DNA of 64,000 bases from Oscillatoriophycideae cyanobacterium NC_groundwater_1537_Pr4_S-0.65um_50_18 (GTDB lineage Bacteria > Cyanobacteriota > Cyanobacteriia > Elainellales > Elainellaceae). Shown here piece by piece: positions 1 to 64,000 of this stretch. How positions within the stretch are numbered: the first letter of the stretch is position 1; each line of letters begins with the position of its first letter. The translations under genes and the position numbers were made by a program. The notes beneath the pieces were generated by a model. It worked only from the letters and a program-made list of their open reading frames with translations. It made no database searches and was not told the origin of the DNA. The DNA lies in NCBI GenBank assembly GCA_016208305.1, contig JACQYI010000033.1, forward strand, positions 1 through 64,000, in the 5' to 3' direction.

Positions 1-79
1 ATTTCCCCCCTTTTGAAGGGGGGCAGGGGGGATCAACAGGTGCCTAAAAATCACAGCCGACCACTTTTCAAACATCCTC
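1..79 (-). mobile_element. MITE-like element, partial copy cut by window edge
   Basis: This is the end of a short non-coding element that recurs at 8493-8729 and 52476-52637. It is in the opposite orientation to those copies. The terminal sequence CTTTTCAAACATCCTC ends at 79 and is followed by TGA, which fits the 3-bp TNA target duplication seen at the other copies. The body has the same C-run/G-run hairpin. The other end lies outside the window, so length and duplication cannot be confirmed here. Confidence 0.75.
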
Positions 80-236
80 TGAAATAGAAATCCAGAGCTA
101 AGCTTTTCTGATCAGGGTGCGTTTAGCTTGCAAAGCACCAGCCTAGAGAGCGCTCTAGATTCAAATACTTCAAAGTCAGGGATTTCAAAGCGCTGCTAGA
201 AATCCCTGACTGCTATTTAAACAGAATGCTATTGGC

Positions 237-674
<438 letters not shown>

Positions 675-925
675 GCTCAGCGATCGCGCAAACAAACACT
701 CTGCATTGCCCTCAGCACTGACTACCCTACCATCTCTGTAAGCATATCTCTATAGATACACCAGGACATACATCAGACATTGCTGATTTTAGAAATTATT
801 TTCTTTTATCAGAGAGCTATTTCAACAAAATTATCTTCCCCCTCCAGCCATGTCCAGGAGATCGCAGATTAGGGTTTTGTGGCGCGTGGAGTGCTTCTGA
901 AGTTCAGCTTTTAGAATAAAGCAGT

Positions 926-1330
926 CTAGAGATTGGTAGAAATGGCTTGGACTGGGCAAGTGGGGATGCATTGTTCGCAGACAACACAGCGCGATCGCGT
1001 GAAGTTGAGCTTGAAGGTTTGCGGATCGAGATTGAGCGCTGTTGTGGGGCAAACGCCTGTGCATAAGCCGCAATGAACGCAAAGATCGTCATCAATCACA
1101 ATCTCTCGGCTGGCGAGCGAGATGCCAATGTCTTGCGATCGCATCCAGTCGAGTGCGGCGTCGAGTTGGTCAATATCTCCCGACAGTTCTACAACCAAAG
1201 TGCCAATTTGATTGGGCGTGACCTGGGCACGAATAATGTTTGCTGCCACGTTAAAATCTTTTGCGAGTCGGTAAGTGACGGGCATATGCACCGATCGCTT
1301 AGGAAAAGTGAGGGTAACTCGTTTCTTCAC
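926..1330 (-). CDS. NIL-domain 4Fe-4S ferredoxin
   Basis: This 134-residue protein has two parts. Residues 1-75 form an ACT-like NIL domain (named after the C-terminal domain of methionine ABC transporters). The rest is a bacterial dicluster ferredoxin with motifs CVHCGLCTGVCP and CVVCEQCIPTCP, each able to hold a [4Fe-4S] cluster. Such proteins are common in cyanobacteria and have been linked to sulfur metabolism, but the electron partner is not known. It stands alone, divergent from the thioredoxin-like gene at 1550. The start at MKKRVTLTFP fits the family length. Confidence 0.9.
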   Translation of the reverse strand: MKKRVTLTFPKRSVHMPVTYRLAKDFNVAANIIRAQVTPNQIGTLVVELSGDIDQLDAALDWMRSQDIGISLASREIVIDDDLCVHCGLCTGVCPTTALNLDPQTFKLNFTRSRCVVCEQCIPTCPVQAISTNL

Positions 1331-1549
1331 GATGCCAAGTCCTTTGTCGTTGAGTCAGCGAAATTCATTAGAGGGATGTGGCTCATCGGTTTTTATTTTT
1401 GCTGAGGGCGCACCTTCGGCAAATAAATAGCAAGCCCAGAACGTCACCTGCCATCTTTGAAGTTGAATCCTGTTTGTAAACTGGAGATAGCCTCTCTTGA
1501 AGATGCTTTTAATTTTAGGAAACCCTGTTAGAAATAGCTTGATAACCCT

Positions 1550-2167
1550 ATGAGTGCAAAATTGCCCAATGCTGCGCCTCAGCCTAACTCAAACCCGGCT
1601 GGCTCAGACCCGGCTGGCTCAAACCCGGCGACCCAAAATCTTGCTACTCGAATTCGCAATCTAACGATCGCCTTTGTTGCCATCATTTTGAGCACTGCGC
1701 TGTTCTTTGGGTTGCAGACTGGCTCTGAGTCTGGTTCTCTAGCGGCAATGGCAGCCGACTCTACGCCTTTAGAAGCTGCCCTCGCCAACGGCAAGCCTTC
1801 GTTGATGGAGTTTTATGCCGATTGGTGTACCTCCTGTCAGGCTATGGCAAAAGATATGGGTGATCTAAAGCAAACCTATGGCGATCGCGTCAATTTTGTC
1901 ATGCTAAATGTGGACAACTCTAAGTGGTTGCCAGAAATGCTGCACTATCGCGTCGATGGCATTCCGCATTTTGTGTTTTTGGATGCTAAAGGCGAATCGA
2001 TCGCCAGCACCATTGGGGAGCAGCCCCATCCTGTAATGGCTGCTAACCTAGAGGCGATGATCACTGGCTCTGAGTTGCCCTATGCGCTCAGCCGAGGCCG
2101 CGTTTCGGATGTTGAGGCTCCGGCAATTGCGCCCAGCGGCAAAGATGATCCTCGCAGCCACGGTTAG
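1550..2167 (+). CDS. Membrane-anchored thioredoxin-like protein (TxlA/HCF164 type)
   Basis: This 205-residue thiol-disulfide protein has a polar N-terminus with three repeats of a Pro-Ala-Gly-Ser-rich unit (15 bp each in the DNA). A single transmembrane segment lies near residues 38-56, followed by a thioredoxin domain with active site WCTSC near residue 90 and the cis-Pro loop GIPHFVF. In cyanobacteria and chloroplasts such proteins pass reducing equivalents across the thylakoid membrane, for example during cytochrome b6f assembly. That role is inferred from family; the gene is not next to ccdA or ccs genes. Confidence 0.85.
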   Translation: MSAKLPNAAPQPNSNPAGSDPAGSNPATQNLATRIRNLTIAFVAIILSTALFFGLQTGSESGSLAAMAADSTPLEAALANGKPSLMEFYADWCTSCQAMAKDMGDLKQTYGDRVNFVMLNVDNSKWLPEMLHYRVDGIPHFVFLDAKGESIASTIGEQPHPVMAANLEAMITGSELPYALSRGRVSDVEAPAIAPSGKDDPRSHG

Positions 2168-2350
2168 CCAACTTGAGGATCGGGGATATTAGGATCGTGG
2201 ATCAATTAAACTTGCAATCCTGAGATACAGCAAAAGGCTGTTCAATGCGAAAGCCAATGTGAGGCGAGAGCCAAGGCGAGTAAGGTTTGGCTAGCGCCAT
2301 CAAAGCAGCTCTTCAAATGACCGCAGCCAGGGAATCTGTATCTACTAGGT

Positions 2351-3628
2351 TTGTTCATGAATCCTCCCAAAAAATTGATTGCCGGATTGCCCCAGTTCGA
2401 TCGCCGCATCTGGATTTTGATTGCGGGTCGGCTGCTTTCCCAGATGGGTTCGGGATTTGTGCTGTTCTATGCCCCTATTTTTTTTGTAAATCAGGTCGGG
2501 CTATCGGCTGCGGCTGTGGGTATTGGTATCGGCAGCGAATCCATTTCGGGTGTTTTTGGGCGCATCTTAGGTGGCTCTCTGGCAGACTCTCCCCAGTGGG
2601 GACGACGCAAAACATTGCTGCTGTCTGCTGCTATTTCAGCGATGGCTGATTTGGTGCTGGCCTTTAGCTACAACTTTCCTACCTTTTTGCTGGGTAATCT
2701 ATTAATGGGGTTGGGCATTGGGCTGTATTGGCCTGCGACCGAGGCTGTTGTGGCCGATTTGGCCTCTTTAGAACATCGCAATGAAGCCTTTGCCCTTAAT
2801 CGTCTTGCAGACAGCTTGGGACTGAGCCTGGGCGTGGTGCTGGGTGGCGCTCTGATCGCCACGACCGGGTCTTACCGTGCCCTATTTGTCATTGACGGCA
2901 TTTCATTTCTCGTGCTGCTGGCTATTGTTTACAAAGCCATTGCCGAAACCCTTAATCCTTATCAGGTGGGCAAACCGGGCTGGCAAGGATGGGTGACGGC
3001 ACTCCGCGATCGCCCTTTGTTGGTCTACATTTCAGCGAATGTCTTGTTTACGACTTATCTTGCCTTCGTCAGCAGCACCCTGCCGCTGTATCTCACCAAC
3101 TTTGTTTCGGAGCGTGCCCAACAGCCAGGATTTACTCCAGTTGTGATCAGCGCTCTATTTACCTGGCATGTGGCTCTGGCCGCTTTATGCCAGCTTCCGG
3201 CGGCACGCTGGCTCAACCGTTTTAGCCGCCCCAAGGCTCTAATGCTGTCGGCAGGGCTATGGGCGATCGGGTTTGGGTTGGTTTGGGTGACAGGTACGGC
3301 GGCGGCAGATCATTTGGCTTGGGCGGGGCTCACCCTAGCGGTGATGGCGCTTGCCACAGTGTCTTACACGCCAGCGGCCTCATCTCTGGTAGTGGGGTTG
3401 GCTCCCAACTCGGCACGCGGAGTCTATCTTTCGCTGAATTCTCTCTGCTGGGCGGTGGGCTACTTTGTTGGCCCCGTCATGGGCGGCTGGGCTATGGATC
3501 AGTCTCGATCGATCGCCACCGGATTTTGGGTGGCCGTGGCGCTGAGCGTCATAGGGGCGATCGGCATTTTATTGTGGCTCGATCGACTGCTAGACAAAGC
3601 CAAAATGGAAAGATCACGGGTTTCATAG
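2351..3628 (+). CDS. MFS transporter
   Basis: This 425-residue major facilitator has about 12 hydrophobic segments in two halves. The loop between segments 2 and 3 reads GRILGGSLADSPQWGRRKTLLL, which matches the MFS signature GxLaDrxGRRkxl. Substrate cannot be inferred, since the family covers sugars, drugs and small acids. It is separated by 180 bases from the upstream thioredoxin-like gene on the same strand and may be transcribed alone. The ATG at 2351 is followed at once by an amphipathic N-terminus and the first membrane segment. Confidence 0.9.
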   Translation: MFMNPPKKLIAGLPQFDRRIWILIAGRLLSQMGSGFVLFYAPIFFVNQVGLSAAAVGIGIGSESISGVFGRILGGSLADSPQWGRRKTLLLSAAISAMADLVLAFSYNFPTFLLGNLLMGLGIGLYWPATEAVVADLASLEHRNEAFALNRLADSLGLSLGVVLGGALIATTGSYRALFVIDGISFLVLLAIVYKAIAETLNPYQVGKPGWQGWVTALRDRPLLVYISANVLFTTYLAFVSSTLPLYLTNFVSERAQQPGFTPVVISALFTWHVALAALCQLPAARWLNRFSRPKALMLSAGLWAIGFGLVWVTGTAAADHLAWAGLTLAVMALATVSYTPAASSLVVGLAPNSARGVYLSLNSLCWAVGYFVGPVMGGWAMDQSRSIATGFWVAVALSVIGAIGILLWLDRLLDKAKMERSRVS

Positions 3629-3703
3629 CTCCCCATTTCCATAGAACTCCATAGCCTTGGCGCTCCTCAGGATAGCCTTACCAAAGACTAACCTCGTCGA
3701 AGA

Positions 3704-4030
3704 CTAGCCTTGCCCGTCTTCCGGTTCTTCTTCGCGTGCCCAGGTCGCCACATCACGAAATACATCGGGGATCGCGCCTTGGCTGGAAGGGAACTCTAAG
3801 ATGATTTCTGAAGTGTTGAGGTAGCCTGACTCCGCATAGGAAATCAGGACGCGCTTGAGCGCCAGCCACACTTCTGAAGCATATTCCCACTCTTGATTAA
3901 ACCCAGCCCGATCAGCAATTGATCGCATCGTCCAAAAGTAAGTATTCCGTACCACCGATCCTTTCTTTTTGTATTCCGGCACATCGTCTTTGTGCAAAAA
4001 CAGCACCTGATTCTCAATTCTGGCTCTCAT
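3704..4030 (-). CDS. Conserved hypothetical protein, 108 residues
   Basis: This is a small soluble protein with an acidic C-terminus (AREEEPEDGQG) and no membrane segment. It has a strong coding look: balanced residues, aromatic-rich core (NTYFWTMRSIADRAGFNQEWEYASEVWLA) and its own convergent position between the MFS gene and the GT39 gene. I do not recognise a named family. Function is unknown. A start at MRARIENQVLF is favoured because it is the first Met of the frame. Confidence 0.7.
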   Translation of the reverse strand: MRARIENQVLFLHKDDVPEYKKKGSVVRNTYFWTMRSIADRAGFNQEWEYASEVWLALKRVLISYAESGYLNTSEIILEFPSSQGAIPDVFRDVATWAREEEPEDGQG

Positions 4031-4336
4031 GGCTTGTTTCTAGATTTCCTGCGTTGACTTTTGGGTGAAATGAGGTGACAGGGTACGGCATAGGGTGATA
4101 TTTTCAGGCGTAGCTCGATCTTCTGTATTTATGTGATACCGTTTTCTCTTTTACTCTAGGCGATTTACCATAGAAGACTCTACACAGCTCTGAGAATAGG
4201 GTTCACATCTACTGGCGATTGTTCGGGTTTAGAGTATGACTTAATTTGACGATGCGATCGTCTATCCGTGTGGATGTTCTCAACAGTGGATGTTCCCCAA
4301 TAATGGATGTTTTCCAAATAATGTTTACCCAATGGC
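4031..4336. other. Intergenic region, divergent promoters presumed
   Basis: This roughly 300-base gap separates the divergent genes at 3704-4030 and 4337-6025. It includes three near repeats of a phrase like 'tggatgttctccaataa' at about 4268-4322. No gene, RNA or clear operator is visible. Confidence 0.4.
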
Positions 4337-6025
4337 ATGAGGGTCATGAAGACTAACCGCTACTCTTACCCTAACGGGTTGAACTGGGTGCTGATTCTGG
4401 CAATTGCCTTGGGGGTTTGTTTTCGCTTGATCAATCTCGATCGCAAGGTTTACTGGCATGACGAGGTTTATACCTCTATGCGGGCAGCGGGCTATACGCG
4501 TGGCGCAATCGATCAAGAAATTTTTCAAAACAAAGTGATTCCTGCTTCAGAGCTGCAAAAGTTTCAGCAGATTAAGCCGGGAAGCACCCCTGCCGATACG
4601 GTGCGATCGCTAGAGGCAGAAGATCCTCAGCATCCGCCGCTCTATTTCCTAATGGCACGAGCCTGGATGGGGGCATTTGGCGGTTCGATCTTGGCTTCTC
4701 GAATGCTGCCTGCGCTGCTGAGTTTGCTCAGCCTGCCGCTGATGTACCTGTTGGCAATGGAGCTATTTTCTGCAAGGCTGGTAGCGCTGCTGGCCACGGC
4801 CTTGCTTGCGCTATCTCCTTTTGATGTTCTGTTTGCGCAAACGGCGCGGCAATATGGCCTGCTGGCAACTGCGGTGATTGGCAGCTCTTGGCTGCTGCTG
4901 AGAGCGCTACGCTTGCGATCGCCTCTCGACTGGATATTCTACGCTTTGAGCGTGGCGATCGGCCTGTACACGCATCCTTTTTATGCGTTGACGATGGTAA
5001 CGCATGGGTTCTGTGTGTTGCTGTTTGGTCTTTTGGGCTGCGGAGAGCCAGCGGCAGAACGTGAGAAAACAGCACCACTGAGACCTGCACTGGATATCTC
5101 GTCGGATAGGTTGATAAGACCTCGATCGATTCGCTGGCGGTGGCTGCTGGAGTATGCGATCGCTAATGCGGCAGCACTGCTGCTGTATGCACCTTGGATT
5201 GCAGTGTTGAAGGCCAATACGAATCGGGCACTGGCTACAACCGATTGGGCGAGGGTGCAAGTCGGCATCGACTATTTGCTAAAGCTTTGGACATTGACTT
5301 TTAGTTCACTGTTTTTTGATCTCGACTTTGGTTTTGAGAATCCGCTGACCCTGTTAGTGCGGCTGCCTTTTATCGCGTTAATTTTGGCGGCTGTCGTAGC
5401 GATTTACCGCTTCACGCCGCGCACCACCTGGATCGTGGTGCTAAAGTCTATCTTCATACCCTTCTTGCTCTTGGCCCTGCCTGATTTGATTATGGGTGGC
5501 AAGCGATCGGCTGTCAGTCGCTATCTCATCTCTAGTTTTCCGGGCATTCAGCTAGCAGTGGCGTTTTTGCTGGCGATCGGCCTAGGGAGCGGTAAGCAAA
5601 TTTGGCGCTGGGTATTGGCGATCGTCTTTGCTGCCAGCATTGTTTCCTGTGGCACTAGCGCTATGGCAGAAACCTGGTGGAACAAAGACCTTAGCTATTC
5701 TAATGCCGAGGTGGCGCAGATGATTAATGCTGAGGTGCCTGCCGACTCTGCGGGCTTGACGGCTGCATCCCCATCTACCCTGGTTTTGAGTGATATCGGG
5801 GATGACTATACCAACACGGGTGATTTAATTTCCCTCAGCTATCGCCTTCAATCTAACGTGCGCTTGTATTTGGTTAAGCAGCCGCCTGATCTCAATCCGT
5901 TGGTCAATGAAGCGCATGTGCTGGTTTTTCGCCCCTCTGTCGCCATTAGGCAGGCGATCTCGCAAAGGGGTTGGCAGCTTGAGATGATTTCTCGACCGGG
6001 GCGACTTTGGCGGCTCAAGCAATAG
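4337..6025 (+). CDS. GT39/ArnT-like membrane glycosyltransferase
   Basis: This 562-residue integral membrane protein has the layout of lipid-linked-sugar glycosyltransferases of the GT39/GT83 (PMT/ArnT) type: a first membrane helix, then a periplasmic loop with DRKVYWHDEVYT (acidic catalytic pair), then EDPQHPPLYFLMARAW and many further helices. The C-terminal region is a soluble tail of about 100 residues. It would transfer a sugar from a polyprenyl phosphate to a protein or lipid on the outer face of the membrane. Acceptor and sugar are unknown. Met at 4337 and Met at 4346 are both possible starts. Confidence 0.85.
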   Translation: MRVMKTNRYSYPNGLNWVLILAIALGVCFRLINLDRKVYWHDEVYTSMRAAGYTRGAIDQEIFQNKVIPASELQKFQQIKPGSTPADTVRSLEAEDPQHPPLYFLMARAWMGAFGGSILASRMLPALLSLLSLPLMYLLAMELFSARLVALLATALLALSPFDVLFAQTARQYGLLATAVIGSSWLLLRALRLRSPLDWIFYALSVAIGLYTHPFYALTMVTHGFCVLLFGLLGCGEPAAEREKTAPLRPALDISSDRLIRPRSIRWRWLLEYAIANAAALLLYAPWIAVLKANTNRALATTDWARVQVGIDYLLKLWTLTFSSLFFDLDFGFENPLTLLVRLPFIALILAAVVAIYRFTPRTTWIVVLKSIFIPFLLLALPDLIMGGKRSAVSRYLISSFPGIQLAVAFLLAIGLGSGKQIWRWVLAIVFAASIVSCGTSAMAETWWNKDLSYSNAEVAQMINAEVPADSAGLTAASPSTLVLSDIGDDYTNTGDLISLSYRLQSNVRLYLVKQPPDLNPLVNEAHVLVFRPSVAIRQAISQRGWQLEMISRPGRLWRLKQ

Positions 6026-6153
6026 GCGGTCGCCTAAGAAACACTATCTATCTGCGTCTGCAAGAGGTCGAGTGACCTGATAAAGTGAGATGGAAATGTC
6101 ACACTAAGACAGGGTGCGCCCAGCGCAGCTTGGCTCTGATGCAATAAAAATAG

Positions 6154-6264
6154 ATGAAAAAACTACAGGATGCAATTAGTGTTTTGATCAGCTTTGTGCT
6201 GATTGCTTTTATTGCGACCAGTTTGATAAAGCTGGTGCTGTTTTATGTCAATGGCAATCCATAA
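6154..6264 (+). CDS. Small single-span membrane peptide, 36 residues
   Basis: This short frame begins at 6154 with ATG AAA AAA CTA and ends TAA at 6262-6264. It encodes a charged start (MKKLQDA), one hydrophobic span of about 24 residues (ISVLISFVLIAFIATSLIKLVLF) and a short polar tail (YVNGNP). It lies 17 bases before the Dri1-like gene on the same strand and could be co-transcribed. It resembles the small subunits of membrane complexes in layout but matches none I know (not PetM, PetN or PsbX by sequence). The ribosome site is weak. Confidence 0.55.
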   Translation: MKKLQDAISVLISFVLIAFIATSLIKLVLFYVNGNP

Positions 6265-6281
6265 ACGTTTAGGAACCTCTC

Positions 6282-6575
6282 ATGGCTGACGTCTTTTCTC
6301 CTGAAGTAAGCGATCGCATCTGTAAGCATATGAACGAAGATCATGCCGAGGCGATCGCTCTCTACGCCAAAGTTTTTGGTGGCACTGCCGAAGCGCTTGC
6401 AGCTCAGATGCTAAAAATTGATGCTCAAGGCATGGATCTTTTAGTGCAAACCGAACAGAATACTTTGCCCGTTCGAATTGCCTTTGACCATGAGTTGGTA
6501 GATTCGGAAGACGCGCACCAGACTTTGATTGGTATGGTGAAGCAGGCTCGCAAGCAATCGGCTGAATCTGTGTAG
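6282..6575 (+). CDS. DUF2470 protein, Dri1-like haem-binding
   Basis: This 97-residue single-domain DUF2470 protein has the signature KHMNEDHAEAIALYAKVFGG at residues 15-34. The family is related to the C-terminal part of HugZ-type haem oxygenases. The Synechocystis member Dri1 (Ssr1698) binds haem and has been linked to succinate dehydrogenase; its haem ligand is reported as His21, and His21 is present here in NEDH. A role in haem or iron handling is therefore a fair inference. The upstream 36-residue membrane peptide may share its transcript. Confidence 0.85.
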   Translation: MADVFSPEVSDRICKHMNEDHAEAIALYAKVFGGTAEALAAQMLKIDAQGMDLLVQTEQNTLPVRIAFDHELVDSEDAHQTLIGMVKQARKQSAESV

Positions 6576-6655
6576 TGTCTTCTATGTAGTTTCTATAGCA
6601 AGGTTTTTGAGCGTGGAGTACGCCAAAGCTCGTCTATAAACCAACGGTTAATAAT

Positions 6656-6705
6656 TTGGGTAGTTCTCGAAAAGCAATGATTTTTGAGAACTACCCAATT
6701 TTTTT
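6656..6705. terminator. Rho-independent terminator between convergent genes
   Basis: A 13-bp stem (TTGGGTAGTTCTC at 6656-6668 with GAGAACTACCCAA at 6686-6698) is followed by seven T residues. It ends the Dri1-like transcript. On the other strand it could also stop pxcA transcription, with a poorer T-tract. Confidence 0.85.
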
Positions 6706-6751
6706 GACTGCCTTAGCGATCGAGGCTGTTTGAAAGATAGGCTGGACAAGC

Positions 6752-8098
6752 TTAAGTATTCATTCGCTCATAAATGGCCGAGGTGGCGGGCGAGTATCGC
6801 GTCAAAAAGTTAAATATCCAGAACTTAATGCAAGAGTCCATAAAGACTGGAACAGTCGCAATGAACAAATTAATAGCTGCCTTATTTTCGGGTACTCCCA
6901 AATGCTCTGCAATGCCTGCTAGGATAACGTCCCACCCCTCTGCTGAGTGAAAACCTACAAAGATATCCGTCACCAAAATAAAGAGAAAAACCTTAGTCGG
7001 ATCGCTGAGGTTGAGAAATGCTCGACTGGTTGCCCCCCGCAGCAAAGTAATGCGGCTACGACCAAAGTAGGCAAGCACCGCAAACACCGTCAGAGAAACT
7101 GTGTCGGATAGAATATTTTTCCAGCCATTTAACGACTCATCCATCGCCTCTCTTGCCCCTTCCAAAGCAGCTTCCTTCAACTTTTTGGCCACCTCTTCCT
7201 CATTGAGCTTTGGCAGTAGCCCCAAGAGCTGCTGAATTTCTAAGCCTTCTTTAAATTCAACGAACTCCCGCAGAGAGGCTTCCTTAGTGGCATGGCTAAA
7301 GGCCATCTCGACGTAATGCTGCTCACCATAGCGTTCTAGCACAGGCGCAACCAGTAGATTTCGGGTAAGAAACTGCACCGCTAAAGGAATCACAATCAGT
7401 AGCACCAACCAGCGAATGGCAATTCGATTTTGCTTACGACGATTTCGCAGCTCCATTACCACTTCTTGCTCAAATTCGGGGCTAAGCTCTTTGCCAATTT
7501 GAGACAGACCTTGGAAAAGTGATGTGGCATTCTTATCTTTCCGAAAGCGCTTGATTGCGGTTTCAGCAGAGGTTCTCCCTTTTGCCTTGTTGGATGTAGG
7601 TGGTGTTCCGACTACCGTACCTGCTGCCATTCCCGCTTCGGTTCCGGCAAGCTCTCCGGGTAGCGTAGGTTCGTGAGAGAGCGGGTCTGAGCTAGACGAG
7701 AGAAAATCCAGTTCATCTTCGCGATCGCGATATTTTCCAACCACTGATTCAATAAATTCCAGCTTGTCTAGAATTTCCGGGGCGATCGATCGCTTTGAAT
7801 CAGCAAGTTGGTTGTCTTCTGATTCAGCAGTTTGAGTGAGCTGGCGGTTAAATACAAAACTGCCGATGCGAAACTGTGCTAGGTTGATCCGAACTGTGGC
7901 AAGCTCTCGACTGAGCTGAGTCTGAAAGTAGTCACAGGTGATTTTTCCCTTGTCGCGATCGAAGCCAATGATCTTGCCATTAAAATACTGATCTTCAATG
8001 GCTTTGATGGCTGTAGCGGCTGTGTAAGCATTCTCTAGTCTGCGGAGAGAGACTTGACTCATCCACTGGTTCACGCGTGGGAAGTTCCAAGGTTTCAT
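6752..8098 (-). CDS. pxcA: Proton extrusion protein PxcA (CemA family)
   Basis: This 448-residue protein has a long soluble N-terminal half followed by four membrane segments (near residues 225-245, 325-345, 367-395 and 410-432). The last 120 residues, with FGRSRITLLRG, LSDPTKVFLFILVTDIFVGFHSAEGWD and ATVPVFMDSCIKFWIF, are typical of CemA/PxcA. In cyanobacteria PxcA takes part in light-dependent proton release and supports inorganic carbon uptake. The N-terminus has an acidic linker rich in Ser, Glu and Gly. Transcribed alone. Confidence 0.95.
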   Translation of the reverse strand: MKPWNFPRVNQWMSQVSLRRLENAYTAATAIKAIEDQYFNGKIIGFDRDKGKITCDYFQTQLSRELATVRINLAQFRIGSFVFNRQLTQTAESEDNQLADSKRSIAPEILDKLEFIESVVGKYRDREDELDFLSSSSDPLSHEPTLPGELAGTEAGMAAGTVVGTPPTSNKAKGRTSAETAIKRFRKDKNATSLFQGLSQIGKELSPEFEQEVVMELRNRRKQNRIAIRWLVLLIVIPLAVQFLTRNLLVAPVLERYGEQHYVEMAFSHATKEASLREFVEFKEGLEIQQLLGLLPKLNEEEVAKKLKEAALEGAREAMDESLNGWKNILSDTVSLTVFAVLAYFGRSRITLLRGATSRAFLNLSDPTKVFLFILVTDIFVGFHSAEGWDVILAGIAEHLGVPENKAAINLFIATVPVFMDSCIKFWIFNFLTRYSPATSAIYERMNT

Positions 8099-8492
8099 CG
8101 TTATCTATTGAGGCTACTCCAACTCAAAGTTTGGCTTTAGAGTGTTTTGGGCAGGGTGTATGAGGCACATGGCTGCTAGAGCCGTTGAGAGTAGGGTATT
8201 GGGGGGCAAAATGCAGGATGTTTAGCGAGAGGAAGAGATCGATATATACGGTAGCCTAAGCAGTGGGGCAATGATTCTAGTATCCTAGACTAGCTGCTTC
8301 TTTTGTGTGACGAACGCATCGGAAGCAAGGGCAACAGCTTGCGATCGGACTGGGTTTTGTGCAGAGGGGAACCTCAGATCTCAGGGTCATAATACTTCTG
8401 AAGTAAAAACGTCATGAAGCTGACATGAGAGTGTCATCTAAGTCAGGCAGGCTTATTGTAAGTACTGTATGCCTGAGCTTTTATGTGCCTAA
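8099..8492. other. Intergenic region upstream of pxcA
   Basis: This gap of about 390 bases carries the pxcA promoter on the minus strand. Near 8412-8450 three imperfect GTCAT/TGACAT phrases occur (gtcatg, gacatg, gtcatc) in about 35 bases; this may be an operator but no regulator can be named. No gene is visible. Confidence 0.4.
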
Positions 8493-8729
8493 GAGGATGT
8501 TTGAAAAGGGGTCGGCTGTGATTTTAGGCATCTGTTGATCCCCCCTGCCCCCCTTAAAGAAGGGGGGAAAACTTGCGGCAGTTCATGTAACCGTCGGGAG
8601 ATGAAAGTTGATCCCCCCTGCCCTCCTTCTTTAAGGGGGGCAATGAATTCAAAGTCCCCCTTTATTAAGGGGGATTTAGGGGGATCTGAAACGTTTCGCT
8701 ACCCCTAGTTGGACTTTTCAAACATCCTC
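8493..8729 (+). mobile_element. MITE-like element, 237 bp, with TAA duplication
   Basis: The ends are GAGGATGTTTGAAAAG and CTTTTCAAACATCCTC, flanked by TAA at 8490-8492 and at 8730-8732. The inside has G-run/C-run hairpins and no coding frame. Compared with the 162-bp copy at 52476 it has about 75 extra bases, including a second copy of the TTGATCCCCCCTGCCC phrase, so an internal duplication is likely. Three-bp TNA duplications and ends starting GAG are seen in the IS1031 group of the IS5 family, the likely source of mobilising transposase (inference). Confidence 0.85.
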
Positions 8730-8948
8730 TAAGCTTTTGAGGCTATATAAGTTCTAAGGCTATGTAGGCTATTTCCGCTTATTCTTTGAAAAGAGGCGCA
8801 TTTTGACCCTCCTCAGCTCTAAACTATGCTGCTTTTGAGTAATCTTCAGGGAATTGTGTTTTAGAACCCATGTTTAGAATCCATGTTTGGTAGCACTTAG
8901 ACAGACTTTTTTCGGCGGAGATTCCTGAGATGGGCGAGAGGGTAACAA

Positions 8949-9536
8949 ATGTCTGGACGGCTGCGGCAAATTTGCGGTAGGGCTTTGTGGCTGGGAGTCA
9001 TGTTGGTTACTGGGGTGATTACAGGCTGCGCCTTGGGCGATCGCCCTGTGGAATCTCCTAGCCCAGTCCTCTCAAGCCAATTCCGGCTGACTAGCCCCGT
9101 CTTTGCGGATGAGAGTCTGATTCCCGCTAAATTTACCTGCGATGGCGAAAATATCTCCCCTATGCTGCAATGGGATCAGCCGCCCACCCAGACAAAAAGC
9201 TTGGCCTTGATTGTGGAAGACCCTGATGCGCCCGGTCAAACTTTTACCCACTGGGTCTTGTATGATTTGCCGCCCGATACCCGTCAATTGCCCGAAAAGG
9301 TCAGCCCCCAGCCTTTTCTGCAAGCAGGCGGACTGCAAGGAAAAAGCAGCTTTGGCAAGTATGGCTATGGTGGCCCTTGTCCGCCCAGTGGCACCCATCG
9401 ATATCTTTTTAAGCTGTACGCGTTAGATCAAATTTTGGACTTACCCCCTGGCACCACCCAGACCGATTTGGTGGAAGCAATGCAAGGGCATGTTTTGGCA
9501 GAGGCAAAGCTGACCGGAAAGTATGCAAGGCCGTGA
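8949..9536 (+). CDS. PEBP (YbhB/YbcL, Raf-kinase-inhibitor-like) lipoprotein
   Basis: This 195-residue protein begins with a type II signal peptide (MSGRLRQICGRALWLGVMLV...) and lipobox ITGC near residues 25-28, so a lipid-anchored extracytoplasmic protein is expected. The rest is a phosphatidylethanolamine-binding fold: ..SPVFADESLIPAKFTCDGENISPML, SLALIVEDPDAPG, THWVLYDLP, and GYGGPCPPSGTHRYLFKLYALD. Bacterial members are of unclear function; ligand binding to a phosphoryl or anion pocket is likely. The histidine kinase at 9611 follows on the same strand after 74 bases. Confidence 0.92.
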   Translation: MSGRLRQICGRALWLGVMLVTGVITGCALGDRPVESPSPVLSSQFRLTSPVFADESLIPAKFTCDGENISPMLQWDQPPTQTKSLALIVEDPDAPGQTFTHWVLYDLPPDTRQLPEKVSPQPFLQAGGLQGKSSFGKYGYGGPCPPSGTHRYLFKLYALDQILDLPPGTTQTDLVEAMQGHVLAEAKLTGKYARP

Positions 9537-9610
9537 GCGCTAAAAGGATCTCGCAATGTATCTACAGCACAATTCAAGTCACAAAACCAATCTGAAGGTA
9601 TAGCTGAATT

Positions 9611-10759
9611 ATGGGTAGGTGGTCTGGAGAGAGGCAGATCGAGACAACAAAAATGGGACTGCGATCGCGCCTGTTCCTATCCCACATCATTGTCATGGTG
9701 GTGGGTCTTATGACGCTGTTTACGATTGGCAAAATCTCATCCCCTCGGTTCTTTGCCCTTTATCTGGATCAGTTTGAGGTGGGCAGCTTGACGGTGAGCC
9801 AGGTCAAGGGCAGATTAGTCAGAACGTTTGAGGATGCCTGGAATCAAGGGGCGTTTTGGTCGATCGCAGTTGGAGCCTCTACGGCGGGTGCGCTGAGCTA
9901 TTTGGTCACAAAGCGCATTGTGCAGCCGTTGATTCAAATGGAGGAAATTACGAAAAAATTTGCAGCCGGACATCTAGAAGAGCGGGTGCCCGCCCACGAA
10001 ATTCCAGAGGTTGATCAGTTGGCTTCTAGCTTTAATCGGATGGCTGCGACTCTAGAGGGGGTAGAGCAGCGCCGTCGAGAGCTGGTGGGCGACCTGACTC
10101 ATGAGTTACGCACGCCCCTGACGGTACTCAAAGGCTATCTGGAAGGCTTGGCAGACGGTACGATTGAGCCTTCGGAAGAAGTTTACCATCGCCTTTCTAG
10201 AGAAACAGCCCGCATGCAACGTCTGGTGAATGACGTGCAAGAGCTTTCTAAAATGGAGGCGGGCTATCTGCCGATCAATGCACGCTCTCTTGATCTCTGC
10301 CCTTTACTAGGGTCGATCGTGCGACGATTTTCTGATCAGCTAGCCGAAGATAGTCCTGAGCTGGTGTTGAATTGCCCTCCCGGTACGCCGCTGGCCTTGG
10401 CCGATCCTGAGCGCATTGAGCAAATTTTGGTAAATTTGATCGGCAATGCTTTTCGCTACACCCGTTCTGGCTCTATTACGGTGCAGGTTGAACCAAATCT
10501 TGATAGGGTCTGGATCTCTGTGATTGATACGGGGCAGGGCATTACTGCTGAAGATTTACCCCATGTGTTTGAGCGGTTTTGGCGAGCCGATCGATCGCGC
10601 GATCGCAATTCGGGCGGTACAGGCATTGGTTTGGCGATCTGCCGTCGCTTGGTAGAGCTGCAAGGGGGTAAGATCGCGGTAGAAAGCCAGGTTGGGGTGG
10701 GAAGCACGTTCAAGTTTTCTCTGCCGATCGCACCAAGGAGCCTTGCCAAAATCAATTAA
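9611..10759 (+). CDS. Sensor histidine kinase (HAMP-HisKA-HATPase)
   Basis: This 382-residue BaeS-like membrane sensor kinase has two membrane helices (near residues 20-40 and 78-98) around a short extracytoplasmic loop. They are followed by a HAMP domain and HisKA with the H-box GDLTHELRTPL, then an ATPase with the N-box NLIGNAFRY, DTGQGI, and the G-box GGTGIGLAI. No partner regulator is next to it. Met at 9653 (MGLRSRLF) is an alternative start that removes 14 residues. The 5' GAAGGT near 9594 supports 9611. The stimulus is unknown. Confidence 0.93.
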   Translation: MGRWSGERQIETTKMGLRSRLFLSHIIVMVVGLMTLFTIGKISSPRFFALYLDQFEVGSLTVSQVKGRLVRTFEDAWNQGAFWSIAVGASTAGALSYLVTKRIVQPLIQMEEITKKFAAGHLEERVPAHEIPEVDQLASSFNRMAATLEGVEQRRRELVGDLTHELRTPLTVLKGYLEGLADGTIEPSEEVYHRLSRETARMQRLVNDVQELSKMEAGYLPINARSLDLCPLLGSIVRRFSDQLAEDSPELVLNCPPGTPLALADPERIEQILVNLIGNAFRYTRSGSITVQVEPNLDRVWISVIDTGQGITAEDLPHVFERFWRADRSRDRNSGGTGIGLAICRRLVELQGGKIAVESQVGVGSTFKFSLPIAPRSLAKIN

Positions 10760-10866
10760 AGAGTGCTTTGAACCTCTTTAAAGCTATTTTTTATCTCATA
10801 CAGCCCTGATAAGGCTTGCCAAGGTTTCACAAAATTTGCTAACTTGGTTAAGCGCTCAAAAAGCTC

Positions 10867-10939
<73 letters not shown>

Positions 10940-10956
10940 TCCAGCTTAATCAAGCG

Positions 10957-10994
10957 AAAAGCTCCGATCCATCAGTGGTTCGGGGCTTTTTCTA
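10957..10994 (+). terminator. Terminator after tRNA-Phe
   Basis: The hairpin AAAAGCTCCGATCC / GGTTCGGGGCTTTT (about 12 of 14 pairs, loop ATCAGT) runs into a T-run. It is positioned right behind the tRNA. Confidence 0.75.
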
Positions 10995-11035
10995 TCGTAG
11001 GTTGGGTTAGCGTCAGCGTAACCCAAAAAATCCTC

Positions 11036-11821
11036 TTACTCTTTCGTTGAGTGAGGGGTGGTGTCGAGCCAGTATTGGATCGCTCCAGACTTGCGGGGTG
11101 CTCGGACTAGGTCTCCCTCGATGGCGACTACATCAGCATTGCTGAAACTGATCTCATGACTCTTGATCAGCCAGTAGGCTGCAAAAGTCCAGATGCCAGC
11201 AGCCTCAATGAAAAATACTGTACGGGTGCCGAATGGATGCAGTTTGAAGAATTCAAGCGCGGCAACAACTAATGGAAACACCCACATCAGTAAACCAATG
11301 ATGCGATACCAGCGTTTGTAGGATTCTCTCGCACTAGGGTTGATAAGTTCAAGCGTGTCACCAGAGCGGAAAATACAGACATAGCCAATTGCTAGGAAGA
11401 ACAGAATTGCACTCACGCCATGAACCGAAACTTTGGGACAGGTCGTGCCACATGTCCAGTCCATTGGAAACATGGCCACCGCGATTAGCAACACCCCGGC
11501 AATGTTAAGGACTGTATTCTCACGCCGTCCATACCCCCGGTAGAGTATGAGGAAAACGCTGATGGCCCACAGAATGCCAACGAACCAGTTCCGCATGACT
11601 CCATTGCCAGCGATCTCAAATAATCCTGGGGGCTGTGCCGTCGGAACAAACGCATGGTAGTAAGCACTGATTGAATCCTGAGGAGTTAATCCATACTTTA
11701 CAAAACCTCCTACTGACAGAATGATTGGAAGCGCGATCGCTAGGAAACCAATACCACGCCGAAGAGCGCCGTAGGTACTAATAATGTGTTCTTGAAGTGA
11801 GGGTGAATGTGTTGGAGACAT
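11036..11821 (-). CDS. Integral membrane protein, DUF998-like
   Basis: This 261-residue protein has about six membrane helices. It contains an Asp/Ser-rich first loop (TPQDSISAYYHAF) and the segment MFPMDWTCGTTCPKVSVHGVSAI, which resembles DUF998/Frag1-type membrane proteins with a conserved Cys and His. No catalytic role is established for such proteins. It lies next to the tRNA-Phe, convergent with it, and starts the region of accessory genes. A C-terminal cytosolic tail has basic residues. Confidence 0.7.
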   Translation of the reverse strand: MSPTHSPSLQEHIISTYGALRRGIGFLAIALPIILSVGGFVKYGLTPQDSISAYYHAFVPTAQPPGLFEIAGNGVMRNWFVGILWAISVFLILYRGYGRRENTVLNIAGVLLIAVAMFPMDWTCGTTCPKVSVHGVSAILFFLAIGYVCIFRSGDTLELINPSARESYKRWYRIIGLLMWVFPLVVAALEFFKLHPFGTRTVFFIEAAGIWTFAAYWLIKSHEISFSNADVVAIEGDLVRAPRKSGAIQYWLDTTPHSTKE

Positions 11822-12504
11822 ATGGGTAATTTATTAGTTTTTCTGATGTAGTAAAGCCGTTGCAGATGAGCAAATATAGCTCAATTAAAATTCATATCTT
11901 TAGTAAAGAATGATAAATGTTTTCTGTTTTGGCTATACCTGTGTGAACTCATTTAAACAGCCAGAGTACGCCACACTTCATGCCTGATTAGATGGATGTT
12001 ATCCATTCTATGTAATGGTTAATCCTGAAAATGGAGATGCTTATTTATTATTTGCACAGGATAACATCCTAAATATTGGAGTTATTCCTCACTAGGCAAT
12101 GCTGCAATCTTAATCACGGCCAGAATCGATCGCCCTCCACAAATTCCGTATCTCAAAATACAGATGAACTTGTGTAAGAAATGGCTTGACGATCGCCCCC
12201 TCTCCCCTATATTCTTATCGGCTAAGGTTGCTTTTTCGGTTTTCTGCGCCAGCAGCCTTAATTTACCCAAAAACCTCTGGCGAGGCATGAAGTAGGTACC
12301 AGCTACGACATACCTCTAACCTTACAGACCGAGAGTCCCAGTCCGTAGGGCTTCAGTTAGTTTAGCTTTCTAGCTACACTCCTTGGCGCTACTTGTTCAA
12401 TCGATCGTGAGTAGCCATGTTTTTGGGGTTCCTTCTCGCCTGGTCTTTCGGCTAGGTCAGAACTCAACAAGCGAACCCAACCCAAACAACAAGGAGAATA
12501 GATC
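11822..12504. other. Intergenic region of about 680 bases
   Basis: No convincing gene is present. The first part is A+T-rich. Bases 12300-12490 would be the leader of the small gene at 12505, if it is transcribed from there. It has a small hairpin GCCTGGTCTTTCGGCTAGGT near 12439, but no known riboswitch was recognised. Confidence 0.4.
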
Positions 12505-12744
12505 ATGACCGGAGAATTCAATTTCTTCAACCATCCTGCATTGCAATCGGAGGGTGAACCCAATCCAGAGCGGGAGGTGATTCGCGTGATTGTTTTTGCC
12601 TCTCGTGATGCGGTGAGAGCGACGATTCACGAATCGCATGTGCGAGGATTTCGGACGATCGATACCTGGAGTCCGCTGCTGCCCACCCCTGATCCGCAAA
12701 AGGTGATGGCGATCAGCACGCACTATCGCCCGACGAACGGTTAG
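12505..12744 (+). CDS. Small conserved hypothetical protein, 79 residues
   Basis: A good ribosome site (AAGGAG, nine bases before ATG) and well-behaved codons support a real gene. The product is soluble, with no signal peptide. The core reads IRVIVFASRDAVRATIHESHVRGFRTIDTWSPLLPTP. I do not recognise a domain. Its G+C content is like the core genome and unlike the A+T-rich block that follows. Confidence 0.7.
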   Translation: MTGEFNFFNHPALQSEGEPNPEREVIRVIVFASRDAVRATIHESHVRGFRTIDTWSPLLPTPDPQKVMAISTHYRPTNG

Positions 12745-12985
12745 GAGGCGATCGCAGAGGTTGGTTGCAGCGGATCAAAGCTGGGTGATATCGCTTTTCA
12801 ACCAACCTCTTGCAACTCATTTCTGTGGGGAATGAAGCGATACGAGTTGTGGGTAGATTTGTGCTGAAGGCGATCGCAACATACAGTCTCCACTGGAAGT
12901 TCAAGCCGCCTAACAGTTAATTTTAGCGGCAGCAATTGCCCTTCATGTAATAACAACTATATTTATTCTTCGCTGTAGCGATTTA

Positions 12986-13276
12986 TTAGCCAATCTCCAG
13001 TTCAATTTTTCTAGAGATATCCATGATCTCTTTGGAAATCAACTTATAATCTTCGGAAATCTGATCTTGGCTCTTATTAGCGAGGAAAAAGAGTTTTTCC
13101 GAAGCAGTTCTAATCAGCTTTGCTAGCTGAGCTTCAGGATCAAGCTGGTTGACAGAAATCCATCTATCAATCGCCTTACTTGACAATCCCAATAGTTCTT
13201 CCTTTCTCCATCGCTTACAATTCACTATTTGAAGAATATGTCTTTGAGCTGCAATACGATTGTTAAACTCGCTCAT
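12986..13276 (-). CDS. Small hypothetical protein, third gene of A+T-rich operon
   Basis: This 96-residue, mostly helical protein overlaps the end of the nucleotidyltransferase gene by 14 bases, so the two are probably translationally coupled. The sequence has R7-x5-H13 (RIAAQRH), which is the spacing of the HEPN RNase motif (R-x4-6-H), but its location at the N-terminus makes this weak evidence. No known family is recognised. As the last gene of a three-gene unit it may be an antitoxin, effector or accessory factor to the nucleotidyltransferase. That is inference only. Confidence 0.65.
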   Translation of the reverse strand: MSEFNNRIAAQRHILQIVNCKRWRKEELLGLSSKAIDRWISVNQLDPEAQLAKLIRTASEKLFFLANKSQDQISEDYKLISKEIMDISRKIELEIG

Positions 13277-13898
13277 TTTCCTTAGCCTTTTCTATCAAGT
13301 TAGACATCCAATTAGATACTTCAGTCAATTCTCTGATCGCAGTATCTATTTCGTCGTTAGTTAATTTTTCTCCGTATCCTCTTGTGCATAATATTCTAGC
13401 TTTTTCTAAAATATGATACGAGGCTAATGTAGATGGAATACTATCAAAGCCTAAATGAAGTGCCGAGTTCCTAGAAAAATTTGGTTGTCTGGTTATACCT
13501 AGAGAGAAACAAGTTGCCATGTTTCTGATGCTTAAAAATACGATAGATAAATCAAAAATTATACTTTTACTACCCGTAATTATCGAGTCTTGTGCTTCAC
13601 AAAACAGGGAGAAGAACTTTTGGCAGTCACTTAGACAGTTTTTATATGTTTCTGGGCTTCCTAATGTACTCAGGTAGTCAATTCGATTCGATGAAAAAAG
13701 AAGCCGTGCTTCAAATGATAGATGCCATGCGAAAGGGTTACCTTCTTTCCATAGAGCCTGTATCCTTTCATAAGAGTACACTGAAAAAATATTTGGATCG
13801 ATGCGAGTATCGTGACCCTTGACAATCGCAAGTAGATCAACATCTGAACCTAGAGATATATCTCCACGACAGACAGAACCGAATGCGTAAATATCCAT
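13263..13898 (-). CDS. Pol-beta-type nucleotidyltransferase
   Basis: This 211-residue protein opens directly with the nucleotidyltransferase signature: GSVCRGDISLGSDVDLLAI at residues 7-25, which fits GSxxRG-x5-SDxDL, with two catalytic Asp. A later segment (NPFAWHLSFEARLLF) may supply the third acidic residue. The remaining part is helical. The usual helix before the first strand is missing, so the protein is shorter at its N-terminus than most relatives. It starts two bases after the stop of the pentapeptide gene, with no separate ribosome site, so coupling is likely. Stand-alone members of this superfamily modify tRNA, proteins or drugs; here the target is unknown. Confidence 0.8.
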   Translation of the reverse strand: MDIYAFGSVCRGDISLGSDVDLLAIVKGHDTRIDPNIFSVYSYERIQALWKEGNPFAWHLSFEARLLFSSNRIDYLSTLGSPETYKNCLSDCQKFFSLFCEAQDSIITGSKSIIFDLSIVFLSIRNMATCFSLGITRQPNFSRNSALHLGFDSIPSTLASYHILEKARILCTRGYGEKLTNDEIDTAIRELTEVSNWMSNLIEKAKENERV

Positions 13899-13900
13899 AT

Positions 13901-14710
13901 TTAGCGGCGATTTAACTGCTTGATGATAATTGACATAAAAAAGCCAAAGGCAATTAACCTAATCAGTACGATAAGTGTGAGATATAAACTCGAATAATTT
14001 GCCGGAGTAAAAGTTCCTAGAAAAATTTGGGGTGAGTTGAGAAATGATTGTACATAGCTATTAATGCTTTGAGAGCTACTAAATGCAATAACATCAATCA
14101 AAGCCATGAAAGCAAACAAAATTAAAACTACTCGTAATAACTTCCAGGGACTTTCACCATTACCCCATATAAAATCAAGTAGTTTAAATCGAGACCATTT
14201 ACTAAATTCCTGAACTCGATTCCATCCTTTATACTTATTTCGATAATAGGATGAGTTTGAATTCCACGACTTATACAAGTGCTCCTCAGTGGCTTTCAGC
14301 TCTACACTCATTGCTTTATTGGCTGATTCTGCGTCTCCAAGTGATTGGTAATTCATGCGCAGTGAACGGGCAAATCTCATTTTAAGATTTTCTTCTTCCG
14401 GGCACTCTTGATCTAAAATATGATTATCAATCAGTGTTTTTTCAAAAGTAGCATATTGGAATTCACAACTAGAAAATTTTGCCCCATGTAGATTAGTTCC
14501 AATAAATCGACATCCAGTAAAGTCACATGAAATAAATTTGCAATTTCGAAGATAACAAGTGTCAAAAATTGAATACTTAAAATCAACTTTAGTGAATTTC
14601 CTATTCGATGCAATGAGACGAATGAATAGTTTATTCGTAATTTTCTCATTCTCAACGTCTGCATCAAACTTTTTGTCTACTTGGTGTTCTCTTTCACTAT
14701 TAGAAAGCAT
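13901..14710 (-). CDS. Pentapeptide-repeat protein with C-terminal membrane domain
   Basis: This 269-residue protein has pentapeptide repeats near residues 40-90 (FKYSIFDTCYLRNCKFISCDFTG...; A/C-D/N-L/F-x-x units), then a charged helical linker. Two membrane helices near residues 190-210 and 240-262 flank a loop with a helix-like stretch (SPQIFLGTFTPANYS). The layout helix-loop-helix with a short re-entrant-like loop is reminiscent of two-helix ion channels (Ion_trans_2), but no selectivity motif is seen. It is first in a tightly packed A+T-rich operon with a nucleotidyltransferase. A membrane effector role is possible and unproven. Confidence 0.75.
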   Translation of the reverse strand: MLSNSEREHQVDKKFDADVENEKITNKLFIRLIASNRKFTKVDFKYSIFDTCYLRNCKFISCDFTGCRFIGTNLHGAKFSSCEFQYATFEKTLIDNHILDQECPEEENLKMRFARSLRMNYQSLGDAESANKAMSVELKATEEHLYKSWNSNSSYYRNKYKGWNRVQEFSKWSRFKLLDFIWGNGESPWKLLRVVLILFAFMALIDVIAFSSSQSINSYVQSFLNSPQIFLGTFTPANYSSLYLTLIVLIRLIAFGFFMSIIIKQLNRR

Positions 14711-14820
14711 TGAGGATTCTCTGAATAAAGTAATTTTGAAGTACAGTTTCTTATATTTTATTCATATTACACTAGGCAGGCTACAAAGGTTTTCAGAAAG
14801 ATCAGCATTTCCGGCTATCC

Positions 14821-14967
14821 ATAATGTTAAACTGAAAATTTCTGTCTACCTATCCAAATATAATGATAGTTAGAAAAGTTCTGCCCATCACCCTAAATTG
14901 AGTATATGGGCGGAAACATTCCACATAACTTGTCAACTTAAGTAAACAAGCGGAAATAGTTGTATCT
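14821..14967 (-). repeat. Three-hairpin structured repeat, copy A
   Basis: This 147-base element aligns along its full length with 34346-34494 (copy B, opposite strand), at perhaps 65-70 percent identity by eye. On the minus strand the order is: stem TTCCGC/GTGGAA; stem GCCCAT-ACTC with loop AATTTA and GGGT-ATGGGC; spacer CAGAACTTTTCTAA; stem CTATC/GATAG; then CAGAAATTTTC. The stems differ from copy B by paired changes, so the structure is conserved. It lies about 110 bases upstream of the pentapeptide gene on the same strand. Confidence 0.75.
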
Positions 14968-15145
14968 TTTTTAACCTGCCTTTCGGTAAAACAAAATTTA
15001 TGGAGAAAGTATGGTGATTTTATCTGCCTGACTCCTTCAGAGGACAATGAAGGGACAAGATCTAACCGATCGCCTTTCACTCTTCAAAATCGATCGCCCC
15101 ATGTCCCCACAGTTCTAACAGTTCTCTATCCGATCGTCACTCTTT

Positions 15146-15300
15146 ACAATTCGATCGCCCCCTCTACAATCCCATTGTCATCGGTCAATATTCGATTGCA
15201 GAGCTAACAATTCCATTGCAGCTCCTACAATTCGATTGTGAGTTAATGCAATACGATCGCAGCCGCTACAATGCCATTGCAACCCGACACAATGCGGTCG
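15146..15300. repeat. Array of eight CAAT-N3-ATTG palindromes, ~20.4-bp period
   Basis: CAAT occurs at 15147, 15167, 15186, 15208, 15228, 15249, 15269 and 15290 (steps 20, 19, 22, 20, 21, 20, 21). In most units it is followed after three bases by ATTG or ATCG, giving imperfect palindromes such as ACAATTCGATTGT. Degenerate units may extend left to about 15070. The period is two helical turns, as in operator or iteron arrays that bind a protein on one face. It lies upstream of the A+T-rich operon and behind the hydrolase gene. Confidence 0.7.
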
Positions 15301-15348
15301 CAAACATCTTTTCGGTAGAGAAATTAGACCATACGGCTAGAGTAAAAT

Positions 15349-16509
15349 TCACCGTTTCAAACGCAAGCAATCCTGGCTAAAGGCTCGGATGGCTTCGGTA
15401 AATTGTGGGTTGCGCTCCATGAGTGCCATATGGCCTCCGGGAGACAGGACAACCAATTCTGCTTGAGGTGCCGCCTTCACCATGCGATCGCTCGCAAAGG
15501 GTCGAGTTACAATGTCAGACTTGCCAACCACAACCAATAGAGGAACAGCAATTTCAGGTAACGTCGCTGTTTCATCGAACTTAAACATCGCCAAAACCCC
15601 TCGTGCCAAAACACCGGGTGATGCCTTGATCCCAACTAGACTAGAGAAATTAAGTTGCCCTCGTGTTTCTCTGCCCGTGAAGCCAGAAATCTCAGTGCTT
15701 AACAGCGTTAGGCCGTTGAAATAACTGAGCCAGCTTGAAAGCCACAGCAGGGGAGAAAAGGCGATCGCCAAATGAAGCAATGGTTCCAGCAACGGTTTTT
15801 GTAATGCCAACAATAGCTTGCTGAGAATGGCGGTTTTGAGCGGATTCGTGTAGGTACCATCTACGAGAACCAAACCCGCCACGCGTTGCCCCAGATGTTC
15901 TGGAAATAAACGGCTGAAGGTCAGCAGAATCATGGCTCCCATGCTGTGTCCGACCAACATAACAGGCTGATCGCCCGCCAGCGCTAAGACGGCTTCCAAA
16001 TCACGGGCGTATTTCTCTAAAGAATAATCTCGATTCTGCGGCTTTTTAGATTTGCCTAAACCGGGGAGATCCCAAACAATGACGCGAAACTGATCGGTGA
16101 GTTGTTTCTTTGCGTAATACCAAGACGTACTATCGGGACCCCAACCGTGAGTCAAGATCAGGGTGGGCGCGTTATCGGGTCCGTAAAATTCGACTTGAAT
16201 GTCGCTACCATCGGGTCGAGCAAGACGATGCACTCGGTTGCTGCGGTTGGGTTTGGGTTCATCTTTACCCCGACGATGCAGCAGCAAGATCGGTAGAAAG
16301 CCTAAAAAAGACCACAGCAACATCGCTAGGCTCAGAATGAACCAACTGGTAGCCAGCAGCGTACCCGTATACCACGCATAGAAAAGATAGCCACCACCCC
16401 CCAATAAGGCGATCGCCAACAGGCTCGACAGCAACCGTAACAGAAAGTCGAGGGGCATAAACATGGCAAGTTCAAACGTCCGTAGCAAAGGAGCAAGTTG
16501 CACCAACAC
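15349..16509 (-). CDS. Alpha/beta hydrolase with N-terminal membrane anchor
   Basis: This 386-residue protein has two hydrophobic segments (about 25-48 and 53-78) and then an alpha/beta hydrolase domain. HGWGPDSTSW is the oxyanion region, GHSMG carries the nucleophile Ser, and the C-terminal SPGGHM has the catalytic His; the Asp probably sits in VGKSDIVT. The domain should face the cytoplasm or periplasm depending on topology, which is not clear. Substrate is unknown: esterase, lipase-like or haloperoxidase-like roles are all possible. It stands alone. Confidence 0.88.
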   Translation of the reverse strand: MLVQLAPLLRTFELAMFMPLDFLLRLLSSLLAIALLGGGGYLFYAWYTGTLLATSWFILSLAMLLWSFLGFLPILLLHRRGKDEPKPNRSNRVHRLARPDGSDIQVEFYGPDNAPTLILTHGWGPDSTSWYYAKKQLTDQFRVIVWDLPGLGKSKKPQNRDYSLEKYARDLEAVLALAGDQPVMLVGHSMGAMILLTFSRLFPEHLGQRVAGLVLVDGTYTNPLKTAILSKLLLALQKPLLEPLLHLAIAFSPLLWLSSWLSYFNGLTLLSTEISGFTGRETRGQLNFSSLVGIKASPGVLARGVLAMFKFDETATLPEIAVPLLVVVGKSDIVTRPFASDRMVKAAPQAELVVLSPGGHMALMERNPQFTEAIRAFSQDCLRLKR

Positions 16510-16663
16510 TAAGAAACTCTACACAGCAAAGCAACCCTCTGAAGTTAGAACAAGCTCTTGACAGATTCTTAAGTTCTTCAATTCTCTAGCCGAATTTGGG
16601 GCTTCACTTTACCCATCCCCTCATCACCATGAGACAAAACTCCTCAAGAGTCAGAGAATAGTC

Positions 16664-16948
16664 CTAAATCATCTCAGCTCTATCGCCTCTCTCTAAAAAC
16701 ATATGAACAGGTGGATTATCGCCTTCTGATGAGCGAATGAACGAAAAAGAGTGGTCTCCTTGATAAATGATGAAAACAATTGCATCCTCAGGAAGGTTTG
16801 GGGAATGCTCCGCCAGTTGCATGATGCCAAGAGCGTTATTACGGTTCGTTGATGCTACATAACCCCAGTTGTGATAGTCTCCTGCAAGCAGCCCCTGTCC
16901 ATTGCCTGTCCACAGTAGAAACTCCTGATACGCTTTTGGGATCGACAT
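16664..16948 (-). CDS. SUKH (SMI1/KNR4) domain protein, 5'-truncated
   Basis: The 94 residues from Met at 16948 contain the SUKH core: IPKAYQEFLLWTGNGQGL, YHNWGYVAS, DAIVFIIYQGDHSFSFIRSSEGDNPPVHMFLERG. The frame is open for 20 codons further upstream with a good match to the missing first helix (SLEDIQKLEQLLG), but it ends at a TGA at 17009-17011 without a Met. The gene therefore seems to have lost its start, or uses a rare one. SUKH proteins often serve as immunity proteins next to toxins. The upstream sequence is decayed coding DNA, as expected of an orphaned toxin-immunity pair. Confidence 0.65.
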   Translation of the reverse strand: MSIPKAYQEFLLWTGNGQGLLAGDYHNWGYVASTNRNNALGIMQLAEHSPNLPEDAIVFIIYQGDHSFSFIRSSEGDNPPVHMFLERGDRAEMI

Positions 16949-17008
16949 TCCCAGAAGTTGCTCAAGTTTCTGAATGTCTTCTAAGGAGCAAGGATCGGGC
17001 GGAGGATA

Positions 17009-17225
17009 TCATTTTTTTGTTTGTCTCATCTCTTCATATCTACGCTTAGCTTCATCTAAATACATAGCTTTTTCCTGTGGTTTGAGACTACGAAATTTAA
17101 CGGTTTTGAAACTCAACTTCTTAAAAGGAGGTAAAGTCCTTAATAGGATTTTCTACATCAATCTCTTCAGTAATTGGGTCTACTCCATTAGGATCAACGT
17201 ATCTTGAACCGTGAACAATCTTGAT
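17009..17225 (-). pseudogene. Decayed coding remnant upstream of SUKH gene
   Basis: Two overlapping frames seem to be halves of one protein. The first reads ...IVHGSRYVDPNGVDP, then ITEEIDVENPIKDFTSF and a stop. One base over, in the T-run near 17126, the frame continues as KKLSFKTVKFRSLKPQEKAM, then YLDEAKRRYEEMRQTKK, and stops at the TGA just before the SUKH frame. A single-base insertion would join them. The family is not recognised. Its place directly before a SUKH gene suggests the C-terminal end of a polymorphic toxin (inference). No N-terminal part remains; a glycosyltransferase fragment abuts it. Confidence 0.4.
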
Positions 17226-17437
17226 TTAGACTCGTCCTTGATGCGGCGCTAAGATGAGGCGAATGCGATCGTCCTGACGGACATAAAATTGAGCGATCTC
17301 TAGAGTGCCATCCGCGGAGCCGTCATCCCAGATCAGCAGCTCAAAGTTGCGGTGGTTTGGGTGAGAATGCTCTCGATGCCGAAGGAATGGTAGCGATCGC
17401 GGTTATATGTGGTGAGAAGGAGGGTGGCGATTAGCAT
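17226..17437 (-). pseudogene. Family 2 glycosyltransferase, N-terminal fragment
   Basis: On the minus strand from ATG at 17437 the frame reads MLIATLLLTTYNRDRYHSFG, then IESILTQT. A frameshift follows, then RNFELLIWDDGSADGTLEIA and QFYVRQDDRIRLILAPHQGR before TAA. TYNR and WDDGSADGT are the nucleotide-sugar motifs at the N-terminus of GT2 (GT-A) enzymes. Only about 70 of the usual 250-300 residues remain and a frameshift is needed, so it is a dead fragment. Confidence 0.75.
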
Positions 17438-17498
17438 TATTTTACGGCCAAGATAATTTAGGTCTTAATTGTAGGGCTATCGGAGGATCTGACACTTC

Positions 17499-17957
17499 CT
17501 ATCGATGAGCGCGTACCTCAATAGAGGCAGCGTCTTTAAGAAATTCCGCCCACCACGGTTCAGCAGCAATTTTGGGATAACGTTGTTTGACAAAAGGGAT
17601 AATGACTGCGAAGTAACGGCTCATTAGGCGATCGAATGCCTCATGGCTAATCACCACTTGTCCAAGTGGAGGAAAACCTCCAAACAAAGCGCGAATCCGA
17701 ACTCCATCAAACGGCTCTTCACCTGGCTCAGGACAATTACCGAATATACAATCAGCTGTATCGTTTCCAAGTCCAACTTGCTCAAGAGCACCTTTTGCAC
17801 AAGCATCAAGATCATCTGGATCAATCGATTCCAACAAATGTTTTATCGGTGACAGTTCATCTTCAGCATTGACTTCAACATACCTACTCCGGGACTCTGG
17901 CAAAGCGGGTGTGATTGTCAGAGTATCGATGAGTTGATCAGGAGTTATAAAAGTCAT
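17499..17957 (-). CDS. Hypothetical protein, 152 residues
   Basis: This acidic soluble protein has a mid-region with several Cys (DACAKGALEQVGLGNDTADC, then IFGNCPEPGEEPF) and a C-terminal helix-rich part (EAFDRLMSRYFAVIIPFVKQ, then RYPKIAAEPWWAEFLKDAA). I do not recognise a family. It is divergent from the first NRPS gene with 111 bases between the start codons, so the two could share a control region. A link to the peptide pathway cannot be shown. Confidence 0.6.
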   Translation of the reverse strand: MTFITPDQLIDTLTITPALPESRSRYVEVNAEDELSPIKHLLESIDPDDLDACAKGALEQVGLGNDTADCIFGNCPEPGEEPFDGVRIRALFGGFPPLGQVVISHEAFDRLMSRYFAVIIPFVKQRYPKIAAEPWWAEFLKDAASIEVRAHR

Positions 17958-18068
17958 GGTATTTCCAAAACGCTTTCAGGAATGTTTAGATAAGTCTGCC
18001 CAAATGCAGATACTTGCAAGCCCCAACTGCCTTATAAAGAGAAGGCAAATTGCACCAGAGCTTGTTGA

Positions 18069-21000
18069 ATGACCCTCGAAAGACACCTCTGCACCCTATC
18101 TGAAGATGCGATCGAGGATGAGGTTTTTGTCTTTCCGACATCATTCGCGCAACAGCGACTCTGGTTTTTAGATCAGTTGGCTCCAGGTACACGCTTCTAC
18201 AATGTGCCCCTTACTCTGCATCTTACTGGGGCGATCGATGACGCTGCTTTGACCCAAAGTTTTAACGAGATTGTGCGTCGCCACGAAGCATTGCGAACCA
18301 CCTTTGCCTGGATGGACGGACAACCTGTGCAAGTGATTGCGCCTTGTTGGGATGTGTCTCTTCCTTGTGTTGACCTACAATCTCTACCCACGCTTGAGCG
18401 AAAGGCTGAATTGCAACAGTTACTCAGCGACGCGATGCAGCGATCGTTTAACCTTTCGCAGGGTCCCCTTTTGCAGCTCATGCTCATCCGACTGAGCGAA
18501 ACAGAGTCTGTGCTGCTGTTGAATTTTCATCACATTGTGTTTGATGAATGGTCTAGCGGAGTTTTCATTCAAGAACTGGGCGCACTCTACACTGCTTTTA
18601 AGCAAGATCAGCCGTCGCCCTTGAGCGATTTGCCGATTCAATATGCCGACTTTGCCCATTGGCAGCGGGAGTGGTTACAGGGAGATGTTTTAGAGCGGCA
18701 ACTGGCTTACTGGCGACAGCAGTTAAACCAGGTTCCTGTGCTGGATCTACCCACCGATCGCCCTCGCCCGCCTGTGCAAAGCTATCGGGGCACCACGCAG
18801 CAGCTAGAAATTCCACAAGCGTTGATGGCAGCCTTGGAATCTCTCAGTCAGCAGGCAGGCGGAACCCTGTTTATGACATTGCTGGCCGCATTTCAGACTT
18901 TGCTGCATCGTTATACAGGTCAAACGGATGTGGCAGTGGGTTCACCGATCGCCAATCGCAATCGCAGTGAACTAGAGGGTTTGATTGGATTCTTCGTAAA
19001 TAGCCTGGTTTTACGCACCGATCTCTCTGGCGATCCCACCTTTCGCAACTTGTTAGAACGGGTGCGATCGGTGGCTTTAGCTGCTTACGCCCATCAAGAC
19101 GTACCCTTTGAGAAATTGGTTGAAGAGCTGCATCCAGAGCGCCATCTCAGTCGCAATCCGCTATTTCAGGTGGTCTTCGCCCTCCAAAATGCACCCATGC
19201 AGCAATTGGAATTGCCAGGGTTAACGCTCAGATCTTCCAACTTTGAGACAACCACCACACGCTTTGATTTGGAACTTTACTTGTGGGAATGTTCTGATGA
19301 TTTTAGGAGCCTGTGGGGGGATGGCTGGAACCATGCTGCCGGATTGCGGGGAGTCATGGTTTACAACACTGATTTGTTTGATCAAACTACCATTCTGCGA
19401 CTGTTAGATTCGTTTCAAATTCTGCTAGAAGCGATCGCCATAAATCCAGATCGGCGACTTTCAGAGTTACCTGTTTTAACGGCATCTCAAGAGCAGCAGT
19501 TGTTGATTGAATGGAATCAAACTCAACGAGACTATTCAGCCGATCGCAGCATTCATCAGCTGTTTGAAGCGCAGGTGGAGCAATCGCCCGATGCGATCGC
19601 TGTCCAGTTCAGTGACAAGTCATTTACCTATCGAGAACTCAACAACGGCAGTAACCAACTGGCGCACTATTTGCAAACCTATTTGCAAACGATGGGAATC
19701 AGCGCGGGTGCGCGGGTTGGTATTTGCATGGAGCAATCGGTTGAAATGGTGGCGGGACTGTTAGGCATCTTGAAGGCTGGCGGTGCGTATGTCCCTTTAG
19801 ATCCGTCTTACCCGATCGAGCGGCTACGCTGGATGATAGAGGATGCGGAAGTCTCCGTGTTGCTGACTCAACATCATAGGCTGGAGTCATTTAGTGAGAC
19901 TGAGGTGAAGCTCATTTGTCTGGATCGAGACTGGGAGACGATCGCTCAAGCCAGCGAAGCTAATCCCACAAACCAGAGTAGTGCTGATGACCTGGCTTAT
20001 GTGGTGTATACCTCTGGCTCCACAGGAATTCCAAAAGGGGTAGCAATCCCGCATCGAGCGGTGAATCGGCTGGTTTGCAATCCCAACTACATGCAGTGGC
20101 AAGTCAGCGATCGAGTGGCTCAGGTCTCTAACATTTCGTTTGATGCTGCCACGTTTGAAATTTGGGGTGCTTTACTCAATGGCGCTCAGCTCGTCGGGAT
20201 CGATCGCGAAGTCTCACTATCGCCGCTGGCGTTTGCCGCCCAACTGCAACAGCAGCAGATCAGCGTATTGTTTCTGACGACCGCTCTGTTTAACCAGATG
20301 GCTCAGGATGCTCCTGCAGCTTTTAGCAGCTTGCGCTATCTCTTATTTGGTGGCGAAGCGGTTGATCCTAGATGGGTGCAAACCGTCCTCAAGCAGGGCG
20401 CGCCCCAACACTTGCTGCATATGTATGGCCCAACTGAGAGTACAACGTTTGCCTCCGGGTATGAGGTGCGGGCGATCGCAGAGGACGACACCACTCTTCC
20501 CATTGGTCGCCCCATTGCCAACACGCAAATTTACGTCTTAGATCCTCACCTAAAGCCTGTCCCGATCGGTGTTAGAGGAGAGTTGTACATCGGCGGGGAT
20601 GGCTTAGCACAAGGCTATTTGAACCGTCCGGAGTTGACGGCAGAAAGGTTTATTCCTAATCCCTTTCAGGAGAATGGGGGAAGCCATTCTCCTTCCTCGC
20701 CTCGCCTTTACAAAACCGGAGATTTAGCACGCTACCGGGCGGATGGCAATTTGGAATTTCTGGGGCGTGTGGATGACCAGGTGAAACTGCGGGGTTTTCG
20801 GATTGAGTTAGGCGAGATTGAAACGGTATTGAGCCAACATCCAACTGTTCAAGTAGCGATCGTGTTGCTCCAGGCAGGAGCCGCAGTCGGGCAGCCGGAT
20901 GAACAGCCTAAACGCCTAGTGGCATACCTTGTCTCTAGCTGCACCAGCCTCCCAATTAGCGATTTGCGGCGGTTCTTGAAATCGAAACTGCCCGATTATA

Positions 21001-21428
21001 TGGTGCCTGCGGCGTTTGTAATGCTAGACGCGCTGCCTCTGACCGCTAATGGCAAAGTCGATCGCCATGCCCTTCAGCTGTTTGCGCCCACAGATGCGTC
21101 AATAATGGAGCGAGCCGAGCTGTCCCAGACACCCCAAACGACGATCGAGCAGACGCTTGCCACCCTTTGGCAGCAAATTCTGGGATTGGAGCGAATCGGC
21201 ATTCACGACAATTTCTTCGAGATGGGTGGACATTCCTTGTTGGCAACCCAGTTGATGTCGCGCGTGCGGGATGCCTTCCAGATTGAGGTGCCGCTTCGCA
21301 GTTTGTTTGAAACCCCGACGATCGCAGGTTTAGCAAACACAGTTGAAATAATGCGCTGGACAAGCCAGATGCAAAGCGTAGAGCCGATCGCCTCTAAAAC
21401 CGTCAGTCGTGAGGAGGTAGAGATTTGA
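18069..21428 (+). CDS. Non-ribosomal peptide synthetase, module 1 (C-A-PCP)
   Basis: This 1119-residue protein has a condensation domain at about 20-440, an adenylation domain at about 490-1000 (A3 YTSGSTGIPKG near 647, YGPTE, YKTGDLARYRADG, A10 LTANGKVDR) and a peptidyl carrier at about 1025-1095 (DNFFEMGGHSLL, phosphopantetheine Ser near 1056). The condensation active site reads HHIVFDEWS instead of HHxxxDG: His and Asp are kept and Gly is Glu. My hand-read specificity code is D-A-F-F-L-G-M-T-F-K, suggestive of a branched-chain residue such as Ile or Val, with low certainty. An N-terminal C domain in the first module may add a fatty acyl group. The acidic C-terminus (SREEVEI) suits docking to the next protein. 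Confidence 0.95.
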   Translation: MTLERHLCTLSEDAIEDEVFVFPTSFAQQRLWFLDQLAPGTRFYNVPLTLHLTGAIDDAALTQSFNEIVRRHEALRTTFAWMDGQPVQVIAPCWDVSLPCVDLQSLPTLERKAELQQLLSDAMQRSFNLSQGPLLQLMLIRLSETESVLLLNFHHIVFDEWSSGVFIQELGALYTAFKQDQPSPLSDLPIQYADFAHWQREWLQGDVLERQLAYWRQQLNQVPVLDLPTDRPRPPVQSYRGTTQQLEIPQALMAALESLSQQAGGTLFMTLLAAFQTLLHRYTGQTDVAVGSPIANRNRSELEGLIGFFVNSLVLRTDLSGDPTFRNLLERVRSVALAAYAHQDVPFEKLVEELHPERHLSRNPLFQVVFALQNAPMQQLELPGLTLRSSNFETTTTRFDLELYLWECSDDFRSLWGDGWNHAAGLRGVMVYNTDLFDQTTILRLLDSFQILLEAIAINPDRRLSELPVLTASQEQQLLIEWNQTQRDYSADRSIHQLFEAQVEQSPDAIAVQFSDKSFTYRELNNGSNQLAHYLQTYLQTMGISAGARVGICMEQSVEMVAGLLGILKAGGAYVPLDPSYPIERLRWMIEDAEVSVLLTQHHRLESFSETEVKLICLDRDWETIAQASEANPTNQSSADDLAYVVYTSGSTGIPKGVAIPHRAVNRLVCNPNYMQWQVSDRVAQVSNISFDAATFEIWGALLNGAQLVGIDREVSLSPLAFAAQLQQQQISVLFLTTALFNQMAQDAPAAFSSLRYLLFGGEAVDPRWVQTVLKQGAPQHLLHMYGPTESTTFASGYEVRAIAEDDTTLPIGRPIANTQIYVLDPHLKPVPIGVRGELYIGGDGLAQGYLNRPELTAERFIPNPFQENGGSHSPSSPRLYKTGDLARYRADGNLEFLGRVDDQVKLRGFRIELGEIETVLSQHPTVQVAIVLLQAGAAVGQPDEQPKRLVAYLVSSCTSLPISDLRRFLKSKLPDYMVPAAFVMLDALPLTANGKVDRHALQLFAPTDASIMERAELSQTPQTTIEQTLATLWQQILGLERIGIHDNFFEMGGHSLLATQLMSRVRDAFQIEVPLRSLFETPTIAGLANTVEIMRWTSQMQSVEPIASKTVSREEVEI

Positions 21429-24400
21429 CTAGAGATTTGACTAGAGATTTAACCACGGTGCAGTTTTTAGCGAATCTGCGGAGTTTGGATATTCAAGTTT
21501 TTGTTGAGGGCGATCGGTTACGCTGTAGCGCCCCTGAAGGAACGGTAACGCCTGAGCTGCAAGCAGAACTGGCTCAACGCAAACCCGAACTCATTTCTCT
21601 GCTACGGCACACAGCTCATGCCAACGGTCACGCTCATAGTCACGCTCATGGTCACGCCAGTGCGATTGTTCGGCTCCCTCGCGAGCGATCGCTGCCCCTC
21701 TCGTTCGCCCAGCAGCGGCTGTGGTTTCTGGATCAGTTGGTGCCTGAGAATCCCTTTTACAACATGCCTGCTGCCGTCCAGTTGCAAGGACACCTGAATC
21801 TGAAAGTGCTCCAGCAGGCGTTTAACGCGATCGTTCAGCGGCATGAAACACTCCGCACGACCTTCACTCAAGTCGATGGACAACCCGCTCAAACGATTGC
21901 GTCCAGCTTGAGTCTGCACCTACCTGTAATCGACTTGCAAAGTATTCCGACTCTCGATCGAGATGTAACCCTGCAGCGATTGGCAACCGAGGAAGCCCAT
22001 CGCCCCTTCAAGCTCACGACAGGGCCGTTGCTGCGCGTCACCCTGTTGAAACTTGCTGAAACTGAGCATATCCTGCTGCTGACGCTGCACCACATTATTT
22101 CCGATGGCTGGTCAATGGGGGTGCTGATGCAAGAATTAGGAGTGCTCTACACGGCATTTCTGAATGGGCAGTCCTCTCCGTTAAGCGAACTATCCATTCA
22201 ATATGCTGACTTTGCCCACTGGCAGAGGCGATCGCTCCAGGGCGAAATTCTGGAGTCGCAACTGGCTTACTGGGGGCAACAGTTAAAGGATCTTCCAGGT
22301 CTAAATTTGCCGACCGATCGCCCGCATCCACCTGTGCAGGGGCATCGGGGCGCGACGCAACCGCTCGCGCTTTCACCCACCCTTACCGCTGCCCTGGAAG
22401 CGTTGGGTCAAGCAGAGGGAGTCACCCTGTTTATGACGCTGTTTACAGCATTCCAAATTCTGCTCTACCGCTACACCGGGCAAACGGATCTGGCCGTCGG
22501 AGTGCCGATCGCCAACCGTAACCGCAGTGAGATCGAGGGCTTGATTGGCTTCTTCGTCAATAGCCTGGTGCTGCGAACCAACCTGGCTGGCAATCCCACC
22601 TTTCGGGAACTGTTGCGACAAGTCCGTGAGGTGGCGCTGGCCGCCTATGCTCATCAAGACGTGCCCTTCGAGAAGCTGGTAGAAGAGTTGCATCCAGACC
22701 GGGATTTGAGTCGTAACCCCCTGTTTCAGGTGGTGTTTGCGCTGCAAAATGCGCCGATGCATTCCCTGGAGCTACCAAACTTAACGCTCAAACCGTGGCA
22801 GCTTGCCATCGGCACAACCCGCTTTGACCTGGAGTTTCACCTGTGGGAGCAATCTCAGGGACTCAGCGGTTTATGGCAAGAGCCTGTTGAGGGCATCAGT
22901 GGCTTTGTGGCGTACAACACTGACTTGTTTGATGCCGCTACGATCGCCCGTCTCCTTACCCATTTTCAGACCCTTCTGGAGGCCGTTGTTGCGCATCCCG
23001 ATCGGCACATTACAGAGCTGTCAATCCTGAGTACGACCGAGCGGCATCAGCTTTTGAGCGAATGGAATGAGACTCAACTTGAGTACGCCAGCGATACCTG
23101 CATTCATCATTTGTTTGAATCACAGGCTGCTCAAACGCCCAACGCGATCGCCGTTGTGGGTGCCGATGAACAGTTAACGTATCAGGCATTAGATCAGCGA
23201 TCGAACCAACTCGCCCATTATTTGCAGCAGCTCGGAGTCCGTCCCGATAGCCTGGTTGGGATTTGTGTCGATCGCTCCGTCGATACGGTTGTAGCCGTAT
23301 TGGGAGTATTGAAGGCTGGCGGTGCTTACCTACCGCTCGATCCGGAGTATCCGCGCGATCGCTTGAGCTTTATGCTAACGGATGCTAAAGTTTCCATTCT
23401 GATCACGCAACAGTCCCTTGTCAGTGTCTTGCTCACCGTCGATGCAACAGTCATTTGCTTAGAGACAGAGGAGAGGATCGCTCAGCAAAGCCAGGAGGCT
23501 CCGACAGCCAATGTCACATCTGAAAACCTGGCCTATGTCATCTATACCTCTGGTTCAACGGGTACACCCAAAGGCGTACTGATTCAACATCGAGGATTGT
23601 GCAATGTGGTGACTGCTCAAATTCAGGCATTTCACCTGCCCCTGGGAAGCCGCATCCTGCAATTTAGCTCGTTCAGCTTTGATGCCTGGGTGTTTGAGCT
23701 ACTGCTGGCCTTTGGAGTGGGAGGAACGCTCTATATCGCGCCACCGGAAGCCCGATCGCCCGGAGCAGAATTGAGTCAGTTTTTGCGAGAACATGCGATC
23801 GCCGCTACCCTTTTGCCGCCTGCGGTACTAGCCGTCCTGCCAGCAGCAGACCTTCCTGCATTGCAAACGGTGATTGCAGGGGGTGAAGCCTGTACGGTCG
23901 AGATTATCGATCGCTGGGCAATCGATCGCCGCTTCTTCAACGCCTACGGACCTACTGAAGCAACCATTTGGGCAAGTGTGGCGCAATTGCAGTCCGGTGA
24001 ATTGCCCTCGATCGGTCGCCCTGTTGCTAACACTCAAATTTATCTGCTCGATGCTCAGCGTCAACCTGTGCCGATCGGCGTTGCCGGGGAGTTGTACATC
24101 GGTGGGGATGGCTTAGCGCGAGGCTATCTCAATCGTCCTGATTTAACGGCAGAACGGTTTATTCCTAATCCCTTTCAGGGGAATGGCAGAAGCCATTTTA
24201 CTCCCTCGCCTCGCCTTTACAAAACCGGAGACTTAGCCCGTTACCGTGCCGATGGCAGCTTAGAGTTTTTGGGGCGTGTGGATGATCAGGTGAAGTTGCG
24301 GGGTTTTCGGATTGAGTTGGGCGAGATTGAAACGGTATTGAACCAACATGCGATCGTGCAGCAAGCAGTCGTGACGGCACACCCACAAGAGTCGGGTAAA

Positions 24401-26215
24401 CAGTTGGTTGCCTATGTGGTATTGAACCTAAAAGATAAGGCTTTGGTACTGGAGCAGGTATTGCACAGGGAACAGATTGAGCAATGGCAGAAGCTCTATA
24501 ATCAGACCTACGCTCAAACAACTGACACCGCTCAAGATCCCACCTTTAACATCATCGGGTGGCAAAGTAGCTATACCGGACAGCCGATCGCTCCTGAGCA
24601 GATGCGGGAATGGCTCCACGATCGAGTCCAGCAAGTGCGCGATCGCCAACCGCAGAAAATACTGGAGATTGGCTGTGGCACCGGGCTGATGCTATTTCAG
24701 CTTGCGCCCCACTGCGCTGAATATTGGGCAACCGATTTTTCCTCTGCCTCACTGGATTACATTCGGCAGCAGTTGCCAATTCAAGCCTTGCCGCAGGTCA
24801 AATTGCTGCACCGGTGGGCAGATGATTTTACCCATCTGGAGCCTGCCTACTTTGATGCCGTCATTCTCAACTCTGTGGTGCAATACTTTCCTAGCCTGGA
24901 TTACCTGGTACGGGTGCTGGAAGGTGCAGTGCAACGGGTGAAACCGGGTGGCTTTATTTTTATCGGGGATGTGCGAAATTTACGATTGCTGACCGCATTT
25001 CAGTCGGCGGTGCAGCTATATCAGGCAGATGCAGCTCTGGAACGATCGCAGCTCCAGCAACGGGTGCAACGTGCCCTGTTTGAGGAAGCGGAACTGGTAA
25101 TCGAGCCTGATTTTTTCCATGCTTTGCGCGATCGCTTACCTGCCATTCGTCAGGTAAAAGTTGAGCTATCGCGGGGTCGCTTTGCGAACGAAATGACCCA
25201 ATTTCGCTACAATGTCATGCTGCAAATTGGGCACTCTCCTGAGGAGAAGCTGTGGCATGCCAACGAATTCCCATCATCCCAATTTCCATCATCCCTGCAT
25301 TGGACTGCTGACTTAACTCCAGCCGCTATCCATCAACAGCTAGCCGAAACGCAGCCAGAACAGTTGCAAATTAATGGTGTTCTAAATGCGCGGGTGGTGA
25401 AAGCAGTACAAACGGCAGATGGGTTGGCAGATGAAACCAGCCCTAAAACAGCAGGTCAACTGCGACAAGCATTAGAACATGTAGAATCTGGTTTCGATCC
25501 GGAGGATTGGTGGGATCTGGAAACAGAGTTACCTTACACCATTGAGATTCGCTGGTCAGACTTGGGGATCGATCGCTACGATGTGGTCTGCTTAAAACGA
25601 TCCTCTTTAGAACCAAATCCCATAGCCGTTCCATCTTTAAAGCAACTGAGCCGCGATCGCCCCTGGCACACTTACGCAAACCAGCCGCTACAAACTCAGT
25701 TAGCGCGACAACTGATTCCCCAGCTACGGCAGCATTTAGAGCACAAGCTACCTGCTTATATGGTGCCCTCCGCCTTTGTGGTGCTAGAAACGCTGCCCCT
25801 GACCGCCAATGGCAAAGTCGATCGCCGCGCCCTGCCTGCACCCGATGCCAGCCGCATCAACCGAACCGGAGCGGATGCTGAGCCGCGATCGCCGCTGGAA
25901 GTGACCCTGGCCCGTTTGTGGTCAGAATTATTGGGCGTTCACCGAGTCGGCATTCACGACAATTTTTTTGCATTGGGGGGACATTCGCTGCTGGCTACGC
26001 AACTAACGTCTCGCATTCGCGATGAGTCTAGTGTGGAATTACCGCTCCAGAGTCTGTTTGAAGCTCCCACGATCGCTCAACTGGCTCCCATCATTGACCG
26101 CTTAAAGCAGCAGACAGCTCAACCCTCAACGCCTGCGATCGTGCCGCTTGCCCGTAGTGCCCATCGTCGATCGCGATCATCCCTCATGAATGGGAAACCA
26201 GGAGAGCAGCCGTGA
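21425..26215 (+). CDS. NRPS, module 2 (TubC-dock, C-A-nMT-PCP)
   Basis: This 1596-residue protein begins at TTG 21425, overlapping the previous stop (ATTTGA), with GAGGAGG about seven bases upstream. Residues 5-60 form a TubC-type docking domain. C domain about 75-500 with HHIISDGWS; A domain from about 545 (A3 YTSGSTGTPKG near 706); an N-methyltransferase is inserted before A10 (SAM motif ILEIGCGTG near 1078); A10 LTANGKVDR near 1458; carrier with LGGHS, Ser near 1524. The hand-read code is D-A-F-L-I-G-A-I-W-K, a hydrophobic residue of unknown identity. The product residue should be N-methylated. A segment near A7-A8 is very similar in DNA to module 1, pointing to module duplication or gene conversion. 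Confidence 0.95.
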   Translation: MTRDLTRDLTTVQFLANLRSLDIQVFVEGDRLRCSAPEGTVTPELQAELAQRKPELISLLRHTAHANGHAHSHAHGHASAIVRLPRERSLPLSFAQQRLWFLDQLVPENPFYNMPAAVQLQGHLNLKVLQQAFNAIVQRHETLRTTFTQVDGQPAQTIASSLSLHLPVIDLQSIPTLDRDVTLQRLATEEAHRPFKLTTGPLLRVTLLKLAETEHILLLTLHHIISDGWSMGVLMQELGVLYTAFLNGQSSPLSELSIQYADFAHWQRRSLQGEILESQLAYWGQQLKDLPGLNLPTDRPHPPVQGHRGATQPLALSPTLTAALEALGQAEGVTLFMTLFTAFQILLYRYTGQTDLAVGVPIANRNRSEIEGLIGFFVNSLVLRTNLAGNPTFRELLRQVREVALAAYAHQDVPFEKLVEELHPDRDLSRNPLFQVVFALQNAPMHSLELPNLTLKPWQLAIGTTRFDLEFHLWEQSQGLSGLWQEPVEGISGFVAYNTDLFDAATIARLLTHFQTLLEAVVAHPDRHITELSILSTTERHQLLSEWNETQLEYASDTCIHHLFESQAAQTPNAIAVVGADEQLTYQALDQRSNQLAHYLQQLGVRPDSLVGICVDRSVDTVVAVLGVLKAGGAYLPLDPEYPRDRLSFMLTDAKVSILITQQSLVSVLLTVDATVICLETEERIAQQSQEAPTANVTSENLAYVIYTSGSTGTPKGVLIQHRGLCNVVTAQIQAFHLPLGSRILQFSSFSFDAWVFELLLAFGVGGTLYIAPPEARSPGAELSQFLREHAIAATLLPPAVLAVLPAADLPALQTVIAGGEACTVEIIDRWAIDRRFFNAYGPTEATIWASVAQLQSGELPSIGRPVANTQIYLLDAQRQPVPIGVAGELYIGGDGLARGYLNRPDLTAERFIPNPFQGNGRSHFTPSPRLYKTGDLARYRADGSLEFLGRVDDQVKLRGFRIELGEIETVLNQHAIVQQAVVTAHPQESGKQLVAYVVLNLKDKALVLEQVLHREQIEQWQKLYNQTYAQTTDTAQDPTFNIIGWQSSYTGQPIAPEQMREWLHDRVQQVRDRQPQKILEIGCGTGLMLFQLAPHCAEYWATDFSSASLDYIRQQLPIQALPQVKLLHRWADDFTHLEPAYFDAVILNSVVQYFPSLDYLVRVLEGAVQRVKPGGFIFIGDVRNLRLLTAFQSAVQLYQADAALERSQLQQRVQRALFEEAELVIEPDFFHALRDRLPAIRQVKVELSRGRFANEMTQFRYNVMLQIGHSPEEKLWHANEFPSSQFPSSLHWTADLTPAAIHQQLAETQPEQLQINGVLNARVVKAVQTADGLADETSPKTAGQLRQALEHVESGFDPEDWWDLETELPYTIEIRWSDLGIDRYDVVCLKRSSLEPNPIAVPSLKQLSRDRPWHTYANQPLQTQLARQLIPQLRQHLEHKLPAYMVPSAFVVLETLPLTANGKVDRRALPAPDASRINRTGADAEPRSPLEVTLARLWSELLGVHRVGIHDNFFALGGHSLLATQLTSRIRDESSVELPLQSLFEAPTIAQLAPIIDRLKQQTAQPSTPAIVPLARSAHRRSRSSLMNGKPGEQP

Positions 26216-29200
26216 CTTCAACCGTCAACCTAACTGCTTTTGAGAACGATCGCCCGTCAGACGATGTTTTTTGCTTTCCAGCCTCATTTGCTCAGCAGCG
26301 ACTGTGGTTTCTGCATCAGTTGGCTCCCGAAAATCCTTTTTACGATGTAACAGCGGCCATTCGTTTAACGGGCAAGCTGCACATTGATCGGTTGGAGCAA
26401 ACGTTTAACGCGATTGTGCAGCGTCACGAAGCCTTGCGCACCACCTTTACCCGAATAGATGGAGAACTCATGCAGGTGATTACTCCCCACCTGCACATGC
26501 CTCTGCCCGTCATTACACTACACACCGTTCCCCCAGATCAGCGAGACGAGTTAGCACAACGGCAGGCGATCGCAGCTTTCCAGCAGCCATTCAACTTGAG
26601 CGATGGCCCCTTGATGCGAGTAACGCTGCTCCAGTTCGACGAAACGGAACATGTACTGCTGCTGAATTTGCATCATATTGTTTCCGATGGTTGGTCGATC
26701 GGAGTTCTCATTCAAGAATTGGGTGCGCTTTACGCTGCGTTTGTGGAAAACACACCCTCGCCGCTGGTTGAATTGCCCATCCAGTACGCTGACTTTGCCC
26801 ATTGGCAACGAGAGTACCTGCAAGGCGAGGTGCTGGAAACGCAGCTTGCTTACTGGCAACAGCAATTGCTGGATCTGCCAACACTGACGTTGCCAACGGA
26901 TTTGCCTCGTCCAGCCGTGCAGAGCTATCGGGGAGGTCGCCAGCAGTTGGTGTTGTCCCCAGCGCTAACAGCCGCCCTAGAAGCCCTCAGTCAGCAAACC
27001 GGGGCAACATTGTTTATGACCTTGCTGGCAGCATTTCAAACCCTGCTCTATCGCTACACGGGACAAGCAGATCTGGCAGTAGGCTCACCGATCGCCAATC
27101 GCAATCGCAGCGAATTGGAAGGATTGATCGGCTTCTTCGTCAATAGTCTGGTGCTGCGGACGAATCTAGCAGGCAACCCCACTTTTAGAACGCTGTTGCG
27201 ACAGGTTCAAGCTACTACGCTCGCCGCCTATGCCCATCAAGATTTACCGTTTGAGAAACTGGTAGAGGCACTACAACCCACGCGCGACTTCAGCCGCAAC
27301 CCCCTATTTCAAGTCGTGTTCGCGCTTCAGAATGCCCCGATCGCGCCCTTGCAACTGCCGGGTTTAACGCTCAGTCCGCTCGACTTTGATTCGGGCACCA
27401 CGCGCTTTGACCTGGAATGCCACTGCTTTAAAGCGTTGGATACACTCCACTGCACCGTCATTTACAGCACAGATTTGTTTGAGTCAGCCACGATTAACCG
27501 GATGCTGCAACAGTTTCAGGTCTTGCTCGAAGGTATCGTTGCCCATCCCGACCAGTCGATCGCCCACTTACCGCTACTCACTCCCGCCGAAAGCCATCAA
27601 CGTCTGATCACCTGGAACGATACAGCCCTGGATTATGCCGAAACCTGTATCCATCACCATGTGGAAGCCCAGGCAACGCAAACACCCGATGCGATCGCAG
27701 TTGTCTTCGCCAATCAATCTCTGACCTATCAAGAACTTAATCAACGAGCCAATCAACTCGCCCATCATTTACAGCAGCTAGGCGTCTGTCCCGAAACGGT
27801 TGTTGGGCTGTGTGTCGATCGCTCCCCCAACCTGATCATTGGCGTATTGGGCATCTGGAAAGCAGGAGGAGCCTATCTGCCACTCGATCCAGGCTATCCC
27901 AGCGATCGGCTTAATTTCATGCTGAAGGATACACAGGTTGATCTGGTGGTAACGCAGCAGGCGTATGGCGATCAATTTAGCGATCGGCTCCAGGTGGTTT
28001 ACCTCGATCAGGATGGGACAGATCCTTACACACCAGCCAATCCCACCAGCCACGTTACAGCCAACCATCTTGCCTACGTCATCTATACCTCTGGTTCCAC
28101 GGGCAAACCCAAGGGGGTTTTAGTCGAGCATCGGGGCTTGAGCAATCTGATTGCAGCTCAGCGACAGGTCTTTAACCTGCAACCGACTCACCGAATTCTA
28201 CAATTCGCCTCGCTCAACTTTGATGCCTTTATCTTTGAATGGGTGATGGCATTGGCAAATGGAGCTTCACTCTATATGGCACCCAAAGAAACTCTCTTAC
28301 CCGGAGCCACGTTGCTTCAGTTTCTCCAGGACAACGCCATTACTCATGTCACGCTTCCTCCAGCGGTTCTCGCCCTGCTGCCCTCAGATGCCTTGCCTGC
28401 CCTGCAAACCATTATTGCAGCCGGAGAAGCCTGCTCTAGCACCGTGGTCGATCGCTGGGCAAAAGACCATCAGTTCTTCAATGCCTACGGCCCCACAGAA
28501 GCCACAATCTGGGCAACCGTCGCTCAATTGCAGTTAGGCGACTCGCCAACGATCGGTCGTCCCATTGCCAACACCCAAATTTATTTGTTAGATGCCCATC
28601 TTCAACCCGTTCCTGTCGGCGTAACGGGTGAGCTATACATTGGCGGTGCGGGTGTAGCAAGGGGCTATCTCAATCGTCCTGACTTAACCGCAGAAAGGTT
28701 TACTTCAAATCCATATAACCCTGCGTCACGTCTCTACAAGACCGGAGATCTGGCGCGTTATCGTGCGGATGGCAGCCTTGATTATTTAGGGCGGGTGGAT
28801 CGTCAAATAAAGCTAAACGGTTACCGCATTGAACTGGGCGAAATTGAAACGATTCTGCACCAACATTCAGCCATTCAAATCGCAGTAGTCACACTTCAAG
28901 AAGACAATCTGAGAGCAAAGCGGTTAGTTGCCTACCTGCTGCTCCAGCCAGAACAAACCATCGCAACGGATGACTTACGGCATTTTTTGCGATCGCAGCT
29001 ACCCAACCACCTCATTCCTTCAACCTTTGTGCAGCTAGAAACGCTGCCGTTGACTTCTAACGGCAAAATTGATAACGCAGCGTTACCTAATGCCAATAAA
29101 AGCAACGTAGAGAGAATCTCGTTTGTCGCACCTCGTACCGCTATTGAAGAAACGATCGCCAGCCTTTGGGAACAACTCCTTCAACAGGAGTCGATCGGTA

Positions 29201-30213
29201 TCCATGACAGTTTTTTTGATCTAGGGGGCAATTCACTGCTGGCAGTTCATTTGATGGATCAGATGGCGCAACAGTTTGAGCAGGAACTTCCGCTCTCTTC
29301 TCTGTTGCTCAATCCAACCATTGCGGGGCTGGCGAGTGTCCTAAATCAAACCAATCAACCCTTGCCTTGGTCGCCCCTTGTACCGCTTCAGCCTAAAGGT
29401 TCTAAACCTCCCTTCTTCTGCGTTCACCCCATCTTTGGCACTGTGCTGCCCTATTACCTGCTGGCGCAGCAAATGGGTTTAGACCAACCCTTTTATGGGT
29501 TGCAGCCGTTGGGTATTGGTGGCAAGCCTCCCCACACGCGCATTGAGGAGATGGCAGCCTACTATATCCAAGCCATTCGTCAAGTTCAACCGCAGGGACC
29601 CTATTACCTGGGTGGGTGGTCGTTTGGCGGGTTAGTGGCGTTTGAGATGGCGCAGCAGTTACGTCAGGCAGGGCACAAAGTCGCTCTCTTGGCTGTGCTG
29701 GATACGTTGGCTCCCATTCCTGCAAACAAACCCTCTTTCTGGAAAGGGTTTAAGTTTCTCCTGACAACTGCAATGCGATCGGTCTGGGTCTTTCTGCTCG
29801 ATTACCTTTCTCTCATCGCCACATCCGATCGATTCAAATCGCTTAGACAAACGAATTTGCCTAAAACCTGGCGAGGCTCACTTGAACGCGCTGCGATCAC
29901 CAGTCTTCTGCCTCAAGAAGCGCAAGCACGAGTCTTGAATGAGCTAACCATTCGCCCCATGCTTCAGGTGTTCTATGCCAACAGCCAAGCCGTCCACCGT
30001 TATGTACCTCAAACATACTGCGATCGCATTACCCTGTTTAGAACTCCTGCACCGTCTGAAGGCGTGCCAGATCTAACATTGGGTTGGCAGCAGCTAAGCG
30101 AGTCGAAAGTAGAGATTCATCAAATCCCTGGAAATCATTTCACAATGCTGCGTAACCCTCAAGTCGAGCGACTGGCGCAGCAATTACAGGAATGTATTGA
30201 GCAATCCCTTTAA
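26212..30213 (+). CDS. NRPS, module 3 with thioesterase (C-A-PCP-TE)
   Basis: This 1333-residue protein begins at GTG 26212, overlapping the stop of the previous gene (GTGA), with AGGAG upstream. C domain about 20-440 with HHIVSDGWS; A domain about 475-970 (A3 YTSGSTGKPKG near 625, A10 LTSNGKIDN); carrier with LGGNS, Ser near 1008; thioesterase about 1060-1325 with GWSFGG (nucleophile Ser near 1137) and the late GNHFTML for the catalytic His. The hand-read code is D-A-F-T-I-A-A-I-W-K, closest to Phe-type codes, with low certainty. The TE would release the chain by hydrolysis or cyclisation. Confidence 0.95.
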   Translation: MTSTVNLTAFENDRPSDDVFCFPASFAQQRLWFLHQLAPENPFYDVTAAIRLTGKLHIDRLEQTFNAIVQRHEALRTTFTRIDGELMQVITPHLHMPLPVITLHTVPPDQRDELAQRQAIAAFQQPFNLSDGPLMRVTLLQFDETEHVLLLNLHHIVSDGWSIGVLIQELGALYAAFVENTPSPLVELPIQYADFAHWQREYLQGEVLETQLAYWQQQLLDLPTLTLPTDLPRPAVQSYRGGRQQLVLSPALTAALEALSQQTGATLFMTLLAAFQTLLYRYTGQADLAVGSPIANRNRSELEGLIGFFVNSLVLRTNLAGNPTFRTLLRQVQATTLAAYAHQDLPFEKLVEALQPTRDFSRNPLFQVVFALQNAPIAPLQLPGLTLSPLDFDSGTTRFDLECHCFKALDTLHCTVIYSTDLFESATINRMLQQFQVLLEGIVAHPDQSIAHLPLLTPAESHQRLITWNDTALDYAETCIHHHVEAQATQTPDAIAVVFANQSLTYQELNQRANQLAHHLQQLGVCPETVVGLCVDRSPNLIIGVLGIWKAGGAYLPLDPGYPSDRLNFMLKDTQVDLVVTQQAYGDQFSDRLQVVYLDQDGTDPYTPANPTSHVTANHLAYVIYTSGSTGKPKGVLVEHRGLSNLIAAQRQVFNLQPTHRILQFASLNFDAFIFEWVMALANGASLYMAPKETLLPGATLLQFLQDNAITHVTLPPAVLALLPSDALPALQTIIAAGEACSSTVVDRWAKDHQFFNAYGPTEATIWATVAQLQLGDSPTIGRPIANTQIYLLDAHLQPVPVGVTGELYIGGAGVARGYLNRPDLTAERFTSNPYNPASRLYKTGDLARYRADGSLDYLGRVDRQIKLNGYRIELGEIETILHQHSAIQIAVVTLQEDNLRAKRLVAYLLLQPEQTIATDDLRHFLRSQLPNHLIPSTFVQLETLPLTSNGKIDNAALPNANKSNVERISFVAPRTAIEETIASLWEQLLQQESIGIHDSFFDLGGNSLLAVHLMDQMAQQFEQELPLSSLLLNPTIAGLASVLNQTNQPLPWSPLVPLQPKGSKPPFFCVHPIFGTVLPYYLLAQQMGLDQPFYGLQPLGIGGKPPHTRIEEMAAYYIQAIRQVQPQGPYYLGGWSFGGLVAFEMAQQLRQAGHKVALLAVLDTLAPIPANKPSFWKGFKFLLTTAMRSVWVFLLDYLSLIATSDRFKSLRQTNLPKTWRGSLERAAITSLLPQEAQARVLNELTIRPMLQVFYANSQAVHRYVPQTYCDRITLFRTPAPSEGVPDLTLGWQQLSESKVEIHQIPGNHFTMLRNPQVERLAQQLQECIEQSL

Positions 30214-30241
30214 CGAAGCCTAACCTAGGGTGTCGGTAACG

Positions 30242-30272
30242 AAGCTGTAACAGCTTAGCCTTTGGGCTTTTT
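30242..30272 (+). terminator. Terminator behind NRPS operon
   Basis: Two small hairpins are in series: AAGCTG-TAA-CAGCTT, then AGCC-TTTG-GGCT followed by TTTT. Together they lie 29-59 bases after the NRPS stop codon. Confidence 0.6.
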
Positions 30273-30500
30273 ACGCGGCAGACGCTAGATCAAACAACCG
30301 GGGCAATCGCTCTCTTCACTAAATCCTCATTTTTTTACTCTAGCCTGATGATGTCGTGATCAGCTTGACGACAGCACCGATCGGTCTAGGCTTCCTCTAA
30401 ATTCTTGCTTGATTTACCGTTCTCCGATAACGAGGTGGCTCTGGAAGGGAGGATTAGCTAAAACACAGCCTGAGCTGTGGAGCAACCATCACACAATCAG

Positions 30501-30537
30501 CAGAGCGATCGGGAGCAACTTCAACCCGATCGCTCTG
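30501..30537 (+). promoter_or_regulatory. 13-bp stem-loop in leader of LysM-WD40 gene
   Basis: CAGAGCGATCGGG pairs exactly with CCCGATCGCTCTG around an 11-base loop, 34 bases before the ATG at 30572. No T-run follows, so it is not a usual terminator. It may affect translation or mRNA stability, or be a HIP1-bearing palindrome without function. Confidence 0.5.
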
Positions 30538-30571
30538 GGATACGGGTCAGCAACTTTAGAAGGAGAATCCT

Positions 30572-32179
30572 ATGAACTTAGCAGGCATTGTGCACTATAC
30601 CGTACAGCGCGGAGACTCTCTCGCTTCCATTGGCCGACGCTTCTATGGCATAGGTCGGCATTGGGATGCCATCTATGCCGCCAATCGCCAAGTGGTTGGC
30701 AATGATCCCAATCACCTGCGCTTAGGTCTGCAACTGATCATCCCCCCTGCGGATTTTAGAGCCTATACGGTGCAATCGGGAGATACCTTATCAGCGATCG
30801 CCCAACGGTTTTATGGCGATGCCGAGCGATGGAATTTAATTTATGAAACGAACCTAAATGTCATTGGGAATAACCCAGAACTGCTCCGTTTGGGATTGCA
30901 ACTGGTTATCCCGGATATCCACTGGGTCAGCGTTTATCCCATTCAAGCGGGAGATACCTTGTCCGCGATCGCCCAACGGTTCTATGGCAATACGCATCAA
31001 TGGCAAGATATCTATAAGAGAAACTGGAGTGTCATTGGGGATGACCCGAACCGCCTCCACCTGGGGACACAGCTTGTCATTCCCCATATCACAGGGGCGT
31101 GGGTCTATACCGTTCAAGCCGAGGACACCTTATCAGCGATCGCCCAATATTTTTACAAGGAAGCACAGCAGTGGCCAATCATTTATGAGACAAACCGTAG
31201 CGTGATAGGGAGTGATCCAAACCACCTGCCACCCAACCTTGCTCTCGTTATTTTCACAACCCTTCCCTCCGAAGTTACCCACATTACCCGGTTGACAACT
31301 CTACCCGCCCATCAAAATGCGGTTACAGGGATTGCGTTTACGCCCAAGGGCGATGCCTTCGCCACAGGAAGTTGGGATACCTGGGTGCGGCTGTGGCAAA
31401 CGGATGGAACCGTGCTGGGAACGCCCTACCCAGGAGACAAAGGCTCTGTTAGTGATGTGGAGGTAGATCCGCGAGGCAACTTTATCATCAGTACAACCTT
31501 TGGCGGAACTGTGCGTCTTTCGGACTTTAACAACCAGACGCTACAGCAGTTTCCCGGTCGAGATGGCAGCATCTTCGCAGTCGCAGTGAATCCAACGGTG
31601 AATTCGCAAACAGAAGGCTTTCTGGCGATCGGCAGTGCTGACGGTAAGGTGAGGCTTTTGACTCAGCAGGGAACTCTCCTGCGAGAATTAGCGAAACATC
31701 GAACCAGCGTCAGTGGGGTGGCTCTGAGTCCGGGGGGAGACTTCTTGGTGACTGCGAGTACCGATCAGCAGGTTCATCTGTGGACAAGTGCCGGGGACTA
31801 TATCAGAACCTTGGCTGCTCCTGAGCAAGAAGTTAGTCAGGTTGCCGTTGCCTTTAGTTTTCGGGGGCAGGCGATCGCCGCAGGTGGGGGAGCAACGGTG
31901 CGCCTCTGGACATCTGAGGGGAAGTTACTCACCATTCTGAAGCAGCAAAGCGGTGTGAACGATATTGCCCTGAGTCCGAGTGGTCGGTATTTGGCAGTGG
32001 CCTGTTTCGATCGGACGATTGCCGTGTGGGATTTGCAGGCGAATGGCGGTCAAGGAAAACTTGCTTTTACCCTGACAGACCATCACAGACCCGTTACATC
32101 GCTTGCTTTTAGTCGAGAAGGTTCATTACTCGTCAGTGGCGATGAGGGAGGGATTGTCTTCATCTGGAAAATGGAATAG
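30572..32179 (+). CDS. Four-LysM and seven-blade WD40 protein
   Basis: This 535-residue protein has a strong ribosome site (AGAAGGAG). The N-terminal half has four LysM repeats at about 8-55, 62-110, 118-168 and 175-225, each like YTVQSGDTLSAIAQRFYGDA, then a NxxVIGxxPxxLxxGxxLVIP end. The C-terminal part (about 235-535) has seven WD40-like repeats, enough for one propeller (for example AVTGIAFTPKGDAFATGSWD, VSGVALSPGGDFLVTASTDQ). There is no signal peptide. The first LysM starts almost at the N-terminus. LysM of this FYGD type also occurs in baseplate hubs of phage-like particles. A cell-wall or protein-assembly role is possible; function unknown. Confidence 0.85.
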   Translation: MNLAGIVHYTVQRGDSLASIGRRFYGIGRHWDAIYAANRQVVGNDPNHLRLGLQLIIPPADFRAYTVQSGDTLSAIAQRFYGDAERWNLIYETNLNVIGNNPELLRLGLQLVIPDIHWVSVYPIQAGDTLSAIAQRFYGNTHQWQDIYKRNWSVIGDDPNRLHLGTQLVIPHITGAWVYTVQAEDTLSAIAQYFYKEAQQWPIIYETNRSVIGSDPNHLPPNLALVIFTTLPSEVTHITRLTTLPAHQNAVTGIAFTPKGDAFATGSWDTWVRLWQTDGTVLGTPYPGDKGSVSDVEVDPRGNFIISTTFGGTVRLSDFNNQTLQQFPGRDGSIFAVAVNPTVNSQTEGFLAIGSADGKVRLLTQQGTLLRELAKHRTSVSGVALSPGGDFLVTASTDQQVHLWTSAGDYIRTLAAPEQEVSQVAVAFSFRGQAIAAGGGATVRLWTSEGKLLTILKQQSGVNDIALSPSGRYLAVACFDRTIAVWDLQANGGQGKLAFTLTDHHRPVTSLAFSREGSLLVSGDEGGIVFIWKME

Positions 32180-32333
32180 AACGATTAACCCGGTAATATT
32201 TAAAAGGGCATAAAACCCAGATATTTTGCTGTGTGGTGCGCGCTACATAACGAAATATGCTGATGGCAGAGGTGATAATTCGCGCTTTATTGTACTCAAT
32301 TCTTCCTGTCTAAATTCTTAGGAGGTTCCAACA

Positions 32334-32831
32334 ATGGTTCACTTTGCTCCTATTACCATTCGTCAACCCCAGGCTCATGATATTGTTGATGACCCGATTA
32401 AAATCTGCGGAATCGCTATTGCGTTTGAAGCCGTTTTTCACGTTCGAGTTCGCGATCATAACGGCGTAGAAATTGCCAAGAAATTCTTCAGCGCTGCTGG
32501 AGGAACGGTTTGGGCAAACTTTCAGATTGCCATGCCCATTAGCACCCTGCCGAAAACAACATCCGGCACACTCGAAGTTTTTGCAGTGTCTGCCAAAGAC
32601 GGAAGTGAAATCAATAAGGTGGTCATTCCCATTATCTTTGGACGTGCTTTGATCGATCCCTATCACGGGTTTTCTCAATATCAAGTCAAACAAGGGGATA
32701 CCCTCTCAGGCATTGCCAAACAATTCTATGGCAATAGCTCCTTTTACCCGCGTATTTTTGAAGCCAATCGTGACCTACTCACCCGTCCGGAGCTAATTTC
32801 TCCAGGGCAAACCCTGCGAATTCCAATGTAG
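32334..32831 (+). CDS. Gmad2-like domain plus LysM protein
   Basis: This 165-residue protein has a strong ribosome site AGGAGG. Residues 5-110 look like the Gmad2 immunoglobulin-like domain ([28 protein letters not shown]-type strand, [16 protein letters not shown]). Residues 117-165 are a LysM ([20 protein letters not shown], then FEANRDL and PGQTLRIPM) of the same type as in the gene upstream. It has no signal peptide. The two LysM genes and the SGNH hydrolase probably form a functional cassette. Confidence 0.8.
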
Positions 32832-33066
32832 ACACCTCACCATTGATCCATAACAGTATTACAAAGCTGCCAGTGGGGTGCGCCCAATACTGAAAACATA
32901 TTGGCGACAGGTGAACCGCACCGTTAACGGTCATCGTGTGGGATACCATAGCCTCGACAGCCTCTTTCTTGCGGCATTAGTACGACGTTGGCGAATACAC
33001 CTGGGAAGCGTGTTAGTGCTCATTGTCACCCTTCCGATCGCTTGATTTCAGAGGAGACGCAGCATA

Positions 33067-33262
33067 GATCAATTCACTGGCGGTTGTCTGTGCGGCAACG
33101 TCCGAATTGTGGCAACGGGACTCCCATACCGGGTCGGCCTTTGTCACATGTCTGAAAGCGATCGGGCACTTCCCTAAGTTCAAATCTACCCATACTCAAA
33201 CATGGCCATTTTGTTTCTTGTCAAGGAGCCTGCGATTTTCACAACACCTACCTTCAATAAGA
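33067..33262 (+). pseudogene. GFA/CENP-V-type protein remnant
   Basis: From 33067 the frame reads DQFTGGCLCGNVRIVATGLP, then YRVGLCH before drifting into MSESDRALP and a stop. GGCLCGxVR and the later CH are the first zinc-ligand motifs of glutathione-dependent formaldehyde-activating (GFA) family proteins. Downstream, in shifted frames, a fragment IFTTPTFNK near 33236-33262 fits the family end. No start codon, the middle is gone, and frameshifts are needed. Confidence 0.6.
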
Positions 33263-33358
33263 GAAGTTGCAATCTCCTGACACAGAGCAAGTCTAGAGGA
33301 TTTAATCGAGTGGAATATGCACTCCACTTTTAAGGGGTATGACTCCAGGAGATTCCTT

Positions 33359-34210
33359 ATGACAGATTTTACTGAAATGGATCAGTGGGATACCGAAAAA
33401 GTTAGACAGTTTCAAGAAGATGCCCGGTTTCACCGACACACAATGAGGCTCAAAGCGCCTGCGGCTCGCGCTGAACATTTGGTGGCAGAGGGGGATTCAT
33501 GGTTCGACTATGCTCCTGCTGGAACAGATATCATTGCTTGCTTGCAAAATCACTATGACTACACGATAGATAACTATGCCAAAGCCGGAGATACTTTAGA
33601 GAACATGATTTATGGGACAAGGATTGATTCTCGATTTGGTAAAGTCAGTCCTAGTATTGATCAGGTGCTGCAAAGAATCGGTGAAATTAAACCCAAAGCC
33701 TTTCTCTTTTCTGGTGGTGGCAATGATGTTGCTGGAGAGGAACTAGAATCTTATCTCAATCATAAAGAGTCAGGCTTACCCGCCTTACGCCTGTCCTACG
33801 TTAATACGGTCATTCAGGAAATCTTTCGTACCTATTTTGAAGACCTGATTGCCAAAGTTGCAAGCGTTTCTCCTGAAACCTACATCATTACTCATGGTTA
33901 CGGTCATACCTTTCCAACGGGTAAAGGTGTAGGTATCTTTGGGTTTAGTTTTATCGGTCCTTGGTTACTCCCTGCTTTGGCAAGGAAAAGGATCTTTAAT
34001 CTAGCAGAGCAACAGCAAGTTATAACTACGCTGATCGATACCTACAATGATTTGCTGGAAGATCTAAGGAACAAGCATCCTAAGTTTCTCTACATTGATT
34101 TACGCGGAATGCTTGACCCAGCCAGTGATTGGGCAAATGAGTTGCACCTGAAGAATAGCGCGTTTGCCAGAGTTGCTGAGCGGATTCATCAGGAGATCCT
34201 ATCTCTGTAG
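33359..34210 (+). CDS. SGNH/GDSL-type hydrolase
   Basis: This 283-residue cytosolic-looking hydrolase has the SGNH blocks: block I AEGDSWFDY near 42-50 (GDSW in place of GDSL), block II with a Gly near NYAKAGDTLENM, block III GGGNDVAGEE, and block V as ANELHLKN with catalytic His. Esterase or acyl-hydrolase activity on an unknown substrate is expected. The start at 33359 is chosen for AGGAG seven bases upstream; a further Met at 33317 lies in frame. No signal peptide. It is on the same strand as the LysM genes, after a patch of gene debris. Confidence 0.85.
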   Translation: MTDFTEMDQWDTEKVRQFQEDARFHRHTMRLKAPAARAEHLVAEGDSWFDYAPAGTDIIACLQNHYDYTIDNYAKAGDTLENMIYGTRIDSRFGKVSPSIDQVLQRIGEIKPKAFLFSGGGNDVAGEELESYLNHKESGLPALRLSYVNTVIQEIFRTYFEDLIAKVASVSPETYIITHGYGHTFPTGKGVGIFGFSFIGPWLLPALARKRIFNLAEQQQVITTLIDTYNDLLEDLRNKHPKFLYIDLRGMLDPASDWANELHLKNSAFARVAERIHQEILSL

Positions 34211-34345
34211 GACTTTTCATATCTAAATTATTCCTAGATGCATGGTCTAGAGAGTGTTATTCACTCCGTATAACTCAGGTCAAAACAAGAATTCAGCCAT
34301 CATTGATATTTTCGGTGAATAGCTGAACTGTCTCAGAAAGCTAAC

Positions 34346-34494
34346 AGATATAAACTACTTCTGCCTATTCGCTCAAGTGAGTATGTTAAGCAGAATACTT
34401 CCGTCCATCTGCCCAATTTAGGGCAATGGACAGAAATTTTCTAGCTATCCTCCTCTATCGAGTCAATAGGCAGAAATTTCCAGTTTCATAATAG
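34346..34494 (+). repeat. Three-hairpin structured repeat, copy B
   Basis: Aligns with copy A (14821-14967, minus) over 149 bases. Stem 1 is TTCTGC/GCAGAA. Stem 2 is GTCCAT-c-TGCCC, loop AATTTA, GGGCA-ATGGAC. The spacer is AGAAATTTTCTAG, stem 3 CTAT/ATAG, then GCAGAAATTTCC. Base changes against copy A fall in pairs in stems 1 and 2. It lies between the SGNH hydrolase and the convergent methyltransferase, with no gene of its own. Confidence 0.75.
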
Positions 34495-34744
34495 TTGTGC
34501 TGCTTGGGTCACGGGTGGGATGGCTCATCAGTATTACCTGTAAGATTTACTATCCCAGGAAAGGGTTGCGTCTAGAGCAAATCATGGTGTTGCAGTTTGA
34601 GCCAGCATCTCCTAATCCAAAAGCTGAAATGGTCACAACATGAATTGCTTTCGTGGCGTTCTAGCTAACCTTAGTTACCGCATGATTCGATATCCAGACT
34701 GTCACCTTATGAAACGCTTAATGGGTTTGTCCATCGTTATCTGC

Positions 34745-36133
34745 CTACCGGATCAACAGCACATACAAGTGCTGTTCTAAATTGATCAGCGCCTCACGCA
34801 ACTCTTGGCTCACCTGATGAGGATTGGCAGGTTTGAGCGTGATTGGGTCACGGCTTCGTACCTTTAGGGCACGCTGCACCAGCTTTGGAAAAACCTGTGG
34901 TGCATCCCACAGCGGCAACAAACAAGCAGCCAGGTAGGCGCTGAGCGACACAGGTACCGTAACCGGAGCCGAAAGATGGCGGCTAAGGTCAAACGATCGC
35001 TGTTGTTCTACCGCTTCAATCAGGTCGGCTTTGACGCCAGCGCTGCAAAGCTGCGGGTGCAGATGAACCTGTACAGTTGTCCAATCACTCAACGACCAAG
35101 ACTGCGGCATCTGCCATGCTTCGGTCTGCCCCGTCTGTCCACACCAAAAATCGAGCAGCCGATGCACAGGCGCAATTAGTTCAAAGAGCTGAAGCCGTTC
35201 CTCCATTGACAAATGCGGCATCACCTTTTGCCAAAACTCCGGGAGATTTTGCGGATCTTGGAACACATCCTTCAAGTCCCAATGGCGCTGATTCACCATA
35301 CAAATAAATTCCAGATCCGCTTCTCGTAGCGCCGCAAACAGTTCGGGAATCGTGTAGCCCTGATCGCCCTGAAACAGAAAGTTCATCAAAACATACTGCT
35401 GCGGATGATGGGCGGCATCTCTGGGCTGCCAGGTTTCTCGCTTGAGCGGCACACCATCCTTAAACGCCTTCATGGTTTCCAGCACAGTGTTAATCTCTGC
35501 CTCCTCCGGGTTACCCTGCATCAAACCCATTAAGGTAAACAATTCCTGTGCCCGGAAGAAGCTTTGGCGCTGATACAGGCTGTGCAAGTTGCCCCGGAGA
35601 ATGCCATTTGGCTTCATCACGCTCTTTAGTGTCTGCAAGGTTTGCACCAGGTCAGGCACCAGATACAAAACCTCATCGCAGTTGATATAGTCAAACTTTA
35701 GCCCTAGCTGCGCAATCTGATCGAGAGGAAGCTGATGAAACTGAGCCTCTGTGAACCCGTAATAGCTTAATCTTTGCCGCGCTAGCTCTAGAGATTTTTC
35801 GGACAAATCAATGCCGACGAGGGTGGCACCCGGATTAGCTTCTGCGAGCGTCAAGGTCTTGTAGCCGCTGCCGCATCCCACATCTAGAATGGCCACCTCT
35901 CGCGGATCGATCAGCGCTTGATTGCGCAAATAAAACGGCGTGATCAGGTTATGCACGTACAGAGCATTGACATCTCGCTTTGGCGACTCCCCGATCGGGA
36001 TATTGGGATAGGGCTGGCTATCAAACTGCTGCCGAATCTTTTCTAGCAGGTCAGCCTCAGATAAGTTGTTGCCTTGCCCACCCGCTGAGTCAATCGTTGA
36101 GTCAATGTTCGAGTCAGGCGTTCTTTCACTCAT
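34745..36133 (-). CDS. SAM-dependent methyltransferase with regulatory C-terminal domain
   Basis: This 462-residue protein has a class I methyltransferase domain at about 70-200. Motif I is ILDVGCGSGYKTL, followed by GIDLSEKSLELARQRL, and YINCDEVLYLV is near motif IV. A long C-terminal part (LRGNLHSLYQRQSFFRAQEL..., GYTIPELFAALREADLEFIC) fits the methyltransferase regulatory domain seen in bacterial proteins of this class. Substrate unknown. It borders the accessory region and is convergent with the SGNH hydrolase. Confidence 0.88.
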   Translation of the reverse strand: MSERTPDSNIDSTIDSAGGQGNNLSEADLLEKIRQQFDSQPYPNIPIGESPKRDVNALYVHNLITPFYLRNQALIDPREVAILDVGCGSGYKTLTLAEANPGATLVGIDLSEKSLELARQRLSYYGFTEAQFHQLPLDQIAQLGLKFDYINCDEVLYLVPDLVQTLQTLKSVMKPNGILRGNLHSLYQRQSFFRAQELFTLMGLMQGNPEEAEINTVLETMKAFKDGVPLKRETWQPRDAAHHPQQYVLMNFLFQGDQGYTIPELFAALREADLEFICMVNQRHWDLKDVFQDPQNLPEFWQKVMPHLSMEERLQLFELIAPVHRLLDFWCGQTGQTEAWQMPQSWSLSDWTTVQVHLHPQLCSAGVKADLIEAVEQQRSFDLSRHLSAPVTVPVSLSAYLAACLLPLWDAPQVFPKLVQRALKVRSRDPITLKPANPHQVSQELREALINLEQHLYVLLIR

Positions 36134-36375
36134 TGTGTCACTCGTTGAGCTGTTTCCCTTGGCCTAGAGCATTCTGCCACATCCGAGCTAAATAGGCGAA
36201 TCGCTTGACGAAATAGGGCTGGCCAGAGACTTGTGCTGCCAAAGACTTGTGCTACCAAAGACTTGTACCTACAGAAAGCGCCCGTAGAAAAACCCAAGCA
36301 GAAACGCCAGAAGCCGATCGCGGTAAACTAAACTCTTAGAGTTGCATGCTCTGATTTGATCGCTATTTGATTGTT

Positions 36376-36732
36376 ATGTCTCTCCAAGTTTACGGAATCT
36401 CTAACTGCGGTACCTGCAAAAAAGCATTTCAGTGGCTGGCTGCCCACCAGATCGACTACGAATTTATCGACACCAAAGAGCATCCGCCCGATCGCTCCAC
36501 GATCGCCAATTGGGTGCAAACCCTCGGTTCTAAGCCGATGCGCAATACCTCAGGCCAGTCTTACCGTGCCTTAGGCGAAGAAAAACAGACCTGGACAGAA
36601 GAACAGTGGATTGCAGCCTTCGCCCAAGATGCCATGCTGCTGAAGCGACCGCTGTTTGTGAAGGATGGCAAAGCAGTGCTAGTGGGTTTCAAAGATGAAG
36701 CGATCGCTAAGATAGGGCCGAACTTTTTCTGA
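36376..36732 (+). CDS. Spx/ArsC-family thioredoxin-fold protein
   Basis: This 118-residue protein has the N-terminal CGTCKKA redox motif (CxxC, NCGTC at 8-12), the ArsC/Spx core YGISNC...AHQIDYEFIDTKEHPPDR, and the family end RPLFVKDGKAVLVGFKDE. Proteins of this shape are regulators in Firmicutes (Spx, MgsR) or arsenate reductases; cyanobacterial ones are usually annotated Spx/MgsR-like, and the role is not settled. ATG at 36376 is preferred over an upstream TTG. The PPK2 gene follows after 40 bases on the same strand. Confidence 0.88.
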   Translation: MSLQVYGISNCGTCKKAFQWLAAHQIDYEFIDTKEHPPDRSTIANWVQTLGSKPMRNTSGQSYRALGEEKQTWTEEQWIAAFAQDAMLLKRPLFVKDGKAVLVGFKDEAIAKIGPNFF

Positions 36733-36772
36733 TAAGCCGCGCAGAGTGTAGAAAGCAGAGTGTAGAAAACAG

Positions 36773-37651
36773 ATGGCAAAAACAGAAGATTTAGTCCGAT
36801 CGCTCATCGTTCCTGCCCATAAAAAAATCTCGCTCAAAGACTATAGCCCTGCCTATCAAGCCGATTACGCCACCAAAGCCGATGCGGCTGGTAAATTGCA
36901 GGAGGGTATCGAAACCCTGGGCAAGTACCAGGATGTGCTCTACGCCCAAAATACCTATGCGCTGCTGATTATCTTTCAGGCTATGGATGCGGCTGGCAAA
37001 GACAGCACGATCAAACATGTCATGTCAGGCGTTAACCCTCAGGGTTGTCAGGTGTTTAGCTTCAAATCTCCCTCTTCTGAAGAGCTAGATCACGATTATT
37101 TGTGGCGGTGTGCCAAAGCCTTACCTGAGCGAGGGCGAATTGGCATTTTCAACCGTTCTTACTACGAAGAAGTGCTAGTCGCGCGCGTGCATCCTGAACT
37201 TTTAGAACAGCAGCAGCTACCGCCTCAGATGAGAGGTTCAGACATTTGGAAAAGGCGATTTGCAGAGATCAATAATTTTGAGAAATATCTAGTCAATAAC
37301 GGCATTGTTGTCTTGAAGTTCTTTCTCAATGTGTCAAAAGAAGAGCAAAAGAAGCGCTTTCTCGAACGGATTGAACAGCCTGAAAAAAACTGGAAATTTT
37401 CTGCGGGCGATGTCACAGAGAGAGCCAGATGGGATGACTATATGGCTGCTTATGAGGATGTCTTTAACCACACCAGTTCTGACTGGGCACCCTGGTATAT
37501 CATTCCAGCCGATCGCAAATGGTTTACGCGCCTCGCCGTATTGGACATCATCAACCATCAGTTAAAAGCGTTGAATTTACAATATCCCACCTTCAATGAG
37601 GCTCATCGGCAAGAGCTGATCGCCTCAAAGCAAATGCTTGAGAATGAATAG
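36773..37651 (+). CDS. Polyphosphate kinase 2 family protein
   Basis: This 292-residue enzyme phosphorylates nucleotides with polyphosphate. The Walker A region is AMDAAGKDSTIKHVMSG near residues 70-86. The Walker B/lid region has GRIGIFNRSYYEEVLVARVH, and WKRRFAEINNFEKYL and WDDYMAAYEDV are family blocks. The single PPK2 domain and its length fit class I or III members. Whether it prefers ADP or AMP cannot be read by eye. Cytosolic. Confidence 0.93.
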   Translation: MAKTEDLVRSLIVPAHKKISLKDYSPAYQADYATKADAAGKLQEGIETLGKYQDVLYAQNTYALLIIFQAMDAAGKDSTIKHVMSGVNPQGCQVFSFKSPSSEELDHDYLWRCAKALPERGRIGIFNRSYYEEVLVARVHPELLEQQQLPPQMRGSDIWKRRFAEINNFEKYLVNNGIVVLKFFLNVSKEEQKKRFLERIEQPEKNWKFSAGDVTERARWDDYMAAYEDVFNHTSSDWAPWYIIPADRKWFTRLAVLDIINHQLKALNLQYPTFNEAHRQELIASKQMLENE

Positions 37652-37817
37652 CTGTAGGCACAGTAGGCCAATAAAACAGGGGATGCAAAACTCTGCACCC
37701 CCTCAAGGTTCGATCGCCCTCAGCCTAGTGAGGATCTTGAATAATTGGGCTTTGTCTAATTCGGCTTTGTCTAATTCGGCTATGAAATCAGCAAGGCCGA
37801 TAATTTCACTTGAATAC

Positions 37818-37854
37818 TTTTTGAAAAAGCGAACGATGCCCCCTTTTTCAAAAA
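37818..37854. terminator. Bidirectional hairpin between convergent genes
   Basis: TTTTTGAAAAAG pairs with CTTTTTCAAAAA around a 13-base loop, between the PPK2 gene (+) and the Ala/Pro-rich gene (-). It is A/T-rich in the stem, which weakens the call. Confidence 0.45.
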
Positions 37855-37908
37855 AAATTGGTTTTATCAGATGCGCGATCGGGATGTCAGCCTACTTACG
37901 ATGCCAGC

Positions 37909-38334
37909 CTACTTACGAGGATTGACTTGCTTCGCCATGTCTTTGAAACTGTCGAGGCTAGGCCCTGGGCGACGACGCGGTGTGCCTATCGTCAGCAGAT
38001 AGTCTGTTGCGAAATTCACAACGGTCGGTTCGGGCTTGGGTGCGGGTGCAGCCTTAGGCGCAGGTGCAGGCGCACTGGCCTTTGGCTCATCAGCAGCCTT
38101 CGTCTTTTTCAACTTCTTCTGCTTGGCTTCAGCAGGCTTAGCTTCGGTAGGCTTAGCTTTGGCAGGAGTAGACACAGCTGCGGCAGGTGCATCAGCCGCA
38201 GGTGCATCAGGTGCCTTGGCAGGCACAGCAGCGACCTTGGCTTCAGTATGGGCTTTCGTCTCATCAGCCGAAAGCGGCTCAGCTTCTAGAAAATATTCAG
38301 ATTTTTTACCAATGCCTAAACGCTTAAGAATCAT
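37909..38334 (-). CDS. Ala/Pro/Lys-rich cyanobacterial hypothetical protein
   Basis: This roughly 141-residue protein has a conserved N-terminus (MILKRLGIGKKSEYFLE), a long low-complexity middle of Ala, Pro and Lys, and a conserved C-terminus (VVNFATDYLLTIGTPRRRPG, then PSLDSFKDMAKQ). The middle is probably disordered. The conserved ends are familiar from cyanobacterial unknown proteins. MILKRLG at 38334 is chosen as start over a Met six codons further up. It lies just behind ffh on the same strand. Confidence 0.7.
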   Translation of the reverse strand: MILKRLGIGKKSEYFLEAEPLSADETKAHTEAKVAAVPAKAPDAPAADAPAAAVSTPAKAKPTEAKPAEAKQKKLKKTKAADEPKASAPAPAPKAAPAPKPEPTVVNFATDYLLTIGTPRRRPGPSLDSFKDMAKQVNPRK

Positions 38335-38499
38335 TATTGCGATCGCCCCCAACCAGATACTTTTGGCAAGTACAAAAACAGCAAGTTCAACGACAGAACT
38401 CTACGCCCAGACAGGCACAGAGGCGGCATAGGGAACCCAAAATCTGCCATATCCTATGCCTATGAGCCTATCACGAGTTGAGTATCGCAAACTGACTCA

Positions 38500-39978
38500 C
38501 TAGAGTGATCCAAATCCCTTCTTCTTCTTCTCTTTTTTCTTCTTCTTAGAAGATATAGGAGTCTGATAACCCCGCCAGCCAGGAGGAGGCGCATTCCGTC
38601 CGCCGCCTGCTGGGGCACCGCCGCCAAACAGATCTCCCAAACCGCCCATGCCACCCATGCCGCCCATGCCAGGGAAATTGCCTTGCCCCATTTGCTGCAT
38701 CATCGTTCGCATCTTTTGAAAATCGGCTACGAGCTTGCTGACATCATCCAGCTTATAGCCTGCCCCTTTGGCAATACGCTTGCGGCGGCTAGGAGAGCCA
38801 GCCAGCAGGTCAGGATTGCGTCGTTCCTCCAAAGTCATGGAGTTGATCATGGCTTCGACGCGCTTCATCTGAGTTTCGCCTTGCTGAAGCTGTTCCTCAG
38901 AAATTTTGTTGCCCATCCCCGGAATCAGCTTCACGATGCCCGCCAGCGATCCCATGTTCTTCATCAAGCGGGTCTGCTTCAAGAAGTCGGTGAAGTCAAA
39001 CTTGGCCGAGAGAATCTTTTCTTGCAGCTCCTCGGCTTGAGAAAGGTCAACCTCTTCCTGGGCTTTTTCGACCAGCGTTAAGACATCCCCCATGCCTAAA
39101 ATCCGGGATGCCATGCGATCGGGATAAAAAGGCTGCAAGGCTTCCACCTTTTCACCCACGCCGATAAATTTAATCGGCTGTCCCGAAATGCGTCTGACTG
39201 AGAGCGCAGCTCCCCCCCGAGTGTCGCCATCCATCTTGGTCAGAATGGCTCCCGTAATGCCAATCTGCTCGTGAAAAGTGCGCGTCAGGTTAGCGGCTTC
39301 TTGCCCCGTCATGGCATCTACCACCAGCAGCACTTCGTCAGGCTCAACGGCCTCTTTGACCTGCGCCAGTTCGGCCATCATGGACTGATCAATTTGCAGC
39401 CGCCCCGCCGTATCGATGATCACGGTGTCAATGCCGTCGGCCTTGGCTTTGGCTACGCCTTGCCGCGCAATTTCTACCGGATTGGCATCGCTGCCCATCT
39501 CAAACACAGGCACATTAATCTGCTTGCCCAGGGTGATCAGCTGATCGATCGCCGCCGGACGGTAAACATCGGTTGCGACCAGCAGCGTTGTGCGATTGAG
39601 CTTGCGTAAATGCAGCGCCAGCTTTGCCGTAGCAGTAGTTTTACCCGTCCCCTGTAGCCCTGCCATCAGCACAATCGTAGGAGCCGTATCGGCATTCGCC
39701 AGAGGGATATTTGTTTCCCCCATCACCGACATCAGCTCATCGTAGACAATTTTAATGAACTGCTGGCTGGGGTTGACCCCTGAAATGACCTCGGCACCCA
39801 AAGCCTTCGTTTGTACCTCGGCGACAAAGTCCTTCACCACCTGGAGGTTCACATCTGCCTCTAGTAAGGCACGACGCACCTCTCTAAGTGCTTCTTGAAC
39901 GTTCGATTCTGAGATTTTGTTTTGACCTCGAAGCTGTTTCCAGGCAGAGTCGAGGCGATCGGCTAGGGCGTCAAACAT
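38500..39978 (-). CDS. ffh: Signal recognition particle protein Ffh
   Basis: This 492-residue SRP GTPase has an N domain (MFDALADRLDSAWKQLRGQN), a G domain with GLQGTGKTTATAKLA (G1), DVYRPAAIDQL, DTAGRLQ (G3), and TKMDGDTRGGAALS (G4). The Met-rich M domain is followed by a Gly/Met stretch (GMGGMGGMGGLGDLFGGG) and a Lys-rich tail. It recognises signal sequences at the ribosome with the SRP RNA. The frame opens nine codons earlier, but the family start is MFDALADRL. Confidence 0.98.
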   Translation of the reverse strand: MFDALADRLDSAWKQLRGQNKISESNVQEALREVRRALLEADVNLQVVKDFVAEVQTKALGAEVISGVNPSQQFIKIVYDELMSVMGETNIPLANADTAPTIVLMAGLQGTGKTTATAKLALHLRKLNRTTLLVATDVYRPAAIDQLITLGKQINVPVFEMGSDANPVEIARQGVAKAKADGIDTVIIDTAGRLQIDQSMMAELAQVKEAVEPDEVLLVVDAMTGQEAANLTRTFHEQIGITGAILTKMDGDTRGGAALSVRRISGQPIKFIGVGEKVEALQPFYPDRMASRILGMGDVLTLVEKAQEEVDLSQAEELQEKILSAKFDFTDFLKQTRLMKNMGSLAGIVKLIPGMGNKISEEQLQQGETQMKRVEAMINSMTLEERRNPDLLAGSPSRRKRIAKGAGYKLDDVSKLVADFQKMRTMMQQMGQGNFPGMGGMGGMGGLGDLFGGGAPAGGGRNAPPPGWRGYQTPISSKKKKKEKKKKGFGSL

Positions 39979-40315
39979 AAGATCTTTTCTCTGGCAGCAG
40001 GACAACTGCTATGGTGCTGTCTTCTTCACCATCTTAATCTTCTTTCAGTCTCTTAAGCTGAAGGCAATTCAAAGCGTTTAGATGAATGTGCTTCGGGGCG
40101 ATCGATAGGCAATTGATCAAATCTGCAACCGCAAAGCCGTTTGCCCAAACCAAGCGATACAATCCTAAGGAGAATTCCTGAAAAGCATAAATTGCAGCTC
40201 TGGATGTTGAGTCGAGTTGGATGTTGAGTCAATCTTGAGTGTGGGCGCAGCATTGTCCATACTGCTTCAACCAAGCTAGAGGCAAAAGCACAGGCAGAAT
40301 CAGTCGATCGCAAAC

Positions 40316-40395
40316 TAGGGTTTTGTGGCGCGCGCCACAAAACCCTAAGAGCTGGATTTCAAAGGCGCGGAGCGCCTTTGAAATCCAGCTCTTAG
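40316..40395. repeat. Two adjoining perfect palindromes
   Basis: The first is a 32-base palindrome at 40316-40347 centred on GGCGC|GCGCC (TAGGGTTTTGTGGCGC and its complement). The second, 40345-40395, has a 24-bp stem (CTAAGAGCTGGATTTCAAAG + GCGC) around a three-base GGA loop. They share three bases. Half of the first palindrome (CGCAGATTAGGGTTTTGTGG) recurs at 863-885 and ACAAAACCCTAAATC at 46829-46844. The position upstream of 40462 and behind ffh's start gives no clear role. Confidence 0.75.
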
Positions 40396-40461
40396 AAAAA
40401 ATAGGAGGACTTTGCGATCGACTGAGAATATATAGGCAGTACATAGGCAATATAGATAGGT

Positions 40462-40839
40462 ATGGCACCCTCACCTTCTCCAGATTCTCGATCCAACAAT
40501 CCCAGCCCATCGGCTGAAGAGATTCAGCCTACGGCAGAACAAACGACTCAGGTTCAGGGGCAAGTGCCTCCTACTCCCCTGCGCTGCTTTACAGGGGCGA
40601 TCATTGCAGGCGGAATGGCTTCAGCTCTATATGCACTAACGCAGTCGATTATTCAGGCTTTTGCCCACAAGCCTCTGCCGACGGGCAATGTTACGGCTAC
40701 CAATATTGCCGTGGCCGTGCGCACCCTCGTGATGGGTATGAGCGCCCTAGCTACCGCTATCTTTGCCATTGCGGCAGTGGGGTTGGTGGCGCTGGGCATC
40801 CAGCTTTTGATCAAGCAAATCCGGCAGCCTTCAGCGTGA
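40462..40839 (+). CDS. DUF3082 membrane protein
   Basis: This 125-residue cyanobacterial protein has a disordered Pro/Ser/Gln N-terminus (about 1-36), then LRCFTGAIIAGGMASALYAL with a first membrane helix and a second near residues 88-112. It matches my memory of the DUF3082 family found in cyanobacteria and plant plastids. No function is established. The next gene starts 36 bases later on the same strand. Confidence 0.75.
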   Translation: MAPSPSPDSRSNNPSPSAEEIQPTAEQTTQVQGQVPPTPLRCFTGAIIAGGMASALYALTQSIIQAFAHKPLPTGNVTATNIAVAVRTLVMGMSALATAIFAIAAVGLVALGIQLLIKQIRQPSA

Positions 40840-40875
40840 ACCAGGCCATTGCAGAACGCGACAGGGGATGATGCA

Positions 40876-42234
40876 GTGAGTCAGCGCGATCGCCTCATAA
40901 TCTTCTCCCGCTACCCGCAGCCCGGTAAAGCCAAAACGCGCTTGATTCCGGCTCTTGGTGCAGAGGCTGCTGCCAATTTGCAACGGCAGATGACTGAACA
41001 TACCCTAGCACAGGTGAGTCTGCTGGCAGCCAAGCAACCCTTAGCCACCGAAATTTGGTTTGCGGCAGGGGATGCCCCAGACGAGCAGGGTGTTCGGTTG
41101 ATGCAAGATTGGCTCGGTTCGCGCTGGAACTATGTGCCTCAAGGCGCGGGAGATCTGGGCGATCGCATGGCGCAGGCTTTTGCTGCCGCCTTTGCGACGG
41201 GTGCAGCTTCAGTCGTGACGATCGGCACAGATTGTCCGGGGCTAAATGCCGCCCGGATGGCGCAGGCTTTCCGATCGCTGCAAGATCACGATCTGGTCTT
41301 GGGGCCTGCTACCGACGGCGGCTACTATCTGATTGGCTTACGGCGATCTGTCGCTGAGCTGTTTGTGGGCATTGCCTGGAGTACCGATCGCGTCTTTTCT
41401 CAAACGATGACCATTGCTCAAAATCTAGGGTTGACGATCGCGACGCTAGAGCAATTAACCGATATCGATCGCCCCGAAGATCTGCCCGTTTGGGAAGCAG
41501 TTCGGGCAAAAAGCGCTTGTCATTGGCTCAAGGCTAAACCCGGCTCAATCTCAGTAATTATCCCCGCGCTGAATGAAGCTGCAATGATTCAGGGGGTGCT
41601 TCGATCGCTGCAACAGCAGCCTGTAGAGGTGATTGTGGTGGATGGGGGCAGTCAAGATGACACCGTTGCCCTAGCGCAGACCGAGGCGAGTTTGCAGGCA
41701 CCCCTTGGCGGCATCAAGATCATCACTGCCGCCCCCGGACGAGCCAAGCAGCTCAATGCCGGAGCCGCGATCGCCACGGGCGAAATTCTGCTGTTTCTCC
41801 ATGCCGATACGCGCTTGCCTCCGGACTTTCCAGCGCTGGTGCAGCAAGCGTTAGAGGGTGGGGCGATTGCCGGAGCCTTTGCCCTCCGCATTAATGCTGC
41901 CCTGCCCGGATTGCGGCTGGTTGAATGGGGAGTCAATTGGCGATCGCGCCGCTTGCAGTTGCCCTATGGCGATCAGGCAATCTTTTTGCCTGCGGCTTTG
42001 TTTCACGCGATGGGGGGCTTTGCCGAGCTGCCCATTATGGAAGACTTTGAGCTGGTGCGACGGCTGCAAAAGCGGGGGAGAATAGCCACCGTCGAGGCTC
42101 CTGTGCTCACCTCCGGCAGACGCTGGCAAAAGCTCGGCGTTTTCAAGACAACCTTGATGAATCAAGGGGCGATCGTGGCCTATAGCTTGGGTGTGTCTAC
42201 CGATCGGATTGCCCAATGGTATCGCGGCAAATGA
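40876..42234 (+). CDS. Fused DUF2064 (TIGR04282) / TIGR04283 glycosyltransferase
   Basis: This 452-residue two-domain protein starts with [20 protein letters not shown], the head of TIGR04282/DUF2064 nucleotidyl- or glycosyltransferase-like proteins (about 1-210; [20 protein letters not shown]). After a short linker a GT2-type domain of the TIGR04283 family begins ([48 protein letters not shown]). Both families are named for arsenosugar biosynthesis, and they are often separate adjacent genes; here they are joined. GTG at 40876 fits the family start; a TTG lies nine codons earlier. Confidence 0.9.
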
Positions 42235-42322
42235 CTTCATCCCATCGGATAGGCAACTAGGTGCGCCACACCCGACAAAACTTCCTCGTTTTGGGTTCGG
42301 AGACATCACTCAGGAGACTCTT

Positions 42323-43525
42323 ATGCTGCAAGGTCGGCGGATTTTAATTGGAATTACAGGGGGCATCGCAGCCTATAAAGTCTGTGAGGTGGTGTCTACG
42401 CTAGCCAAGGCAGGGGCAGAAGTCCGTGCCATTCTGACCAACGGCGCAGAGGCGTTTATCACGCCCCTCACGATCGCAACCCTCAGCCGTCATCCTGCCT
42501 ATAGCGATCGAGACTTTTGGCAGCCTCGCGATCGCCCGCTTCACATCGAATTGGGCGAATGGGCAGAAGTGTTTTTGATTGCGCCCCTGACGGCCAACAC
42601 CCTGGCAAAGCTGGCGCATGGGATGGCGGATAATCTGTTGACGAATACGGTATTAGCCTCTACTTGCCCTGTGCTGCTGGCTCCGGCGATGAATACCGAT
42701 ATGTGGCAGGCGGCAGCTGTGCAGCGCAACTGGCAGGACGTTTTGACCGATCGCCGCTATCACACGCTAGAGCCTGGGGAGGGTCGTTTGGCTTGCGATC
42801 GCGTTGGTTCAGGTCGGATGGCAGAGCCAGAAGAAATTCTAGGCCAGGTGCGATCGCTTTTGCATACGGGTGGCAAGCGCGATCTGGCGGGCAAGCATCT
42901 GTTAATCAGTGCAGGCGGCACCCGCGAACATCTCGATCCGGTACGATTCATCGGCAATCCGGCTACCGGAAAGATGGGCGTTGCTTTGGCGCAGGCTGCC
43001 CAGCATCGCGGCGCTAGCGTCACTCTGGTGCATGCCCCCCTAGAGGCGAAGCTGCTGGCGGTTCTCAAAGGAGTACGGCTTGTGCCCATCGTCAGCGCTG
43101 CCGAAATGCAGCAGGCGTTGATCGCCCACTTTGCCAACGCTGACTGGCTCGTTATGGCAGCGGCTGTGGCGGATGTAGCCCCTGCCGAATTTCATGCTGA
43201 GAAGCTGCCGAAGCGATCGCTACCGACGACTCTGCCCCTCAGATTTGTGCCTGACATCGTGGCAGGTTTGAGCCAGCAGAAGCAGCCCCATCAGCGTATT
43301 ATTGGCTTTGCAGCCCAGACGGGTGACATTCTGGCTCCAGCCTTAGAAAAGTTACACCAGAAAAACCTAGATGCGATCGTTGCCAATCCGATCGATCAGC
43401 CTGACAGCGGCTTTGGCAGCGATCAAAATCAGGCTATTTTTCTAGACCGAACTGGCCGCAAGCAAGCGATCGATCCTTGCAGTAAGCTCGAACTGGCCCA
43501 TCGGCTGTTCGACTTTATGCGCTAA
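42323..43525 (+). CDS. coaBC: Phosphopantothenoylcysteine decarboxylase/synthase
   Basis: This 400-residue bifunctional coenzyme A enzyme has a flavoprotein CoaC part (about 1-180) with [10 protein letters not shown], [17 protein letters not shown] [18 protein letters not shown], and PAMNTDMW (family Asn). The CoaB part (about 185-400) has [18 protein letters not shown] and AAAVADVAP. The reactions are CTP-dependent ligation of cysteine to phosphopantothenate and decarboxylation to phosphopantetheine. AGGAG seven bases before ATG at 42323 decides the start. Confidence 0.97.
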
Positions 43526-43665
43526 AGGTCATTTCCTGCGGACGATGCAGGGAGTGGGACTAGGCAGAGCGACAGAGCAGGCTGCATCGCGGCTAGGCTC
43601 TCAGGGAAGGCGCGAGTAGCGCAGCCTGTCTGCTTGGCTTTACTCTGCGTGTCGCTGGCCTTGAC

Positions 43666-44181
43666 TTATCGGGGGGCACTCAAAAGCCGACCGGAAAACT
43701 TAAAGACATCACCTAAATCGGTGTCGCCATCGCCATCCAGGAAAGCGCTTAACACAGAATTGCTCCCCCCCACGCCTGGCTTGCTGGCTCCCATGCCCAA
43801 AAATCCTATGGCGCTGGCAATGACCCCAGGCAGCAGCGCTTGGAGCGTACTGGCACTCAGCCCCGTTTTTTGAGCGATCGCCTGCACCATTTGCTGCTGC
43901 AACTGAGGCGTGAGGAAAGAAGCCAGCAGCGCTGTACCTGAATTTCCGGAACCCAATTGAGTCACCAGATTTTCTAGAGAAGAGGGGCTGGTCGCACTTT
44001 GTTGCAGGGCTGGACGGATCATGCCGCTCAGCGTGGACAGAACGGTTTGCAAGGTGGAAGCGTTAATGCCACGGGTTGCCCCTACTTGCTGAACGGTGTT
44101 CATGATTGAGCCGAGTTGATCAAGATTACCTTGCTGCTCAGGGTTGTTAATCGCCTTGAGAATTTCAAAAAATAGTCCCAT
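43666..44181 (-). CDS. DUF937-like protein
   Basis: This 171-residue protein is rich in Gln, Ser, Leu and Ala with helical repeats (TLQTVLSTLSGMIRPALQQS, LTPQLQQQMVQAIAQKTGLS, ASTLQALLPGVIASAIGFLG). It ends with an acidic GDGDTDLGDVFK segment that could bind a divalent metal. The pattern fits the DUF937/YidB group. Function is unknown. It is convergent with coaBC. Confidence 0.75.
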   Translation of the reverse strand: MGLFFEILKAINNPEQQGNLDQLGSIMNTVQQVGATRGINASTLQTVLSTLSGMIRPALQQSATSPSSLENLVTQLGSGNSGTALLASFLTPQLQQQMVQAIAQKTGLSASTLQALLPGVIASAIGFLGMGASKPGVGGSNSVLSAFLDGDGDTDLGDVFKFSGRLLSAPR

Positions 44182-44646
44182 ACTTTATAGCCCCTACTTT
44201 ACTCTTTACGATTGTTCGATACCGTTATTCGACTCCATATTTTTTAACCTGTTGGTCAATAATATTTCGCCTAAGTTTCGAGCAAATACGATCGCTCTCG
44301 CCGATTGATGTACCCGGTGAAGTCCAGCACTATCGACTTGTCTAAGAGAACACACAACTCAAATCAGTACGATCGAAACCTATGGGAGTTCAGATCGTAA
44401 AACAACACTAAGGCAAGAAGATAATGAACTGATAACGAAGCGGCAATTTCAGCAGATCAAGTTATTTTAATGTGTCTGTATGCGGGGTTTCACCCCACAA
44501 TTTATCATCTATTTTTCTCGTTATTTGGCATTACTTAGAACTGCCATATCCCCTCAACTGCAATTGAGAAAACGGTATTGTCTTTATTGTTTTGTTATCT
44601 TTCACGCCTATGCTTGTGCCAGCGTTTGGAAAAGGATGGAGACAAA
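44182..44646. other. Intergenic region, ~465 bases
   Basis: This is the leader of two divergent genes. A frame from 44578 extends the next gene at its 5' end (MSLLFCYLSRLCLCQRLEKD) but has no ribosome site and is unlikely to be used. No RNA or operator was recognised. Confidence 0.4.
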
Positions 44647-45117
44647 ATGGTTTACACGCCACAAGAATTGACGACGATCGCTGAGGCTCCTATGCTGACA
44701 GGTCTGGCTGTGGCAATGGTAGATATCGGCATTGTCTCCACGGCTATTGAAGCGGCAGCTCTCTCAAAGGAAATTGCTGGAGTGGCGAAGAAGTATCCTA
44801 GCAACTCTGTGATTCAAGCTGTTTTTTCTGAGGCTGCTCTCAAAAGTGGAGATATCAAGCTTCAAAAGCCGGACGTCAAGCCTGAAGAAGTGGAATCGGG
44901 CGCATTGATTGATAAGGCGATCGCGGCCATTCATACGGCGCTGAGTTTGCTGGATGGAAAGGCGACTCCCGCAGAAATTGTAGAGTACAAGGCGTTTGTT
45001 TACGCCTGCGCTGATGCTGTGGCTCATGCAGCCGGAGATGGCTTGTTTGGCTCAGGCAACAAGGTGAGCGATAAGGAAGCCGTTGCCCTCTTGAAATTTA
45101 AAGCAGCACTGACTTAG
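44647..45117 (+). CDS. Helical hypothetical protein, 156 residues
   Basis: The product starts MVYTPQELTTIAEAPMLTGL and is mostly helical, with a short GSGNKVSDKEAVALLKFKAA end. AAGGATGGAG precedes the ATG at 44647. It resembles cyanobacterial proteins of unknown function in which a pattern of Ala-rich helices (SALIDKAIAAIHTALSLLDG-like) repeats. I cannot assign a family with certainty. A weak similarity to TerB-like helical domains was considered and not adopted. Confidence 0.65.
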   Translation: MVYTPQELTTIAEAPMLTGLAVAMVDIGIVSTAIEAAALSKEIAGVAKKYPSNSVIQAVFSEAALKSGDIKLQKPDVKPEEVESGALIDKAIAAIHTALSLLDGKATPAEIVEYKAFVYACADAVAHAAGDGLFGSGNKVSDKEAVALLKFKAALT

Positions 45118-45582
45118 CTTTATGCTGACTTAGCTTTATCCAGGGTTGAGTTTAAGGATGGTTCAGCGCTCTTTGAACCTTCACATCCGCTTTAACTCTG
45201 TTGAAGTTACGAAGTTTGAATCTCGGTAGGGAATTGTAAACGTTCAAAGGAAGCGTCGGGGGGAAAGTAGCTTTGCAGTGGGGAAGAAAAAGCAGTGAAA
45301 GCCGCCAGGTGCAGGCGATCGTCCTCTTGGTTTCTCTCTCAGCCTCACTGGCTGCCGTCGGCTATTTTTTACACAAAAGAAAACATTTTATGCACCGAAA
45401 GCAATGATAAAGTTAAAGCGTTTTCTCCACGATTAGTCACGCTTTGATTAATCACGTTTTGATCAATCACTTTGTAGAGAAATAGATACATCTTGGAGTG
45501 GGTATTGCCCGCCAGATTGAGATCAGTTCTCTGTTCGTTTAGTTCACTCATTCATCTCTTCTAGCGTTAGGAGCCGCACATT
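45118..45582. other. Intergenic region, ~465 bases
   Basis: No gene is seen. From 45434 to 45475 the phrase 'gattagtcacg/gattaatcacg/gatcaatcac' repeats three times at about 15-base spacing. This may be a small operator array before the GlsB-type gene. Confidence 0.4.
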
Positions 45583-45852
45583 ATGCTAAATCTACTTTCC
45601 TGGATTATTCTCGGCGTCATCGCTGGAGCGATCGCCAAAGCCATCTACCCTGGCACGCAAGGCGGCGGATTTATTGCCACTACGGTGTTGGGAATTATTG
45701 GAGCTTTTATCGGCGGATCGCTCTACTCTTTCTTGACTACGGGAGCCTTGCAACTAACAGGGGCTAGCTTCAGCATTCCAGGTTTCATCATTGCCATTAT
45801 TGGTGCAATCATTGCCATCTTCTTGTGGGGGTTGGTGGCTCGTCGCGCCTAG
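45583..45852 (+). CDS. GlsB/YeaQ/YmgE family membrane protein
   Basis: This 89-residue hydrophobic protein has three membrane helices with Gly-rich contacts: WIILGVIAGAIAKAIYPG, the central GGGFIATTVLGIIGAFIGG and a C-terminal IIAIIGAIIAIFLWGLVARR. The family is called transglycosylase-associated or stress-response protein; a real activity is not known. TAGGAG precedes the start. Genes of this kind are often induced by stress. Confidence 0.93.
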   Translation: MLNLLSWIILGVIAGAIAKAIYPGTQGGGFIATTVLGIIGAFIGGSLYSFLTTGALQLTGASFSIPGFIIAIIGAIIAIFLWGLVARRA

Positions 45853-45916
45853 GGTATGTCTGTCGCAAAAAATTAGCTAGGGAGTTTGCACCCGCAGCAT
45901 GTAAGCCCCTTCAAGC

Positions 45917-45957
45917 AAAGCCTGAAAAGCTCGCTAGATGTGAACTTTTCAGGCTTT
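45917..45957. terminator. Hairpin between convergent genes
   Basis: AAAGCCTGAAAAG pairs exactly with CTTTTCAGGCTTT around a 15-base loop. It separates the GlsB-type gene from the receiver gene on the other strand and may end both transcripts. The T-run is short. Confidence 0.65.
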
Positions 45958-45991
45958 AGCCATAGTCACAAGCGTTAGGACAGGGACATCC

Positions 45992-46438
45992 TCAGTCAAG
46001 TGGCTGTATTTTAAAATCTTTGGGAGTTAAGAAATCTTCTGGGGTCAAGGTTCGAATTAAGTCTCCTTGCTTCAGAGCTTGAGTCACAGTATCCGTCAGA
46101 ATCAAAGGATCGAAGGGTGTGGCGATCGCCTTGATCACTCCCATCTGCTCAAGCTGCTGCGGCGTGAACCCATGAGCTTTTGTGGTCAACAAGATGACTG
46201 GAATCGATCGGCTTTGGGGGTACGCATGAAGACGCTGGACATAGCTCATGCCATTCATCCCTGGCATGAACATATTGAGGAGGATCGCATCTGGCGGTTC
46301 CAAAACTATGCTCTCTAGTCCGGCTTGAGCAGAAGCCACAGATTGAACGTTCCACCCCCCTAAATCACTGAGACAAGCCTCCAGCACCTCACGGGTGTGG
46401 GGTTCACTGTCAATGAGCAAAATTAGTTTAGTCGTCAT
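45992..46438 (-). CDS. Degenerate receiver-domain protein (Asp replaced by Asn)
   Basis: This 148-residue protein is a single receiver domain. The acidic pair is only partly kept (LLIDSEPHTREV), the phosphoacceptor position reads AILLNMFMPGMNG (Asn for Asp), and the conserved Lys of the KPF motif is Thr (IATPFDP). It therefore should not be phosphorylated in the usual way. A C-terminal tail of about 25 residues (TLTPEDFLTPKDFKIQPLD) is added. It may act as an unphosphorylated adaptor or be a decaying paralog of the receivers at 58727 and 59308. Confidence 0.85.
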   Translation of the reverse strand: MTTKLILLIDSEPHTREVLEACLSDLGGWNVQSVASAQAGLESIVLEPPDAILLNMFMPGMNGMSYVQRLHAYPQSRSIPVILLTTKAHGFTPQQLEQMGVIKAIATPFDPLILTDTVTQALKQGDLIRTLTPEDFLTPKDFKIQPLD

Positions 46439-46969
46439 TCTAGGGGATCATAACCAGTCTATGTTTGGCTTTTTCTAGTTTGTACACACAGGTCTTCTTC
46501 GCTGTATTGCAATTTGCCTCACCTTCTAGTTCCTCCAAAAGGATGCTTTCAGAAGAACTTCTCCAAAAGTCAAAGGGCTAGCGATCGAATGTAATCTATC
46601 TCAGCTTTATCTCCGAACGATCGCAGAACAAGTGTACTCAGCAGCGTTTTGATCAGGTGTAAACAGATGAAGATAGCGTTCTTATTGGAAACACAATCGG
46701 ATGTTTAACAAGGGAGATGGGTCTACAAAACCTTGTGGCTCAATGCTCTGGAATGGTACTCAACCCTCAACTGAGCTGCCTAAAGGATTTGGTTTGTCTA
46801 GAGCAGTAGACAGTACGGCTATTTCACAAAACCCTAAATCTCTATCCTGAAGTCATACGTCACACTCACCATTACTAGGATAATCCAAGAAAATAATGAA
46901 CTGATATAGTGTGTGACGTACGAAATTTATACCTAAAGACTCTGGCATTGACATATGTAGATAGCTCGA
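46439..46969. other. Intergenic region, ~530 bases
   Basis: No gene is recognised. It contains the phrase ACAAAACCCTAAATC near 46829, a partial match to the palindrome at 40316. Confidence 0.4.
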
Positions 46970-47082
46970 AATGTTACGAGAGCGGGAGGGTGGGATGATG
47001 CGATCGCCGTTGTTCGCTTGCCCATCATCCCACTCTCTCATCACCAAAGAATATCTGCTCCCCTAACGACGAGATGTACCCG
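46970..47082 (+). repeat. Extragenic hairpin repeat, copy 1
   Basis: This roughly 113-base sequence begins AATGTTACGAGAGCG and ends GACGAGATGTACCCG. It recurs at 47680-47791 with about 85-90 percent identity. Inside, GGGATGATG and CATCATCCC form a stem around GCGATCGC-rich sequence. It has no coding frame. Confidence 0.8.
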
Positions 47083-47293
47083 CTAAGAGGCGGCTCTGAG
47101 CTTAGCCATTGATAACCGCTATCACTCATCAGAAATCATTTTGCCGCTTTTCATCTGATCCTTGCGCCGCCAAACCTGCTACTCTTCATAAAAGCTTCAA
47201 GGCGATACAATTGCTCCCTTCATCAAACGTATGGTTAGCTCTTAAAGTAGGTTTTGTGAGTGTCTGCCACCGTTTGTAAGAATTAGAGTTTTC

Positions 47294-47425
47294 ATGAAAG
47301 CTAATACTGTTGTTCTTATCGTTTTTCTCGCGGGTGTCGTGTTTCTTGTGGGACATGCCCAGTCTCGGTTTGACACCTGTAAGCAACAGCGTCAAAAAAC
47401 GATCGCCTGTGTATTTGAATTTTAG
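47294..47425 (+). CDS. Small hydrophobic peptide, 43 residues
   Basis: The frame ATG 47294 to TAG 47423-47425 encodes MKANTVVLIVFLAGVVFLVG followed by HAQSRFDTCKQQRQKTIACV and FEF. The N-terminal 21 residues are a classic signal peptide or membrane anchor; the tail has two Cys that could form a disulfide. It lies between the two copies of the hairpin repeat, with a terminator at 47580. The ribosome site is weak (TAAGAATTAGAG). A secreted small peptide is possible. Confidence 0.5.
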   Translation: MKANTVVLIVFLAGVVFLVGHAQSRFDTCKQQRQKTIACVFEF

Positions 47426-47579
47426 TGAGATCGCAGAATTGACATTGCTGGTGTCTAGGATGAGCCTCTAAACATCAATACCGAGTTAGAAGGCACTCTG
47501 CACCTTCTCATATGTTGATTTCCCAACTTCGCAATCTCTATTTCACAGTGCAATTTTTCACAGTGCAATCTCGTTCCTG

Positions 47580-47606
47580 AAAAAGCTCGCCAAAGGCGAG
47601 CTTTTT
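47580..47606. terminator. Hairpin terminator
   Basis: AAAAAGCTCGCC-AAA-GGCGAGCTTTTT is a 12-bp perfect stem, T-run included. It sits 155 bases downstream of the 43-residue frame. Confidence 0.8.
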
Positions 47607-47679
47607 CAGGCTTTATTGGGATAAAGCACAATGGATAAAGGTCAATAAGGAGCGCATCTGGCCGTTGGGGGAGCCTCTA

Positions 47680-47791
47680 AATGTTACGAGAGCGAGAGGG
47701 TGAAATGATGCGATCGCCGTTGTTCACTCTCCCATCATCCCACTCTCTCATCACTCAAAATATCTGCGCCCCTAACGACGAGATGTACCCG
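47680..47791 (+). repeat. Extragenic hairpin repeat, copy 2
   Basis: Second copy of the repeat at 46970-47082, on the same strand and 710 bases downstream. Shared blocks include GATGCGATCGCCGTTGTTC, CCCATCATCCCACTCTCTCA and CCCCTAACGACGAGATGTAC. Differences are scattered single bases. The hairpin stem is weaker in this copy (GAAATGATG against CATCATCCC). Confidence 0.8.
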
Positions 47792-47961
47792 TCAATGGGT
47801 GAAGCTGCGCCATCGCTACAATTGCAAGCAAGAAGAACCCGGTCTAAACTCTCACTAGCCCTCAAAGGTTAGAGATTTTTGCTGTCTGGGCTTTGTCCAA
47901 GCCACAAAAAGTCATTACTTATACCCCATTACCCTCTCACGAACCCCCCACACAACAGACT

Positions 47962-48732
47962 ATGGCTTCTATTCAAGACCAAGTTGTTTTAATTACCGGA
48001 GCCAGTAGCGGCATTGGAGCTGCCTGTGCCTATGCTTTTGCGCCAACTGGAGCCAAACTTATCCTGGCAGCAAGGCGGAAAGATCGACTAGAAGCCATTG
48101 CAGCAGAGCTAGAGCAGTCATTCGGGACTTCATCTTATTTGCTAGAGCTAGATGTGTGCGATCGCCTCCAGGTCGAGTCTCGCCTTGCCTCGCTACCAGA
48201 ACCCTGGGCAAGCGTGGATATTTTGATCAACAATGCCGGATTGAGCCGAGGTCTGGACAAGCTCCATGAAGGCAGCATCCAAGACTGGGAGGAGATGATT
48301 GACACCAATGTCAAAGGCTTGCTCTACGTCACCCGCTACATTGTGCCCGGTATGGTGAGCCGGGGTCGCGGACAGGTGATCAATATGGGATCGATCGCCG
48401 GACATCAGACCTATCCAGGCGGCAATGTTTATTGTGCGACCAAGGCTGCTGTGCGCGTTTTGTCTGAGGGGTTAAAGCTAGATCTGTTCGGAACACCTGT
48501 GCGCGTCTGCTCGGTCGATCCGGGTATGGTAGAAACGGACTTTAGCCAAGTCCGGTTTCGAGGAGATGGCGATCGAGCCGCCCAAGTCTATGCAGGAGTC
48601 ACGCCCCTTAGCCCTGCGGATGTCGCAGATGTCGTCGTGTTTTGTGCAACTCGTCCGCTGCATGTCAACATCAGTGACGTAGTGATGTTTCCCACCGATC
48701 AGGCCAGCGCCACTTTAGTCAATCGGCGGTAG
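47962..48732 (+). CDS. SDR family oxidoreductase (YdfG-like)
   Basis: This 256-residue short-chain dehydrogenase has the NAD(P) motif TGASSGIG, the NADP-type basic stretch AARRKDRL, the NNAG motif and the catalytic triad Ser (NMGSIAG) with Tyr and Lys (YCATK). The overall sequence resembles NADP-dependent 3-hydroxy acid or serine/allo-threonine dehydrogenases of the YdfG type. The frame extends upstream to a TTG at 47893, but ATG 47962 fits the family N-terminus (SIQDQVVLITG). It stands alone before a strong terminator. Confidence 0.9.
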   Translation: MASIQDQVVLITGASSGIGAACAYAFAPTGAKLILAARRKDRLEAIAAELEQSFGTSSYLLELDVCDRLQVESRLASLPEPWASVDILINNAGLSRGLDKLHEGSIQDWEEMIDTNVKGLLYVTRYIVPGMVSRGRGQVINMGSIAGHQTYPGGNVYCATKAAVRVLSEGLKLDLFGTPVRVCSVDPGMVETDFSQVRFRGDGDRAAQVYAGVTPLSPADVADVVVFCATRPLHVNISDVVMFPTDQASATLVNRR

Positions 48733-48774
48733 ATCTTGCTGTCTACAGCTATATAGATGGCAAAGGTATAGATG

Positions 48775-48807
48775 GCAAAGGGGGCTATAGCCCCCTTTGC
48801 TGCGTTT
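48775..48807. terminator. Terminator between SDR and small gene
   Basis: GCAAAGGGGGCTATAGCCCCCTTTGC is a 26-base perfect palindrome, split here as two 13-base arms, followed by TGCGTTTTT. It ends the SDR transcript and perhaps the opposing one. Confidence 0.85.
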
Positions 48808-48883
48808 TTAGCACCGTAGCGCTCTGCGCTTGGAACAAGAAAAGTAAGTTTTCTCAACAGAGATGCTTCATGCTACGGCAATA

Positions 48884-49078
48884 TCAGCGATCGTCTTCAG
48901 CCATCTCTTTTAGGGCATCTGGATCAACGTAATGGCAGCTCGCTTCATCATGGCAGATCAAAGCCCATCCGGAGGGTTCAATCTCCATGAGCTTGTAGAC
49001 AGTATCTTCCACAAAACAGCCTTTATCGTTGCGAGTATCTGGATCAACTCTGAGGTAGTAGAGATTTGTCGTAATCAT
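48884..49078 (-). CDS. Small acidic hypothetical protein, 64 residues
   Basis: The frame begins MITTNLYYLRVDPDTRNDKG and has the core FVEDTVYKLMEIEPSGWALI, then CHDEASCHYVDPDALKEMAE. GGAGG eight bases before the ATG at 49078 is a good ribosome site. An open frame runs 15 codons further upstream but without a ribosome site. Two Cys and one His may bind a metal. No family recognised. Confidence 0.65.
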   Translation of the reverse strand: MITTNLYYLRVDPDTRNDKGCFVEDTVYKLMEIEPSGWALICHDEASCHYVDPDALKEMAEDDR

Positions 49079-49602
49079 ATTTATTTCCTCCAGATAAAAA
49101 AAGTCTACATGCGATCGGCTCACACGCTTGCTCCGCTCACACCTTTAGCTCATACCGTAAAATCAGACGAGCAAATAAAATTAGTTAATCTTTCAACTTT
49201 CCCTTGTTAACTTAACCTTATCTTTAAAATTATGAGTAGGGTATTAAGTTATTTAAATAAATAAATCTGACAAGTGATCTATGTGAATTTAAGCTGCAAA
49301 AACTGAACGATAAATCCAGGTTTTGGGGCTACGGAGAATGCGATAAACTTTGGCCTGCTCAGAAAACGCCCAGGATTTCTAATTTTTTCTAATCTACGAA
49401 GATAGGCCGTAGCTATCGGTTAGGGCAAAGACAGAGTTTTGAAAGCACGAAGGCCGCCTAGAAATATTTCGCTACAGGACGACAGCTAGAGATACATTCT
49501 GCAATTTCTTAGGAAAGCAGAACAGAGAATATTAAGCATTGTAAATTGTTGACAATCTACAATATCTCGCTCTACACTGAGCCTCATCGCTGCCAGGGGC
49601 AA
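49079..49602. other. Intergenic region, ~520 bases
   Basis: This divergent region holds promoters for the genes at 48884 and 49603. It is A+T-rich in 49190-49320. No operator for the GntR regulator downstream could be picked out. Confidence 0.4.
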
Positions 49603-50391
49603 ATGTCTATGCGCCAATCGATCGACTTAACGCTGCAAAGCTGTATGCCGCCTACGACGGCTGCCAACCAACCAGTAGATGAGCAGACTTTACGGATTCA
49701 ACTGGCTGCCGCCTATCGGCTAATTGATAAATTTCGGATGTCTGACCTCGTTGAGACGCACATATCCGCCCGTCTTGCGGGTACCGATCAGTTTTTGCTG
49801 AATCCCTACGGCATGATGTTTCATGAGATCACAGCTTCTAGCTTGATCAAAGTTGGTCTAGAGGGTTGGGTTGAACCGGGCGATCGGATCGTGAATCCCG
49901 CAGGCTTTGTCATCCACAGCGCCATTCACGCTGCCCGCCCCGATATTTCCTGCGTCTTGCATACCCATTCACGATACGGGACTGCCGTTTCTCTGCTGGA
50001 ATGCGGATTGCTGCCCGTTTCACAATTTGCGCTTCAGTTTTACGATCGCCTTGCCTATCACGACTACGAAGGCGTTTCCCTCAATCTAGCTGAGCAACAG
50101 CGCTTGGTAAACGACTTAGGGAAACACAAGGTGATGATCATGCGCAATCATGGGTTACTCACCGCAGGCCGCACAATTCCTGAAGCCTTTGTCCTGATGT
50201 ACTACCTGGAGAAATCTTGCGAGATTCAAATTCTGGCGCAGTCTAGCGGCAGCAAGCTGGTTGTGCCCTCAGAGTCCGCTTGCCAGATCTCGGCACAGCA
50301 GCAGGATATTGATATGGAAAATCTGGGGATGCTTCAGTGGGGAGCGCTGCTGCGCCTGCTCGATCGCGATGATCCTTCTTACCGAGACTAA
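49603..50391 (+). CDS. Class II aldolase/adducin family protein
   Basis: This 262-residue class II aldolase-fold protein has the sugar-phosphate-type core: LAAAYRLIDKFRMSDLVETH, FLLNPYGMMFHEITAS, and the metal-binding VLHTHSRYG with a further His (MRNHGLLT). Zn2+ would be held by the HxH and the later His. An Asp/Glu general base is likely in IVNPAGFVIHSAIH, where typical aldolases have a catalytic Glu, which I cannot place with certainty. It begins a set of five enzyme and regulator genes. Met 49603 or Met 49609 is the start. Confidence 0.88.
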   Translation: MSMRQSIDLTLQSCMPPTTAANQPVDEQTLRIQLAAAYRLIDKFRMSDLVETHISARLAGTDQFLLNPYGMMFHEITASSLIKVGLEGWVEPGDRIVNPAGFVIHSAIHAARPDISCVLHTHSRYGTAVSLLECGLLPVSQFALQFYDRLAYHDYEGVSLNLAEQQRLVNDLGKHKVMIMRNHGLLTAGRTIPEAFVLMYYLEKSCEIQILAQSSGSKLVVPSESACQISAQQQDIDMENLGMLQWGALLRLLDRDDPSYRD

Positions 50392-50412
50392 CGTTTACTG
50401 AAGCTAACGCGA

Positions 50413-51093
50413 ATGAATACCCAAGCAAATCCCCCCATTATTCCCCGCAGCTTAGATATGCAGGTAGCAGACGTGTTGCGAAATGAGATCCTCAGTGGTG
50501 CGCTGGCTTCCGGTTCGCGGCTGCTAGAAATTGACCTATCCGAACGGCTGAACCTCAGTCGAGGCACCATTCGAGCAGCCTTGCAGCAGTTAACCTACGA
50601 GGGCTTGGTGGTGCAGTTTCCCTATCGCGGCTGCATTGTGGCAGGGTTGACCGCCCAAGACGCTTGGGAACTGTACACGCTGCGCAATGCCCTGGAAAGT
50701 TTAGCGGCTCGGCTGGCCGCAGAAGCCATGACCCCCGAAAAAGCAGTGGTTTTAGAGGCTTCACTTCAGGCGCTAAGCACCGCAACCCAGACAGCAGATT
50801 GGCAAGCGATCGCTGATGCTGATTTCGCCTTGCACAAAACCATCTTTCAGCTCGCAGGCCATCGCCGTCTTCAGCAGCAGTACCAAATTGTTGAGCAACA
50901 GATCCGGCTTTACATTGCCTCTTGCAACGCCCTGCAATCCGACCTATCCGAGATTGCGACGCAGCATAGAGATCTGGTTAAAGCAATTTGTTCAGGAGAG
51001 GCTAGCCTCGCTGAGCAAATCGCCAAAGACCACAACACAGAAGGTCAAGCCCTCATCGATCAGCTCCAAGCCGCTGAGAAAACCCCCAAGTAA
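50413..51093 (+). CDS. GntR/FCD-family transcriptional regulator
   Basis: This 226-residue regulator has an N-terminal winged helix-turn-helix (about 15-75; [40 protein letters not shown]) and a C-terminal FCD effector domain ([32 protein letters not shown], with His for metal or acid binding). FCD-type regulators usually respond to small organic acids or sugars. It sits 21 bases after the aldolase gene and likely controls this cluster. Confidence 0.93.
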
Positions 51094-51106
51094 AACCAAA
51101 CAAAGC

Positions 51107-51172
51107 ACCCCCCTCTGCCTCTCTCCACCCTCCCTTCCTCCCCCTCTCCTACCCTCTCTCCCTCCCTCCCCC
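51107..51172. repeat. Polypyrimidine/polypurine tract, 65 bases
   Basis: The plus strand is nearly all C and T, interrupted only by G51117 and A at 51127 and 51151. The minus strand therefore has at least six runs of three or more G. It sits in the 91-base gap between the GntR and VOC genes. G-quadruplex or triplex formation is possible. Confidence 0.7.
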
Positions 51173-51184
51173 AAATTCACAACC

Positions 51185-51634
51185 ATGACAAACGCCATCT
51201 CACGCTTTCACCTCGCTTTCCCGGTAGCTGACCTAGCGCAAACGCGATCGTTCTATTGCTCGGTGCTGGGATGTGCCGTGGGACGAACAAGCGATCGCTG
51301 GATTGATTTTGACTTCTTTGGCCATCAAATTACGGCACACCTAAAGCCAGAATTATGTGCTAGCAGCTTGTCTGATCCGTCCGATCCGTCTGCCACCAAT
51401 CCTGTGGATGGGGATGCTGTGCCCGTTCGGCATTTCGGCATTATTTTGGATTGGCAAACCTGGCATCAGTTGGTCGATCGCCTTAAAGATCGGGCTTTGC
51501 CTTTTGTCATCTCGCCTCATATTCGCTTTGTGGGCGAAGTGGGAGAGCAGGCAACGCTGTTTATCCAAGATCCCAGCGGCAATGCTTTGGAATTTAAGTC
51601 CTTTAGAGATGAATCTCGCATCTTTGCAAATTAA
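51185..51634 (+). CDS. VOC (glyoxalase/dioxygenase) superfamily protein
   Basis: This 149-residue protein has the VOC layout of two beta-alpha-beta-beta-beta units: [20 protein letters not shown], with His at the first metal site, [27 protein letters not shown] with the second His, and a final [12 protein letters not shown] with Glu. A divalent metal with His and Glu ligands is expected. Such proteins serve as lyases, dioxygenases or isomerases. It is 91 bases after the regulator, and probably belongs to the same pathway. ATG 51185 has no upstream purine-rich site because the leader is pyrimidine-rich. Confidence 0.88.
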
Positions 51635-51672
51635 AGAAAATTGAAGCAAATTAAATTACTGGGTTGTCACCT

Positions 51673-52365
51673 ATGCTGAACTTTGAACAGTATCAAGTCT
51701 TAACCTTTGACTGTTACGGGACATTGATTGATTGGGAGAGCGGCATGTTGAACGCTCTGCGTGAAATTTTAGAATCGCATAGCATACAGCTAGAGGACGA
51801 AAAAATTCTTGAGCTGTTTGCAGAGTTTGAATCGACCGAAGAAAAGGATTACAAGAGCTACCGCGAGGTGCTAAAAGGGGTGGTGAGACGGTTTGGCGAT
51901 CGCCTGCAATTCCAGCCTTCCGCCGCTGAGCAAGAGGCTTTGCCAAACTCAATCCGGCACTGGCAACCTTTCCCTGACACCGTTGAAGCCCTAAAGCAGC
52001 TCAAGCAGCGATTTAAGCTAGTGATTATTTCTAACGTGGATGATGACCTGTTTGCAGGTACCGCACCGCACTTGCAGGTTGAGTTGGATCAGGTGATCAC
52101 AGCGCAGCAGGTAAAAAGCTACAAGCCTTCTCTCAATAATTTTCAGGTGGCATTCGATCGCATTGGCCTACCCCAAGATCAGATTCTCCATGTCGCGGCT
52201 AGCTTGTACCACGATATTGTGCCCGCCAATACCCTAGAGCTTGCCAATGTTTGGGTAAATCGGAGATTGGGTATGACTGGATCAGGTGCGGCAATGGCGG
52301 CGATCGCTCAGCCCAACTTGGAGGTTCCTAATCTTCGTGTGCTGGCCGATTTAATTGCGGACTAA
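51673..52365 (+). CDS. HAD superfamily hydrolase, haloacid dehalogenase type II
   Basis: This 230-residue HAD enzyme has motif I FDCYGTLIDWESG with nucleophile Asp, motif II Ser in IISNVDDDLF, motif III Lys in KSYKPSLNNF, and motif IV nearby (HVAASLYHDIVPANTL). L-2-haloacid dehalogenases share this type II shape, but in a pathway context it could be a phosphatase. ATG 51673 is the start; a TTG three codons up is unlikely. It lies 38 bases after the VOC gene. Confidence 0.9.
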   Translation: MLNFEQYQVLTFDCYGTLIDWESGMLNALREILESHSIQLEDEKILELFAEFESTEEKDYKSYREVLKGVVRRFGDRLQFQPSAAEQEALPNSIRHWQPFPDTVEALKQLKQRFKLVIISNVDDDLFAGTAPHLQVELDQVITAQQVKSYKPSLNNFQVAFDRIGLPQDQILHVAASLYHDIVPANTLELANVWVNRRLGMTGSGAAMAAIAQPNLEVPNLRVLADLIAD

Positions 52366-52475
52366 AAGCCCGTAGTGCTCTAGTGCCGCAACGCTTGCCC
52401 CGCATCCACACCATCGCATTATCTACTCAGGATCATGGATTAAATAAAACCCAAGATTTTTCAAAAAATCTTTTA

Positions 52476-52637
52476 GAGGATGTTTGAAAAGTGGTCGGCT
52501 GTGATTTTATGCACCTGTTGATCCCCCCTGCCCCCCTTAAAAAGGGGGGAAATGAATTCAAAGTCCCCCTTTTTAAGGGGGATTTAGGGGGATCTAAAAC
52601 GTTTTGCTACCCATAGTTGGACTTTTCAAACATCCTC
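52476..52637 (+). mobile_element. MITE-like element, 162 bp, with TTA duplication
   Basis: Ends GAGGATGTTTGAAAAG and CTTTTCAAACATCCTC, flanked by TTA at 52473-52475 and 52638-52640. The body carries G-run and C-run hairpins and no coding frame. It is the same family as 8493-8729 and 1-79, and is the shorter form. It lies between the HAD gene and the aminotransferase gene, and may separate their transcription. Confidence 0.85.
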
Positions 52638-52700
52638 TTAGGCTAATTTGGCTGTGATCCTCAGCTAATTACATCATCTACTACATCTGGGAGCAGGCTA

Positions 52701-54050
52701 ATGACAAATTTGCAGGGTGGTTTAAATTTGCAGGGAGATTTACAAGACGAAGCGCGACAGGACTTTTGGCAAACGGTTGATGCCCATCTGATTCGTTACA
52801 CCTCTAGTTTTGCACCCGTCATCATTCAGAAAGCAGCAGGTGCCTACGTTTACGATCGCGAAGGACGCGCCATCCTTGACTTTACCTCCGGGCAAATGTG
52901 TTCCACCTTAGGACACAATCATCCGGCGATCGTCGCTGCCATTCACAAAGCCTGTGAGGAAGCTATTCACCTCTTTAGTGGCATGTTATCGCCTGCGGTG
53001 GTCGAATTGGCAGCCGAGCTTTGTGCACTGCTGCCGCCTCAGCTCCAAAAAGTTCTGTTCCTCAACACGGGCAGCGAATCCAATGAGGCGGCACTGCGGA
53101 TTGCCAAGTTAAAGACAGGGGGCTTTGAGGTGATTGGCTTCAATACCTCTTGGCATGGCATGACCGGAGCCGCCAGCGCCAGCACTTACGCCGCTGCTCG
53201 TCGCGGCTATGGGCCTTCTATGCCAGGAACTATGGCGTTGCCCACTCCCAACTGCTACCGCTGCCCCATTCAGCACTGCCGCGATCGCTGTGATTTGACC
53301 TGTCTAGAGGTCGGCATGAAGCTCGTAGATAGCCAGTCTGTGGGTTCCTATGCGGCTGTTATTGCCGAACCCATCCTCAGTGCGGGCGGCATGATTGTTC
53401 CGCCTGAAGGCTTTTTTCCCCGACTGAAGCAGCTTTGCGAAGAGCGAGGAATGCTGCTGATCCTAGATGAAGCCCAAACTGCCTTTGGGCGTGTGGGTAG
53501 CTACTTTGCGTTTGAGCAAATTGGTGTTGTCCCTGACATTCTCACTCTATCCAAAACGTTGGGGGGTGGTTTGCCGCTGGCGGCGACAGTGACTAGCGCC
53601 GAAATCGAAGCCGACTGCTACGACAAAGGATTTATCTTCTATACCTCCCATGTGTCTGATCCTTTGCCTGCCGCAGTCGGGTTAGCCGTACTGCAAGTTT
53701 TGGCAACCGCCAGATTGGTCGATCGCGCCACTGAGTTAGGCAACTATCTCAAAGCTGGACTGCAAGACCTTCAGAAACACCATGAAGCGATCGGTGATAT
53801 TCGCGGTCGGGGCTTGCTGCTGGGTGTGGAATTTGTCAAAGACCGAGACAGCCGCGAGCCAGACGAAGTGTTGGGCATTCGGGTAACTCAGCGCTGTCTA
53901 GAACTGGGACTCAATATTAACATTGTGAGTGGCATTGGCGGTATGGGTGGGGTACTGCGAATTGCACCTCCGCTCACCATTACGCGAGAAGAGATTGATC
54001 AAGGCATAGAGATACTGGAGCGATCGCTTCAGGACTGTCAGAAGTCTTAA
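52701..54050 (+). CDS. Class III PLP-dependent aminotransferase/decarboxylase
   Basis: This 449-residue PLP enzyme has NTGSESNEAALRIAK, the aromatic and Asp residues of the cofactor pocket (SWHGMTG; ILDEAQTAFGRVG), the Schiff-base Lys in LTLSKTLGGGLPLAA, and YTSHVSDPLPAAVGLAVL. The sequence is closest, to my reading, to 2,2-dialkylglycine decarboxylase or its relatives, with the typical extra Cys-rich stretch (CYRCPIQHCRDRCDLTC). The substrate is probably an amino acid with a small side chain. It is the last gene of the cluster at 49.6-54 kb, after the MITE. Confidence 0.9.
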   Translation: MTNLQGGLNLQGDLQDEARQDFWQTVDAHLIRYTSSFAPVIIQKAAGAYVYDREGRAILDFTSGQMCSTLGHNHPAIVAAIHKACEEAIHLFSGMLSPAVVELAAELCALLPPQLQKVLFLNTGSESNEAALRIAKLKTGGFEVIGFNTSWHGMTGAASASTYAAARRGYGPSMPGTMALPTPNCYRCPIQHCRDRCDLTCLEVGMKLVDSQSVGSYAAVIAEPILSAGGMIVPPEGFFPRLKQLCEERGMLLILDEAQTAFGRVGSYFAFEQIGVVPDILTLSKTLGGGLPLAATVTSAEIEADCYDKGFIFYTSHVSDPLPAAVGLAVLQVLATARLVDRATELGNYLKAGLQDLQKHHEAIGDIRGRGLLLGVEFVKDRDSREPDEVLGIRVTQRCLELGLNINIVSGIGGMGGVLRIAPPLTITREEIDQGIEILERSLQDCQKS

Positions 54051-54278
54051 ATTGACTGAGTTAAGACGAATGGGTTGACTCACATTTTGCACCTTTCTCA
54101 AGTACATTCTCAAGTACAAGATATGAGTTGAGACAACGTTGAGCTGTTGCTGCGTCTTAGCGTGGCAGCAGCTCAAACGTCTTGACCCTGGGCAAAAGGC
54201 TGGATCGGATCTGAGCACTGTTAGGGCATGCTTTAGAGTATGTTGTTCGTTCAAACTGCTGGGAAACGCGATCGCGCC

Positions 54279-56135
54279 ATGAAAATCTTGTTGATTGAGG
54301 ATGACCAGCCTATGGGGTCAGTGCTGGCTGAGTTGCTCACTGCCCAACGCTACATCGTTAACCTAGCGACCGATGGACAAACCGGGCTGGAATTAGCTCA
54401 GAAATTTGAATATGACCTAATTTTGCTAGATGTAGTTATCCCCAAATTAGACGGCATTAGCGTCTGCAAACAGCTACGGGCAGAGGGCTATTCGCATCCA
54501 ATCTTACTGCTGACGGCAAAAGATAGCAGTAGCGATCGCGTTCTCGGACTCGATGCCGGAGCCGATGATTATGTCATTAAGCCCTTTGATCCAGAAGAGC
54601 TGATGGCCAGGATTCGCGCTCTATTGCGACGGCAGCAGGCGGCCACGGCTGCGCTCTTGTCTTGGGAAAACGTGCAGCTTGATACCGTAAATAACGAAGT
54701 CACTTGCCAAGGACAGCCTCTGCGGCTGACGCATAAAGAATATTGTCTGCTAGAGCTATTTTTGCTCAACCCCAAGCGCATCTTTAGCCGCAGCGCCATC
54801 CTCGATCGCCTCTGGGATTTTGCCGAATCACCCGGTGAAGAAACCGTTAGCACCCATGTCAAATGCCTGCGCCAAAAGCTAAAGGCAGCAGGAGCATCAG
54901 ACCTGATTGAGACAATCTACGGATTGGGATATCGGCTCAGAGCGCCAGTTCAGGCGGCACCTCAGGCGACAGAACCCCTCGTTGCTGTCTCCACCCCTCA
55001 GCAGCAGAAGCGGGAAGCGGCTCGAAAAAAGGTAGTGGCAACGACTTCTAAAGTCTGGGAGAAGTACCGAGACAAAATCTTTGAACAAGTCACCGTCTTA
55101 GAAACGACTGCACAAGCTTTAGCAGCAGGTCAACTGACCCGATCGCAGCAGCAGCAGGCCAAACAAGAAGCCCATAAATTAGCAGGGTCTTTGGGTATTT
55201 TTGGCTTCATGGCCGGATCACAACTGGCCAAAGAGCTAGAGGAATTGCTGCAATCGCAGATGACGCCAGCCCAGGCTGAACAGGTCACACAACGGGTCGA
55301 TCGATTGCGGCAGTTGTTAAATGAGGCTCAGACCGCAACAGCAACAACGACAGACATTTTTTCCTCTGCTCCTTTAATTTTGATCATTGATGATGATTTG
55401 ATTCTGGCAGAACAAGTCAGAGTCGAGGCGATTGCCTGGGGCTTTCGGGTAGAGCTGGCAACCGATTTGAAGGTCGCCCGCAAGGCCATTGCCCAATCTC
55501 CCCCCCATGCGATTTTGCTAGATTTGAATTTTCCCGGTGCCGAAAATGGGTTGACACTCTTGCAAGAATTGATGCTGCGATCGCCCAAAATTCCGGTACT
55601 GGCCTTTACCGGGCAGGGCGATTTAGCCAGCAGGCTAGAGGTGGTGCGGCTAGGCGGCTGTGTCTTTTTGCAAAAGCCGCTACCCACCCATGAAATTCTT
55701 AAAGCCGTAACGGATGTATTGCACCAAACCCAGATACAGCATCATAATCGAGTGCTAGTGGTGGATGATGAGGCGGCGATCGCAGAAAGCTTGGCCAACC
55801 TCTTGCAGCCCTTTGGCATAGCCGTAACCGGACTTGATCAGCCGCAGCAGTTCTGGCAAGTCTTAACCGCTACCCGACCCAACCTGCTGTTGTTAGACTT
55901 AGAGATGCCCGGTTGTGATGGAGTAGCGCTATGTCAAGCCGTACGGAGCGATCCGCAGTGGCAGCGATTGACCATCTTGTTTTTGTCTGCCCATACAGAA
56001 TCTGACGTGATCGATCGCGCCTTTACTGCTGGAGCCGATGATTACCTCAATAAGGCAATGGACGCTACAGAGCTAGCAACTCGGATTATCCATCGACTGA
56101 AACGGACTGGATTTCAGCTTGCCTCAAGTCTATGA
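54279..56135 (+). CDS. Multidomain response regulator (REC-wHTH-Hpt-REC-REC)
   Basis: This 618-residue protein has an OmpR/PhoB-type regulator at the N-terminus: receiver about 1-118 with Asp in LILLDVVIPKLDG and Lys in VIKPFDP, and winged helix about 128-222 (LRLTHKEYCLLELFL, VSTHVKCLRQKL). An Hpt domain follows with His near 297 (QEAHKLAGSLGIFGF), then two further receivers with Asp near 414 (AILLDLNFPG) and near 538 (LLLLDLEMPGCDG). All key residues are kept. It could take a phosphoryl from a kinase on REC1, or relay it by Hpt. The DNA-binding part being in the middle is unusual. Confidence 0.9.
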   Translation: MKILLIEDDQPMGSVLAELLTAQRYIVNLATDGQTGLELAQKFEYDLILLDVVIPKLDGISVCKQLRAEGYSHPILLLTAKDSSSDRVLGLDAGADDYVIKPFDPEELMARIRALLRRQQAATAALLSWENVQLDTVNNEVTCQGQPLRLTHKEYCLLELFLLNPKRIFSRSAILDRLWDFAESPGEETVSTHVKCLRQKLKAAGASDLIETIYGLGYRLRAPVQAAPQATEPLVAVSTPQQQKREAARKKVVATTSKVWEKYRDKIFEQVTVLETTAQALAAGQLTRSQQQQAKQEAHKLAGSLGIFGFMAGSQLAKELEELLQSQMTPAQAEQVTQRVDRLRQLLNEAQTATATTTDIFSSAPLILIIDDDLILAEQVRVEAIAWGFRVELATDLKVARKAIAQSPPHAILLDLNFPGAENGLTLLQELMLRSPKIPVLAFTGQGDLASRLEVVRLGGCVFLQKPLPTHEILKAVTDVLHQTQIQHHNRVLVVDDEAAIAESLANLLQPFGIAVTGLDQPQQFWQVLTATRPNLLLLDLEMPGCDGVALCQAVRSDPQWQRLTILFLSAHTESDVIDRAFTAGADDYLNKAMDATELATRIIHRLKRTGFQLASSL

Positions 56136-56415
56136 CAGCCACATTGCTTTGGAAAGCCAGAGGTTTTGCCCTTCTCTACACCCCTTCTCTACAAATAACC
56201 ATGCCTTCCCACTCATTAGATAAAACCCACATTAAATAAACCCCAATAGTTTCTGGAAGTTCGGCACTTCCAAAATACGATGATTCCAAACCACGATTAC
56301 AGGTTGATTAATTTGTGAGCTAAAGCAGTTAAGCAGACATAGAGTTAACCCAGGTAGAGTCAACCTAGATTTAGAAAGTATCAATTTTGCGAATGGCGAT
56401 CCTGAAGGAGAAATT

Positions 56416-58701
56416 GTGGGCGACACTATCTATCGTCAAGTCATGCCTTACGGAGTGGCGGCAGCTTCTACTGCCATCGCTCTCTTGTTGAGCCTCTGGT
56501 TAGAGCCATTCTCATCTGAGGTGGCACTTTTCTATCTAGCGATCGCCCTTACTGCCTCCTATGGCGGCATTTATCCCGGTTTTCTAACTCTGGTTCTTTC
56601 TTCCCTAGCCCTCTATTATGTCTTGATTCCATCGGTACCCAGGTTTGCTGTCGATGCCAATAGCGGCATGGAATTGGCCGTTTTTGCCCTTGTTGGCGGT
56701 CTGATTGCTTTACTCAATGGCAATCTGCAAGCCAGTAAGTACAGAGCGGAACAGCTAGAACTGCAACTGCAAGAGATGAATCAGTCTCTAGAGAAGCAAG
56801 TTCAATCGCGGACTGACGATCTGAAATATGGGGCTGATGAGATTCAGGATCTCTACGAAAATGCCCCCTGTGGCTACCACTCGCTGGATAATGAGGGGCG
56901 GATTGTTCGCATCAACGATACCGAATTACGATGGCTGGGCTATGAGCGCAGTGAGCTTTTGGGTAGGCCGTTCGCTCAACTGCTTACGCCCCAAAGCGTG
57001 CAGAGATTTCAGGAATGCTTTCCTCGATTTAAGAAAACGGGTTTTGTCAATGACCTAGAGTTTGAAATCATCTGCAAAGACGAGTCGCTCCTGTTGGTCA
57101 ATTTGAACTCTACGGCTATTTATGATGAGTCTGGCCAGTATGTCATGAGCCGCTCAACCCTATTTGATATCCGCGATCGCAAGCGGGCTGAGGCAGCCCT
57201 AACCGCCTCTCAAGCAAGATTTGCTGGAATTTTAGATATCGCCAACGATGCCATTATCTCAATCGATGCGCAGCAAAATATTACACTGTTTAACAAAGGT
57301 GCCGAGAAGGTCTTTGGCTACTCTGCTACAGAAGTGATGGGGCAGCCGCTCACCCTCCTCTTACCCAAACGCTCATCTAATGTGCATCAACGCTACGTCA
57401 GCGAGTTTGCTCAATCCACTGAAATAGCCCGTCAGATGGGAGAACGAGGCGAGATTTCGGGTCGTCGCAAAGATGGCAGTGAGTTTCCAGCAGAGGCTTC
57501 CATCTCTCGGCTAGAGCTAGGTGATGAACGGGTTGTCACTGCAATTCTGCGAGATATTAGCGATCGCAAACAGGCTGAAGCAGCTCAAGCCCGGTTGGCG
57601 GCGATCGTGGCCTCTTCGCAAGATGCCATTATCAGCAAAACGCTAGAGGGCGTGATCGTAAGCTGGAATGCCAGTGCCGAAAACCTGTTTGGTTACTCAG
57701 CCGCAGAGGCGATCGGTCAGCCGATTGCCATACTCATTCCCCCTGACCAGCTGCATGTAGAAACTCGATTTTTGAGCCTGATTCGTCAGGGAGAGTCAAT
57801 TCAGCAATATGAAACCGTCCGGCGGCGCAAAGATGGCACCTTTGTCGATATTTCCCTCACCCTATCTCCTGTCAGGGATGCCAAAGGCACCATTGTCGGC
57901 GCGTCTAAAATTGCCCGCGACATCACCGAACAGCGCACCCTCGATCGCATGAAAAATGAATTTATCTCGATCGTCAGTCACGAACTTCGCACGCCGTTGA
58001 CGGCCATTCGGGGGTCGCTGGGTCTGATCTTGCGCGGAGTGTATGACAAAAAGCCCGAAAAAAAGCACCGGATGATCGAAATTGCGGCTCAAGAGAGCAA
58101 CCGCTTGGTGCGCTTGGTTAACGATATTCTTGACCTGCAACGGCTGGAATCTGGCCAAATGAAACTTGCCTTGGAAGCCTGCGATACTGCTGCCCTCATG
58201 CAGCAATCTGCCGATGCTATGCGAGCCTATGCCGAAGAGCATCAACTCCAGCTTATCGTCATACCTCTGTCTGTCTCTGTTTGGGCCGCCCCCGATGCGA
58301 TCATCCAGACCTTAACCAATCTGTTGAGTAACGCGATCAAATTTTCGCAGCCGGGTGGCAAGATTTGGCTGAGCGTAGACCTTGAGGATAGAGCAGAGCA
58401 GCCTGTTGACAATGCCTCTGGACTGACTAAAAAGGCTGCCGATTGCCCTCTTACCCGCGTCCGCTTTGCCATCACAGATCAAGGGCGCGGCATTCCCTCA
58501 GACAAGCTAGAGACTGTATTTGAACGATTTCAGCAGGTTGATGCCTCAGACTCTCGCGACAAAGGCGGTACCGGACTGGGGTTAGCCATCTGTCAAAAAA
58601 TTATTGAGCAGCACAATGGCCGGATTTGGGTAGAAAGCGCTCTAGGGGAAGGGAGCACATTTTATTTCACACTGCCGATCGTCGAGGAGCAAGCGGGATG
58701 A
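56416..58701 (+). CDS. Histidine kinase with three PAS domains
   Basis: This 761-residue sensor kinase begins with about four membrane helices (8-102; a DUF4118/KdpD-like region), then a coiled coil, PAS domains at about 145-255, 265-385 and 390-505, HisKA with the phosphorylated His near 521 ([11 protein letters not shown]), and the ATPase ([18 protein letters not shown]). GTG at 56416 with AAGGAG six bases upstream is a good start. The receiver at 58727 begins 25 bases later, a plausible partner. Confidence 0.95.
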
Positions 58702-58726
58702 GAAAATGAGGGGATGAGGAAAAAAT

Positions 58727-59104
58727 ATGTCAAAACGAATTCTGGTGATTGATGATGAATCCCTCATTTTAGAAGTGATTCAGGGCTGTCTAGAAGAGCT
58801 GGGAGAAATGGAAGTTCTGACCGCAGAGTCAGGCTTGGCAGGCTTGCAGATGGCGCAGACAAAACGACCTGACGGCATATTATTAGATGTTTCGATGCCG
58901 GGAATGGATGGGCTAGAAGTGCTGCGGCGTCTGCAAGACCATGAGACAACGCGATCGATTCCTATCGTGCTGCTGACGGCCAGAGTGCAGCCTGAAGACC
59001 GAGCGAAGTTTGCTAAGACGGGCGTTGCGGGGGTAATTTTAAAGCCCTTTGATCCGATCGCCTTGGCCGATCAGGTGGCAGAGGCATTGGGGTGGAAGCG
59101 ATAG
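58727..59104 (+). CDS. Single-domain response regulator
   Basis: This 125-residue receiver has Asp in GILLDVSMPGMDG, the acidic pair VIDDESLIL and Lys in VILKPFDP, all intact. It has no output domain, so it may shuttle phosphoryl groups or bind a partner. It follows the PAS kinase gene closely and is likely in the same operon. Confidence 0.93.
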   Translation: MSKRILVIDDESLILEVIQGCLEELGEMEVLTAESGLAGLQMAQTKRPDGILLDVSMPGMDGLEVLRRLQDHETTRSIPIVLLTARVQPEDRAKFAKTGVAGVILKPFDPIALADQVAEALGWKR

Positions 59105-59307
59105 AAGGCTAGTTTACAAAACGGCTGTTGGAGGGCTTCAGCCTAGACGGAGGATAGCTGTACCCACAGCGGTTAAGCCAGGGACATTGTTGGGGCGCTC
59201 TCCGCACGTCCTTAAAAATGTCCTAAGTCTCTTCAAGCTCTGTAAACTTCAAAGTTTCCTCAAATTCTTTCTGTAGGGTGATCATCAAATCATCCTGTAG
59301 AAGCAAC

Positions 59308-59709
59308 ATGTCTACCCCAAAAATTCTAATCATTGATGATGAAGCGCTGATCCAAGAAGTGGTGCAAGGCTGCTTTGAAGACTTGGCTGGGTGGTCAGTT
59401 ATCACTGCCAACTCAGGTCAGGATGGACTAGACCAAGCTTTAGCCAAAAAGCCGGATGCGATCGCCCTCGATATCATCATGCCTGGCATGGATGGCATTA
59501 CCCTCCTTCAACATCTCAAGGCAAATCCTGTCACTCAGGATATTCCGGTCATTCTGCTGACGATCGCGACTGGGTTTACCGATCGCATCTCCTATGCCGA
59601 GCTGGGAGCCATAGGGGCGATATCTAAGCCTTTTGATCCGATAAATTTGGTCGAGCAAGTTGCCGACTTTCTAGGATGGACATTAGATCTGAAGGAGAAA
59701 TGCCCATAA
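59308..59709 (+). CDS. Single-domain response regulator
   Basis: This 133-residue receiver has Asp in AIALDIIMPGMDG, acidic residues in LIIDDEALI and Lys in AISKPFDP. It is close to the 58727 product and to the degenerate one at 45992, so the three look like paralogs. The start at 59308 (MSTPKILIID) is chosen over a GTG ten codons earlier by the domain boundary. Confidence 0.92.
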   Translation: MSTPKILIIDDEALIQEVVQGCFEDLAGWSVITANSGQDGLDQALAKKPDAIALDIIMPGMDGITLLQHLKANPVTQDIPVILLTIATGFTDRISYAELGAIGAISKPFDPINLVEQVADFLGWTLDLKEKCP

Positions 59710-59822
59710 TCCACTTCGCCATAGCTTAAAAGTTATCCTAGAAACTGACCCGAAAATCGACCCAGAGGCTAGCCCAGAAATTGACCCAGAAGTTTCAATC
59801 TGCTCCCCGATCGCAAGTAAGC

Positions 59823-62759
59823 ATGAGTCACCCGTTAACGGAAAGCAATCACCAGGAAGCCCCCCGATTGCAAGCGCTCTATCAATATCAAATTCTAGAC
59901 ACAGAATCCGAAGCAGCTTTTGATGAACTCACTCAGCTAGCCGCTCAGATTTGCCAGACTCCCATTGCAATTGTGGTGTTGATCGATCGTGAGCGACAGT
60001 GGTTTAAGTCCAAAGTTGGCCTAGCCATTTCAGAGACACCCCGCAATGTCTCCTTTTGCAACCACACCATCTTGCAGGCAAAACCGCTGATTGTGCAAGA
60101 TGCCCTGACAGATGCTCGATTTGCTACCAATCCTTACGTCACAGGTGATCCCAAAATCCGGTTCTACGCAGGGGTTGCGTTGACCACTCCAAGCGGCTAT
60201 CGCATCGGCACGCTCTGTGTAGTCGATTACGTGCCTCGACAGCTTGACATAGCCCAGATTAAGGCATTGCAAGCCCTTAGCCATCAGGTTGTGAGCCAGT
60301 TAGAGCTGCGGCGTAATCTAAAAGCCTTGCAAGAAAACGAACGTCGCTTATCTACGCTGATGGGCAACCTGCCTGGCTATGTCTATCAGGTTGCGAACGA
60401 TCTAAACTACACTCCTGAATTCATCAGTGAAGGCGTGTTTGCTGTTACAGGCTATCACCAGGCAGAGTATCTGGTCGATCGCACTATTACCTGTGGGCAA
60501 GAAATCCATCCTGACGATTCTCAGCCCATTTGGCAACAGATTCAGCAGGCCGTGAAAAGCCGCCAACCTTACGAATGTGAGTACCGCATCATCACCAAAA
60601 CAGGCGCTGAGAAATGGGTCTGGGAACGGGGACGCGGAGTTTATGAAAGCAATGGAGAATTGCTGCGGCTAGAAGGGTTTGTAACCGATATCAGCGTGCG
60701 TAAAGCAGCTAAACTTCGCTTGCATCAAAAAGCTCAACAAGAGCATCTGATGCGAGTGGTGACAGAGCATATCCGCCAATCTCTTGATCTAGATGAGATC
60801 TTGACCACTACAGTTTCTGAAGTTCGTCAGGTGCTGCAAGCCGATCGCGTGCTGATTTTTCGGCTAGAATCCGATGGCTCAGGCAATGTGGTTCAAGAGT
60901 CAGTTGATGCCCACTGGCAGCCGATCTTAGGGCAAAATTTGTTTGATCCCTGCTTTCAGTCAAGCTACATCGACAAGTATTTTCAGGGACGTGTCCATGC
61001 TACCCATGACATTGACGATGGCAGCATTCAACCTTGCTATGCAGAGTTTCTCAAACAGTTTGGTGTTCGAGCCAATCTAGTCGTCCCGATCATACAATCG
61101 GGTTGTTTGTGGGGCTTATTGATTGCTCATCAATGCGCTCATCCGCGTCAGTGGTCTGAGGAAGAAGCCCAGTTGCTCAAGCAATTGGCCGATCAGGTGG
61201 CGATCGCCATTCACCAATCTTCTCTCTACAAGCAGGCTCAAAACGAGCTGAAGGAACGAATTCAAGCAGAAGCCAAAATCCGGGATCAGGCTATGCTGCT
61301 CAATGTGGCAACCGATGCCATTATCGTTCGAGATCTTGACCAGCACATTACTTTCTGGAATCAAGGCGCTGAACGGTTGTATGGTTGGTCATCCGAGGAA
61401 ATGTTAGGCAAAGCTACAGCGCTCTGGTGTCGAGACTCTGCTGGGCTACAGGAGATTTGTCAAACCGTTCTCGCCAGAGGAGAATGGCAAGGTGAGCTGA
61501 CGCAGCTTACAAAGGATCAAAAAGATGTGATGGTTGCCAGCCGCTGGACGCTAGTGCGACACCCCAACGGTCAACCCAAAGCCTTTTTGATCGTGAATAC
61601 GGATATTACCCAAAAAACGCTCCTAGAGCGGCAGTTTCTCCGCGCCCAGCGCTTAGAAACGATCGGAACTTTGGCAGGTGGGGTTGCCCATGATTTGAAC
61701 AATGTGTTAGCCCCCATTCTCATGTCGGTTTCCCTGTTGGAAATGCAGCCCGACAGCTCAAAGCGACAGAAATGGCTGGATGTGATCGACGCGAGCGCCA
61801 GAAGAGGAGCGAGTCTGGTGAAACAGGTGTTGACCTTTGCACGAGGAATTGAAGGAGAGCGATCGCAGCTTGAAATCAGACATCTCACTTGCGAAATCAA
61901 ACAGGTCATAGAGGAAACCTTTCCAAAATCTATCAATATCTTCACCCACATCCCCAATCACCTATCGATGGTGATGGGCGATGTGACTCAAATTCACCAG
62001 ATTTTGATGAACCTGTGTTTGAATGCGCGAGATGCTATGCCCAATGGCGGCATGCTGCGGATCACGGCTGAAAATCAGGTCATTGATGCCGACAATATTA
62101 ATCTTCCTTTAGGAGCGCAGCCGGGTTCCTACGTAGCGATCACGGTTGCAGATACGGGTACCGGAATTGCAGCAGACGCGATCGATCGCATTTTTGATCC
62201 CTTTTTCACCACAAAGGAGATGGGTAAAGGCACAGGTTTAGGTCTTTCAACCGTCATGACTATTATTAAGAGCCATAACGGATTTATGACCGTATCCAGT
62301 CAAATCGGAAATGGTACAGAGTTCAAAGTCTATCTGCCTGCTCTCCAAGACGGCGAGACTCAAGAACCAGTTGCTCCAAAGGTTCCTTATGGCGCAGGAG
62401 AATGGATCTTACTGGCAGATGATGAAGCGGCCATTCGGGAAGCCACCAAAACGATGCTAGAGGCTCACGGATATCGCGTTTTGACAGCCAGCAACGGCAT
62501 TGAAGCGATCGCCCTCTACAGTCGGCATCAGGATGATATTCGGTTGGCTGTAGTCAATATCATGATGCCAGCAATGAATGGAACGACGGCAATTCGTACC
62601 CTGCAAGCAATCAATCCTTACCTCAAAATTGTTGCGACCAGCGGCTTGACCACCAATGACACACTGATTGAAATGGGCATCAAGGTGGATCACTTCTTGC
62701 TAAAGCCTTTTATTGCCCAAGAGCTAATCATTTCTCTACACCAAGTTCTCAACAGCTGA
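59823..62759 (+). CDS. Hybrid histidine kinase (GAF-PAS-GAF-PAS-HK-REC) with degenerate receiver
   Basis: This 978-residue soluble protein has GAF1 (about 25-165; ICQTPIAIVVLIDRERQWFK), PAS (180-300), a phytochrome-like GAF2 (320-475, EVRQVLQADRVLIFRL; no bilin Cys assigned), PAS2 (490-605), HisKA with His near 622 (GVAHDLNNVLAPI), an ATPase (LNARDAMP, GTGLGLSTV) and a C-terminal receiver. In that receiver the acceptor position reads AVVNIMMPAMNG: Asn near 912 instead of Asp; the Lys (LLKPF) is kept. It cannot phosphorylate its own receiver in the usual way. TTG at 59781 is an alternative start. Confidence 0.93.
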   Translation: MSHPLTESNHQEAPRLQALYQYQILDTESEAAFDELTQLAAQICQTPIAIVVLIDRERQWFKSKVGLAISETPRNVSFCNHTILQAKPLIVQDALTDARFATNPYVTGDPKIRFYAGVALTTPSGYRIGTLCVVDYVPRQLDIAQIKALQALSHQVVSQLELRRNLKALQENERRLSTLMGNLPGYVYQVANDLNYTPEFISEGVFAVTGYHQAEYLVDRTITCGQEIHPDDSQPIWQQIQQAVKSRQPYECEYRIITKTGAEKWVWERGRGVYESNGELLRLEGFVTDISVRKAAKLRLHQKAQQEHLMRVVTEHIRQSLDLDEILTTTVSEVRQVLQADRVLIFRLESDGSGNVVQESVDAHWQPILGQNLFDPCFQSSYIDKYFQGRVHATHDIDDGSIQPCYAEFLKQFGVRANLVVPIIQSGCLWGLLIAHQCAHPRQWSEEEAQLLKQLADQVAIAIHQSSLYKQAQNELKERIQAEAKIRDQAMLLNVATDAIIVRDLDQHITFWNQGAERLYGWSSEEMLGKATALWCRDSAGLQEICQTVLARGEWQGELTQLTKDQKDVMVASRWTLVRHPNGQPKAFLIVNTDITQKTLLERQFLRAQRLETIGTLAGGVAHDLNNVLAPILMSVSLLEMQPDSSKRQKWLDVIDASARRGASLVKQVLTFARGIEGERSQLEIRHLTCEIKQVIEETFPKSINIFTHIPNHLSMVMGDVTQIHQILMNLCLNARDAMPNGGMLRITAENQVIDADNINLPLGAQPGSYVAITVADTGTGIAADAIDRIFDPFFTTKEMGKGTGLGLSTVMTIIKSHNGFMTVSSQIGNGTEFKVYLPALQDGETQEPVAPKVPYGAGEWILLADDEAAIREATKTMLEAHGYRVLTASNGIEAIALYSRHQDDIRLAVVNIMMPAMNGTTAIRTLQAINPYLKIVATSGLTTNDTLIEMGIKVDHFLLKPFIAQELIISLHQVLNS

Positions 62760-63832
62760 CATAAAAGCCTACAGCCTCTTAACCTTTGAAAGCTCTGGGG
62801 AATAGGGCTTTCACACTATCATTTCATCCCCAAAAGTTGGGTTTTATGGTCGAAGTGCGCCTTTAAAGCCCAATTTCCTGAGGGGCTTTTTCAAAGTTTC
62901 TTGCAGTTTTTTGCATCTCATAATCAATTAGAAACCGATTGATCCAAGCGATCGCTTCTCGGTTCACTATGTCGGATTAGCAAAGTCATTGAATAATAAC
63001 TTCCTGCCCCTAATGCTCTAGCCTCATGCTGCCCCCTATTGGCTATCATCATGTCTAGATATTATCGTGCTTACTGGCAAGAGAGTTCTGTGCTGGCAGA
63101 AATCAGTAGCTGGGACTCATTCAATAGAAAGCCTAGGTCGGTTGGGATTAAGGCAGGTAGCTTGTTGCTCGCAGGGTAACCCAATACCCGCATAGGTTAC
63201 GCGATCGCTAACCCGACAAAATATTGCTACTGTTAGGTTTCGCTGTTCAACTCAACTTACAGAAAAGATCTACAGAAAAGATTTACAGAAGAGATTTGTC
63301 AGTCAATCAGATCTGTGTCCTCTCTATCCACTTTTTTCTAAGACGATTGACTCAGTAAAACTACTAGAAAATACTAGAGTTAATTCAGACGAAACCAGCC
63401 AAAAAAATGTGCATCGCTTCACATTTTTAATCACTATCTTGCTGCTGCGACCTTTAGCACTCTGAAAATTGTTACTAGAGATTACAAATCATGATGTGCT
63501 TACTTTTTTCAGGTCAAGCAAACGAGATAAACAACATTTCTATTGCTAAATCTGAAGTTAAAAAGGTGTATAAAACAGACTCTTTTAAGGGGAGTTTCTA
63601 GCTTAATTAGAAACTTGCGTTTTGTAAATAAAACATATTTTTAGAGGTTTAAATTCAAGGCTAGGGAAGACTAGGACTCATTGTTCTTCCAGCCATACAC
63701 ATTGAAAATACTCAATTACGAGAATTATTTTGATGGCTCAAAAGTACGTATTATTCCTATTACGATCGCCCAATTTAGATTGCTATAAATGGGGTGTTGA
63801 ACAGAAGCCTAACGCTACAAAGGATTCACACA
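62760..63832. other. Intergenic region of ~1.07 kb
   Basis: No gene, RNA or repeat of known class was found. It includes a weak hairpin near 62788-62812 (GAAAGC/GCTTTC) after the kinase gene, and a 13-base tandem repeat at 63258. Its A+T content rises after about 63.4 kb. Confidence 0.4.
63258..63296. repeat. 13-bp tandem repeat, three units
   Basis: TACAGAAAAGATC, TACAGAAAAGATT and TACAGAAGAGATT follow each other without a gap. This is a small variable-number-type repeat in the long intergenic region. Confidence 0.75.
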
Positions 63833-64000
63833 ATGGTTTTAGATCCGCATGATTTCATGGCCAAGATGGCCGATCGAATTAGCTTCACTTCTGAAGACAG
63901 AGCGCTGCTCAAGTCCAGCGCAAGTTGGGGGGCTGAAATAGCGCCAGATATGGCCGATCGTTTCTATAGTTTTCTAGGTCGAGATGAAGAAATGAACGCA
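63833..64000 (+). CDS. Protoglobin-domain protein, partial
   Basis: A frame with a good ribosome site (AAAGGA) runs off the right edge after 56 codons. It reads MVLDPHDFMAKMADRISFTS, EDRALLKSSASWGAEIAPDM and ADRFYSFLGRDEEMNA. This is the N-terminal helix pattern of protoglobin/globin-coupled sensor domains. The haem-binding His would be outside the window, so it is only a likely haem sensor. Next to a signalling block, it may be a globin-coupled kinase or regulator. Confidence 0.6.
   Translation, partial: MVLDPHDFMAKMADRISFTSEDRALLKSSASWGAEIAPDMADRFYSFLGRDEEMNA

Follow-up and report, generated by a model that had tools for sequence, protein, structure and literature searches.

The 64,000-nucleotide stretch of cyanobacterial DNA analyzed here (the window) carries, at positions 15147 to 15300, an array of eight CAAT-N3-ATTG-like units that is a slightly worn member of a family of repeat arrays lying between cyanobacterial genes. 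Arrays of this family repeat in steps of 20 or 21 bp, about two turns of the helix, and in several families of cyanobacteria they often stand upstream of one conserved gene encoding a protein of 124 amino acids (aa). We judge it about an even call that they are phase-locked rows of putative protein-binding sites, with upstream regulatory elements before the 124-aa gene and dispersed copies elsewhere. Such a class, constant in its two-turn step, recurring upstream of one gene in several families and dispersed elsewhere, points to a sequence-specific DNA-binding protein, and the arrays may represent a genome-wide regulatory or architectural system.

The window array lies between the 3' end of an alpha/beta hydrolase gene and the start of a Hailong-like operon. 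Its features and nearest neighbors are listed here (G, C, and L numbers below are our handles for genomes, contigs, and loci).

13901..14710, minus strand: pentapeptide-repeat gene, first of the Hailong-like operon, with its 5' end towards the array about 436 bp away (context)
15023..15146, no strand assigned: left flank, common to an array of Drouetiella hepatica (G003:C13) and partly to a gene-linked array of G023:C272
15126..15136, no strand assigned: degenerate ninth unit, CTATCCGATCG, preceding the array
15147..15300, no strand assigned: array of eight in-register CAAT-N3-ATTG-like units, starting at 15147, 15167, 15188, 15208, 15228, 15249, 15269, and 15290
15167..15177, no strand assigned: perfect palindromic unit, CAAT-CCC-ATTG
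15208..15218, no strand assigned: perfect palindromic unit, CAAT-TCC-ATTG
15228..15238, no strand assigned: perfect palindromic unit, CAAT-TCG-ATTG
15269..15279, no strand assigned: perfect palindromic unit, CAAT-GCC-ATTG
15349..16509, minus strand: alpha/beta hydrolase gene, with its 3' end towards the array (context)

A preliminary description of this DNA had placed CAAT at eight positions with a mean step of 20.4 bp. CAAT is present at all eight, but only seven of them are unit starts: the one at 15186 (CAATATTCGATTG) is out of register, and the third unit begins at 15188 with ATATTCGATTG, the counterpart of ACATTCAATTG in related arrays. The steps in register are 20, 21, 20, 20, 21, 20, and 21 bp, with the same mean. 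The further statement that most units are palindromic was too strong, as only four of the eight are perfect; one arm pair is broken in the units at 15147 and 15249 and two in those at 15188 and 15290. Self-identity of the array is strongest at lag 41 (0.52, against 0.46 at lag 20 and 0.38 at lag 21), a maximum that is the 20 + 21 double step. Stops in five of the six reading frames, together with the mixed 20- and 21-bp steps, mark it as a noncoding copy. To set the array against chance, we scored chains of CAAT-N3-ATTG units spaced 19 to 23 bp apart and took dinucleotide-preserving shuffles as the background. The top score in the window was 20.6, far beyond that of any of the 300 shuffles (mean, 3.8; maximum, 6.0). 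Lone CAATNNNATTG sites with at most one mismatch were not clearly enriched in the window (47 versus 37.3 ± 7.0, with 8 of 100 shuffles reaching 47), and the signal is therefore the array itself.

Three perfect units in succession occur in 11 of the 388 genomes of the class and in none of the 388 for a reversed-pattern control; the count of 11 is a lower bound because a pattern this strict passes over the genome of the window itself. A sequence profile made from 20 five-unit segments, with 70 candidates scored per genome, found arrays in 23 of 60 relatives. In the window's own genome, the 10 of 13 profile matches that were listed fall on C26 (the window) and C62 (C62:27517-27677), at C55:153265-153407, and in a short run at C55:154260-154314, and their positions give at least three array loci. 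Further arrays thus exist both in the same genome and in relatives, where the preliminary description had proposed to look for them. Arrays are numerous in Nostocaceae. A scan of named genomes returned at least 118 stretches; among the matches listed, 91 were cyanobacterial, mostly from Nostoc and its relatives and also from Drouetiella hepatica and Oscillatoria, and 27 came from other phyla (Bacteroidales and others). Homology of these 27 to the cyanobacterial arrays is unsupported; none of them had a relative of the 124-aa protein in the DNA fetched, and they are probably unrelated tandem repeats. At L028, L033, L056, and other Bacteroidales loci, CAAT-N3-ATTG likewise occurs within tandem arrays of 21- or 22-bp units, which are dispersed and probably unrelated. 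A viral origin was likewise rejected: none of four IMG/VR stretches with three perfect units had the cyanobacterial spacer (judged by eye), and in the DNA fetched none encoded a relative of the 124-aa protein. When GTAA-N3-TTAC was searched at 21-bp steps as a reversed control, it gave 7, 1, and 2 matches in G462, G413, and G451, respectively, which suggests a further box type.

Loci of the window's family have their unit variants in a common order (judged by eye). Left flank and unit order of the window array match those of the D. hepatica array (G003:C13) at 78 to 80% identity, with 22 of 121 aligned positions differing in the left flank, which includes an inverted repeat within CACAGTTCTAACAGTTC. 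The right flank is common to G003:C13 and G000:C62. These sequences suggest three copies that were dispersed long ago and that recombination by way of the arrays may have shuffled.

We compiled a Nostocales set of 88 arrays from 86 of the 91 cyanobacterial loci (omitting L034, L036, L040, L055, and L092), allowing steps of 19 to 23 bp, and 600 of their 606 steps are 21 bp. The window's family and f16 contributed 21 arrays, in which 103 of 157 steps are 21 bp and 53 are 20 bp. The two-turn spacing to which the preliminary description drew attention is thus a real constraint, whereas its comparison with centromere or iteron arrays is unsupported, arrays being scattered over several chromosomal loci in each genome. 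Of 599 perfect Nostocales units, 459 have GCG, GCC, GGC, or CGC as N3. The box is flanked mostly by R on its left and by Y on its right, and the oriented spacer consensus in Nostocales is YWTCGRCTRA. Between adjacent units, the arms change at 0.039 per site and N3 at 0.198 (ratio, 0.20; bootstrap, 0.15 to 0.24; 467 units from 81 loci), which is an upper estimate of the effect because the loci had been chosen for three perfect units, favoring the arms.

An arm-independent sample was drawn by searching 99 Nostocaceae genomes with the spacer only. Nineteen genomes matched, and 40 of the 45 loci among the matches listed were taken (omitting G456:C18, G456:C56, and three G333 loci), with steps of 20 to 22 bp allowed. 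Every step in these 40 arrays is 21 bp. Their majority boxes are CATT-AATG in 15, CAAT-ATTG in 7, CAAT-AATG in 6, TTAT-AATG in 5, and others in 7. Arm pairs are complementary in 134 of 160 cases, compared with 120.9 after shuffling of the right halves (p = 2e-4), and this covariation is carried by the third pair, positions 3/9 (28 paired versus 18.1 expected). Only 14 genomes supplied the 40 arrays; when each genome is represented by a single array, pair 3/9 is matched in 10.7 of 14 versus 6.7 (median p = 0.03). All p-values given here are generous because units and arrays are not independent. The preliminary description had named palindromes without conservation as one finding that would speak against it; the arms proved to be conserved and tend to covary. 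CAWT-N3-AWTG describes most boxes, and since mixed CAAT-AATG and TTAT-AATG arrays exist, the palindrome is preferred rather than required. In the comparison of the window array with its D. hepatica relative, the arms were not significantly better kept (4/64 versus 15/90, p = 0.08). The oriented flanking bases (outer pair, −1/+1) are associated in Nostocales with odds of 1.9 (p = 0.009) and in the window's family with odds of 0.2 (p = 0.004), and the strand-averaged table showed no association (p = 0.20); because these associations are weak and opposite between groups, they do not make a clean case for a dimer site.

The 124-aa gene is present in 34 of 99 Nostocaceae and in 18 of 60 relatives (the window's family and beyond), and several Nostocales have an array about 124 bp ahead of its open reading frame (ORF). 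With a self-identity of ≥0.70 as the criterion for a period-21 array, a threshold set after inspection of the loci, such an array stands upstream of the gene at 22 of 30 Nostocaceae loci, taken one per genome. The corresponding frequencies were 12 of 855 for random 600-bp stretches and, for the upstream regions of other genes of ≥150 aa, 7 of 268 free of ascertained arrays and 51 of 314 including these. Boxes upstream of the gene are of the CAAT, CATT, or TAAT type, with TTAT-ATTG at some loci, and an alignment of nine sequences shows that the DNA separating array from gene is conserved. Among 20 gene loci from relatives, the 124-aa ORF was found in 16, six of which have a clear upstream array (L310, L313, L314, L319, L321, and L324, in G023, G021, G039, G135, G012, and G251, respectively); at the other 10 of these 16 gene loci outside the 30 Nostocaceae, such as L312 of D. 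hepatica, a clear array was not found. At L232/L314 (G039, of another family), seven of eight units before the gene are CATT-N3-AATG, in reversed orientation.

Orientation relative to the gene is not fixed. The array is reversed in register at L258, L260, L263, and L314, with the reservation that orientation scoring was ambiguous for 34 of 55 loci, L258 among them. In Nostoc sp. UHCC 0926, the array before the 124-aa gene on plasmid pn1 is reversed (by eye), and the chromosomal copy (L252 of G374, matched by coordinates) is forward by eye, with equal scores both ways. About 200 bp seem, by eye, to interrupt the array on this plasmid (L330:3500-3730).

Arrays and gene also tend to occur in the same genomes. 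Among the 60 relatives, 15 have both, 8 have arrays alone, 3 have the gene alone, and 34 have neither (p = 4e-6), a co-occurrence that is partly trivial because the array often adjoins the gene. Among the 99 Nostocaceae, an S-array is present in 17 of 34 genomes with the gene versus 2 of 65 without it; when only listed arrays on other contigs or distant from the gene are counted, the figures are at least 10 of 34 versus 2 of 65 (p = 3e-4). Array scores in those of the 60 relatives that lack the gene are not visibly lower. The window's own genome has arrays and lacks the 124-aa gene, and the window copy is thus an orphan. The analogy with cooperative operators drawn in the preliminary description fits best where an array stands upstream of this gene, which is not the situation in the window.

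Conservation of the 124-aa protein is high (15 sequences), and its features include a long conserved stretch and a basic tail. Searches gave only two sub-cutoff matches in Pfam and none in NCBIfam, PHROGs, or PDB sequences. The predicted structure is one long helix with a low-confidence N terminus (mean pLDDT, 74; pTM, 0.41), and at this low to moderate confidence it contains no recognized DNA-binding fold. With no library match above the cutoff and no such fold predicted, we rejected the protein as a recognized DNA-binding protein; it is only a candidate for the binder of the arrays.

We consider a row of protein-binding sites the best reading because the phase is kept, inversion is tolerated, a two-fold box is preferred, and a conserved block follows the array. 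A two-fold symmetric box under constraint is what the operator of a dimeric transcription factor would present, and the arrays have such a box, with nonpalindromic exceptions. Each unit of about 21 bp (20 to 21 bp in the window's group) comprises a two-armed box, CAAT-N3-ATTG in the window, and a partly conserved spacer. From these sequence patterns we infer that a sequence-specific DNA-binding protein most likely occupies each box as a dimer. The two-turn step would set successive dimers on one face of the DNA, where cooperative binding could assemble them into a short nucleoprotein row. The row that relatives have just upstream of the conserved block before the 124-aa gene may serve as an orientation-independent upstream regulatory element, with the block as a putative promoter. 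Dispersed arrays without the gene, the window copy included, would perhaps be weaker binding sites or relics. We regard as speculative, and rather unlikely, the bolder proposal of an undescribed nucleoprotein system of filamentous cyanobacteria, in which the arrays would be read in trans by a protein polymerizing on one DNA face and the helical, basic-tailed 124-aa protein would be either its polymer-forming partner or its main regulated output.

Neutral turnover is a serious rival because the arrays are patchy, rapidly homogenized, sometimes of mixed boxes, and without an overall 5' preference, and we hold it to be possible, if doubtful. If the arrays were a minisatellite, neutral or selfish, their roughly 21-bp units would expand, contract, and homogenize by slippage and unequal recombination, duplication would disperse the copies, and the palindromic boxes would persist by promoting slippage or template switching and not through protein binding. 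This would agree with arrays that are homogenized within a locus and different between species, with a distribution that is patchy even inside genus g5 (present in G135 and G153; absent from G007, G225, and G264), with the whole-unit differences between the window and D. hepatica arrays, and with the existence of nonpalindromic mixed arrays. One genome may hold arrays of several box types; exact three-unit counts of the two symmetric types, CATT and CAAT, respectively, show some genomes with CATT only (such as G389, 47 and 0, and G432, 48 and 0), some with CAAT only (G428, 0 and 53), and some with both (G333, 37 and 50). Array neighbors overall, unlike those of operators, present 85 3' ends versus 82 5' ends (crude ORF calls). 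However, the same box recurs in distant families with N3 changing five times faster than the arms, the 21-bp step holds throughout the spacer-chosen arrays, and arrays of different families share a single position in front of a single gene; moreover, any palindrome should serve a minisatellite, yet CAWT-AWTG prevails.

The covarying arms and conserved linker would also suit a transcribed RNA element. In such an element each unit would fold into a small hairpin, CAAU-N3-AUUG, with a conserved linker between hairpins, and the array as RNA would be bound to a protein or control transcription. The weak outer-pair association in oriented Nostocales units points the same way, as does the folding of the window array, which on either strand is better than that of shuffled sequence (z = −2.7 and −3.0), as that of any repeated palindrome would be. 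Nevertheless, the stems would be only 4 to 5 bp, the outer pair is oppositely associated in the window's family, no credible Rfam match was found, and wobble-type single changes run in opposite directions, confounded by HIP1 (13 versus 31 in Nostocales, 24 versus 3 in the window's family). We consider an RNA element improbable mainly because the orientation to the 124-aa gene can flip. A role in replication or partition is very improbable in our judgment. Iterons of theta-replicating plasmids follow one another as direct repeats of roughly 20 bp that keep helical phase, and the in-phase direct repeats of the arrays, with steps of 20 to 21 bp, resemble them; unlike plasmid iterons and centromeres, however, the arrays are mostly chromosomal, dispersed, and intergenic and have a two-armed box in each unit. 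Instead of a single origin- or par-linked array, there are several dispersed loci per genome, and BLAST of a plasmid collection with two array queries gave no match, although the low-complexity filter may hide some; despite this result, one array does lie on a Nostoc megaplasmid. These dispersed loci and absent plasmid matches led us to disfavor a plasmid origin or centromere. Some units contain CGATCG, which is also the core of HIP1, an abundant octamer, and could on that account be a by-product of HIP1 or of chance, a reading that hardly deserves credit and is already refuted by the shuffles, which never reached the score, and by the reversed control; the octamer itself, GCGATCGC, occurs 77 times in the window and not once in the array.

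The preliminary description could recall no cyanobacterial repeat class of this form, and our searches agree with it: neither Rfam nor literature searches, read at the level of their results, gave anything on a class of phased 21-bp arrays. Rfam 15 had no match with E values up to 1 for positions 12000 to 18000 of the window, and on four related loci it gave three microRNA matches far below gathering scores. STRR heptamer repeats, SDR elements, and HIP1 are short repeats of cyanobacterial genomes. The 7-bp unit of STRR is absent here (lag-7 matches were 4 and 5 of 21 in two consensus units, and lag-7 identity was 0.20 in the window array). The small dispersed repeats (SDR) of Nostoc are reportedly described in a 2008 paper, and the array class may overlap them. 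CRISPR repeats are about 23 to 50 bp long with unique spacers between them, whereas the arrays have a period of 20 to 21 bp and spacers of 9 to 10 bp that share a consensus. REP/BIME-type repetitive extragenic palindromes are intergenic, palindromic, multicopy, and clustered. The arrays are alike in all four respects but differ in their far shorter palindrome (11 to 13 bp), strict 20- to 21-bp period, and long runs; REPs are named in PMC4692102. The window box also has a likeness among operators, its core CAAT-N3-ATTG being identical to that of the OhrR/MarR type. Such operators, TACAATT-A-AATTGTA, usually occur as one or two promoter sites, unlike the many phased sites at many loci seen here, to which no such protein is linked.

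Other elements lie near the arrays. The operon beside the window array (12986-14710, minus strand) resembles a Hailong defense operon and consists of a pentapeptide protein, a nucleotidyltransferase, and a 96-aa ORF; the first two match HalA (NF051894) and HalB (NF051895), respectively, both weakly and far below the cutoff. A multicopy ORF of 66 aa, preceded by a conserved leader some 270 bp long, occurs at L171:6052-6252 and L184:6018-6218 and in further copies, with a distant relative in the window at 12505-12744 (plus strand). It has 10 matches in the window's own genome (7 of them full-length, two being identical in protein), 22 in G018, and 14 in G005; Pfam, NCBIfam, and PHROGs gave no matches to it, and Rfam gave no credible one. 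In G021, this ORF and the array are duplicated together. We nonetheless rejected the arrays as part of a mobile 66-aa-ORF element: the link between them is local, because the ORF is equally numerous in genomes without array matches (G005, G014, and G018) and two of the three own-genome copies examined are array-free. Short stretches at 12826-12935 and 52473-52640 of the window recur in related loci, the second also elsewhere in the window. At 18069-26215 (plus strand), two long multidomain ORFs (1,119 and 1,596 aa) contain modules that, judged from their translations, resemble those of nonribosomal peptide synthetases.
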